Shown: piece by piece, positions 1 through 44,853 of the stretch | Position numbering within the stretch: position 1 is the stretch's first letter | How the letters are laid out: each line of letters opens with the position of its first letter | Position numbers and translations under genes: made by a program | Origin: Flavobacteriales bacterium | GTDB lineage: Bacteria; Bacteroidota; Bacteroidia; Flavobacteriales_D; Sanyastnellaceae | NCBI GenBank assembly: GCA_029238785.1 | Contig: JAQWFN010000067.1 | Span: 1 to 44,853, forward strand | Direction of reading: 5' to 3' | Length of the DNA stretch: 44,853 bases | Notes under the pieces: generated by a model | Database searches by the model: none | The model's input: the letters and a program-made list of their open reading frames with translations, nothing else | What the model was told of the DNA's origin: nothing

Positions 1-189
1 AATGGGAACAACGACATGCTATTGACTGCAGCCAGTGAGCGTGAAATCAGCTGAAGGCACGTTCAGAGGATCCACCACTTGAATGTTCACTGGTCCACGA
101 CCAGCTTCATAAGTCACCGCATCAACATAAACGTTCTCCAAAATTTCCCGCTCACTGGCTGCAGTCAATAGCATGTCGTTGTTCCCATT
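1..189. repeat. Inverted repeat (fold-back) at contig start
   Basis: Bases 1-41 are the exact reverse complement of 149-189. After one mismatch (42 against 148), bases 43-46 again pair with 144-147. The arms are separated by about 97 bases. The inner arm (144-189) is ordinary coding sequence inside the secreted-protein gene. The outer arm repeats it in the opposite direction and supplies that gene's apparent stop codon. This is the geometry of a fold-back chimera from amplification or assembly at a contig end. A genuine genomic hairpin is possible but less likely, because it would have to end the gene exactly here. Confidence 0.9.
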
Positions 190-2547
190 TCCACGTCCTT
201 CCAAACGGGTCAACTGAACACCGTCGCCGTAAGAGGCATTAGAAACAGTTCCACCGTTCTCAACCGTAGGCTTGTGAGGGATCACGGCAACGGCACGAAT
301 TGCACCACCTGTTCCAGAACGACGAGACACTTTGTATTGTTCCGCTTGTCCTGAACGTAAAACGGGGTTGTAGTCTTGGTAATTATTGTAACCATAAGCA
401 ACTACAATGAAGTAGTAGGTCTTGTGGTTCACTAATCGAGAATCACCTTGTGCGAATGCATCGCTCGTAATTTTGAATGAATGTCGAATACCCTCGTTTG
501 GTCCGTTAGCCGCTAATACAGGAACAGGCAATTCCATTGTTTGATCTAGCACGTAGTTAACAACGACATCAACGCTATCCTTAACATCTACAGTAGCAAC
601 CAAACGGCTCACTTCAACATCACTCAATTGAGATGGAGATACTGTAGCGTTCGCAGTTTGATAGATTTGATATCCTTGGAAGGTGTAAGAACGTTGGAGC
701 GAATCCAATTCTGTTCCGTCATCCAAGAGACGAGTAATGTTTGGATCAAATGCAACGTAGTTTTCAAGGTAGTTATTTGACAATGGGTTATCATTACTCA
801 GATAAAGAATCACTTCTTGATCTAATTCTTGGTAAGTAACTTCAGGAGCATCTGGACCAGAAACAATCTGGAAACAGTTGTCGAAAAGAGCTTGAGCTTT
901 ATCATCTGCAATACGCAAAGGAGCAAGAGCTGCATCCGGACCACCACCTGGGTTTTCAGAGTAAACTACCCCAACAGTAATGTTGTTGTAATCACCAGGC
1001 TGAAGTGTAAAGGGTCCAGCCGCTTGAATGAAACGACGGTCACCAGGAGGGTTACCAGCGATAACTTCATTCCATGGATCAACATTTTCACCACCTGTAC
1101 CCCAGTTGAATGGGTCAGTAGAACCTGGGAACATGTAATCTGCTTCAATATCTAAGTTTGCACCTGTATTTGGGTTCACACCATCACCTCCGTAGGCCAT
1201 TTTCTGGTTGTTTTTCCAGATACCATTCATGTAGTTATAGAAGTGAACAGGTGTAGTAGGTTCCCCGTTGATTGGGTTAGTACCGTTGTTATAGTATACG
1301 AAACGTCGCATACCGAAACGTTCGTTATCAGCAACACCATCTCCATATCCGATACCAATACCTTCATAAGGAATACCCAAGCCGTCTACCGCTTCAGAGA
1401 AGTCAGTTGTTAATGGGTTGTCAAAATCATCAGCATCTTGGTAAGGACCTTCAAAGAAGTCAACACCTATGGCAGGAGGGTTCTCTCCATATCCAAGAGA
1501 AGAGGTTGATGGCTCATCAAATGCATCACCATTATAAGCATAACCAAGACCACGTTGCACGTCACAGCCAACATAATCATCTACAGAAGTTCCAACGTCA
1601 GCATCAACCCAAGTACCAAAGTAGGTTTGACCCAATGTTTGTGTTCCTTGGTTGATCATTACATAGTTGTAGAAGGTCATGTTGTTAATCTCATCAGTAG
1701 AAGAGAAGGCGAAGGCCTGTGCACGGATTTCCATACCAATAGGCTCTCCTTGCGACTCAGAGTGAACGTTACCTTTATCATTAAAGATCCAGTAGTAGGT
1801 TTGGTCACCAAACAATGGAATTGGATCTTCTCTACGACGTTCGTCACAGTTCACTTCATTGTCAGACAAGAAATACCATGGGTAATCTCCAGCATTAGGA
1901 TCATAGTTGCCATCCAAATCATAATCGAAGAAAGGAGACAGGTAGTAATCTTGATTCAAAGCTGTATTTCCATGCGCTGGATAAGTATAGAAGTATGAAG
2001 GTGTGCTGTAACCGTCAGGGAATTCTATTTCAACGTCACACAAAGGATCGTTCAAACAATCGAAATAACGTCTGTGTTGTGCAGCATCTTGACGCTCAAC
2101 CACTGAGAAACGGTCCCAAAGCTCACAAGTAGCTTCATCGATTTCAGCAGAACCATCATTGGTCAAAGGACCTGTCCAGAAATCGTTACCGTCGGCACGG
2201 AAAGTAACCGCAGCCAGTTTCAACTGTTGGTCAGGAGAGATTCCACCCATCCAAAGTGCTCCTGCATAAAGTGCAGAGACGTTACCTCCGATAGGCACCT
2301 CATAAGCAGCTTGGCTTTGTGCACGATCTTGCCACATTGAACCACCGGTTTCAATAAGGGCGCTTACGTTATTCCAAGCTAAATCAGTCAGAGCACTTGA
2401 TGGCGCACATGCAGCAGCACGTGTTTGATCAGAGGACTGATTATTGTTAGTAGCCCCTTCAACTGCACCTAAATACTTGTATGCCCAGGAGGCATCAGCA
2501 GAAAGCAGGATAGCGAGGAGCGCTATGGTGTATTTTATTGACTTCAT
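19..2547 (-). CDS. Large secreted protein, 3' end artefactually truncated
   Basis: A secreted protein of 842 residues as read. It has a clear signal peptide (basic start, hydrophobic stretch, cleavage after about residue 22, ASWA). The middle has an aromatic, Asp- and Asn-rich block with GDQTYYWIFNDKGN and EINNMTFYNYVMINQGTQT, around residues 245-300. I recognise this from large Bacteroidota proteins that usually end in a type IX secretion sorting domain. The later part looks like beta-sandwich (FnIII-like) material. The last eight residues (FTLTGCSQ) and the stop are read out of the inverted-repeat arm, so the true protein should continue and probably carries a sorting domain that is missing here. 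It lies 30 bases downstream of the TonB-dependent receptor gene and is probably co-transcribed with it. Its function is unknown; a surface partner of the receptor is an inference. Confidence 0.8.
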   Translation of the reverse strand: MKSIKYTIALLAILLSADASWAYKYLGAVEGATNNNQSSDQTRAAACAPSSALTDLAWNNVSALIETGGSMWQDRAQSQAAYEVPIGGNVSALYAGALWMGGISPDQQLKLAAVTFRADGNDFWTGPLTNDGSAEIDEATCELWDRFSVVERQDAAQHRRYFDCLNDPLCDVEIEFPDGYSTPSYFYTYPAHGNTALNQDYYLSPFFDYDLDGNYDPNAGDYPWYFLSDNEVNCDERRREDPIPLFGDQTYYWIFNDKGNVHSESQGEPIGMEIRAQAFAFSSTDEINNMTFYNYVMINQGTQTLGQTYFGTWVDADVGTSVDDYVGCDVQRGLGYAYNGDAFDEPSTSSLGYGENPPAIGVDFFEGPYQDADDFDNPLTTDFSEAVDGLGIPYEGIGIGYGDGVADNERFGMRRFVYYNNGTNPINGEPTTPVHFYNYMNGIWKNNQKMAYGGDGVNPNTGANLDIEADYMFPGSTDPFNWGTGGENVDPWNEVIAGNPPGDRRFIQAAGPFTLQPGDYNNITVGVVYSENPGGGPDAALAPLRIADDKAQALFDNCFQIVSGPDAPEVTYQELDQEVILYLSNDNPLSNNYLENYVAFDPNITRLLDDGTELDSLQRSYTFQGYQIYQTANATVSPSQLSDVEVSRLVATVDVKDSVDVVVNYVLDQTMELPVPVLAANGPNEGIRHSFKITSDAFAQGDSRLVNHKTYYFIVVAYGYNNYQDYNPVLRSGQAEQYKVSRRSGTGGAIRAVAVIPHKPTVENGGTVSNASYGDGVQLTRLEGRGNGNNDMLLTAASEREILENVYVDAVTYEAGRGPVNIQVVDPLNVPSADFTLTGCSQ

Positions 2548-2577
2548 CTGTAAAAGATTTGACGTGTTTCTTTTCTA

Positions 2578-5500
2578 TTAAAAATCGAGCTTCACACCCA
2601 AACGAATTGTTCTTGGTAAACCAAGGTTGAATGGGTTGTCAACATACATACTGTAGTAGTTACGGAATGATGCAGGATTTACCTGGTTGTTAACCAACTG
2701 CTGGTATTGAGCAGCTGCGAGGTATCCGTCATCATCAGAAACACCAGTGAATCGGTATACACTATTGATGTTTTGTGTGTTCAAGAGGTTAGAAATCCAG
2801 AAGTAAACATTCAAGTTAGCTGTTTTTGCTTTCTCTCCTTCTCCTCCAAACTGTAGCGTGAAGTTACGGTCGATATTTACATCAAGGTTAAATTGCCAAG
2901 GCAAACGAGAACCGTTGATTGAACCTTCAGTGTTTGGCGAAATTTCACCAGTAATTGGGTAAGCAATACGGCTAGCGGTGTAAGGTGTTCCAGAACCAAG
3001 GTTGGCAATGAAGTTAACCCCTGTATTAGCAAAGATTTGCTTGTCGAACCAAACCGGACCATTGTAATCTGTTCCGCTTCCATAACGGTAATCCAAGTTC
3101 ATAACGATACGGTGACGTTGATCGAAATCCAATGGGTTGATGTTTCTCAAGTTTGGAAGACCAGCATTGATCAATGCCAAAGCTGTTTGAGTAGTAGAAC
3201 CAGTACCATCAGCAAACTGAAGGTTGTAAGAAGCGTTGATACGAACGTTTCCTGTTCTTCTTAAGTCATAAGTCAAAGACAAACCTTTAACGGTACCAAA
3301 GTCGAGGTTACCGAAAGCACGGTACTGACGTGGGTAAGCACCAGGGAAGGCACGCACCTGAATCATGTCTCTCATCTCTTTGTAGTAACCAGAGATTTTG
3401 ATAGAAGAGGTCTTGCTCAATACTTGTTGGAAACCAAGCTCGTAGTCAATGGTTTTTTCTGGGCGAAGGTCTGGGTTATTGATCAACACGTTTCTTGCTT
3501 CGATAAACAAGTAATCAACCGGATTGAATCGGTTACTACCTGTAGGACGTTGAGTCAAGATATCGTAGTGAGCAAAGAACAAGGCCTCATCAGAAATCGG
3601 GAAAGAGAATGCAATACGTGGCATTACGTTCACCTGCGGATCGTAATCACGGAAAGCAGAGCTGGTCAATGGCGCATCTGGTCCGTTTACCAACCAAGGC
3701 GCTGGATCTCCAGAGTTAGAAGCAATCAACTGTGGATCTGAAATTTCAGTTCCCGCTGCGTTGAACCAAGTGTCTCCATCACGGTAACCTGTAATAGCGG
3801 TAGGGTTAGCAACATCATTCACATATACGACATAGTCGCTTCCGATATTAGAAGGAATGTTTGGTGAATTATCCAAATCATTTACCAATCCACCAGAAAT
3901 GTCACCAACAGTGTAAGCTTCTCCAATCACATAAGGATCTCTCAATACCGGTTGGTTAGCATCAAAACGGTCAACACGAACACCAACGTTAAAGATGATG
4001 TCGTCAAAGGCAAACTTATCCATTACATACCCGGAGATATAAATTGGTTCGTAAGCACCAATCGGACGAGTTCTGTTGCCATTTTCATCTGTTTCGTTGA
4101 AGAAATCTTCGATGGTTGGACGAGAACGATTCGTTTTTTCACCGAAAGCATTGAAACCGCTGTAGCTCACAAGGTTGTTACCTTGATTCAATAGCTCATC
4201 TGCGCTAAACATGTCTAGCGTGAAGGTTTCTGGATCTAGTGCATCAACGTTAATGTTGTCGTTTCCATTTGGATCTAGACCAAGAGCAATACGTAAGTTA
4301 CGGTCAAATGCGAACTGACCATTACCAATCAATCGATCATAAGTTACGTAGAAATCAGTTCCCTGGTTAGTAATTGTACTATCAGAGAAATCCAACTCCT
4401 GAATGTGTGCATTGGTATTCAAACGAGCCAATAACCACAATGAAGATGGGCTGAGCGTGAAGAAATTATCACGACGTTGCTCGTATTCAAAACCTACCTG
4501 AACGGCGTGGTCTCCAATATCAGCAGAACCAGCAGCAGTAATACGGAACTGACTGTTATCTACAACAGAATAATCAGCACCACCATCATCAGATGTAGGA
4601 GTTCCCGGGTAAGTCCACAAGTTATATGTTCTTGGTGGTAACTGTCCGTTCAACAATGCATTTCCGTTTTGAACATCCAAGAGCGAAGTGTAAGGTCCTT
4701 CAGGATTCACATCGTATGGTTCAGGATCAAATAGCGAGAAGTATTGGTTGTTGATGGCAGCAAGTTCTGGATTAGAAGTTCCTGGAGTAAAAGTTACTAA
4801 GGTATCTTCCCATCCATTATGCACAAAACGGAATCCACCGTTATCTGAGAACTGACGCTCGTAAGACAACTGATCGAAAACTTCAAAACGTCCAATGTGT
4901 CCGTACTTAAAGAAATCATCTCTGTGGTCTTCATCTTGTCTTTTCTGGAATGACTTTGAGTAGTCAATCATTACAGAATAGAATACGTTTTTCAATGTTG
5001 ATGCGGCATTCTCGTCTTCATCATCACTGATGAAACGCTGAGAGAACTTACCGTAAACACGCCAGTCATACGAAGTGATCAAACTGTTGTTGTCCCAGTT
5101 CATCAACATGTTTCTATACGAAGCGTTGTATTGACGGTTGAATGCTCCCGTACCACCAAAAGTCAAACTCATGGTCTCAGAAGTGTTCACATCAATTTTA
5201 GCTACCAAGTTGGCACTTCTTGAAGCAGCGTTCAAACGAGTAGGAACGGTTTCAAAATCGTTGGCCTTGAGGAAGTCGGCATTGTATAATGCACCGTTAA
5301 TGGTTCCATCAGAAGCAACGTTCTGGCGAAGTGGGTCGGCAATGATTCTATTTCTAGCTTCATCGGTAATTCGATATACCCCTCCAAACGTCGGGCGTGG
5401 ATCAACTTGACTTTGGTAGTTTCCAGAAAGGAACAGACCAAGAAGTGGACGCTCACGATTTCCGTCGGCATCTTTCTTAAACAAGAGAGGTCCAGATAGA

Positions 5501-6282
5501 GATCCTTCTAGTAGGTTGTAACCGAAACGGTCAAGACCTACTGCACCTTCTCCGCTTCGAACACCAGAAGAAATCACCTCAAATCCACCGAACCACTTGC
5601 TAGAAGAGTTACGAAGGGAAATGTTGATGACCCCACCAGTTGCATCACCGATGTTCGCAGGAATACCTCCTGTTAATACGGCAACTTCTTCGATGGCTGA
5701 TTTCGGCAATGCAGAAGAACCACGCACCTTAATACCGTCAATGTAAACCCAAGTAGAAGCGGTACGAGCTCCACGAATGGAGATTCCACCACCTGTACCT
5801 GATGTTCCCACACCGGCTACGGTTTGTGCGATGGCACCAGCAGAACGACCCGGCATCTTGTCGATGTCCTCACGTGTAACTGTTCCACCTGATGCACCAC
5901 CATCCTTATCAATCAAAGGAACGGTGTACTCAACAACTTCAACCTCTTCAAGCTGAATACCCGAAGATAATTTAGCGTTGGCGAATTGAATTTTGTTAGA
6001 AGCTACAGAGATGCCTGTAACTTTTTGTGGTTGATAACCGACAAATGAAAAGAGAACGTCATACGTTCCTGGATTAATCGGTTTAATGGTGTAGTTACCA
6101 TCGAAATCGGTGTTAGTACCGGATACCTGATTACCGTTAAGGAAAACCACCACATTTACAAATGGGAGGCCTTCACCTGATTCGGCGTCGGTTACCTTAC
6201 CTTTAAGTGTCCCAGACTGCGCTAGAGCGCCTGTACCGAAAAGGAAGGCCAGCAAAAGAACTGAATAGATCTTACGTGACAT
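2578..6282 (-). CDS. TonB-dependent receptor with carboxypeptidase-regulatory domain
   Basis: An outer-membrane TonB-dependent receptor of 1234 residues, long for the family. It has a signal peptide ending ALAQ at about residue 22, then a CarboxypepD_reg-like beta-sandwich at about 24-110 (GTLKGKVTDAESGEGLPFVNV). A plug domain at about 125-225 contains GGGISIRGARTASTWVYIDG. The remainder is a beta-barrel ending in the aromatic C-terminus GVKLDF expected for assembly by BamA. No SusD-like lipoprotein follows; the next gene is a large secreted protein instead. The substrate therefore cannot be read from context, and nothing shows it is a glycan. Transcription probably starts at the -7/-33 promoter at 6327-6359, giving a leader of about 40 bases. 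Confidence 0.93.
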   Translation of the reverse strand: MSRKIYSVLLLAFLFGTGALAQSGTLKGKVTDAESGEGLPFVNVVVFLNGNQVSGTNTDFDGNYTIKPINPGTYDVLFSFVGYQPQKVTGISVASNKIQFANAKLSSGIQLEEVEVVEYTVPLIDKDGGASGGTVTREDIDKMPGRSAGAIAQTVAGVGTSGTGGGISIRGARTASTWVYIDGIKVRGSSALPKSAIEEVAVLTGGIPANIGDATGGVINISLRNSSSKWFGGFEVISSGVRSGEGAVGLDRFGYNLLEGSLSGPLLFKKDADGNRERPLLGLFLSGNYQSQVDPRPTFGGVYRITDEARNRIIADPLRQNVASDGTINGALYNADFLKANDFETVPTRLNAASRSANLVAKIDVNTSETMSLTFGGTGAFNRQYNASYRNMLMNWDNNSLITSYDWRVYGKFSQRFISDDEDENAASTLKNVFYSVMIDYSKSFQKRQDEDHRDDFFKYGHIGRFEVFDQLSYERQFSDNGGFRFVHNGWEDTLVTFTPGTSNPELAAINNQYFSLFDPEPYDVNPEGPYTSLLDVQNGNALLNGQLPPRTYNLWTYPGTPTSDDGGADYSVVDNSQFRITAAGSADIGDHAVQVGFEYEQRRDNFFTLSPSSLWLLARLNTNAHIQELDFSDSTITNQGTDFYVTYDRLIGNGQFAFDRNLRIALGLDPNGNDNINVDALDPETFTLDMFSADELLNQGNNLVSYSGFNAFGEKTNRSRPTIEDFFNETDENGNRTRPIGAYEPIYISGYVMDKFAFDDIIFNVGVRVDRFDANQPVLRDPYVIGEAYTVGDISGGLVNDLDNSPNIPSNIGSDYVVYVNDVANPTAITGYRDGDTWFNAAGTEISDPQLIASNSGDPAPWLVNGPDAPLTSSAFRDYDPQVNVMPRIAFSFPISDEALFFAHYDILTQRPTGSNRFNPVDYLFIEARNVLINNPDLRPEKTIDYELGFQQVLSKTSSIKISGYYKEMRDMIQVRAFPGAYPRQYRAFGNLDFGTVKGLSLTYDLRRTGNVRINASYNLQFADGTGSTTQTALALINAGLPNLRNINPLDFDQRHRIVMNLDYRYGSGTDYNGPVWFDKQIFANTGVNFIANLGSGTPYTASRIAYPITGEISPNTEGSINGSRLPWQFNLDVNIDRNFTLQFGGEGEKAKTANLNVYFWISNLLNTQNINSVYRFTGVSDDDGYLAAAQYQQLVNNQVNPASFRNYYSMYVDNPFNLGLPRTIRLGVKLDF

Positions 6283-6326
6283 AGAGTTTGGCTTTGGATT
6301 ACGTACTATTTCTCATCAAACGGGCG

Positions 6327-6359
6327 TAAATATAGAAATTAAATATCCAGTATTCAAAA
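6327..6359 (-). promoter_or_regulatory. Bacteroidota-type promoter of the receptor gene
   Basis: On the minus strand TTTTG (6359-6355) is followed after 20 bases by TATATTTA (6334-6327). This matches the known Bacteroidota pattern TTTG-N19-21-TAnnTTTG at seven of eight positions in the -7 box. The expected start near 6323 leaves a leader of about 41 bases before the receptor ATG. Confidence 0.6.
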
Positions 6360-6559
6360 CCCATGTGGCTGCGAAAAGTAGCAATTAATAACAGGTGTAA
6401 ACCTGATATACTACAAGCTTCTATTTTCTCGAAGCTCACATAACCAAAAGTAAGTCAAGCAAATGCGATAATGAAATTTTAACAGCTCATTCATTTGTAT
6501 TTCTATACAGGTCTACATTTTGAATGAGAAACAGTTTGGGCAGTATATTGGAAGTCTGT

Positions 6560-6579
6560 GTCTGATTTTAACGTCAGAC
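6560..6579 (-). other. Small hairpin downstream of the basic-peptide gene
   Basis: GTCTGA, an 8-base loop and TCAGAC lie 13 bases beyond the stop codon of the 97-residue gene. The minus-strand transcript has no run of U after the stem, so an intrinsic terminator is only a weak possibility. It may simply protect the 3' end. Confidence 0.3.
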
Positions 6580-6592
6580 GGGAATGATTGTG

Positions 6593-6886
6593 TTAATGCT
6601 TCTTTCTAAACCAGCGTTTCCAGAAAGGCAGCGTTCGCCCTTTGTTAGCGCGTCTTCTGTTCCTTTCGTTGCGCTTCATTCGCTTGCGAGTGGCCTTGTC
6701 TTGGATGTCTAAATGATGCTTTCTATGAGCACCTAGCTTGGATTCCGATTCAGCTCTATTGTTTGCTGCAGGCTGTGCATTTTCTTGTTTGGGCTTGCGA
6801 GATTTTTTTTCTTTTCTTCCCTGAGTAAAGGCAATAGTTGGTACAAAAACCAACAAAAGGAACAAGTACTTGAGGAGAAACTTCAT
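6593..6886 (-). CDS. Small, very basic secreted protein
   Basis: A 97-residue protein with a good signal peptide (MKFLLKYLFLLLVFVPTIAF, cleavage near TQ at 22-23). The mature part of about 75 residues contains about 28 Lys/Arg. It has two conserved-looking segments: HLDIQDKATRKRMKRNERNR, and near the end PFWKRWFRKK. I recall similar small basic exported proteins in other Bacteroidota genomes, all of unknown function. It starts three bases after the stop of the YD-repeat-like gene, so it is the last gene of the unit that begins with the DUF255 lipoprotein. The charge suggests binding to an anionic surface such as LPS, nucleic acid or capsule, but that is inference. Confidence 0.75.
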   Translation of the reverse strand: MKFLLKYLFLLLVFVPTIAFTQGRKEKKSRKPKQENAQPAANNRAESESKLGAHRKHHLDIQDKATRKRMKRNERNRRRANKGRTLPFWKRWFRKKH

Positions 6887-6889
6887 GCT

Positions 6890-7789
6890 TTAAGAGTAAA
6901 ATTCATAATCATACTGCACAATTTCAATGCGCTGGGTCTGTTCAAACTTAGTAATAAATGCCTCCACAAGCCCTCGTTGATCATAAAGCACTTCGAGGTG
7001 CTGATACTTCTTTCCATTTTTATACACATCCCAAGTCAACATCAAACCAGATGCATCATAAGAAAAGTGATGCTCCTCCTTGTCCTTATTCGCTTTGGTC
7101 AAGGTTCTTTTTAAAAGCCGACCACTTTCATTGTATTCTAAAGTAACGATGTCACTTCGATTCGTCATGAGGTACACCTCTATGCGCTCAATCAAATAAC
7201 CTAGATCATTATACCTTAATGTTTCGCAGCGAAAGGGTAAAAGCAGTTCGTTATGATAGGTGATGATCTGTTGCTGGTTATCACCTTTCCTTACTTGAAA
7301 CGAATCAAAGTGCCACCAGCGTTCGAGTTGATCTAAATCTCTGAACTCTTGTTCGTCTTCCACGCGGAAACTGGATGTATATAAGGTGTCGCCTCGCTCA
7401 ACACTGATGTTTCGAAGCAAAGAGCGACCATTTTTCACGGTTTCAGCCACAACCTTTCCCTCACGATACTCCCACATGTGAATGGAGGTGTCGCGCAAAC
7501 TGCCAATGGATCTCGCTCTAAAATGTCGAAGCATTCGTCCGTCACGATCAAACTCGATTTCAATGCGGCCGGGCTTCTTCTCAATGGGCATGTTGTCTCG
7601 CTTTTCAGAAAAAGTACCGGTCATTTTCTTCACTTTGTTCTTCGACTGGAAAAGCGCGTTGAATACCATCGACTCATACCTGCCGCCTTGTTGCTCGGGC
7701 AAGATGGTTTGAGCACGAGAAAGCCCATCACTCAGAAAAAAAATAAAAAGAAAGAAAAACCAATTAAGGCATTTGTTGCAAGGCTTCAT
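6890..7789 (-). CDS. Secreted protein with degenerate YD/RHS-like repeats
   Basis: A protein of 299 residues with a signal peptide (strongly hydrophobic FFFLFIFFL followed by SRAQ). The frame is open further upstream to 7888, but that part lies inside the preceding gene and reads as non-protein. The ATG at 7787-7789 directly before the signal peptide is therefore chosen; it leaves a 26-base overlap with the upstream gene. The second half has at least four degenerate copies of a Y-(N/D)-x-x-G-x-(L/V) pattern: [33 protein letters not shown] and [10 protein letters not shown]. These recall YD repeats of RHS-like or YwqK/MORN-like proteins. It is probably a periplasmic or surface protein; function unknown. 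Confidence 0.7.
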
Positions 7790-9845
7790 CGACTTCAATA
7801 ACTGGGAATTGACATACTTTATTTTGACAAACGAAAATATTATCGCCATCCAGAAACTTACCCTGGAGCAAAGGAATTTGTCCCTCACTTCCTCCCATAA
7901 ATAACACTTGAGGCAAATAATGCTGGTCGAATTGTTCTTTTTTCTCTTGATGATGCTCTCCTGTGATGGCTACTTCGTAAAACGGACCCTTCATCCACAG
8001 TCCCAGTTTGGCCCAGTTGCTGAAGTATTGCCCATAGCTCACTTGCGGTGCAATGGTGTTGAGCATGCTTTCGCTGCTTTCTTTAAAATCCTTTCGATCT
8101 AACAAGGTGCCCAATAAAAAGAGGTTTTTAGCCATGGTGCTATTTCCTGAAGGGATCACATTGTCTTCAAGCTCCTGCTTTCGCAGAATCAGTTGCTGCT
8201 CTTCCTTTGAGGTGAAGTAGAAATAGGGCGAGTTACTTTCTCTAAATAAATCAATGGCAGTGTTGCAAAGAATACTCGCCTTCTCAATATAAGCTTCGTC
8301 GAAGGTGAGTTGGTAGAGGTCGAGATACGCCGCTGCGAGGTAGGCATAGTCGTCAAGGTGTCCTTCTACGCTGGACTTTCCATTCTTATACGTGTGCTTT
8401 AATTTTCCTGCCGTTTGCATTTCAGTCCACAAAAATTCGCCGCACTGAATGGCCATGCGCATGTATTCTTCATTTTTTAAGCTTCGCGATGCAGCACAAA
8501 GTCCGCTTATGGCAAGGGCATTCCATGAGCACAATACTTTGTCGTCTAAACCAGGGCGTTCTCTTTTGCCCCTTATTTGAAGTAAAGCGCTATTAAGTGA
8601 TGCCAATTGAGCTTGATAGGTTTGAAGATCAATTTTAAGTTTCTCGGCAGCCTTTTCATCATTCTCTTCGCGCAGGAGAATGTACTTTCCTTCCCAAGCC
8701 CCCTTCTGGTTGATCTCATAAAACTTCGTCAACTCTTTTTGAAGTTCTTTGGGCAGTGCGTCAATTTGATCCTTGGTCCAGGTGTAAAATTTCCCTTCTT
8801 CGCCTTCGCTGTCAGCATCTAACGCGGCATAGAAGGCACCTTTGCCATTACTCATTTCTCTTTTAAGGTAAGCAATACTCTCTTCAACAATTCTTTTGTA
8901 TTCTTGGTTCTTGCTGTTTTGATAGGCCAGCGAGTACAGTTCAATCAATTGGGCATTGTCGTAGAGCATTTTCTCGAAATGAGGGGCTTTCCATTTTTGA
9001 TCAGTTGAGTAGCGAGCAAAACCGCCGCCAATATGATCGTAAATCCCACCCTTTGCCATGTGGTTCAAAGTGCGGTAAACATGCTCTAGTGCTAAGGGGT
9101 CGTTTTGTGAAACACCGAAGTGCAGCAAGAAATCAAGACTGTTGGGCATGGGGAATTTCGGAGCACTATTGGCTCCACCGTATTTTGTGTCCCAATCGCT
9201 TTTCCAGTTTTGAACCATGCTTCGCCACATTTCAGGATCGATTTCGGGGAGATCTTCATCCACCTTAAGCACCGCCTGATCTTGCAATCCTTTCATTAAT
9301 TGTTCTGCAAAGAATTCGAGCTTTTCTGGACTTTCCTCTTTCAGTTGGACGATGGACTGCATCACCTTCATCCATTCGTCTTGTTGGAAGTAAGTTCCTC
9401 CGTGCACTGGTCGGCCATCACTTAAAGCAAAGCAGTTCAAGGGCCAACCTCCGCTACCAGTAATGGCTTGAACGGCATCCATGTAGATTTGATCTACATC
9501 TGGGCGTTCCTCTCGGTCTACTTTAATCGCAACAAAATGTTCGTTCATGAAGGCTGCGGCAGTGCTGTCTTCAAAGGTTTCTCTTTCCATTACATGGCAC
9601 CAGTGGCAGGCCGAATAGCCCACGGATATGAGCAAGAGTTTGTTTTCCTTCTTTGCTTTTTCAAGTGCAGCTTCGCCCCAAGGCATCCAATTTACGGGGT
9701 TATGTGCGTGCTGAAGAAGGTAAGGACTGCTTTCATTTACCAAGGCATTGGTGTATTGATGCTCTTCATGTAAGCCTTTTGGTGCTTGGTTGCACGAAAG
9801 AAATAGAAGAGCGATAATACTAAGAAGAATGAGCACGTTTTTCAT
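7764..9845 (-). CDS. Thioredoxin-fold DUF255 lipoprotein (YyaL/SSP411 family)
   Basis: A 693-residue protein of the DUF255/spermatogenesis-associated-20 family: an N-terminal thioredoxin-like domain followed by an alpha/alpha-barrel resembling N-acylglucosamine epimerases. The family hallmarks NPVNWMPW and [16 protein letters not shown] are present, with the CxxC at residues 80 and 83. The start is set at the ATG at 9843-9845, giving a lipoprotein signal (LLFLSC, lipidated Cys 18); the upstream in-frame extension to 9896 is unlikely. The family is usually drawn as cytoplasmic, so a lipobox here implies an envelope location. A role in thiol or glycan chemistry is inference. It heads a three-gene unit with the YD-like and basic secreted proteins. 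A poor -7-like box (TATTTTTA, 9858-9851) sits directly upstream. Confidence 0.87.
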
Positions 9846-9918
9846 TAGTGTAAAAATAGAAGGAATAAAGCAGAAGAAGTAGCGGATGAACAACAAGTTC
9901 TTTTAAGAAGGAAAAGCT

Positions 9919-9926
9919 TACTTTTG
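9919..9926 (+). promoter_or_regulatory. -7 promoter element of glyA
   Basis: TACTTTTG matches the Bacteroidota -7 consensus TAnnTTTG exactly. The predicted start near 9930 gives a leader of about 32 bases. The -33 element is weak; only TTC at 9898-9900 lies at about the right distance. Confidence 0.55.
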
Positions 9927-9961
9927 CTCTTCTTTTTTTGTGAAATAAACCCCTAAGAATC

Positions 9962-11236
9962 ATGTGGCAAGATGAGCACATTTTTAGTCTGATTAATGAA
10001 GAACACAATCGTCAGAAAACAGGCATAGAATTAATCGCATCAGAGAACTTTGTTAGCGACCAGGTGATGGCAGCAGCCGGATCTGTGTTAACGAATAAAT
10101 ATGCAGAAGGCTTGCCAGGAAAGCGTTACTATGGTGGTTGTGAAATCGTTGATCAGGTAGAGCAATTGGCCATTGATCGCGTAAAAGAACTTTTTGGAGC
10201 GGCATGGGCAAACGTTCAGCCGCACAGTGGTGCATCTGCCAACTCAGCAGTGATGTTGGCGCTTTTGAAGCCGGGCGATGCGATCCTCGGATTTGATTTG
10301 AGCCATGGCGGACACTTAACGCACGGGTCTCCGGTGAATTATTCTGGTAAACTTTACCAAGCCAATTTCTATGGTGTGGAAAGAGAAACCGGAATGGTGG
10401 ATATGGACAAGGTGGCCCAAAAGGCACGTGAAGTAAAACCAAAGCTAATCATCTGCGGAGCTAGTGCTTACTCAAGAGATTGGGATTATGCCCGTTTCAG
10501 GGCAATTGCAGATGAAGTTGGCGCTTTGTTGATGGGCGATGTGTCGCACCCTTCAGGACTGATTGCGGCGAAGTTGTTGAACGACCCTTTGAAGCACTGC
10601 CATGTTGTTACTACTACAACACACAAAACATTGCGCGGACCACGAGGTGGTTTGATTATGATTGGTGAAGATTTTGAGAATCCTTTTGGTTTAAAAACGC
10701 CCAAAGGACAACTTCGCATGTTCTCTTCGCTGCTTGATAGTGCTGTTTTCCCGGGTTCTCAAGGTGGTCCTTTAGAGCACATCATTGCAGCAAAGGCGGT
10801 TGCTTTTGGAGAGGCCCTTCAGCCGAGCTTCAGAAGTTACGGAGAGCAAGTGATGCGCAATGCCAGCGCCATGGCCGATGCACTTGTGGCTCGAGGGTAT
10901 CAAGTGATTTCTGGGGGTACAGATAATCACTGCATGTTGATTGACCTTCGTTCTAAAGACATTACGGGTAAAGATGCTGAGTTGGCTTTGGTGAAAGCAC
11001 ACATCACGGCAAATAAGAACATGGTGCCTTTTGATGATCGTTCTCCTTTTGTAACCAGTGGTTTGCGTGTTGGAACACCTGCGATCACTACTCGTGGTTT
11101 AAAGGAAAACGATATGGAACAAATCGTTGCTTGGATGGATAAGGTGATTATGAACTCAGGCGATGAGGCAATCTTGGCTAAAGTTAAATCGGAGGTTCAC
11201 GATTTCATGAGCCCGCGTCCTTTATTCATGGCTTAA
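9962..11236 (+). CDS. glyA: Serine hydroxymethyltransferase
   Basis: Cytoplasmic PLP enzyme of 424 residues that interconverts serine plus tetrahydrofolate with glycine plus 5,10-methylene-THF, the main source of one-carbon units. Family signatures are visible from the start: [25 protein letters not shown] and [10 protein letters not shown]. The PLP-binding motif [14 protein letters not shown] has Schiff-base Lys 222. The length is normal and there are no gaps. It is one of the few plus-strand genes and has its own promoter box. Its stop overlaps the stop of the convergent OstA-like gene by four bases (TTAA), with no terminator between them. Confidence 0.98.
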
Positions 11237-12765
11237 TTCGGAAACCAAAAGAAAATATCTTCGCGGGACATCGGTCTTTGGCTGGTGTCCCAGAAGAATC
11301 CCTCTAAAGTAAATTCACTCTCTTGTGCCTTGCTCATTGGGTGGAGTGCCCCACTTGGTTTGGTGAGTAGCGATACTTTGACGATTTCATTGTCTGAAAC
11401 CTGCAAGCTCACATCGCTGCAATCCACCCTGTTTAGTCCGGAAATACTTGTTTGCTCTTCTTTCTGCTCTGTAGGGAAATAGATGATTTGCCCGTTCCCA
11501 AAAACATCAATGCGGTGGAGTTCATTGTCTTTGAAATAACCCACCGTGCGTTTTCCTTTGATTTGATTGTACTTCCCAGGAATGGCCTCCGAAATAATGA
11601 AGGAATTCTTATTGATCAGCATTTCTTTGATCTTACCACCATTGAGGGTGAGATCGATGCGCTCTCCACTAATTTGATTGGACTTAGACCAAATGATGGG
11701 CGAGCCAAAAAGGATCAAGGTGGAATCGTTTTCAGCGTAGGTCAAGGAATCGGCTTTTCCTTGCAAATCACTTTTAAAAAACTTCACATGCTGAGCGGCA
11801 TGAATGATTTGTTTTCCGAGGCTGTCTGGCAAAGCTAAAAGGGTATCGGCATGAAGAAACAAAGAGTCGCCATCAAAAAACTGAATCATCTCTGCGTGTC
11901 CTGTTACCAAACTGCGCCGTTCTTTTTCATTGTGCCTTCCGTAATCGCCCTGGATAAGGTAATTTGAAGTGGTGTCTTGTATTTCGACGTTTCTGAAGAC
12001 TTCACCATCACCGGTTCTGCCGTTGTAGAAGATGCTGTCGCCCTTCATGATGGTTGTGTGCGAAGTGATTTGAGCGTTTTCGTTGAATTGACAGAGGTCG
12101 CTGATGGTATTGTACCAACCGTTTTCACAATAAATTTCGGTGTCTTTACTGATGATGCGCGTTGGTCCGTAAAAGAAGGCCTGCTCTGCATTTGACGAAT
12201 AGCGTAGAGTGTCGGAGTAAATCTTGTACTCCGGATTCACCAATTTCACATCATCCCGAAACTGAAAGAACTTAGATTCAGTATCGTAAAAACCTTGTTC
12301 GCTGGTAAGCACATTGTTGTTGCTTTTCGAGGTAATTTTCCCTCCACCAAAGTAGTGTGCAATATCGGTTTCAAAATCGTAATCGAGCAGGTCGGTGGTG
12401 AGGGTCATGTCGTTTTCACGCAAACGAATGTTGTTTTTTAGGTGGGCGACTTTCGAGGTGTTATCGATGGTCAATTCATCTGAAAACAACTGCAGGGAAT
12501 CGCCTTGAACAATACGCACTCTGGAGTAGGCAATGAAATCTCCTTCGGTAAAGCGGTAGGCACTATCGCAGAACATCAAGGCTTCTTTGTATTTGAAACG
12601 CACATTTCCCAGCAATCGTTGGGCAGGCGAAATCTTTGGATCCATAACGACTTCATCGGCATGAAGGATTTCTACCTTGAGTTTTTCCTGGCCAAAAGCG
12701 AGGCTACTCAAGGTAAACAATAGGGAGAACCAAAGTAAGCGAGTCATCATGCTGCTTGAACGCAT
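11233..12765 (-). CDS. OstA/LptA-like LPS-transport protein
   Basis: A secreted protein of 510 residues built from repeating OstA/LptA-type beta-jellyroll units. The pattern recurs as [27 protein letters not shown] and [14 protein letters not shown], each alternating buried and polar residues. LptA-family proteins form the periplasmic bridge that carries lipopolysaccharide to the outer membrane. The Bacteroidota OstA-like proteins are longer than E. coli LptA, as here. The frame is open to 12822 inside purA. The ATG at 12763-12765 is preferred because it falls 7 bases after the purA stop and precedes a signal peptide ([17 protein letters not shown]); MM at 12750/12747 are alternatives. It is the last gene of the fur-STAS-purA unit. 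Confidence 0.82.
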
Positions 12766-12772
12766 GAAATGA

Positions 12773-14053
12773 TCATGCCATTGCGTGTTTTCGGGGAATA
12801 GTTTGTGTTCTATCCGGACCAACAGATACGATGCTGATTGGTGTTTCGAGCTTTTCTTCCAAGTAAACGATGTAATCTACCAAAGATTGAGGAAGCTCTT
12901 CCATGCTTTTTAGTCCGGTCAAATCTTCACTCCAACCTGTCAATGCTTCATATACCGGCTCTACTAGCGACTCATCGATGTCGTATGGCAAGTAGTCGAT
13001 CAATTCACCTTTGTACTTGTAGTGGGTACAAGCGTAGATGGTATCGAAGTCAGAAAGTACATCTGCTTTTGTCATGGTCAACTGAGTAACACCATTGATC
13101 ATGATGGCATACTTCAATGCTGGAAGATCAATCCAACCACAGCGTCTTGGTCGGCCAGTTGTAGCTCCAAATTCATGACCTGCAGCACGGATGGCTTCGC
13201 CCGTTTCGTTTTCAAGTTCAGTAGGGAAGGGGCCGCTACCAACTCTTGTGCAGTAGGCTTTAAAGATTCCAATGACTTCACCAATTTTGTTAGGGGCAAC
13301 ACCTAAACCTGTGCAAGCACCTGCGGTGATGGTGTTTGATGAGGTCACGAAAGGATAAGAACCAAAATCGATATCCAACAAAGAACCTTGAGCACCTTCG
13401 GCGAGCACACGTTTCCCTGCCTTCATGGCTTGGTTGATGTAGTGTTCGCTATCGATAACGGTTAATTGGCGCATGTATTCGATGCTTTCCAACCATTCCT
13501 TTTCCATTGGGGCGAGGTCGTATTCGAAGTCGTAAAAGCTCAACATGCGAGCGTGCTTGGCTTTAAGCTTGTCGTACTTTGAATCGAAACCATCTTCGAA
13601 GATGTCTCCAATACGCAAACCATTTCTGCCTGTTTTATCCATGTATGTTGGACCAATACCTTTTAGGGTAGAACCAATTTTATTCTTTCCTTTTTCTTGT
13701 TCGCTTGCTGCATCGAGCAATTTGTGCGTAGGAAGGATGAGGTGAGCTTTTCTTGAGAAAAGTAGTTTACTGTGAACGTCCACACCCATTTCAATCAACT
13801 TGTCGATTTCCTTTTTGAGGATAATTGGATCGATAACCACACCGTTTCCAACAACATTGATTTTGGCTTCATGGAAAATTCCTGAGGGGATGGTATGCAA
13901 AACGTGTTTGATGCCGTTGAACTCAAGCGTGTGCCCAGCATTTGGACCACCTTGGAATCGTGCAATCACATCGTAATCAGGAGTGATAACATCAACAATT
14001 TTTCCTTTTCCTTCATCGCCCCATTGGAGGCCCAGTAGTACGTCTACTTTCAT
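12773..14053 (-). CDS. purA: Adenylosuccinate synthetase
   Basis: Cytoplasmic enzyme of 426 residues that joins IMP and aspartate using GTP, the first committed step from IMP to AMP. The N-terminal GLQWGDEGKGK motif supplies catalytic Asp 13. GGPNAGHTL supplies catalytic His 41. KGIGPTYMDKTGRNGLR, GSYPFVTSSNT and TTGRPRRCGWID complete the family pattern. Length is normal. The gene begins five bases after the STAS gene and is probably co-transcribed with the Fur-like regulator. The other branch enzyme from IMP, guaB, is also in this window at 25191-26663 in a separate unit. Confidence 0.98.
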   Translation of the reverse strand: MKVDVLLGLQWGDEGKGKIVDVITPDYDVIARFQGGPNAGHTLEFNGIKHVLHTIPSGIFHEAKINVVGNGVVIDPIILKKEIDKLIEMGVDVHSKLLFSRKAHLILPTHKLLDAASEQEKGKNKIGSTLKGIGPTYMDKTGRNGLRIGDIFEDGFDSKYDKLKAKHARMLSFYDFEYDLAPMEKEWLESIEYMRQLTVIDSEHYINQAMKAGKRVLAEGAQGSLLDIDFGSYPFVTSSNTITAGACTGLGVAPNKIGEVIGIFKAYCTRVGSGPFPTELENETGEAIRAAGHEFGATTGRPRRCGWIDLPALKYAIMINGVTQLTMTKADVLSDFDTIYACTHYKYKGELIDYLPYDIDESLVEPVYEALTGWSEDLTGLKSMEELPQSLVDYIVYLEEKLETPISIVSVGPDRTQTIPRKHAMA

Positions 14054-14058
14054 CAGTA

Positions 14059-14403
14059 TTAGTTAAGTGCATGAACTCCATCTTCAACATTGTTGAGAAT
14101 GGCCATTTCAGCATTGATTTTAATCAGATTGAGTACTTCCATAACTTTAGGAGGCACACTAACTACGGCAATTTTGCCACTATTTTCGTTCACGTATTTG
14201 ATCATTCGAACCAGGGCCTGAATGTCTGCTACATGAATGTTATCATTGTTTTGAAGGTCAACAAGCACCTTCAAGTCGCCACGCTTGACGTGCTCTGCTA
14301 AAAGCCGAAGTGTCTCCTTATCGATGCCCTTACCATGATAGGCTTGGTTCAAACGATAAACGGTACAATTTCCTTGCTGAAATATATCGAACTGACCATC
14401 CAT
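14059..14403 (-). CDS. STAS-domain protein (anti-sigma-factor antagonist type)
   Basis: A 114-residue protein consisting of one STAS-like domain. It begins with a beta-strand pair (FDIFQQGNCTVYRL), has VLVDLQNNDNIHVADIQALVRMI where the phosphorylatable Ser/Thr of SpoIIAA-type proteins would lie, and ends with IAVVSVPPKVMEVLNLI. The usual DSSG-like phosphoacceptor motif is not obvious, so switching by phosphorylation is uncertain. Its ATG overlaps the fur stop by one base (TAATG), implying translational coupling, and purA follows after five bases. No sigma or anti-sigma gene is nearby. Confidence 0.7.
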   Translation of the reverse strand: MDGQFDIFQQGNCTVYRLNQAYHGKGIDKETLRLLAEHVKRGDLKVLVDLQNNDNIHVADIQALVRMIKYVNENSGKIAVVSVPPKVMEVLNLIKINAEMAILNNVEDGVHALN

Positions 14404-14840
14404 TAGTCTTTCCTTTTGGCGTAAAAATTCAAACTGTGGTGGAGGATTTCAATATCGAAGATATCTTCGAGCGTGGCTTTAATTTGCTGGATTCTCGGGT
14501 CGCAAAACTCGAGCACTTGTGAACCATCCGTGAGAATGATATGGTCGTGCTGTTGGTTTTGATGCGCTTTTTCAAATTGAGCGAGGTTTTTCCCAAACTG
14601 ATGCTTCCTAACGAGGTTGCACGCGAGGAGCAGCTCTGTGGTATTATATAAGGTATCACGAGAAACCCGGTAGTTTTTGTTTTTCATTTTCACGTAGAGC
14701 GACTCGATGTCGAAATGACCTTCGTAATCGTAGATTTCACGTAAAATGGCAAAACGTTCAGGTGTTTTACGGTGCTTATTTTGTTCTAAATAAGCCGCAA
14801 AAATATCTCTTACTTTCTCTTGAATATCAACCTTCTTCAT
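14403..14840 (-). CDS. Fur-family transcriptional regulator
   Basis: A DNA-binding metalloregulator of 145 residues. The winged-helix part is at about 10-80 ([39 protein letters not shown]). The dimerisation part starts near residue 85 and has the metal-binding HDH at 98-100 and HH at 134-135. The structural CxxC of many Fur proteins is replaced by ILTDGSQ; only Cys 113 remains, in EFCDPR. I recall the same loss in other Flavobacteriia. Whether it senses iron, zinc or peroxide cannot be read from sequence. It is the first gene of the unit with the STAS protein, purA and the OstA-like gene. Confidence 0.9.
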
Positions 14841-14858
14841 TCTGAATCAAGCAAGCCC

Positions 14859-14885
14859 CAAAGATAGTGATTCTTCATCTATCAA
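14859..14885 (-). promoter_or_regulatory. Promoter of the fur-STAS-purA-ostA unit
   Basis: The minus strand reads TATCTTTG at 14866-14859, an exact TAnnTTTG box. A TTG lies 16 bases upstream at 14885-14883, a little close. The predicted start near 14855 leaves about 15 bases before the fur ATG. The upstream element overlaps the last codons of rel. Confidence 0.5.
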
Positions 14886-17101
14886 TTGAGTCCTTCAACA
14901 TCTTCTTTACGAACACGTTCTACCATGGTCACCCCATTGATGTTTTCCAGCTTTTCAGTAAGCGAGGAAAGGTGTTCTGTATCGTGAACCAGCACTTTTA
15001 CCATGCCTAGGAAAATTCCGTCGTTGGATTCAAAGCTGATGGCTTTCATGTTGACGTGCATATCGGCAGAGATCACATTGGTCACACTGTTAACAAGTCC
15101 TATATCGTCAATCCCTGTAAAACGCAGTTGAACTTCAAATTGGGTGAGTTCTTTACTTGCCCAGCGTGCGCGAATGACGCGATAAGCATAGTTACTCATC
15201 AGTTGAGTTGCGTTAGGGCAATTGTCTCGGTGTATTTTAATGCCTCCGCTTACAGTAACAAAGCCAAAAACATCATCGCCTGGAATTGGGTTACAACAAT
15301 GCGCTAAGCTATAATCAAGCTGTTGTTCTTCGTCGCCAATAAGCAGTGCATCTTTTTTGCCGGGAACTGGGCTAATGTACTCTTGGGTGTCTTTCGACTT
15401 GAGGTCTGTCAAGCGCTCAAATAGAATTCTTCCGTTTTCTATGGTGTAGCCCTTGAGTTTTTTCAGGTCGATTTTGCTTATTGCAATTCGGTAATAAAGC
15501 TCTAGCGCAGAATCTACACCAAAGTGCTTTTGTAAATTGGTGATATTAACGCTCAAGAAGTCAATGCCAAGTCCGTTGAATTTTCGGCGAAGAATCTCTT
15601 TCCCCTCAGCGGCAACTTTTTTCTTTTCTTCCTTGAGTGATGTTTTGATTTTAGCGCGCGCTCTGGCGGTGGCAACATATCCTAGCCAATCTTCCTTTGG
15701 GGTTTGTTTTTTCGAAGTGAGGATTTCAACTTGATCGCCACTGCGCAAAACATGACTCAATGGAACGAGCTTGTGATTCACTTTCGCCCCGATACATTTT
15801 GAACCAATAGCGGTATGAATGCTAAAGGCAAAATCTAAAGTAGTAGCTCCTTTTGGAAGTGTTTTTAAATCTCCGTCTGGAGTAAAAACATAGATTTCCT
15901 CAGAGAATAAGTTGAGTTTAAAGTCGTCAATAAAAGTGAGTGCATCATCATCAGAGCTTTCCAACACTTCTCTAATCTGAGAGAGCCAGTTGTCAAGAAT
16001 GCTTTCAGCACTTTCTCCGCCAGATTTATACTTCCAGTGAGCGGCGTAACCTTTCTCTGCCACTTCGTCCATTCGCTTGCTTCTGATCTGAACTTCAACC
16101 CATTTACCGGTTGGGCTCATTACTGTGGTGTGGAGCGATTCATAACCGTTGGCTTTTGGCATAGAAATCCAATCACGGAGTCGATCAGGGTTGGGTTGGT
16201 AGAAATCGGTAACAATGGAGTACACCTTCCAGGCCTCACTTTTCTCCAATTCTAGAGGCACATCAATGATGATTCGGATGGCAAAAACGTCGTAAATATC
16301 TTCAAATGGGACGTATTTATTCACCATCTTATTCCATATAGAGTAGATGGATTTTGTTCGTCCTTTTATTTCAAAGTTGATTCCTTGGGCTTCGAGAGCC
16401 TGCCTTATGGGAAGGCTGAATTTGTTGATGAATCGTGTTCTAACCGCTTGGGTCTTCTGAAGCTTTTGGGTGATTTCTTGGTAAGTGTCTGCTTCCTTGA
16501 ATTTCAAAGAAAGGTCTTCGAGCTCGGTTTTCATGTTGTACAAACCCAAACGGTGAGCAAGTGGGGCATACATGAACAGCGTTTCACTGGCTATTTTCAA
16601 CTGCTTGTCTGGACGCATGTGGTCTAGCGTTCGCATGTTGTGTAGCCGGTCAGCAATCTTAATGAGGATCACCCGCACATCATCGCTCAAGGTGAGCAAC
16701 ATTTTTCTAAAGTTCTCGGCTTGAGCAGAGCTTGCATGGTCGAACACACCAGAAATCTTGGTTAGTCCGTCAATAATCATGGCCTCTTTTTCACCAAAAA
16801 GGTTTTTGATGTCATCTAAGGTAATATAGGTGTCTTCTACTGTATCGTGCAGCAAAGCGCAAACAATAGAGGTGGTGTCTAAACCGATTTCTTCGGCACA
16901 AATCCGCGCTACCGCAATGGGGTGGTAGATGTAGGGTTCTCCAGACTTTCTGCGCATGTCTTTGTGTGCTTCGAGAGCAACATCAAATGCCTTGCGAATT
17001 CGTCTTTTGTCTTGTGCTGATTTTGATCGAGCAGCAGCCCTTAAAAGGCCGCGATACCTGCGGAGAATTTCCTTTTTCTCCTTAACTAAATCGATTTCCA
17101 A
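14882..17101 (-). CDS. rel: Bifunctional (p)ppGpp synthetase/hydrolase (RelA/SpoT family)
   Basis: Stringent-response enzyme of 739 residues with the full Rel layout. The HD hydrolase has His 60 and LLHDTVEDT (HD at 85-86). The synthetase has GRTKSIYSIWNKM near 247-259, GYESLHTTV near 319-327 and EVQIRSKRMDEVAEKGYAAHWKYK after that. A TGS domain lies at about 401-463, a conserved Cys/His region (AHCCNPIPGDDVFGFV) near 620-635 and an ACT domain at the C-terminus. The HD motif and synthetase residues are intact, so both activities are expected. It starts 12 bases after the fumarylacetoacetase gene and is probably read from that promoter. Confidence 0.96.
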   Translation of the reverse strand: MEIDLVKEKKEILRRYRGLLRAAARSKSAQDKRRIRKAFDVALEAHKDMRRKSGEPYIYHPIAVARICAEEIGLDTTSIVCALLHDTVEDTYITLDDIKNLFGEKEAMIIDGLTKISGVFDHASSAQAENFRKMLLTLSDDVRVILIKIADRLHNMRTLDHMRPDKQLKIASETLFMYAPLAHRLGLYNMKTELEDLSLKFKEADTYQEITQKLQKTQAVRTRFINKFSLPIRQALEAQGINFEIKGRTKSIYSIWNKMVNKYVPFEDIYDVFAIRIIIDVPLELEKSEAWKVYSIVTDFYQPNPDRLRDWISMPKANGYESLHTTVMSPTGKWVEVQIRSKRMDEVAEKGYAAHWKYKSGGESAESILDNWLSQIREVLESSDDDALTFIDDFKLNLFSEEIYVFTPDGDLKTLPKGATTLDFAFSIHTAIGSKCIGAKVNHKLVPLSHVLRSGDQVEILTSKKQTPKEDWLGYVATARARAKIKTSLKEEKKKVAAEGKEILRRKFNGLGIDFLSVNITNLQKHFGVDSALELYYRIAISKIDLKKLKGYTIENGRILFERLTDLKSKDTQEYISPVPGKKDALLIGDEEQQLDYSLAHCCNPIPGDDVFGFVTVSGGIKIHRDNCPNATQLMSNYAYRVIRARWASKELTQFEVQLRFTGIDDIGLVNSVTNVISADMHVNMKAISFESNDGIFLGMVKVLVHDTEHLSSLTEKLENINGVTMVERVRKEDVEGLN

Positions 17102-17113
17102 ATGTCTTCTAGA

Positions 17114-18388
17114 TTAGTCTATGGAAGGTAGTATTTTACCTCGAACTTCACCAAATCCAATGCGAACTTCTCCATTGTCGCAGTGTCCTCTCATGATGAC
17201 TTCATCGTTGTCTGCAATGAATTTTCTTTCTCCACCACCATTCATTGCAAGTGGTTTTGTTCCTCGCCATGAAAGTTCGAGCATTGAACCGTAGCTGTCT
17301 TCTGTAGGACCACTAATTGTTCCGCTCGCTAGTAAGTCACCACCCCTTACATTACAACCATTAACGGTGTGGTGAGCGAGTTGCTGGCACATGTTCCAAT
17401 ACATGTACTTCAGGTTGGAATTGCTAATAAGGGTTTCTTCTTGGTTTTGTGGCTTAATGGCGACTTGTAGTTTGATGTCGTAATTTTTAGCTCCTTCGTA
17501 CTCCAGGTAAGGAAGTACAGGAGGATCTTGCACTGGTCCGGCTACGCGATAAGGTTCCAAAGCGTCTAAAGTCACTACCCAGGCGGAAACAGTACTGCCG
17601 AAGTTTTTCCCAAGGAAAGGCCCGAGTGGCACATACTCCCATTTTTGAATGTCTCTTGCGCTCCAATCGTTAAAAAGAACAACACCGAAAATATGTTCTT
17701 CCGCTTCGTCCATATTAATGCGTTGGCCTAGTGGCTTTCCAGGGTAAGTAAAGAAGCCCATTTCAAGCTCAAAGTCGAGTAGACGCGAAGCACCATAAAT
17801 TGGCGGCTCATCGTCGTTTGGTTTGATTTGACCTTTTGGTCTGTGCAGTGGGGTTCCGGAAACAACAATTGAAGAAGATCTACCGTGGTAGCCAACAGGA
17901 ATGTGTTTCCAATTGGGCATGAGTGCGTTTTCTTTTCCACGAAACATGATTCCAACGTTTGTGGCATGTTCAATGGAAGAGTAGAAATCGGTATAGTCGC
18001 CCACTTGAACGGGCAAAATCATTTCGATTTCACTTTGGTCAATCAAGCATTGATCAACGTGGTGGTGCTTGTTTTGAAGGTCAGACACATCGCTGCGAAG
18101 CAACTTGCTCAATCGCCCTCTTAGTTCTCTTGTAGCTAGTTTTCCCTTAGAAATAAGCCTGTTCAGGCTGTCTGTGTCGAAGTCTTCTTTTTCAAAAGGA
18201 AGGTTTTCAAAGTAACCCAAGACAAGGAGACTTTTTAAATCCAAGACCTTATTGCCAATGGCCACGCCCACACGAGGAGTGAGTTGCTTGGTTTGGAAAA
18301 CCCCAAAGGGTAAGTTTTGAATTGGGAAATCGCTATTTTCTGGAACTTCAACCCAAGAAGTGAGTTGAGGATTATTGGCTGCTATCAT
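17114..18388 (-). CDS. fahA: Fumarylacetoacetase
   Basis: Last enzyme of tyrosine/homogentisate degradation, splitting fumarylacetoacetate into fumarate and acetoacetate; 424 residues. The FAH pattern is complete: DYTDFYSSIEHATNVGIMF (metal Asp and catalytic His), VGYHGRSSS, DFELEMGFF (metal-binding Glu residues), LFNDWSARDIQKWEYVPLGP, and NGCNVRGGDLLASGTISGP near the end. The open frame extends to 18427, but that part overlaps the divergent promoter region. The ATG at 18386-18388, 17 bases beyond an exact -7 box, is the likely start. No other tyrosine-degradation gene is nearby. Confidence 0.96.
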   Translation of the reverse strand: MIAANNPQLTSWVEVPENSDFPIQNLPFGVFQTKQLTPRVGVAIGNKVLDLKSLLVLGYFENLPFEKEDFDTDSLNRLISKGKLATRELRGRLSKLLRSDVSDLQNKHHHVDQCLIDQSEIEMILPVQVGDYTDFYSSIEHATNVGIMFRGKENALMPNWKHIPVGYHGRSSSIVVSGTPLHRPKGQIKPNDDEPPIYGASRLLDFELEMGFFTYPGKPLGQRINMDEAEEHIFGVVLFNDWSARDIQKWEYVPLGPFLGKNFGSTVSAWVVTLDALEPYRVAGPVQDPPVLPYLEYEGAKNYDIKLQVAIKPQNQEETLISNSNLKYMYWNMCQQLAHHTVNGCNVRGGDLLASGTISGPTEDSYGSMLELSWRGTKPLAMNGGGERKFIADNDEVIMRGHCDNGEVRIGFGEVRGKILPSID

Positions 18389-18404
18389 GCTTAAGTGCTT
18401 TTCA

Positions 18405-18412
18405 CAAAAATA
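18405..18412 (-). promoter_or_regulatory. -7 promoter element of fahA-rel
   Basis: The minus strand reads TATTTTTG (18412-18405), an exact TAnnTTTG box. The predicted start near 18401 gives a 13-base leader. No TTG lies at the ideal distance. It is nearly back-to-back with the opposite -7 box at 18433-18440, so the two promoters may interfere. Confidence 0.5.
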
Positions 18413-18432
18413 GAAATTCAGCGGCAATTGTG

Positions 18433-18440
18433 TACTTTTA
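18433..18440 (+). promoter_or_regulatory. -7 promoter element of the DUF5819-HTTM pair
   Basis: TACTTTTA matches seven of eight positions of TAnnTTTG. The box ends five bases before the ATG at 18446, so the transcript would start at or within a base or two of the start codon, that is, a leaderless mRNA. No clear -33 element. Confidence 0.4.
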
Positions 18441-18445
18441 TCGCC

Positions 18446-19039
18446 ATGCCTTTGAGCACTAAAACATCTGCAGCAAACACTTCGAACAAAAGTCTTCGGT
18501 TTTTTACTTTAGGGGGACTCCTGTTTTTGTTGTTCCACTTTCTTTTAACCCTTGTTTATTGCTTTCCAGAAAAGCCGTTGGCTGAGAGTTTAAGGCAGTC
18601 GAGCAACGAATACATGGTGCCCTTTTTTCATCAGGGCTGGCAGCTTTTTGCACCTGATGTTCCGCTATATCATGGGAGGGTGTATTTTAAAACAATGCCA
18701 GCGAGCTTTGACACGGCTTGGGTTCCTTTTGGAAGTAACAAAGCTGTTAGCGAACATTGGAAGTTGAATTATGCAGCAAACCGTTTGAGCTTGATGTTGA
18801 TGGCCGACATGAAGAAAGACCTGTACTTCGCTGGAGATACCATGAAATACGACTTGGTTCAGAACGGCAGGGGCTACCTGAGCTTTGTCTATTTTGCAGG
18901 AGAGCTGCAACGAGCAAAAACAGGAAGTAGACCAGATTCAATTCAGATAAAATTGGATGTGATTTATCCTGAAACACCTGAAGGAGCGCCTTTAAATGAA
19001 AACCTAAGTTATATTTTCCCTTGGTTTGAACTCAAATAA
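18446..19039 (+). CDS. DUF5819-like membrane-anchored protein (SdpA-like)
   Basis: A 197-residue protein with a short Ser/Thr/Asn-rich cytoplasmic start, one transmembrane segment (FFTLGGLLFLLFHFLLTLVY, about 19-38) and an exported domain. Near the start of that domain is VPFFHQGWQLFAPDVP, the Q-x-W-x-(L/F)-F-x-P motif I associate with DUF5819. It resembles the GWAFF segment of B. subtilis SdpA. The frame is open from 18395, but the ATG at 18446 is the first that does not run through the promoter region. It overlaps the HTTM gene by 14 bases, so the two products very likely act together. The family has no established reaction. The SdpA relation is from memory of motifs, not from alignment. 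Confidence 0.72.
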   Translation: MPLSTKTSAANTSNKSLRFFTLGGLLFLLFHFLLTLVYCFPEKPLAESLRQSSNEYMVPFFHQGWQLFAPDVPLYHGRVYFKTMPASFDTAWVPFGSNKAVSEHWKLNYAANRLSLMLMADMKKDLYFAGDTMKYDLVQNGRGYLSFVYFAGELQRAKTGSRPDSIQIKLDVIYPETPEGAPLNENLSYIFPWFELK

Positions 19040-19916
19040 TTCACATATCGCTGGCTTTTGGTCGAGAATTGACGCTTTGTACCAGGCCTTACTTCGCCCA
19101 GAAAACCAAAACCTTTTTCTAAAGTTGGTCTATGTATGGTTTTTGGGACATGCCATTTACATTTCTACGGCGTTTCATGTTCTTTGGGGGCATGAGGCCT
19201 TATTAATGCCGATGATCCGACAAGGAGACGGGACGCTAAAAAACGTCATTTATATACTTAACTACCTCCGCTCTTACAATGTTTTGGTGATGGCAGTTCA
19301 CGTGCTTTCTGCTTTAATTGCCTTGCTGGGCTATTTTCGCTTCATTCCAAAAATTTTAGTGGTAATAACAGGTTGGATGCTTTATTACTCGGCCATTCCA
19401 GCCTTTAATAGTGGGTTTTTATTGATGATGCTCTTCGGTACTTTTGCTATTTTCATGAACCCAAAGGCCAATAGACCGAGCGCTATTTTGTTCAGTAATT
19501 TGGCCTTTATAGCAGCCATTATCCAGTTCATTTTGGTGTATGCAGTGGCGGCTTTTTACAAATTCGAAGGCACAACCTGGCTGAACGGTACAAGTTTACA
19601 CTATGTCTTGTATTACAGACCTCTTGTGAATGAAGGTCCAGCCAATTTCCTGCACCAGTTCCCAACAATGCTCAAAGTGCTTACTTATGTGGGCTTGGGG
19701 TACCAAGCGAGTTTTGGATTGTTGATTTGGGTGAAATGGATAAAGCGACCACTGTTGATCGTAGGCCTTTGTTTTCACCTATTCATAGGTCTGGTGATGC
19801 ACCTTTGGGATTTTGCCTTTGCAATGATATTCGCGTATGCTTTATTTATTGACCTGCCGAAAGTGAGTTTGGACTCCCTTCGCTTCAAAAAACTAGCGAA
19901 TACAAAACGCGCTTAG
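19026..19916 (+). CDS. HTTM-domain integral membrane protein (SdpB-like)
   Basis: A 296-residue protein with about seven or eight transmembrane segments: near 30-50, 85-105, 106-127, 130-144, 155-182, 212-235 and two in 240-285. It carries the HTTM signature AAFYKFEGTTWLNGTSLHY. HTTM is the membrane fold of vitamin-K-dependent gamma-carboxylase and is also found in B. subtilis SdpB, needed to make the SDP toxin. No large C-terminal lumenal domain is present. The start is a TTG at 19026 inside the preceding gene; no in-frame ATG occurs before residue 56, which lies after the first membrane segment, so a TTG start is likely though the exact one is uncertain. Its stop overlaps the convergent moxR stop by four bases. 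Confidence 0.82.
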   Translation: MNSNNSHIAGFWSRIDALYQALLRPENQNLFLKLVYVWFLGHAIYISTAFHVLWGHEALLMPMIRQGDGTLKNVIYILNYLRSYNVLVMAVHVLSALIALLGYFRFIPKILVVITGWMLYYSAIPAFNSGFLLMMLFGTFAIFMNPKANRPSAILFSNLAFIAAIIQFILVYAVAAFYKFEGTTWLNGTSLHYVLYYRPLVNEGPANFLHQFPTMLKVLTYVGLGYQASFGLLIWVKWIKRPLLIVGLCFHLFIGLVMHLWDFAFAMIFAYALFIDLPKVSLDSLRFKKLANTKRA

Positions 19917-20875
19917 AACAATTCCTGAATTATTCTTTCGATACTGTAGCCTTCTGCTTCAGCCTTGTAGTTGCGCACAATTCTGTGTCGTAAAATAGGG
20001 GTAGCTACAGCTTGGACGTCTTCGATATCAGGACTGTATTTCCCGTTCAAGGCAGCGTTTACCTTTGCGCCGATGATCAGGTATTGGGATGCACGCGGAC
20101 CAGCACCCCAGCTCAAGAATTGGTTTACCATTTCAGGTGCCATTTCTCTTCCTGGACGCGTTTTAGCAACTAAAGAAACGGCGTATTCTATAACGTTATC
20201 GCTCACAGGCATCTTGCGGATGAGTTGTTGGTAGAACTCAATTTCTTCACCGGTTAACACATTGTTGATGCTTTCAGTAGTGCTTCCAGTTGTAGCTCTT
20301 ACCACACTTACTTCTTCAGCGAAGCTTGGGTAATCTACCCAAATGTTGAACATGAAACGGTCGAGCTGCGCTTCTGGCAGTGGGTAAGTACCTTCTTGTT
20401 CAATTGGGTTTTGCGTAGCGAGAACGAAAAATGGCGAAGGGAGTTTGTGACGTTGACCGGCCGCAGTTACTCCTCGTTCTTGCATCGCCTCTAACAAAGC
20501 AGATTGCGTTTTAGGAGGCGTACGGTTGATCTCATCAGCCAAAATAATGTTAGAGAACAAAGGGCCTTTAACGAAGCGGAAGTTTCTGTTTTCATCCAAG
20601 ATCTCTGAACCTACAATATCTGAAGGCATCAAATCTGGAGTAAACTGAATTCTGTTAAAGCTCAAACCTAGGGCTTGAGAGATGGTGTTTACTAGAAGTG
20701 TTTTCGCTAATCCAGGGACACCAACAAGTAAACAATGGCCATTACCCAAGATGCTAATAATCACCTCACGAATAACTTGATCTTGGCCTATAATCACCTT
20801 TCCAAGCTCATCGCTAAGTGCTTTGTATTTTACTTTTAAACTATCTAGTGCTTCAGTATCAGACTTAAAGTTCAT
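19913..20875 (-). CDS. MoxR-family AAA+ ATPase
   Basis: Cytoplasmic AAA+ chaperone-like ATPase of 320 residues. Walker A is GVPGLAKT (52-59) and Walker B ILADEINRTPPKTQ (Asp 114, Glu 115). The sensor segment is VLATQNPIEQEGTYPLPEAQLDRFMF, followed by the MoxR lid. MoxR proteins usually act with VWA-domain and DUF58 proteins encoded directly downstream. Here the gene ends against the convergent HTTM gene and has none, so it is an orphan as far as the window shows. It lies 69 bases after the SurA-like gene, with no hairpin in the gap, so it may be read with the chaperone genes. A link to envelope-protein maturation is plausible but inferred. Confidence 0.93.
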   Translation of the reverse strand: MNFKSDTEALDSLKVKYKALSDELGKVIIGQDQVIREVIISILGNGHCLLVGVPGLAKTLLVNTISQALGLSFNRIQFTPDLMPSDIVGSEILDENRNFRFVKGPLFSNIILADEINRTPPKTQSALLEAMQERGVTAAGQRHKLPSPFFVLATQNPIEQEGTYPLPEAQLDRFMFNIWVDYPSFAEEVSVVRATTGSTTESINNVLTGEEIEFYQQLIRKMPVSDNVIEYAVSLVAKTRPGREMAPEMVNQFLSWGAGPRASQYLIIGAKVNAALNGKYSPDIEDVQAVATPILRHRIVRNYKAEAEGYSIERIIQELF

Positions 20876-20944
20876 CTTATCTCTTGTGGTTTCTCGTTAT
20901 TATCAATACTCCTTAGGCTTTCTGTTGGTGCAAGTTAGTTAAAC

Positions 20945-22294
20945 TTATCCCTCGCTGCTTACCCAACGGTTTTTCAAAGGCAAATTCGCTACATCTTCAT
21001 TGAACCAAATGTAGGTTGCGGCGAGTTTTTTGCGAATCCATTTTGAAAGGGCTTCCTCTCTGAGCTCATCTTCTGCTTGACGTTGGAATAACAAATAATC
21101 CAATTGAAGGTTTGCTCGGTGAGCATCAATGCGATCAACTAGCTTGTAAACAACAAATTTCTTCACACCATCTTCATCTGTTAGGAGGCTAGGAGTGGAG
21201 AGTTCTCCGGGTTCTAACTTGTCTAAGATGAAAAATACTTTTGGGTCAATTCCAGTAACATCATGACGGTTTCCTCCGGTTTGAGGATTTGAGACAATTC
21301 CACCTTGATTGGCGCTTTCTTCGTTCGTGCTGTAGCGAATAGCCGCCTGTTTGAAGCTCAAGCGTTCGTCTTTTATAGCCGCAAGTACACTGTCCATCTT
21401 TGCTTGTGCAGCAATAACATCAGCGTCGCTCACTTTTGGTTTCATCAAAACGTGGCATGAGTTGTACACTTCACCACGAATGGCATTCACTTGAACGAAG
21501 TGGTAACCAAAATCAGATTCAAATACCGGAGTAAAAGCACCTTCTCCAGCCATAAAAACAGCGGCTTCATATTCGGGGACGAACTGACCTCTTCTCACGG
21601 CTTCGTAGCATCCTCCTTTGTATTTCGAGCCAGGGTCTTCGCTGTAATTGAAGGCGGCCAAGTCCATGGGCATTTCGCCTTTTGATACCAGTGTTCGGAT
21701 GCTGTCCAGAAACTGACGCGTGCGTTCCTTTTCGTCCTCCCTAACGCTTGGTTTCAGCTCAATCATGGCGTACTGAATTTCCGCATTAATCAAAGGGATA
21801 CTGTCTGATGGGAGTTTGTCGTAAAACGCGTTCACCTGCGCTGGGGTAGAACGCACACGGCTATCGATTTGTCCTTGCATCTGTTGAGCTAGGAGTTGTT
21901 CTTCAATTGGATCGCGGAGTTCAGATTTCCATTGAGCCACCGATTGGCCGAAGTACTCTTCAAAGGCTTCAATAGAACCAAACACTTGGATGAAGTATTC
22001 TAATCGTCGTTCGATTTCGCTTTGAACAGCGGCATCGCCCACCTCTAAAGAATCGATTTTAGCGTGATGCACCAAGAGCTTTTGAAAAAGGAGGTCTTCG
22101 AGAATTTGACCTTTTTCAGTTTGGCCCACATTCATTCCTTGTTCTTTGTATTGCAGGGCCTGTGACTCAATTTCAGACAAGAGAACAATTTCATTCCCAA
22201 CAACGGCAACAACTTTATCAATCAATTCACCTTTGTCTTGGGCATTTGCTGCACTAAAAGCGACTAAGGCCAATGTGGCGATGAGGTACTTCAT
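20945..22294 (-). CDS. Periplasmic SurA-like peptidyl-prolyl isomerase
   Basis: A 449-residue exported chaperone with a signal peptide (ALVAFSAANAQ) and the SurA start DKVVAVVGNEIVLLSEIE. A SurA_N helical region runs to about 170, then come two parvulin domains: the first at about 172-275, with KYKGGCY and SDFGYHFVQV, the second at about 280-390, with NQGGIVSNPQTGG. A C-terminal helical part follows. SurA delivers outer-membrane beta-barrel proteins to the Bam complex. It overlaps the preceding lipoprotein gene by four bases (ATGA), so it is translationally coupled. Confidence 0.92.
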   Translation of the reverse strand: MKYLIATLALVAFSAANAQDKGELIDKVVAVVGNEIVLLSEIESQALQYKEQGMNVGQTEKGQILEDLLFQKLLVHHAKIDSLEVGDAAVQSEIERRLEYFIQVFGSIEAFEEYFGQSVAQWKSELRDPIEEQLLAQQMQGQIDSRVRSTPAQVNAFYDKLPSDSIPLINAEIQYAMIELKPSVREDEKERTRQFLDSIRTLVSKGEMPMDLAAFNYSEDPGSKYKGGCYEAVRRGQFVPEYEAAVFMAGEGAFTPVFESDFGYHFVQVNAIRGEVYNSCHVLMKPKVSDADVIAAQAKMDSVLAAIKDERLSFKQAAIRYSTNEESANQGGIVSNPQTGGNRHDVTGIDPKVFFILDKLEPGELSTPSLLTDEDGVKKFVVYKLVDRIDAHRANLQLDYLLFQRQAEDELREEALSKWIRKKLAATYIWFNEDVANLPLKNRWVSSEG

Positions 22295-23160
22295 TCAGTT
22301 AAATTTTCTATGTTTTTCTTGCTGAGGTCGTCTCGGTATAAATCTTCTCTCAGTTGCGAAAGTAGTTCTTGTTTTCGTCTGTTAAGTATGAGGTTTCTGA
22401 TTTGATTTTCAACCAAGCTCAAAGGAGAGTAGTTGTCTTTCAATTCATATTCTACGAACTTAACGTAGTACACGCGTTGCTCGCGTTCAAAACGGATGCT
22501 TTTTTGAGATTTTAGCAAATTACTCACGCTGTAAACCTCAATAGGTAACGCTTGGAGCAGGTCTTCAAAAAACATCCACGATTCTAAATCGAGGTAGTAA
22601 TTGATGCCTTGGTCAACGCAGTATTGTTCCAAACGAACCAAATCTTGTGCATCATCACTATAAAAGAGTTTCTCAAACTTTTTAGGCTTGCTCAATTTCT
22701 CCTCTAGGATGCAGTACTTGACCTTAACGATGTAATCTTTAAGCCTAAAGATATCCTTGTTTTCTTCGTAGTAAGCAGCCATCTCTTCTTCCGAAATTTC
22801 GGTGTTCAGGCGTTGTTCAATGAGCTGACTTTCGTACGCGTAGGTCAATAGTGATCTGCGAAATTCTTCAAGTTCCTTTTCGAAGCCTTGTTGCTCCAAA
22901 GGCAAGTTCTTTTCTGCTCTGTGCAGAACGCTTTGTTCTTTTAGCCAATTGTTAATGAAACGTTGAGCTAAGGCAATTGAGTCTTCTTCGCTGCTATTGT
23001 CAGGAATCATCTCGCTAAGCTCATCAGTGCTAAGCCATTTGTCGTAAGCTCTTGCAACTGCATTTAGCTGTTCTGTTGGTACCTCATCTCGCTTCATCTT
23101 ACAAGATAGAACGAAGAGCAACATGAATGCGCATACAAGCAGTTGGAGCTTCTTTTTCAT
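22291..23160 (-). CDS. SurA-type chaperone lipoprotein with degenerate PPIase region
   Basis: A 289-residue lipoprotein with a signal ending LLFVLSC (lipidated Cys 20). The helix-rich N-terminal part (SIALAQRFINNWLKEQSVL, then EISEEEMAAYYEENKDIF) resembles the SurA_N chaperone module. The following region keeps some of the parvulin topology (VKVKYCILEEKLSKPKKF, then QRVYYVKFVEYE) but lacks the Gly-Gly loop and His pattern of active isomerases. It is probably chaperone-only. It sits between two bona fide parvulin genes, with a one-base overlap upstream (TAATG) and a four-base overlap downstream, so the three proteins are expected in fixed ratio. Confidence 0.78.
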   Translation of the reverse strand: MKKKLQLLVCAFMLLFVLSCKMKRDEVPTEQLNAVARAYDKWLSTDELSEMIPDNSSEEDSIALAQRFINNWLKEQSVLHRAEKNLPLEQQGFEKELEEFRRSLLTYAYESQLIEQRLNTEISEEEMAAYYEENKDIFRLKDYIVKVKYCILEEKLSKPKKFEKLFYSDDAQDLVRLEQYCVDQGINYYLDLESWMFFEDLLQALPIEVYSVSNLLKSQKSIRFEREQRVYYVKFVEYELKDNYSPLSLVENQIRNLILNRRKQELLSQLREDLYRDDLSKKNIENLTE

Positions 23161-25109
23161 TATTTAATCGAATGCAAGACGCTCGCGTTTACCTCAAAAC
23201 TGTATTTCGAGCGCAAGGATTTAATCCACTCTGCTTCGAGGTAGTTTTGGTATTCTGCAGTAATCAAACCGCGGGCTTCATCCAGTGTTTTTGGCGCAGC
23301 AGCTTTGATTTCGTTGATTTGAACGATGATGATTTGACCGTTTTCATCGATGTTTTCGCTGAGGCCAACTTTCCAATCAACTTTTTCCAAAAGCGGGTTG
23401 TCGCTTTTTTCAAGCACATCTTCTTCGTAGCTGAAGTTTAGTCTTGTGGTTTCATTCAACTGGTCGTTGATGGCATTCAGGTCAAGACCTTTGCCCATTG
23501 CCTTTCTTAGTGCTTTCGCAACTTTGGCGTCTTTACATGTGTAGATGACCACGTCAGCGCGCTCTTCCCACATGAACTGGTCTTTGTGTCCTTCGTAAAA
23601 CGCTTGCAAACCGAGCGTGTCTTTAACTGCTTTCGACCATACTTTTTCATCAGTCAACTCAAAGAGTAGAATTCCATCATGGTATTCGTTCATCAAAAGA
23701 CGGAAATCATTGTACTTTTCTTCTAGTCTGCTGTCTTCGTAGGCCATTAACTCGTCATTGATGTAGGCTTCGAGCTGTTGGTCAACAATTTCGTTTGATT
23801 GCAAACGTTTGTCTCTGATTTTTGCTTGTGCAAGTTCATCAACAAAATCGCCAAGGGTGCGAACAGTTCCATCAATGGTGAGCAAGGTTTTTGCTCTTGT
23901 TTTGCTTTTAATCGGAGCTAGACCTTTGCCAAAAAAGGCACTATCGGCACTTGCTGCTTTGTAAATTTCCTTGAGGCATTTATCATCCACTTTAACTTGG
24001 TATTCAGCCCGGAGCTTGTTCAAGAAAGAAGATTTAGTGAGTTCAGCACGGGCATCGCGGCTAACCTTGCTTTTGATGTCGTTTTTCGCTGTTTTGAAAT
24101 CTGGAATCGCTTTGTAGTCGATGCGTTTTACAATATGCCATCCATAAGGAGAAAGGAAAGGTTGAGAGATATCGCCATTCTTTTCCAAATTAAAGGCGGC
24201 ATCTTCAAATTCTTCTACCATTTTCCCAGTGCCGAACCAAGGAAGCTCACCGCCTCGTTTAGCTGTACTTGGATCATCGCTGTACTTTGTTGAGAGCTCC
24301 GCGAAATCATTTCCTTCTTGCAGAAGCGCATAGATCTCATTGATTTTTTGTTCACCTTCTTGAGCGCTCGTAGGATTGTTTTCGTCAACACGAATCATGA
24401 TGTGCGCAGCAAGGATCTCTCCGCGGGCATCGCGCTTGTCGTGCACTTTTAAGATGTGGTAACCGTAGCGAGTGCGCAGCGGCTGAGAGATGTCTCCAAC
24501 TTCCGTGGTAAAGGCAGCTTCTTCGAAGGGATAAACCATTTGAAAAGCGGTAAAGTAACCCAAGTCGCCTTTGTTATCTCTAACTGAAGGGTCTTGAGAT
24601 CCATTTTTACCGGTGGCAACGGTTTCGAAGTCTTCGCCATTCACAATGCGATTACGAAGTTCTACAATTTTATTATAAGCTTTTAGCGTATCTGCAGGTG
24701 AAGCATTGTCATCACACTTGATTAAGATGTGTGAGGCTCTTACTTCTTGTTGTTGACGCTCGTATGCCTCAAAGATGAGTTCGTCCAATAAAGCTTGATC
24801 TACAAGGTAAGGACGGGCGAGTTGTTTTCTGTAACCGAGAAGTTCACGTTGAAAACTACTGCTGCTATCGAGTCCGAGTTCTATTGCTTCGCGCACTTTT
24901 AGTTTAAAGTTGACGAAGAGCTCCATATATTCATCCAAAGAAGCTGTGGTGATCACACTATCGCGGTTGTTTTTGCGAAAGATGCTTTCAAAATCCTCTC
25001 TGGTCACTTTTTCATCCTCCACTGTTAGGATGATGTCTGATGATTGAGCAATTGCGCTGAAAGATGCAGCGCCAATAAAAAGCGTTAAGAAAATTTGTTT
25101 CAATTTCAT
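23160..25109 (-). CDS. Periplasmic peptidyl-prolyl isomerase with two parvulin domains
   Basis: A 649-residue exported protein with a signal peptide (ASFSAIAQ) and a helical segment with EYMELFVNFKLKVREAIELG, typical of PpiD/SurA-like proteins. Two parvulin domains are clear. The first starts ASHILIKCDD (about 125) and has NKGDLGYFTAFQMVYPFEEAAF and RYGYHILKV. The second starts AAHIMIRVDENN (about 235) and has KRGGELPWFGTGKMVEEFEDAAF and PYGWHIVKR. A long C-terminal part holds further helices and a degenerate third unit. It is the first gene of the three-chaperone operon, with its own promoter at 25156-25187. Confidence 0.93.
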   Translation of the reverse strand: MKLKQIFLTLFIGAASFSAIAQSSDIILTVEDEKVTREDFESIFRKNNRDSVITTASLDEYMELFVNFKLKVREAIELGLDSSSSFQRELLGYRKQLARPYLVDQALLDELIFEAYERQQQEVRASHILIKCDDNASPADTLKAYNKIVELRNRIVNGEDFETVATGKNGSQDPSVRDNKGDLGYFTAFQMVYPFEEAAFTTEVGDISQPLRTRYGYHILKVHDKRDARGEILAAHIMIRVDENNPTSAQEGEQKINEIYALLQEGNDFAELSTKYSDDPSTAKRGGELPWFGTGKMVEEFEDAAFNLEKNGDISQPFLSPYGWHIVKRIDYKAIPDFKTAKNDIKSKVSRDARAELTKSSFLNKLRAEYQVKVDDKCLKEIYKAASADSAFFGKGLAPIKSKTRAKTLLTIDGTVRTLGDFVDELAQAKIRDKRLQSNEIVDQQLEAYINDELMAYEDSRLEEKYNDFRLLMNEYHDGILLFELTDEKVWSKAVKDTLGLQAFYEGHKDQFMWEERADVVIYTCKDAKVAKALRKAMGKGLDLNAINDQLNETTRLNFSYEEDVLEKSDNPLLEKVDWKVGLSENIDENGQIIIVQINEIKAAAPKTLDEARGLITAEYQNYLEAEWIKSLRSKYSFEVNASVLHSIK

Positions 25110-25139
25110 TGTTTGAGCGTTATGTTCTGAGCCTTACTT

Positions 25140-25151
25140 CCTTGCGCAAGG
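25140..25151. promoter_or_regulatory. 12-base perfect palindrome at the chaperone-operon start site
   Basis: CCTTGCGCAAGG is a perfect palindrome. It lies directly after the predicted transcription start (about 25152) of the chaperone operon, covering about +1 to +12, inside the 43-base leader. The position suits an operator, but there is no second copy in the window to support it. Confidence 0.35.
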
Positions 25152-25155
25152 CACA

Positions 25156-25187
25156 CAAAAGTAATGAATTGCTTGGAGTAATGTAAA
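25156..25187 (-). promoter_or_regulatory. Promoter of the periplasmic-chaperone operon
   Basis: The minus strand has TTTA (25187-25184), 20 bases, then TACTTTTG (25163-25156), an exact TAnnTTTG box with a near-consensus -33. The start near 25152 gives a leader of about 43 bases. It lies in the 81-base gap after guaB. Confidence 0.6.
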
Positions 25188-25190
25188 GGG

Positions 25191-26663
25191 CTATCTGATA
25201 CTATAATTTGGAGCTTCTCTGGTGATGAATACATCGTGTGGATGCGACTCTTTAACACCGGCATTGGTGATGCGAACAAACTTCGCACGCCACAAACTTT
25301 CGATGTCGGGAGCACCACAATATCCCATTCCCGCGCGCAAACCTCCGATGATTTGGTACATCACTTCTTGCACAGAACCTTTGTAAGGAACTCTTCCTGA
25401 AATGCCTTCGGGAACTAATTTTTTAATGTCGTCTTCTGTATCTTGGAAATAACGGTCTTTCGATCCTTTCTGCATGGCTTCAATAGAACCCATTCCTCGG
25501 TATGATTTGAACCTTCGTCCTTCGTAAATGATTGTTTCACCCGGACTCTCTTCTACACCCGCAAGCATTGACCCAACCATGACAGTGTTTGCACCTCCGG
25601 CAATGGCTTTTACGATGTCTCCTGTAAAACGAATACCACCATCGGCAATAAGCGGAACTCCAGTACCTTCAAGCGCTTTTGCTACTTCCATTACAGCGAA
25701 GAGTTGAGGAACGCCCACTCCTGCAATAACACGTGTGGTACAAATAGAACCAGGGCCAATTCCAACTTTCACCGCATCTGCACCGGCGTCTGCTAGCATT
25801 TTAGCAGCTTCTCCTGTGGCGATGTTACCAACAATAATGTCTACTTGTGGGAATTTCGCTTTAACCTCTTTCAATACGCGAACAACTCCGGCACTGTGTC
25901 CGTGAGCCGTATCGATGACAATGGCATCAACTCCAGCCTTTACTAGAGCTTCAGCTCTATCAATGGTGTCGAAAGTAACTCCAACTGCAGCGGCAACGCG
26001 AAGTCTGCCATACTGGTCTTTACATGAATTTGGGTACTCGCGAAGTTTGATGATGTCTTTATAGGTAATGAGGCCAACGAGTTTATTGGCTTCGTTCACT
26101 ACTGGTAATTTTTCAATTTTATGCTCTTGAAGGATGGCCTCAGCAGTGCTCAAATCAGCTTTCGCATCTGCTGTAATGATGTTGTCACAGGTCATTACTT
26201 CAGTAATGGCTCTTGATCGATCTTTCTCAAAACGCAAGTCTCTATTGGTAACGATACCAACCAAAATCATGTTGTCATCTACCACAGGAATACCGCCAAT
26301 TTTATGCTCAGCCATGATGTTCAAGGCATCACCAACAACAGCCACTTGATTTAGAGTGATTGGGTCTTGGATCATTCCGCTTTCAGAGCGCTTCACTTTT
26401 CTCACTTCATGAGCTTGCTGTTCGATGCTCATGTTTTTGTGCACAACACCAATACCGCCCTGACGTGCCATAGCGATGGCCATCTTTGCACCGGTAACAG
26501 TATCCATAGCAGCTGAAATCACCGGAGTGTTCAGTACGATGTTACGAGTGAATTTTGATTTGATTTGAACGTCTCTAGGTAATACTTCAGAAAAGGCAGG
26601 TACCATTAGAACGTCATCATAGGTGAGGCCTTCACCAATGAACTTATTGTCAAATGCAGACAT
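25191..26663 (-). CDS. guaB: IMP dehydrogenase
   Basis: NAD-dependent enzyme of 490 residues that oxidises IMP to XMP, the committed step to GMP. The TIM-barrel is split by a pair of CBS domains at about 95-205 ([21 protein letters not shown] and [17 protein letters not shown]), normal for the full-length form. The catalytic loop [10 protein letters not shown] has Cys 308, and the flap motif [19 protein letters not shown] is present. It is monocistronic or first in line, 81 bases before the chaperone operon, which has its own promoter. Confidence 0.98.
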
Positions 26664-26682
26664 AGCGTAGATTGAACTTATA

Positions 26683-26717
26683 CAAAAATAAATTCTGGCA
26701 AATTTAGTAAAATCAAA
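26683..26717 (-). promoter_or_regulatory. Probable guaB promoter
   Basis: The minus strand reads TATTTTTG (26690-26683), an exact TAnnTTTG box, with TTTG 23 bases upstream (26717-26714), a slightly long spacer. The start near 26679 leaves a 16-base leader. Confidence 0.5.
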
Positions 26718-26728
26718 TGAGGTAGCGC

Positions 26729-28873
26729 CTATTCTTTACCATTCAAAAGGGTGAGTGTTCCCCTGCGCTCATAAACTCTTCCGGCACCGTCTTGAACTTT
26801 GATGAAATAGGTATAAACTCCTTCCATTAAGGTTTCGCCGCTTTCATTGCCATTCGCGGCCCCATTCCAACCCTCTTCGATGAGGTCGGTTTCGTAAACC
26901 AGGTCTCCCCATCGATTAAAAATATACATGTCATATCGCTCAAAATCAGCGAATGAGATGACGGGTTGAAATGTGCTGTTAAATCCTCCAACAACAAAGG
27001 CATTGGGAACCCAAATTTTAGGTTCTTGGGTAATGCAACGCTGATTACTGAGCGAGTTAAAGGCGATGTTGAAGCCAGGTGTTTCATTCGCCTGAATGGT
27101 GTAACAGAACTCTCCTGGAGTATAGAGGAGGTCGCTGACATCATCTTCGAAACTTGAGACTCCGCCAGGCATGCTCACTAAGAGATCTCCAAGTTCTCCG
27201 GGCTCATTACTTCTGTAGATTTCATAATCAGAAACCCCAAAGTCCCAATCGATGTAAGGTGTCCAGAAAATGGTATTCACGAGACGCTCTGTATTGGCAA
27301 CCCCAGTTAAGAGCATGGGACGAGCAATTTCTGTAGTGTCGATTTTATCGTTACATCCATTCTCAACAATAATGCGATAGTCGTATTGAGTATCACTAGT
27401 GCTTACATCCAAGTCGTTGAAGGAGATGGCATTTGCTCCAGCTCCAGCAGATTGAACGGCAATTTCTTCAAATTCGAAGGGACCAGTAATGGATTGTCCG
27501 AGCTGTCTTCGCTCTAAAATGTAGGTGTTGGTAAAGATGTTGTTCTCGTCAACTTCAACAGCGATGAGTACGTCGTTTGGAGCTTGCACCGTTGCCGTAG
27601 CTATTCTGGTTCCTACTGGTGCTTCTGGATAAAAGAGTAGTTGGACTCTCGTGTTCGATTCACTAGTGTTTCCGGTGATGTTTTCTACAGCTTGAACGCG
27701 GTAACGATAGGTGCTCGACAAGGTGGCACCAGTGTGAATGAAGTTGGTGTTGTTGCCGTCAACGGTAGCTAATAAAAAAGAAGCTTGAACAAGTCCAAGA
27801 GCTGTTGTTTCTTGCGCGAAAATGCGGTATTCCTGAACGCCGTTGGTCCATGCATCGTAGGCCGACCAGAATAGGGTGACATCGCTTTGGCAAGCCGACC
27901 ATGAGGTTTGCAGGTAGATGGTTTCACTGCACCCGTTAGCTGCCGGACCAGGGTCTGGTTCGCCCATCACAAAACAATCGTCAAAGGCCGCAATCGTATA
28001 CCCTTCAGAACTGGTGTTTGCAGACGAAGTATTATTCATGTATGAGGTGGCATTTGGGTCGAAAATGGTATCAATAGCGAAGGTGAAATTATTGATGCAC
28101 TCATAAATGATGTATCCAGCAACATCAGCAGAAACAGAAGGTTCCCATTCAATAAACGCATTTTCAAGCAGAGAGTCCACGCTAACCGTGTTGACAATTG
28201 GCGGCAGTGCATCTGCTTCGTCAGAATAGTTTCCTCCGTCAATATTGCTTGAGAAAAAGCAACCTGTGCTTCCTTGAAGTTGAATCTGGAAATTTAAATC
28301 GGCGTTGCACTCGGTAACTTCGTATTCAAATAAGTTATACCCTGGGTCATAAGGGATGCTAGCAACTTGCGTCCACACGCCTATTGGGTTTTCTACAGAA
28401 ATCAGATAGCTGTTAGGATTTGTACCACCACCATAATACGCCTCATTCCATTCCAGGGTAACGAAGCCTGGGGTAATTGATGGGTTGGCTTGCATGTATA
28501 GGTTGCAAATGGTGTCTGAAGGAGTGCTAGATTGCAATACTCCATCGTTATAATTGGTAGTCACATAGTAACACACCGATTGAAAGTTTCCAAGTCCTCC
28601 ATTCTGGGTGTAGCTCGTAGCTGCGATGTTCCCAACTGTTCCAATTAAATTGCTTGTGCCCGTGAAAATATTGAAAGTCCAAATGTCGTAACTAACAAAT
28701 TGGTTCAGAGGATCTGCAGGTGGGGCCCAAGACAAAGACGTATTTCCACCAAGATCAGTGCTGATGCATGCCAAGTTTGGCGCGCTTACCTGAGCGCGTA
28801 TTGCATTTGCACCACAAAAGAGGAGCAGATAGAGGATTATTTGTTTAGACCAGTTCAAGCGCACAAAGTTCAT
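26729..28873 (-). CDS. Secreted FnIII protein with type IX (gliding-type) sorting domain
   Basis: A 714-residue exported protein. The start is set at the ATG at 28871-28873, which gives the signal peptide (IILYLLLFCGANAIRAQ); the open frame runs on to 28945. The body is a series of fibronectin-III-like beta sandwiches, recognisable from repeats such as TSLSWAPPAD, FIEWEPSVSADVAGYIIYE and TIFWTPYIDWDFGVSDYEIYR. The last about 90 residues form the gliding-motility-associated C-terminal domain (PNAFVVGG, then FERYDMYIFNRWGDLVYE, WNG and EGVYTYFIKVQD), a type B signal for the type IX secretion system. It is expected to be released or attached to the cell surface; its binding target is unknown. 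It follows the nitronate monooxygenase gene by 84 bases. Confidence 0.88.
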   Translation of the reverse strand: MNFVRLNWSKQIILYLLLFCGANAIRAQVSAPNLACISTDLGGNTSLSWAPPADPLNQFVSYDIWTFNIFTGTSNLIGTVGNIAATSYTQNGGLGNFQSVCYYVTTNYNDGVLQSSTPSDTICNLYMQANPSITPGFVTLEWNEAYYGGGTNPNSYLISVENPIGVWTQVASIPYDPGYNLFEYEVTECNADLNFQIQLQGSTGCFFSSNIDGGNYSDEADALPPIVNTVSVDSLLENAFIEWEPSVSADVAGYIIYECINNFTFAIDTIFDPNATSYMNNTSSANTSSEGYTIAAFDDCFVMGEPDPGPAANGCSETIYLQTSWSACQSDVTLFWSAYDAWTNGVQEYRIFAQETTALGLVQASFLLATVDGNNTNFIHTGATLSSTYRYRVQAVENITGNTSESNTRVQLLFYPEAPVGTRIATATVQAPNDVLIAVEVDENNIFTNTYILERRQLGQSITGPFEFEEIAVQSAGAGANAISFNDLDVSTSDTQYDYRIIVENGCNDKIDTTEIARPMLLTGVANTERLVNTIFWTPYIDWDFGVSDYEIYRSNEPGELGDLLVSMPGGVSSFEDDVSDLLYTPGEFCYTIQANETPGFNIAFNSLSNQRCITQEPKIWVPNAFVVGGFNSTFQPVISFADFERYDMYIFNRWGDLVYETDLIEEGWNGAANGNESGETLMEGVYTYFIKVQDGAGRVYERRGTLTLLNGKE

Positions 28874-28957
28874 AAAAAAAGACGTCAACACACAGGCATA
28901 ACGTTGATAAAGCCTACTTAGTTTAAAAACACCTGAATTAAACAAAAGGTTGCTTGC

Positions 28958-29914
28958 TTACCAAGTGGCTGTCTTGCCCAATTTATCTAGGGTTTCATTG
29001 AATTCACTCACCAAGGAATTGACGATTTCAGCCGCAGGTAAAATCTCACTGATGTACCCGGCTACTTGTCCGATTTCTAATTCTCCATCATCCAAATCAC
29101 CTTCGAACATTCCTTTTTTTGCCCTGCCTCTGCCTAAAAGCGCTCTCAATTCACTTTGATCTGCACCTTGTTTATAGGCGTCCATGATGTCTTCGAAGAA
29201 TTTGTTTTTTATTAATCGAACTGGAGCCAATTCTTTCAGGGTGAGTGAAGTGCCACCTTCATCAGTTTCACGAAGTAAATTTTTAAAGGCTTGGTGCGCA
29301 GATGATTCTTCACTCAAAACAAAGCGACTCCCAATTTGGACACCATTAGCTCCTAGGGCAAAAGCGGCAGCAATTCCTCGTCCATCTCGAATACCTCCTG
29401 CTGCAACAAGGGGGATACTCACTGCCTCGGCAACGCTTGGGCAAAGTACGAAGGTGGTGGTTTCGTCTCTCCCATTGTGTCCACCCGCTTCAAATCCTTC
29501 TGCAATTACAGCGTCAACGCCGGCCTGTTCTGCTTTTATAGCGTGGGCTACACTGCTTACCAAGTGCATCACTTTTATTCCAGCCTCTTTGAGTAGCCCT
29601 GTGTATTTCGAGGGAGAGCCTGCGGAAGTGATGACCACCGGTACTTTGTGTGTGATGATGAGCTCAATGTGCTCTTCAATGGAAGGGTACATCAAAGGAA
29701 GATTTACAGCAAAGCGCTTATTTGTGTTCAAGCGCATTTTACTCAGGTGCTCATCTAAAATTTCGGGATACATGCTCCCTGCACCAATAACCCCAAAGGC
29801 CCCAGCATTGCATGAGGCAGCAGCAAGTCGCCACCCAGAGCACCAAACCATGCCCGCTTGAATGATGGGGTATTTGCTTTGAAGAATGTTTTGAAGTGCT
29901 TCTGATTTATTCAT
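28958..29914 (-). CDS. Nitronate monooxygenase-like flavoprotein
   Basis: FMN-dependent TIM-barrel oxidoreductase of 318 residues in the 2-nitropropane dioxygenase/nitronate monooxygenase family. Visible motifs are YPIIQAGMVWCSG, VVITSAGSPSKY, the catalytic-His region AEGFEAGGHNGRD, and the phosphate-binding AAGGIRDGRGIAAAFALGANGVQIGSRF. The family also includes FabK-type enoyl-ACP reductases, so the exact substrate is open. The ATG at 29912-29914 is chosen over the open frame to 29968. A TATATTCG box (29939-29932) with one mismatch to the -7 consensus lies just upstream. Confidence 0.88.
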   Translation of the reverse strand: MNKSEALQNILQSKYPIIQAGMVWCSGWRLAAASCNAGAFGVIGAGSMYPEILDEHLSKMRLNTNKRFAVNLPLMYPSIEEHIELIITHKVPVVITSAGSPSKYTGLLKEAGIKVMHLVSSVAHAIKAEQAGVDAVIAEGFEAGGHNGRDETTTFVLCPSVAEAVSIPLVAAGGIRDGRGIAAAFALGANGVQIGSRFVLSEESSAHQAFKNLLRETDEGGTSLTLKELAPVRLIKNKFFEDIMDAYKQGADQSELRALLGRGRAKKGMFEGDLDDGELEIGQVAGYISEILPAAEIVNSLVSEFNETLDKLGKTATW

Positions 29915-29972
29915 TTGTGCTGATTTTGTGGCGAATATAACAAGAGAAGTTTCAGTAATTTGAATCATTTTA

Positions 29973-30001
29973 TTGAGCTTCCACGTTTTATTGTATTTTT
30001 G
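29973..30001 (+). promoter_or_regulatory. Promoter of the DUF6089-like barrel gene
   Basis: TTG (29973-29975), 18 bases, then TATTTTTG (29994-30001), an exact -7 box. The start near 30005 gives a leader of about 24 bases before the ATG at 30029. Confidence 0.6.
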
Positions 30002-30028
30002 TTTATTAGCTGAACTAAAGAAGTGTCA

Positions 30029-31006
30029 ATGAAACAATTATTTACTTTTATCATCTTTCTTGCCTCTCTTGGCGCTGGTGCGCAATACCAATGGGATTGG
30101 GGAGTAGCAATTGGTGGTGCCAATTATCTTGGAGACATTGGTGGAAAGGAACAAACTCGTAGAGATTTCGTGTTCGATATGCACCTGAACCAAACCAACG
30201 TCGCTGTTGGTCTTTACGGACGATTCAAATTTTCTAAGCGACTCTCTTTAGCTGGTAACTTTACTTACTTGCAGATCAATGATTCAGATTCAGAATCAAC
30301 GAATCCTGCCCGTGTTGCAAGAAACTTGAACTTCAGAAACCGGATGTTCGAATTGGGACTTCGTGGTGAATTAACGCTCTTTTACGACAATGACGTAGGT
30401 GGTCGTGGTTACTACAACCCAAGCTTCAAGTTCTATGTATTTGGTGGCATTTCAGCTTTTAGACACAACCCACAAGGACAAATTCGTTATCAAGACCCTA
30501 ATGATCCTATTGCCTTCAGCAAAGAAGAATGGTGGGATCTTCGCGACTTTAGAACAGAAGATACCGGAAACGGTGAATACGAGGGTTACGGTTATTACGG
30601 GGTTGCGCTTCCTGCAGGTATTGGTTTGAACTTTACCTTCAATAAAGAGTGGAGAATCGGATGGGAATTGAGCTGGAGAACAACCTTCACCGATTACTTG
30701 GATGATATTTCAGCGGTTTATGGAGATCCTGCTTTGATGAGTGATCCAGCCCGTGCTTTCTACAGTCAATCATATCCGGAATTGATTGAAAGCATTAACG
30801 ACCCAAGTGCGGGTACTGTATTCGATCACCAGTGGGTTGGTCCGGAAGTAAGAACAAAACGTGGAGACCCAACCAACAACGATAGTTTCTTGACAACTCA
30901 ATTAACTGTTGGTAAAGTGATTCGCGGTAGAAGTAACTTCTACAGATCGAAGTACAGCTGGTTGAAAAACAGAAGTGGAGCACGTAGATCTAGAGCTAAG
31001 TTCTAA
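30029..31006 (+). CDS. Outer-membrane beta-barrel, DUF6089/PorG-like
   Basis: A 325-residue outer-membrane protein with a signal peptide (FIIFLASLGAGAQ). The mature protein starts YQWDWGVAIGGANYLGDIGG, a form I recognise from DUF6089/PorG-like barrels. It continues with alternating amphipathic strands (VAVGLYGRFKFSKRLSLAGN, RMFELGLRGELTLFY, SFKFYVFGGISAFRHNP). PorG itself is a component of the type IX secretion system, but the superfamily has many copies per genome, so that role is not established. The protein ends in a Lys/Arg-rich tail (KNRSGARRSRAKF), unusual for a barrel end. The ATG at 30029 is preferred to the GTG two codons earlier. A strong terminator follows. Confidence 0.82.
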   Translation: MKQLFTFIIFLASLGAGAQYQWDWGVAIGGANYLGDIGGKEQTRRDFVFDMHLNQTNVAVGLYGRFKFSKRLSLAGNFTYLQINDSDSESTNPARVARNLNFRNRMFELGLRGELTLFYDNDVGGRGYYNPSFKFYVFGGISAFRHNPQGQIRYQDPNDPIAFSKEEWWDLRDFRTEDTGNGEYEGYGYYGVALPAGIGLNFTFNKEWRIGWELSWRTTFTDYLDDISAVYGDPALMSDPARAFYSQSYPELIESINDPSAGTVFDHQWVGPEVRTKRGDPTNNDSFLTTQLTVGKVIRGRSNFYRSKYSWLKNRSGARRSRAKF

Positions 31007-31029
31007 TCGACGATCGCGCTTAAAAGCAT

Positions 31030-31064
31030 AAAAAACCCTCATCGAATTCGGTGAGGGTTTTTTT
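31030..31064. terminator. Bidirectional intrinsic terminator
   Basis: Six A, then CCCTCATCG, loop AATT, CGGTGAGGG, then seven T. The 9-base stem has a single G-T wobble. The A-run and T-run make it functional on both strands. It ends the DUF6089-like gene on plus and can end the polysaccharide operon arriving on minus. Confidence 0.88.
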
Positions 31065-31222
31065 ATGAATGATGATTTACTTAAATCGCTTCATGAAGAC
31101 AGTGTTTTCATGGTCTCTGAGGTGGAGGTCTTAATGCTATGCTGATTTTCACCGATGGTAAATATAAACCCTGCTTGTTCCACACCAAAGCATGCCACAC
31201 AGGAGGCTTCCCTTAGAGTAAC
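31065..31222. other. Gene-free 3' region of the polysaccharide operon
   Basis: 158 bases between the terminator and the stop of the last operon gene. No coding frame, tRNA or repeat was seen. It is probably the 3' untranslated region of the operon. Confidence 0.5.
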
Positions 31223-31969
31223 TTATTTAAGGTATTGTTTGATTTTACTGAGCGGCTTTCTTACAAGGGTAAATAAGCCTGGTTTTAAGCCGTTCATTTC
31301 CCATGCTTTCCGGTCTTCTTTGTTGGCCTTAATGCGGTTTTTCAAACTCACATTGCTCTGACCGCCTACACGCATCTTCGTGATGATTCTTGGTAAATAC
31401 GTGATCTTGATTTCTTCTTTATGAATGAAGCGCAACATGAGCTCATAATCAGCTGCACTCCTTAAGCTCGTGTTGTAAATACCCAGCCGGTCGTAACACG
31501 CTTTCTTGACAAAAAAAGTAGGATGAGGGGGCATCCATCCTTTGCGAAATAGACCGTGTTCATAGGCTCCAGACTTCCAATTTCGGATGATGCGAAGCGG
31601 GTTGTTTCGATCAACATAAACCAAATCAGCATAAAGCCCCTCGATTGGGCTTTCTTCAAATTTAGCGTTGACGTCTTTTAAAACATCATCATCAGCATAA
31701 AAATCATCGCTATTTAAAATGCCAATCACATCTCCGCTCGCTGCCAGCACACCTTTATTCATGGCGTCGTAGATGCCTTTGTCTGGCTCACTAATGATGG
31801 TTGAAATGCGCGATTTATACTTGTTCACGATGTCCATCGTAGCGTCTTTTGAAGCACCATCAACCAGAATGTATTCCAGGTCTTCATGACTTTGAGCGAG
31901 TACCGATTTAATGGTGTCTTCAATGGTTTCTGCGCTGTTGTAAGCTATGGTGATGATTGAAATCTTCAT
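31223..31969 (-). CDS. Family 2 glycosyltransferase (GT-A)
   Basis: Cytoplasmic or membrane-associated transferase of 248 residues, WcaA/PgaC-like fold. It starts KISIITIAYNSAETIEDTIKSV, has ILVDGASKDAT and EPDKGIYDAMNKGV, and carries the metal-binding acidic motif NSDD at 86-89. The acceptor-side PHPTFFVKK and SAADYELMLRF follow. This set is typical of GT2 enzymes in surface-polysaccharide loci. It is the last gene of the operon and overlaps the WcaF-like gene by four bases. Confidence 0.93.
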   Translation of the reverse strand: MKISIITIAYNSAETIEDTIKSVLAQSHEDLEYILVDGASKDATMDIVNKYKSRISTIISEPDKGIYDAMNKGVLAASGDVIGILNSDDFYADDDVLKDVNAKFEESPIEGLYADLVYVDRNNPLRIIRNWKSGAYEHGLFRKGWMPPHPTFFVKKACYDRLGIYNTSLRSAADYELMLRFIHKEEIKITYLPRIITKMRVGGQSNVSLKNRIKANKEDRKAWEMNGLKPGLFTLVRKPLSKIKQYLK

Positions 31970-32517
31970 ACTCTAATCGTTCTGTCTTTAACTTTTTCTG
32001 CCGGATTTCCACGATAAATACTATACGCTTCGAGGTCTTTCGATGCCACTGAGTTCACACTCAAAACCGCGTGCGATTTTACCCTGACACCTCCGCTAAC
32101 AACTGATTTAGCTCCTATCCAAGCACCGTCTTCTAGGGTGATTTCGCCCAGCATGAGATCGAAGGTGGATTTCTTGTAATCGTGATTTCCACAGAGCAAG
32201 AGCGCTCCTTGTGAAATGCATACGTGGCTGCCAATCTCAACCCTAGTGAGGTTATCTATCCAAACATTTTCGCCAATCCAAGTATGATTGCCAATGCTTA
32301 AAAGCCAGGGGTATTTAACGCTTACTCCCGGTTTTAAAACTACACCTTTCCCGATCTTCGCACCAAAAAGACGCAAGAGCGCAATCTTCGAAGCACCGTG
32401 AAACCAAAGGTGGTTCTTCAAAACAAGCACATTGCAGAAATACCAAAGTAGTTTTTTGAGCGCTCCTCCCGGTTGGTACCAGTCGTTATTGAAGCGAGAT
32501 AAATCTGTTTTTGTCAT
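31966..32517 (-). CDS. WcaF-like hexapeptide-repeat acetyltransferase
   Basis: Left-handed beta-helix acyltransferase of 183 residues, close in layout to the colanic-acid acetyltransferase WcaF. It has an N-terminal hydrophobic helix region, then hexapeptide rungs (IGKGVVLKPGVSVKYPWLLSIG, IGENVWIDNL, IGSHVCISQGALLLCGNHDY). The second block is ITLEDGAWIGAKSVVSGGVRV and the end is YRGNPAEKVKDR. The catalytic His is likely in CGNHDY. It is expected to add acetyl groups from acetyl-CoA to a sugar. It overlaps both neighbours by four bases. Confidence 0.9.
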   Translation of the reverse strand: MTKTDLSRFNNDWYQPGGALKKLLWYFCNVLVLKNHLWFHGASKIALLRLFGAKIGKGVVLKPGVSVKYPWLLSIGNHTWIGENVWIDNLTRVEIGSHVCISQGALLLCGNHDYKKSTFDLMLGEITLEDGAWIGAKSVVSGGVRVKSHAVLSVNSVASKDLEAYSIYRGNPAEKVKDRTIRV

Positions 32518-33650
32518 GATGAAAAAAGGACTTTATTAGCATTGATAGCAGTTTCATCTGAGGCAATAGTGCTGCCCAAGAGATGTGCACCGCTTCTCCA
32601 TTCTTGATAGCTCGTTTCGTCCAATGAAGAACAGAATTGAAGCACCGGAACAAAGTACAACTTATTCAAATTGAGGTCCCAACCGGCCTTGCTTTCTTCT
32701 AGATTCCGCCAGGGCGTATTGTCTGAAATAATTACAGGGAGTCCATAAACGAGGGCTTCTACAATGGCATGACCGTAATTTTCGCCCAAGGTGGGGGAGT
32801 AGAAAAAGTGACCTTTTTTCAGGGCTTGAGGCATTTTTTCTGGGGCGATGTCTCCTTCGAAATGAAGTTTCACCTTAGGGAAGTCCTTCGCCAAGTTCAC
32901 CATCTCTTCCAGGTAAGCTTGGTCTTGTTTCACCCCATAAATCCACCAATTTACCTCTTGCTGAAGTAAAGTTAGGTACTTCAGGCCACCGAGCAGGTTT
33001 TTTTCGCGACTCACACGAGCAATGGACACCAGGTTTAGTTCTCCTTCTTTTTTTGGGGCGAGTGCTAACTTGGCTTTTGGTGATGAAGGAAGGTTAGGTG
33101 CAATGAGAATTTTACAGTCCTTACCAAATACCTTACGAATCTCTTCAGCTTCATCTTCATTCGTCGCATGCCAGCTAATTCCTTTGTGCCAGCCCAGAAT
33201 TTTGCTGGTGAACAGGAAGGTTTTTTTCTTTTTCGATTTGATGGAAAGTGCTCCGGCTTTGAGCATGCCTCTTGGAGCGAGTATGATCCGATGACTTAGG
33301 CCTAATTTCTTAGCTACTTTCATTGGATTCACTGAAAAAGGCATGCTAAACATGCTGTTCAGATATATTTTATCGGCATTTCTTTCTTTGATGACTTGCT
33401 TCAAAAAGGCATTGGTGACACCTTTTGGATTGAGGTACATCACCTCAAGATTTTCTCCTCGCTGCAGCCAAGCTCCTTGTTGAATGCCCTCATAAGCCTG
33501 ATCGCTTTGATGGTCGAAGCACGAAGTAACAACTGAAAAGCGGTAGGGCAGCTGTTCACACAAATGCACGATGGAACGAATTGGTCCGCCGGCCTTATAT
33601 CCTGGCGAAAACCAGTCGATAAAAATCAATATGTGTATGGCCTCAGTCAA
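32514..33650 (-). CDS. Family 4 glycosyltransferase (GT-B)
   Basis: A 378-residue transferase with two Rossmann domains. The N-terminal part has WFSPGYKAGGPIRSIVHL, typical of GT4 acceptor domains, and ILAPRGML in the middle. The C-terminal donor domain has LVSIARVSREKNLLGGLKYL and the GT4 signature FYSPTLGENYGHAIVEALVYGLPVI with the E-x7-E pair. It overlaps asnB by eight bases upstream and the acetyltransferase by four downstream. Donor and acceptor sugars cannot be read from sequence. Confidence 0.92.
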   Translation of the reverse strand: MTEAIHILIFIDWFSPGYKAGGPIRSIVHLCEQLPYRFSVVTSCFDHQSDQAYEGIQQGAWLQRGENLEVMYLNPKGVTNAFLKQVIKERNADKIYLNSMFSMPFSVNPMKVAKKLGLSHRIILAPRGMLKAGALSIKSKKKKTFLFTSKILGWHKGISWHATNEDEAEEIRKVFGKDCKILIAPNLPSSPKAKLALAPKKEGELNLVSIARVSREKNLLGGLKYLTLLQQEVNWWIYGVKQDQAYLEEMVNLAKDFPKVKLHFEGDIAPEKMPQALKKGHFFYSPTLGENYGHAIVEALVYGLPVIISDNTPWRNLEESKAGWDLNLNKLYFVPVLQFCSSLDETSYQEWRSGAHLLGSTIASDETAINANKVLFSS

Positions 33651-35520
33651 TGCGATTTGTTTTCATCCAGTGGTTTAGTACTACTAAGGGCCAAATTCGG
33701 CTCCAGGTGGTTTCTGGTTTTCCAGCGAGGAAATCACGCCAGAGTTTCATGATTTCTTTTTCTTCGAAATAAGGTCTTTTGCTCAATTCAGTGATGTGTT
33801 CTTCGCAAAAGGACTTCAAATCGCCCTTCATCCAAATTTCCCAAGGCAAGGTAAAGCCCATTTTTGGTCGGTCAACGATTTCTCGCGGTAGCAGATCGCC
33901 AAGGCTATCCACCAATAATTCTTTGGGCGTATGCGGGTATTTGTTTCGGTCGCCAATTCCAAGCACATAGGAAACCAAGTTGTGATCGAGGAAAGGCACT
34001 CTGAGCTCAAGGGCGTGTGCCATGCTCATTTGATCGCTATCGCGAAGCAAAACGTGCTGCATGTAGCTCTGAATTTCGGCAACGCTTACCTTGCTCAAGA
34101 AGGGCAGGTCTGCACCTCGTGACTTGAGCTGGAAGCTGTCCATAAGAATTTTCATCACCGCATTTTCAGAGAGTCCTTTTTTCTTCAAGACTTGCTGAAT
34201 TTTTTGATCGGTGAAAATGCGTCTCGACCAAGGGTAAATGTGTTCCAAGTCGAGATAGTCTTCTTTAAGAATGCCTGCCATTTTTGTTGAGGCAACACTT
34301 GGTTTGAGCATTTTAAGCACATCACCTCCCAAGCCTCTGATGAGTGGTGGGAAACTCATTAACCAGCGTTTGCTCAAGAGTGAGGTGGCTTGTTGGAAGA
34401 TTTGATAACCGGCAAAAAGCTCATCGCCCCCGAGTCCGCTAAGCGCCATCGTAATTCCTGCTTCCTTGGTTACTTTCGATACCACGTAGGTGTTGGGACC
34501 GTCGCCACTAGGGTGATCCATTGCTGCAAGTGCATCTGGAATCAGTTTTTTAAATTCTTCAACGCTCAGTTCAATCTCATGGTGTTTTGTATTGAACTTT
34601 TTCGCAATCATTCGAGCGTAGGGTGCTTCGCTGAATTCATTTTCTTTGAAGCTGATGTTGAAGGTTGAAACGGGCTGAGAGCTCACTTCGGCCATCAAGC
34701 CAACAATGGCACTGCTGTCTATTCCTCCAGAAAGGAAGGCACCAAAAGGAACATCTGCTCGCATTCGGTATTGAATGCTGCTGCTCAATAGTGCTCGGAT
34801 GTTCTTTTTTTGCTCGTCTCTGCTGTGCCTGCTGGCTTCCATGTTGGCAGTTTCACTCAGACTCCAATAGGTTTCTATGAATTGCTCTTCCTCCTTAATT
34901 ACCAACATGCTTCCTGGAGGTATTTGCTTGATGCCTTCGATGATGGTATTTTGACCGTGCACAGTTTGGTAACGGAGGTAGTCAATGAGTCCGTCTTGCG
35001 ACAGCTTTCGTTCCACTAAATCGCTGGCTAAAATGCTTCTAACTTCAGATGCAAAGAGGAAGTGATGATCTACAGAAGCTACATAAAGCGGTTTGATTCC
35101 GAGACGGTCGCGCACGAGTTTTAAGACCTTTGTTTCATCATCCCACAAAGCAAAAGCAAACATGCCATTAAAGCGCTGAAGGGCTTGATCGCCCCAGGTT
35201 TCAAAAGCGGCGAGTACAACTTCAGTATCGGTTTTCGTTTTGAAGGGGTAGTCTTTAAGTTCCTCTTTCAGTTCGAGGTAATTATACAATTCGCCATTAA
35301 ATACGAGGCTCAATTTACCATTGTGACTGTGCAAAGGTTGGTTGCCGTCTGCCGATGTGTCGATAATGGACAAGCGACGATGTCCGAGAGCGAGGTGTTC
35401 GTTGATAAAGAAGCCTTCAGCATCCGGACCACGATGCGCCAATTTTTGAGTCATTTTAGAAATGAGCTCTTTTGGGTTTGAAAGCCCTTCTAAGCCATAA
35501 ATACCGCTAATTCCGCACAT
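33643..35520 (-). CDS. asnB: Glutamine-hydrolysing asparagine synthetase (AsnB type)
   Basis: A 625-residue amidotransferase. The N-terminal glutaminase has the nucleophile Cys 2 (MCGISGIYG), AHRGPDAEGFF, GHRRLSIID and VFNGELYNY. The C-terminal ATP-pyrophosphatase has SGGIDSS at 264-270. It may simply make asparagine. AsnB homologues inside polysaccharide loci often amidate a sugar uronate, and its position between the epimerase (14-base overlap) and a glycosyltransferase (8-base overlap) favours that reading. Both activities require the same motifs, so sequence alone does not decide. The family name is certain; the substrate is not. Confidence 0.93.
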   Translation of the reverse strand: MCGISGIYGLEGLSNPKELISKMTQKLAHRGPDAEGFFINEHLALGHRRLSIIDTSADGNQPLHSHNGKLSLVFNGELYNYLELKEELKDYPFKTKTDTEVVLAAFETWGDQALQRFNGMFAFALWDDETKVLKLVRDRLGIKPLYVASVDHHFLFASEVRSILASDLVERKLSQDGLIDYLRYQTVHGQNTIIEGIKQIPPGSMLVIKEEEQFIETYWSLSETANMEASRHSRDEQKKNIRALLSSSIQYRMRADVPFGAFLSGGIDSSAIVGLMAEVSSQPVSTFNISFKENEFSEAPYARMIAKKFNTKHHEIELSVEEFKKLIPDALAAMDHPSGDGPNTYVVSKVTKEAGITMALSGLGGDELFAGYQIFQQATSLLSKRWLMSFPPLIRGLGGDVLKMLKPSVASTKMAGILKEDYLDLEHIYPWSRRIFTDQKIQQVLKKKGLSENAVMKILMDSFQLKSRGADLPFLSKVSVAEIQSYMQHVLLRDSDQMSMAHALELRVPFLDHNLVSYVLGIGDRNKYPHTPKELLVDSLGDLLPREIVDRPKMGFTLPWEIWMKGDLKSFCEEHITELSKRPYFEEKEIMKLWRDFLAGKPETTWSRIWPLVVLNHWMKTNRID

Positions 35521-36454
35521 GTTCTTCTTCTTTCAGGTATTCACAAAGTTCTTTGATCCCATCTTCGAGTGAGATGAGTTCTCGTTGGAGGATGTTTTTC
35601 ATTTTTGAGTTATCGGGGCAACGTCGTGTCATGTCTCCTTCGCTCAATGCGGGGAGATGGATGATTTTGCCGTTTCCTTGGCTGATTTCGAGAATCTTTT
35701 TAGCCAAGTCGATAATGGGTATTTCTTTATCTGAGCCAATGTTCACCGTGTCGTTCAAATGCAAATTCGCCTCAAAAATACGCTTGCAGGCCGCCACGTT
35801 GTCTTTGATATGGCAAAAGGTTCGTGTTTGTGCGCCATCGCCGTAAATGGTAATGTCGTCTCCTTTCAGCGCTGCTTTAATGAACTTGGTCATTACAAAA
35901 TCGTCGCTTTGTTTTGGTCCATAAGTATTGAAGAAGCGGAAGATCGTGTAATTGAGCTGATGTTCTTGGTGAAATGATCGGAGGTAGGCCTCGCCAACAT
36001 TTTTCACGATGGCGTAGGGAAGTCTGGAGTTCAGCGGAGTGGTTTGTTCGTTTTGAGGTATTTCAAAGGGTTCACCATACACTTCAGATGAGCTAGAATA
36101 GAACACCCGCTTTACATTTCCGATTTTACTGAGTTCCAATACGTTTCGAATTCCGTCAATATCTTCAAGCACTTTAATGGGCGATTGAAGTGTTCTTAAA
36201 ACGCCAACCAATGCGGCATAATGGAAAACGTATTCGAAGTCCCAAGCTCGAAAAACCTTTGCAATATCTTCGAAGTGGTTCACATCGCCTTGGATGAAGT
36301 GAACGTTATTATTTTCAGAACGCGGCAATTTGCACAAGGCACCTGTGAGGAGATTGTCGAAAACAAGCACTTCATTTTCTGGGTCTTTTGCCAGGGCTTC
36401 TGCCATAGCTCCGCCGATAAAGCCAGCTCCTCCGGTTACTAAGATTCTTGCCAT
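35507..36454 (-). CDS. NAD-dependent sugar epimerase/dehydratase (extended SDR)
   Basis: A 315-residue extended short-chain dehydrogenase. NAD-binding TGGAGFIGG is at the start. The active site shows SSSSEVYGE and PYAIVKNVGE (YxxxK). GDGAQTRTFCHIKDN is the usual segment for binding a nucleotide sugar. It belongs with UDP-glucose 4-epimerase, dTDP-glucose dehydratase and UDP-xylose synthase; the exact reaction is not clear. It is the only nucleotide-sugar-modifying enzyme in the operon part seen here, three bases after a GT4 gene. Confidence 0.92.
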   Translation of the reverse strand: MARILVTGGAGFIGGAMAEALAKDPENEVLVFDNLLTGALCKLPRSENNNVHFIQGDVNHFEDIAKVFRAWDFEYVFHYAALVGVLRTLQSPIKVLEDIDGIRNVLELSKIGNVKRVFYSSSSEVYGEPFEIPQNEQTTPLNSRLPYAIVKNVGEAYLRSFHQEHQLNYTIFRFFNTYGPKQSDDFVMTKFIKAALKGDDITIYGDGAQTRTFCHIKDNVAACKRIFEANLHLNDTVNIGSDKEIPIIDLAKKILEISQGNGKIIHLPALSEGDMTRRCPDNSKMKNILQRELISLEDGIKELCEYLKEEEHVRN

Positions 36455-36457
36455 GGC

Positions 36458-37495
36458 TTAAAGGTACATCATTGATTCAACAGTATCGGCCCAAGACTTT
36501 GGGACAATTTTTTCAGCCATCTTGCTGCTTTTCTCTCCCATTTTATGCAGTTCCTCGGGTGATTTGCTCATGATTTTTCGCAGGGCATTTTTGAGTTCCA
36601 GACGGTCTTCTGAGGTGAACACGATTCCGTTCTTATTATCATCAACAAAAACATCACCAGCACCTACGGCTGAAGAGATGATGATGGGCAAACCGGCTGC
36701 GGCCATTTCATGTACCACCACGCCCCAAGGTTCAAAGTGGCTGGGTAAAACAAAACAGGCGCTTTTTTGAATAATGGTTTTTAAGTTTTCGGGTTGAACA
36801 AAACCGTGGTGAATGATGCTTTCATCTTGAACGCGCTGATCAAAATCGGCCCCGGTTCCTGCGCAGTGGAGGGTCCATTTATTGTCCATTTCCGCGTTCA
36901 ATTCTAAAAATGTATTCCAAAGAAGTTCAGCTCCTTTTTGTGGGATATATCTTCCCACCCAGAGTAGCGCCCTGCTTTTGTTATCTGATTGATAGCTTTT
37001 GAAAAGATCAACATCGCAGCAGTACACTCCCGTTTTGATTTGCTCTTTTTTAAACCCGAGTTTCTTCGCAAAGCTCACTTGTCTTTCGCCCGGTACAAAA
37101 GCAAAATTGAATTGACGAGGGAAGATAAATCTCGCTGCTAGAGAAAGTACCTTTTGTTTAGCGCTTCCTTCCCATTGATTATCAAAAGCGAGTGCACTTG
37201 GGATGTGCGAATGAGCTTTTATGGCTTTGAGGTAAGCCTTATCTGCCCAGCCAGAACAATAGATCCAGTTGGGTTTAAGCAGGGCAATGAGTTCAGTCAA
37301 AGAACCCTCCTCATGCTCATTTCTATTATGTATTGTGAGTTGAGGATGGAAGTCGAATTGGAAGGGTGCTTCTGCGTTTATTGGGTAGGCCACAACGTGC
37401 ACCTCAATGCCTTTTTCCTCAGCCAGCGTATTCATGCAATTGACCATGTATCCGGCCAATTCGGTGTAAAGAAAAAGAGCAGTTCTGGCTTTCAT
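36458..37495 (-). CDS. Family 4 glycosyltransferase (GT-B)
   Basis: A 345-residue transferase. The N-terminal domain begins RTALFLYTELAGYMVNCMN and has WIYCSGWADKAYLKAI. The donor domain has ALLWVGRYIPQKGAELL, GFVQPENLKTIIQKSACFVLPSHFEPWGVVVHEMAAAGLPIIIS, with the GT4-type E-x7-E in HFEPWGVVVHEM. It follows the polymerase gene by 52 bases and precedes the epimerase by three. The sugar is unknown. Confidence 0.9.
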   Translation of the reverse strand: MKARTALFLYTELAGYMVNCMNTLAEEKGIEVHVVAYPINAEAPFQFDFHPQLTIHNRNEHEEGSLTELIALLKPNWIYCSGWADKAYLKAIKAHSHIPSALAFDNQWEGSAKQKVLSLAARFIFPRQFNFAFVPGERQVSFAKKLGFKKEQIKTGVYCCDVDLFKSYQSDNKSRALLWVGRYIPQKGAELLWNTFLELNAEMDNKWTLHCAGTGADFDQRVQDESIIHHGFVQPENLKTIIQKSACFVLPSHFEPWGVVVHEMAAAGLPIIISSAVGAGDVFVDDNKNGIVFTSEDRLELKNALRKIMSKSPEELHKMGEKSSKMAEKIVPKSWADTVESMMYL

Positions 37496-37547
37496 GATAG
37501 GGTGTTCAGCAAGTGTACGAAGGTACTAAGTTTTGGTGAGCTTGTTT

Positions 37548-38858
37548 TTAACCAGGAAAGTGCTTCACAGGCTTCCGTTCTTTTTCTGCATTGGGGTTGA
37601 GTAGAACTGTTTCTACAACTTGCGGTGCTTCTGCTCTGGCTTTTTTATTCGATTTGCTGATGTAATAATAGCACCACAAGAAGAAGGGGAATCCATTGAT
37701 GAAATAATGTCCTTGCCTGGCCAAATAGAGGAGTACCACCATCAAAATGCCGTTGCTGATGAGCCAATTGTAATCATTGGCAGATTTCGTTCGAGGAATG
37801 TGATGTCTAAAGAGGAAAACGACAATGAAGATGATTCCGTATAAGCCAGTTTCCGACATCAAACGCAGGAACATGGAGTTGGCGTCTGATTTGTTAAAGT
37901 CGATTTGTACCACATCAGCAAAACGAGTTAAACTATAACGGTCGAATGCGGTTTCTTGCGAACCAAGTCCGGTACCAAAAATGGGATTGCGTTTGAAGTT
38001 CTCATAAGCTACGGTGAAGTTATTATAGAGCACGAAGCTTGAGCCGTGGACGTCATAATCCCGGATGTTTTGATCCACAAATACGTCAAGTGTTCCGTCG
38101 TAGCGTTCCCGGAATTCGTCGACGTTATTATAAACAAATCCAAATCCGAAGTATGCTAAAGGGATGAAAATGATGGCGTAGCGTACAAAACCATAATTGA
38201 GCAACAAAAGCAAAATCGCCAAGAAAATCGCCAAGATTCCTAAACTAGAAAAGGTGAGGAGATAGGCCACAACAATGATGATGGCTTGTCTTTTGGTCAT
38301 CCAAAAACGGGTTCTCCAAAACAGGTTGTGAATGGCGCAGAAGAATGCCGGACCAATAACCGCGGCAAAATAGGCCGGTTCTGAGAATACAGAATTCATC
38401 CTTATTCCCAGTCCCCCAGGAGTAAGCCCCCATTTATTGAAGATCCAACGAAAGTCGTAGCCCGGCTTGAAACCTACTCTGAATGAGAGCACTTGGATTA
38501 GGCCAATCACAGAAATAATTACAGCTCCTTTAACGTACCATTCGAAGAGTTGATTGACATCAAAATCGTAGAGCTCAAGAACATACCTATAAAAAAGCAC
38601 CGCGGCGAAAAAACCGATGAAGATTTTAATGAAACTCCCAATGTTGTTGTCGCCAGCTAAAATGTAGATGCCTCCAGAAATCAAGAGTGGTAAGAAAATA
38701 AGCAAAGGAAGTCGTGGAACACCATAACGCACAAGCATCACGGGGAACAGAAATAACATCACAATGTAGCTGATATAGCCTTCAAAGGGCGCTTTAAACA
38801 GCACATAGGAGCTGATAAAGATCGTAATATAGATGCCTATGGTGATGAGTTTGTTCAT
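37548..38858 (-). CDS. O-antigen polymerase/ligase-type membrane protein (Wzy-like)
   Basis: An integral membrane protein of 436 residues with about ten or more transmembrane segments and one large periplasmic loop at about 255-345. The loop contains KRNPIFGTGLGSQETAFDRY, the RNPI-x-G-x-G motif of Wzy/WaaL-type proteins. The N- and C-terminal sides are strongly hydrophobic, and a charged cytoplasmic tail (KSNKKARAEAP to the end) follows. It is expected to polymerise or ligate the lipid-linked repeat unit. Wzy and ligase forms cannot be separated by eye. Confidence 0.85.
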   Translation of the reverse strand: MNKLITIGIYITIFISSYVLFKAPFEGYISYIVMLFLFPVMLVRYGVPRLPLLIFLPLLISGGIYILAGDNNIGSFIKIFIGFFAAVLFYRYVLELYDFDVNQLFEWYVKGAVIISVIGLIQVLSFRVGFKPGYDFRWIFNKWGLTPGGLGIRMNSVFSEPAYFAAVIGPAFFCAIHNLFWRTRFWMTKRQAIIIVVAYLLTFSSLGILAIFLAILLLLLNYGFVRYAIIFIPLAYFGFGFVYNNVDEFRERYDGTLDVFVDQNIRDYDVHGSSFVLYNNFTVAYENFKRNPIFGTGLGSQETAFDRYSLTRFADVVQIDFNKSDANSMFLRLMSETGLYGIIFIVVFLFRHHIPRTKSANDYNWLISNGILMVVLLYLARQGHYFINGFPFFLWCYYYISKSNKKARAEAPQVVETVLLNPNAEKERKPVKHFPG

Positions 38859-38863
38859 ACTGC

Positions 38864-40105
38864 TTATCTAACAGCTTCTCCGCTGACTACTTTGGTAAAC
38901 GCTTTTTTCTTCTTGATGAAGAAGACCTCAAAGTAAGTATAAGATAGGTAAGCAATAAGCAAAGTGAGGGCTGTTATCACCAAATATAAGAAGCCTCCCT
39001 TAATTCCTTCCAAACCATCATAAGGAACTTCAAAATACTTGAGCAAATTGAGCACAAAAACGATCACCATCATGTGGTACATGTAAATTCCAAAAGAGAT
39101 TCTACCTAAAACATTAAAGGCTTTATGCCTTAATTTGATCAGGGTGTCTTTGTTACTCGCTACGTTGAGTATGATGATCAAAAAGCTAAAAGATGATATC
39201 AAGTACACACCATCCTGATACATACGGTGCGTAAAAAACAGGAGGAAAGGAAGTAACAGAAAGGCTGCTATTTGCGTCAATGGGTTGTAAACGATATTGA
39301 GTACAAAGTTGTTTTTCTTGAAGAGAAAATAAGCTCCTAAACCTCCCAAAGACATGCTTTCGATTTTGCTCATGACCAAGAAGTTCTTTAGCGTCATTAA
39401 CCAAGGTTGAGGATCTGATTCTACCATTACTAGAACAATGAACTTCACAATCAAAAGAAAAACAGTAGCAAAGCCAATAAGCGCTAAAGGGTTTTTTGTC
39501 CACTTTAAAATGAGGGGCCAGATGAGGTAGAATTGCTCTTCAACCCCAATCGACCATGACTGACCAATATTTGGGACGGCGCCGCCTTTGCCAGTGAAAA
39601 ATGCCAAAGCCAAGTTGGGTAAAATGAGGGCGTAACAGGTAAGATTAATCCAGAAGTTTTCTTCTAATGATTCAGATTGTCCAGGCACATTGAAAAAGGG
39701 AATGTGAGGCAGAATAAAGAAACCCAAGACCAAAACGAAATAATAGAGTGGCCAAATGCGCAGTATCCGTCTGAGGTAGAAGTGCTTAATTTGAACGGTC
39801 TTGGTTCTGCGCTTTTCTTCAAACAAGAGGAAGGTGATGAGAAAACCACTCAAGACGAAAAAGAAGTTAACCCCAAGCGGACCAAGTTCTGAAATGATGG
39901 GCTGATACCACTGCAGTTGACCTAATTGAATTGCCTCAAAAGCCGTACTTCGGATTCCGTAACGAATATCCCAGATATCGCTCCAAAGGTTTGTAAAACC
40001 GAGGTACTTTTTCATCAATTCAATGTGGGTAATCATCACAGCGAATGCAGCAAAAAAGCGCAGGCCATTTAAGCCAGGGAAGTAAACTATCGCATCCTTT
40101 CTCAT
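38864..40105 (-). CDS. Acyltransferase-3 family membrane protein
   Basis: A 413-residue membrane protein with about ten transmembrane segments, of the OafA/NodX/acyltransferase-3 family. It begins FPGLNGLRFFAAFAVMITHIE with the conserved His, and has GVNFFFVLSGFLITFLL, RRILRIWPLYYF and QSWSIGVEEQFYLIWPLI. Members O-acetylate or O-succinylate polysaccharides or lipids using acyl-CoA. A second acylation activity in the operon besides the WcaF-like enzyme is therefore likely. It overlaps the upstream GT4 gene by four bases. Confidence 0.92.
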   Translation of the reverse strand: MRKDAIVYFPGLNGLRFFAAFAVMITHIELMKKYLGFTNLWSDIWDIRYGIRSTAFEAIQLGQLQWYQPIISELGPLGVNFFFVLSGFLITFLLFEEKRRTKTVQIKHFYLRRILRIWPLYYFVLVLGFFILPHIPFFNVPGQSESLEENFWINLTCYALILPNLALAFFTGKGGAVPNIGQSWSIGVEEQFYLIWPLILKWTKNPLALIGFATVFLLIVKFIVLVMVESDPQPWLMTLKNFLVMSKIESMSLGGLGAYFLFKKNNFVLNIVYNPLTQIAAFLLLPFLLFFTHRMYQDGVYLISSFSFLIIILNVASNKDTLIKLRHKAFNVLGRISFGIYMYHMMVIVFVLNLLKYFEVPYDGLEGIKGGFLYLVITALTLLIAYLSYTYFEVFFIKKKKAFTKVVSGEAVR

Positions 40106-41283
40106 TCTTTGGTGTCCTTAGCGTGTGAAAGTAGGAAGGTTTGAATTGCACTTAAAGTTGATTTTGATACATCTTCCCATTGAAAGAGATCAACAACTTT
40201 TTGTTTGCTGGCGATTTGTAAGATGTGCAGGTGGGCAGAGCTTAGTTCATCGAGCGCTGTTAAAACAGCTTCCAATTCATTTTCATTTGCAGCTTGAATT
40301 CTCCAGCCGTTGTGCTCATCAACTTGAATGGGAACAGCACCAACATCAGTTGCTATAATGGCCATAGAACGAGCCATTCCTTCCATGATGACATTGGGCA
40401 TCCCTTCACTGTGCGAAGGAGTTACAAGCACGTCACAGGCATCCATAATTTCTTTGATTCGCTGCTGATCCATGATCTTCCCATGGTAGTGCACACGATC
40501 GTGCTTGATTTGCTTGCTTTGAGGTATTGGCCCAATAAACTCTATGCTGAATGCTACTTGGTCGAGAACCTTACTTAATACATGATTCAATTCTTCAATT
40601 CCCTTTCGGCGTTCGTATCTCCCTAAAAAGAGCAGTTTTTTCGCGCTTCCTTCGGGCTTTACTTTTCGCGCCTCTTGATTAAGCCAAGTTGATTCAATAC
40701 CACTTGGAATTTCGATGATTCTCTTTTTAGGAACGCCTAAACTTTCAATAATTGGGGTGATTTTACCGCCATAACTGAAAACAACATCTGCCGTTTGATT
40801 GCAGAATTTAACCGGTCCCCGTAGCATGAGGTATTGCAGTTTGGCTTTTAAATTAGGCGGAGTTTGGTACATTTCATAGCCATGAAATTTAATCCCAATA
40901 GGCGTGTTGAATTTGCCCTTTTGTTTTTCAGCAAGAAGCGCCCATGCCGAAAAGCCCTTACTATAAATGAAATCAAATGCAGTTTCCTGCTTAACTTTTT
41001 CTGCCTGCTGAATGCTGTACAAGTAAGACGAGCGAAGGTAGTGTCCGGGCAATTTGTTGCCTTTGGGGAATCTGATACAAATGCTTTTAAAATTGGATGA
41101 TTCGGGAATCTGAAGATCAGAACGCACTTGCTCCTCACTAGGTATTTTCCCTTCAGTAACACAATGGAACAAGCTTACATCCAAGCCCAATTCAACAAAG
41201 AAACGAGTTAGATAATAGCTGTGCTTTTGCATTCCCCCAATGACGTAAGGGAAAATTCCATCTGTTAATAGGGCAATTCTCAA
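40102..41283 (-). CDS. Family 4 glycosyltransferase (GT-B)
   Basis: A 393-residue transferase. The acceptor domain starts RIALLTDGIFPYVIGGMQKHSYYL, followed by GIKFHGYEM and VVFSYGGKITPIIESLGVP. The donor domain has KLLFLGRYERRKGIEEL and the E-x7-E region PSHSEGMPNVIMEGMARSMAIIATDVGAVPIQV. GT4 membership is secure; the donor sugar is not known. It lies 28 bases after the preceding GT gene. Confidence 0.94.
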   Translation of the reverse strand: MRIALLTDGIFPYVIGGMQKHSYYLTRFFVELGLDVSLFHCVTEGKIPSEEQVRSDLQIPESSNFKSICIRFPKGNKLPGHYLRSSYLYSIQQAEKVKQETAFDFIYSKGFSAWALLAEKQKGKFNTPIGIKFHGYEMYQTPPNLKAKLQYLMLRGPVKFCNQTADVVFSYGGKITPIIESLGVPKKRIIEIPSGIESTWLNQEARKVKPEGSAKKLLFLGRYERRKGIEELNHVLSKVLDQVAFSIEFIGPIPQSKQIKHDRVHYHGKIMDQQRIKEIMDACDVLVTPSHSEGMPNVIMEGMARSMAIIATDVGAVPIQVDEHNGWRIQAANENELEAVLTALDELSSAHLHILQIASKQKVVDLFQWEDVSKSTLSAIQTFLLSHAKDTKE

Positions 41284-41311
41284 AAGTGAAGTTTGTTACA
41301 AAGATATTATT

Positions 41312-42511
41312 CTATGTGGTTTTTAGCACCCGAATTTGCTCAATGATATTTTGCGAAACAACCCGCCAGTTATGGTATTTCAGCACCTTTTCTTGCCAAG
41401 AAACCGCAAGCTGAGCGCGAAGCATCTCATCTTCTTGTAATTGGCTCATGGCGGATAAGATGTCAGGGATGTTGTTCTTACATAAAATACCATCCTGCAT
41501 ATTTTTCATCACGTCTAAAACAGGTTCAGTATTTGGTGCAATTACAGCTTTTCCAAGGGCTCCGTATTCGAAGATTTTCACAGGCGAGCCATACCAATTG
41601 CTGTCGGCCATCATGGCGATATCCATAGCGCTGATTAAATTGTAAACGTGTTGATGAGGCACGGCTCCTGTGAAAACAACGAGATTCGATATCCCTAATT
41701 CTTCTACCCTTTGCTTGTACTGCGGAAGGAGTTCGCCTCCTCCTACAATGAGCAACTTTTTGTTTTCGCACTTCAATAAAGCAAAGGCCTCAATGAGCTT
41801 ATCTACTCCGTGATATGGAAAAATGCTTCCCACAAAGCCAAAAACCAAATCCTCATTGCTCCAATTAAAAGCAGCACGGGCCGCTTCTTTGCTCAAGGTC
41901 TTGGATAAATATTTTGGGTTAACTGCATTTGGGGTGATGAGTACTTTGTTCTCTGCCACACCGGTGCGCTCAATAAAATAGCGCTTCAAAGCACTAGATA
42001 CAACAAGCAATAAATCTGTTTTAAGGCATTGCTCTCGTTCTGCTGCGATGGCCTTGTGATGAAAGAGTCCCTTTCCTTCCATTTGAACTTTTTCTTCAGG
42101 GTAAGGGGCGTTCATTTCTAGTGCATGAAATATCCCGAGCTCTTTTGCCGTATTCACCCCAGAGAGCATGGAAAAATAGCCTCTTTCGTAGATGATGTCT
42201 GCTTTAAATGTTTCACAAACTCGGCGAAGTTCTTGGGCACAATGCGCATCAAAACGATTTAAACGCTGGTCTTTTATGCTCTCCCAAAGCACCGTAGGTA
42301 AGAGTTTTTTTCCGAGGCGTTTGATTGGTGATGCCGTTGTTGGCGCTTGCTCTCCACTTTCCTGCTCTTCACTGTTTCCGCCCATAATTAAGGTCTGAAC
42401 TTCATGCCCCTCAGCACGAAACCCAGCTATAATTTCACGCATGTGAGTGCCCGGACCAGATTTACTGTTGAGCGGAATGTTGGGGTGGGAACTGAAATAC
42501 AAGATTCTCAT
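41312..42511 (-). CDS. Family 4 glycosyltransferase (GT-B)
   Basis: A 399-residue transferase starting RILYFSSHPNIPLNSKSGPG with THMREII, typical of GT4 enzymes. The middle has IIYERGYFSMLSG and ITPNAVNPKYL. The donor domain shows FGFVGSIFPYHGVDKLIEAFALL and KIFEYGALGKAVIAPNTEPVLDV, with the conserved Glu in KIFEYGALGK. The start overlaps the stop of the upstream gene by four bases (ATGA). Confidence 0.92.
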   Translation of the reverse strand: MRILYFSSHPNIPLNSKSGPGTHMREIIAGFRAEGHEVQTLIMGGNSEEQESGEQAPTTASPIKRLGKKLLPTVLWESIKDQRLNRFDAHCAQELRRVCETFKADIIYERGYFSMLSGVNTAKELGIFHALEMNAPYPEEKVQMEGKGLFHHKAIAAEREQCLKTDLLLVVSSALKRYFIERTGVAENKVLITPNAVNPKYLSKTLSKEAARAAFNWSNEDLVFGFVGSIFPYHGVDKLIEAFALLKCENKKLLIVGGGELLPQYKQRVEELGISNLVVFTGAVPHQHVYNLISAMDIAMMADSNWYGSPVKIFEYGALGKAVIAPNTEPVLDVMKNMQDGILCKNNIPDILSAMSQLQEDEMLRAQLAVSWQEKVLKYHNWRVVSQNIIEQIRVLKTT

Positions 42512-43746
42512 CGCAGGTAAGATAACAAGTTCTTTCCAAGACTATCGAGCTCGTGCTGGCTCAAGTCGTAATCGCTCCACGCCTTGTGGTCCATCAAATT
42601 GATCAAGTCAGCCGCACTTTCAATGTTAATACCCAAGTTTTCTTTATCAATAAATTCAGCTACTTCGCCTTTCGGACCCAAATACAGGATGGGCTTTTTT
42701 CTGCTGAGGAACTCATAGAATTTGGTGGTTTTAAAATCTTGGTTGTGCTCAGAAAGTAAAATCATGGCCGCACTGGATTCGTCGATCCGATGAAAGAGTT
42801 CTTTACCTATGGCTGCTTTAAAAACAATTTTCTCTTGATGGGCGAATCGAGCTTTCAGTCTGAGGTAATCCGGCGAATAACACTCAATACGTATTTTTTC
42901 ATGGTGCTGAGGTGAACGAAGCTGGAGCTCATCCAAGCAGCGGTCTAAACGATCAAATTGTTCTTCTGCCCCTTGATATAAAGCCCCTCCATAAACAATA
43001 GTGTAGGTATCGGATTCACGTTCTTTGGTGCTTTCTCGAGGTGGAAGATTGGCGGGATCGTAACAATGTGCCAGTTCTAGGTAATTAGCATTCCCCAAGC
43101 CCTTGGTGTTTTCTTGTTGAATTTTTTTGGAAAGCGACAAGTACGGACTAAACACAATATCTGCATGGGCTAGTACTTCGTCTTGTTTTTGAACTTCATG
43201 GGCCATTTGTTCGGCGCTTAATTCAGGCATACCGTAATTTCGAGCACTTAACCAAGGGTCGCGATAATCTGCGATGAACTGCAAATCCTTGTGCTGGGCT
43301 TTAAATTTGGCCACATAATACAGAATATTGAAGGGAGCACCAGTGGCAATAATGGTGCTTATGGGGTGTTTTTGGGTGATATCTGTAAGGGCTTCAATTA
43401 AAGCGGACTCCCAGTCAATGGCCTGATCATAAATGGTTCCCAAACAACGAGCGCGCAACTTGTTTTTAAAGATATGGTAGCGCACCTTGTCCCAAAGCTG
43501 ACCTGAAGGATGCGTGAAAAACTGTGGTAGTGGCCGCTCCAAAGAACGAATAAGGATGTTCTTGTGCTTCACCTCATCTGCCCAAATTGATGGCTGATCT
43601 CCCTTTAAAGCTGCGGCTTTAATGACGTGCACCACCACCTCATTCTCTGCCAAATAACGCGCAAACTTCGCCCACCTTCTTCCGCCTATACCACTATTAG
43701 GAGGGAAGTCGAAATTAACAAGAACAAGGTGTTTTTGCTCAGTCAT
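42508..43746 (-). CDS. Putative GT-B glycosyltransferase
   Basis: A 412-residue protein starting KHLVLVNFDFPPNSGIGGRRWAKFARYL, a layout seen in GT4-like enzymes of polysaccharide loci. Two Rossmann-like halves are separated near residue 250 (YTIVYGGALYQGAEEQF). The donor half has a weak KFYEFLSRKKPILYLGPKGEVAEFI segment. The classical E-x7-E motif is less clear than in its neighbours, so family assignment is moderate. It overlaps the upstream gene by eight bases. Confidence 0.75.
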   Translation of the reverse strand: MTEQKHLVLVNFDFPPNSGIGGRRWAKFARYLAENEVVVHVIKAAALKGDQPSIWADEVKHKNILIRSLERPLPQFFTHPSGQLWDKVRYHIFKNKLRARCLGTIYDQAIDWESALIEALTDITQKHPISTIIATGAPFNILYYVAKFKAQHKDLQFIADYRDPWLSARNYGMPELSAEQMAHEVQKQDEVLAHADIVFSPYLSLSKKIQQENTKGLGNANYLELAHCYDPANLPPRESTKERESDTYTIVYGGALYQGAEEQFDRLDRCLDELQLRSPQHHEKIRIECYSPDYLRLKARFAHQEKIVFKAAIGKELFHRIDESSAAMILLSEHNQDFKTTKFYEFLSRKKPILYLGPKGEVAEFIDKENLGINIESAADLINLMDHKAWSDYDLSQHELDSLGKNLLSYLR

Positions 43747-44683
43747 GATCTAAGCGATTTTTAAATACATTTGGGTCAAAAGTGCTGTAAACCCTTTCGC
43801 GAGGAGTGAGTTCTGTAATGTGGAATTCATCGAGAAGGGCAATGGGGTCTGCGTCAAAATCGAGCGGAAAAGCAATCTTCATGTCGATCATTTCCGCAGC
43901 GTAATCTTTGTATGCAGTGTAGTTCTGAATAGACAGATTAAGCACATCAAAACCAAGTGCGTCATACAAGGTAGTGCTGTAAACGCTGATCTGAATTTTT
44001 GCTTCGCGAAGCAAGGTGCTCAAATCAGATTCATTCCAACGGATGTCTAATTGAGGGTGTTCAAGTGCATAATACAAATCGGCCTTTTTTTCTAAAGGAT
44101 GAAGCTTCACTTGAACGATCCAATCGGGATGTTTTTCCTCCACCAGAGGCAAAAGTTGCTTCAAATAAGCCACATATTCCAAGTGCATGTTTTTTTGTGC
44201 GCCAATGAAAATCACGTTTTTCTTCACTAATTCAGGCTGCTCATCTTGACTTTGAAGCTGCTTGTGCACGTAATCTCCGGCCACTTCTAGTTGGGTGTTT
44301 TTTTGTTCTCCTCCCTGACGTAAAATGCCTTTCCAAAACTCACCATACAAGAAAAGGGTATCAGCAAAAAAGGCCTCACGCAGGTCAATGCTGGGCAGCA
44401 CTTGTTCTGGATAAGCGTAGTAAATATCGCACTTGCTCATGAGTCCGTGTTGCAACTCAAAGAACTTAATCTTGTTCATTCGGCAAGCAGCGATTAAGCC
44501 TTCTTGATGGTAGTGATTCGTGGCCACTACTTTTTTTATTTTCTGAGCCTTAAAAAGCTGAAAGTACAAGTGAAACTCTTCAAAAAAACGGTGAAAGGCA
44601 CCGGCCAGGTATTCCCAGAAGGACAAGATGTATCGGTGTATTTTCAGCACATCAAGGAACAAATTAAAACACCTTTGAGTCAC
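43739..44683 (-). CDS. Capsule-type GT-B glycosyltransferase, N-terminus uncertain
   Basis: A 314-residue protein from a GTG start. It has the pattern of capsule or TagF-like GT-B enzymes: KKVVATNHYHQEGLIAACRMNKIKFFELQHGLMS, then KLHPLEKKADLYYAL and STTLYDALGFDVLNLS. Relatives I recall are longer at the N-terminus (about 400 or more residues), and no ATG is available near this start. In the same frame upstream there are two stops (around 44690-44735) and then more open sequence to 44853. Either the gene is truncated or broken, or the sequence near the end is chimeric or contains errors. It would be the first gene of the operon seen here. Confidence 0.65.
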   Translation of the reverse strand: MTQRCFNLFLDVLKIHRYILSFWEYLAGAFHRFFEEFHLYFQLFKAQKIKKVVATNHYHQEGLIAACRMNKIKFFELQHGLMSKCDIYYAYPEQVLPSIDLREAFFADTLFLYGEFWKGILRQGGEQKNTQLEVAGDYVHKQLQSQDEQPELVKKNVIFIGAQKNMHLEYVAYLKQLLPLVEEKHPDWIVQVKLHPLEKKADLYYALEHPQLDIRWNESDLSTLLREAKIQISVYSTTLYDALGFDVLNLSIQNYTAYKDYAAEMIDMKIAFPLDFDADPIALLDEFHITELTPRERVYSTFDPNVFKNRLDHD

Positions 44684-44853
44684 CTTATTGCCTTAAATGG
44701 CAGCAATAAAATTGCCCATGACCTCGATTTAAAAAGTCAGCTCGTGCTCATGCAGAAGTCGCTTCATCCAGATGAAGTAGCCCTTCTGAAAGACATCAAC
44801 AAGGTACTTCAGCAACTCAAACAACACCCTAAGGTAAGCGCTGATTTCTGGGA
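44684..44853 (+). other. Window-end segment with an open plus-strand frame
   Basis: The plus frame is open without a stop to the end of the window. It reads as plausible protein, for example SLHPDEVALLKDINKVLQQL, with the first ATG at 44750 and a possible TTG at 44675. Its codons lie exactly opposite those of the minus-strand frame, a register that often gives shadow frames, so it may be a divergent gene's start or a shadow. Nothing in the rest of the window matches it. Confidence 0.3.

Follow-up and report, generated by a model that had tools for sequence, protein, structure and literature searches.

An inverted chimeric tip at the start of a Flavobacteriales contig, very probably placed where assembly ran into a collapsed pair of secreted-protein genes

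Introduction

The first gene of the window, by which the whole analysed stretch of 44,853 bases is meant, runs on the minus strand towards the contig start, enters an inverted repeat and stops there. The window is contig C35 of a genome of 132 contigs and 3.11 Mb. This locus raises the question of whether the hairpin and the stop belong to the organism or to the assembly and, in the latter case, where the remainder of the gene is to be found. Both were found to be an assembly artefact and not biology. With a probability of about 95%, the contig ran into a collapsed repeat and its first 42 bases are a chimeric tip in inverted orientation. A first-pass annotation of the window had already proposed a chimera, and the continuation of a paralogous gene without any fold-back, described below, supports that proposal. 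Two points go beyond it and are invisible from the window alone, namely a collapsed repeat shared with the paralog and an inverted arm of paralog type.

The fold-back and the truncated gene

Comparison of the letters within the window confirmed the earlier report that bases 149-189 recur exactly, as their reverse complement, in bases 1-41. The arms extend further, to 1-47 (plus strand) and 143-189 (minus strand), with 46 of 47 positions complementary, a sole mismatch at 42/148 and a spacing of 95 bases between them. An inverted copy of nearby sequence beginning at the contig end is one feature of inverted chimeric contig ends, and it was found here.

The truncated secreted-protein gene (locus A) is an open reading frame of 842 codons at 19-2547 on the minus strand. 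The frame is normal through residue 835 (bases 45-43) and is followed by seven residues, TLTGCSQ, and a TAG stop at 21-19. In this reading of the frame the codon at 19-21 (minus strand) is a false stop within the chimeric tip, and the true coding part is 43-2547, or 835 residues. The first-pass annotation had placed the stop correctly but gave eight residues before it, a count that includes the last normal one. Bases 1-42 do not belong to the gene at this position. The first-pass warning against annotation as a complete 842-residue protein was upheld, and reading the hairpin as a regulatory element would be equally wrong. Upstream of the truncated gene, at 2578-6282 on the minus strand, lies a TonB-dependent receptor with CarboxypepD_reg and Plug domains. 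The same order is seen in relatives, and the receptor marks the window gene as locus A. A profile search with the 842-residue fragment gave no Pfam or NCBIfam match, TIGR04183 included.

The paralog on contig C19

A protein search of the genome located the 5' part of this gene only on C35 and on contig C19. The C19 paralog (locus B) has 1,376 codons, is open at the contig end and shares 72% protein identity with the window gene over window residues 3-833. It is preceded by an AddA-like helicase, in which UvrD helicase domains were detected by profile search; the name AddA, like GreA below, is a putative one read from the sequence. At 43-282 of the window (minus strand; C19:10704-10943) begins a near-identical tract common to both genes, with 98% DNA identity, one difference in 43-266 and four in 267-282. 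The single difference in 43-266 is at base 148, inside the matching arm of the true coding sequence, and is synonymous, the codon being CGG in the window and CGT in C19. Below window base 43, C19 runs straight on without a fold-back.

The inverted arm, 1-47, is 100% identical to C19:10797-10843 (plus strand), including the C19 letter at the one distinguishing site. Since it agrees with C19 at the very site at which window 143-189 departs from C19, the arm is of paralog type, and to call it a copy of 143-189 would not be strictly correct. Body and arm overlap at the junction by five bases common to both sides, GAAAT at 43-47 (unstranded): the match to C19 reaches base 43 from the body side and base 47 from the arm side. 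Taken alone, this overlap of five bases could be due to chance.

The missing part of the gene had been expected to carry a type IX sorting domain, and the tail of the paralog is in line with this. The last 93 codons of the paralog on the contig scored 24.8 bits against TIGR04183 (Por_Secre_tail, the T9SS type A sorting domain), for which the curated cut-off is 23, while the full 1,376-residue query scored 18.9 bits, below that cut-off.

Collapsed repeat and true continuation of the gene

The last 141 bases of C19 were identical to the first 141 bases of contig C23 (58,065 bases, or 58 kb) and to its reversed last 141 bases. Directly beyond these 141 bases the two ends of C23 differ: the last residues encoded are ...WFGIMRPADLDNF at one and ...WFGMMRPTDLDRF at the other, with a stop codon after each. 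One contig end overlapping two others by exactly one k-mer length (141) is what a collapsed assembly repeat looks like. MEGAHIT uses k-mers of up to 141. Because the end of C19 overlaps both ends of C23 exactly and the sequences diverge immediately after, one graph node of k = 141 serves two loci, with one stored copy for two genes. Only C19 and the window have the 5' part, and therefore the window gene owns whichever C23 end is not that of C19.

The start of C23 carries a gene of the PorV family (NF033709, 147.2 bits against a cut-off of 90, which places the protein in that family) and a GreA-like gene. The order of locus A in relatives is TonB receptor, secreted gene, PorV-family gene and GreA, and in locus B of relatives an AddA-like helicase precedes the secreted gene. 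The TonB receptor is on C35 and the AddA-like helicase on C19. On account of this synteny, with the TonB receptor on C35 and the PorV-family and GreA genes at the start of C23, the window gene should continue into the C23 start. The complete gene A would then code for a protein of about 1,390 residues with a predicted type IX sorting domain. By sequence comparison, the cause of the break was thus identified as a putative collapse of a near-identical half gene, and the predicted true C-terminus was located on C23 by synteny. The position of the PorV-family gene after the secreted gene in locus A (C23 start, L010:1-3000) suggests a dedicated type IX partner.

Among 27 loci examined for synteny, six have a TonB receptor and a secreted gene that reaches its C-terminus (L074, L076, L086, L088, L039 and L042), which supports the earlier claim that the window gene has lost its own. 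PorV and GreA then come next on the same contig in five of the six, the exception being L039. In three further loci (L078, L082 and L090) the secreted gene after the TonB receptor runs off the contig end. Two of the six genes that reach the C-terminus are damaged, with a frame change in gene A of L074 (genome G013) and two in-frame stops in that of L076 (G032). Gene B is open in both of these genomes, and gene A may be decaying in that related genus.

Proposed origin of the contig start

The preferred explanation starts from two paralogous genes, A on C35 and B on C19, with 3' parts that would be so alike that the assembler kept one copy, on C19. With the one 3' copy stored there, the window contig would have had no unique continuation. 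The unassembled middle of gene A would be near-identical to gene B, and the real gene A would reach the C23 start by way of another copy of the C19 tail. A fold-back molecule could then have become the end of the window contig. Such a molecule may have been formed by snap-back priming: a strand with ATTTC at its end would anneal to its own GAAAT some 100 bases back, and extension would then proceed over the opposite strand. It could have arisen in amplification, in library preparation or inside the assembler. Since the arm carries C19's letter at base 42, and not the window's, the molecule would have come from gene B, or pieces would have been joined by the assembler. The molecule probably came from gene B and would have been attached to C35 via the 105 bases (43-147) in which the genes agree.

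Similar artefacts have been described. Chimeras of multiple displacement amplification (MDA) are mainly inverted joins at which a few bases are complementary; in one report 85% of 475 chimeras were inverted and 76.8% had at least 2 complementary bases (PMC1855051). The contig start resembles these in its inverted second segment, its nearby source and the few complementary bases at the join, and differs in having a paralog's letter in its arm. Fragmentation and end repair of libraries can also give inverted artefact reads, in which a strand and its own inverted complement stand in a single read, according to a second report (PMC10908179). A strand joined to its inverted complement is common to both cases. 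The artefacts described there are from human capture libraries and arise at natural inverted repeats or palindromes, whereas in the window only five bases would have done the priming. The break itself has a likeness in Porphyromonas gingivalis, where adhesin repeats shared by hagA, rgpA and kgp break short-read assemblies inside those genes (PMC5266723); there, too, identical stretches between surface-protein genes of a T9SS bacterium are responsible. The P. gingivalis repeats are modular adhesin repeats, while genes A and B have their whole 3' part in common, in which no Pfam domain was found. Literature searches for metagenome assemblies whose contigs end in a fold-back or a palindrome gave, as judged by titles and abstract openings, nothing on this case.

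Other contig ends and related genomes

Fold-backs starting from base 1 were found at four of 82 sampled contig ends (82 of 264 in all; only 400 bases were available for 16 of the 82) against none of 4,000 interior controls, these being random window positions scored for a fold-back of at least 14 bases beginning in the first six. All four are contig starts, with arms of 107 bases in C5, 47 in C35, 29 in C49 and 17 in C16. G001, the only genome of the same genus listed for comparison, aligns to C5:312-998 in forward and to C5:1-284 in inverted sense, and to C49:139-778 and C49:3-148 in opposite senses. Two other contigs of this assembly, C1 and C28, are collinear with it at the respective places. 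The starts of C5 and C49 (L111, C5:1-1000, and L140, C49:1-1000) are likely to be further chimeric ends. C16 is collinear with G001 from base 10 on, and its 17-base fold-back gives no clear support for an assembly-wide artefact. The end of C39 is 87% identical over C16:12-425 (L112, C16:1-1000), perhaps as a result of strain variation.

The first-pass annotation had proposed looking for the same palindrome in a related genome. The window junction (query bases 1-110) was searched in 36 genomes, the window's own included, of which 32 gave some match at E values up to 10, and it was found in none of the 35 relatives. In G001 the two flanks of the junction match separately and without a palindrome, and there is an arm-only match to 1-48. 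Apart from arm-only matches, the longest ones across 42/43 were 33 bases at 82% (G009) and 31 bases at 87% (G042), and both were taken as chance. Among 25 break ends tested, 24 of them from relatives, the window's was the only one with a fold-back.

A real inverted rearrangement, truncating gene A to leave either a true 842-residue protein or a pseudogene, was considered very improbable. The frame is open with a proper stop at its end, and damage to gene A does occur in one related genus (L074 and L076), but a second 3' gene end with its own stop stands at C23 and has no other owner in the assembly. The paralog's letter in the arm, a fold-back with its start precisely on the first base of the contig, like three others among the sampled ends, and the failure to find the junction in the 35 relatives all argue against it as well. 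Slightly less probable still is that the arm is a trace of recombination between convergent gene copies, with C23 as an invertible segment, and not a chimera of laboratory or assembly. In its favour, C23 lies between inverted, identical 3' ends of genes, and the same pair is convergent in the complete genome G013, at a distance of about 52 kb. Against it, recombination between inverted repeats swaps flanks in register and would not produce a hairpin of 47 bases that connects two sites, about 100 bases from each other, in one copy. Furthermore, the five relatives' loci that have TonB, secreted gene and PorV together are all in the same order. A chance palindrome was ruled out by the interior controls and by a crude estimate of about 2e-20 for a perfect 41-base pair within 189 bases.

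The gene pair across relatives

Members of the gene family occur in 59 of 60 genomes, a count that includes the genome of the window. The break points of the two copies were compared in 11 relatives. An exact shared run reaches up to both contig ends in five of them (127 bases in G005 and G024, 149 in G019 and G016, 55 in G025), and 91-103 bases are common near the ends in three (G001, G033 and G006). The collapsed repeat is not universal, as the gene pairs of the remaining three (G036, G022 and G028) have no such near-identical run at the break points. That the contigs of the paralog pair end in one shared exact run in five relatives (L157-L164, L081 and L082) indicates that the same gene pair breaks their assemblies. 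Because several relatives' assemblies break in this pair, short-read surveys of type IX cargo in the family will miss C-terminal halves.

An apparent recurrent homogenisation of the 3' half provides a small evolutionary lead. The trees of the two gene halves disagree. In the N half (residues 41-700) one clade (100/100) comprised the B genes of six genomes, which represent four genera, and in the C half (residues 846-1330) A and B of genus g13 grouped together (93/96), as did A and B of G004 (100/100). A single clade of the four available B genes was rejected when enforced on the C half (p-AU 0.018), as was a grouping of A with B of g13 when enforced on the N half (p-AU 3e-7); the tested groups were chosen after the first trees, which makes these p-AU values generous. 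A clade of the core A genes plus G004A was badly posed, being rejected in both the N half (p-AU 0.006) and the C half (1.8e-60), and the narrower tests were relied on.

Three features of the N half go against a simple conversion story. The A genes of those four genera do not form a supported clade (65/73), the A and B genes of G004 and G009 stay in one group (94/94), and L030, with the helicase upstream, pairs with L039, with TonB upstream (96/98). Either conversion went further in some lineages, or the history of duplication was more complex. Overall, the trees fit and suggest recurrent gene conversion of the 3' half, which may have acted across the family. Of the titles and abstract openings covered by narrow searches on gene conversion between paralogs, in T9SS systems or in bacteria, none treated this case, and only the P. 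gingivalis report bears on it.

In G013 the convergent pair is placed like C19-C23-C35, with only 79.5% DNA identity in the 3' part. A tentative and rather doubtful proposal is that a convergent pair about 50-60 kb apart, as in G013 and presumably in the window's genome, has had its 3' halves repeatedly overwritten by gene conversion across the family while the 5' halves stayed distinct. Such a pair might also flip the segment between its members, with an exchange of 3' ends and of downstream partners such as the PorV-family gene. Unlike these convergent pairs, the two copies of G009 (L085 and L086, on C88) have the same orientation, are separated by about 307 kb and show only piecemeal matches to each other.
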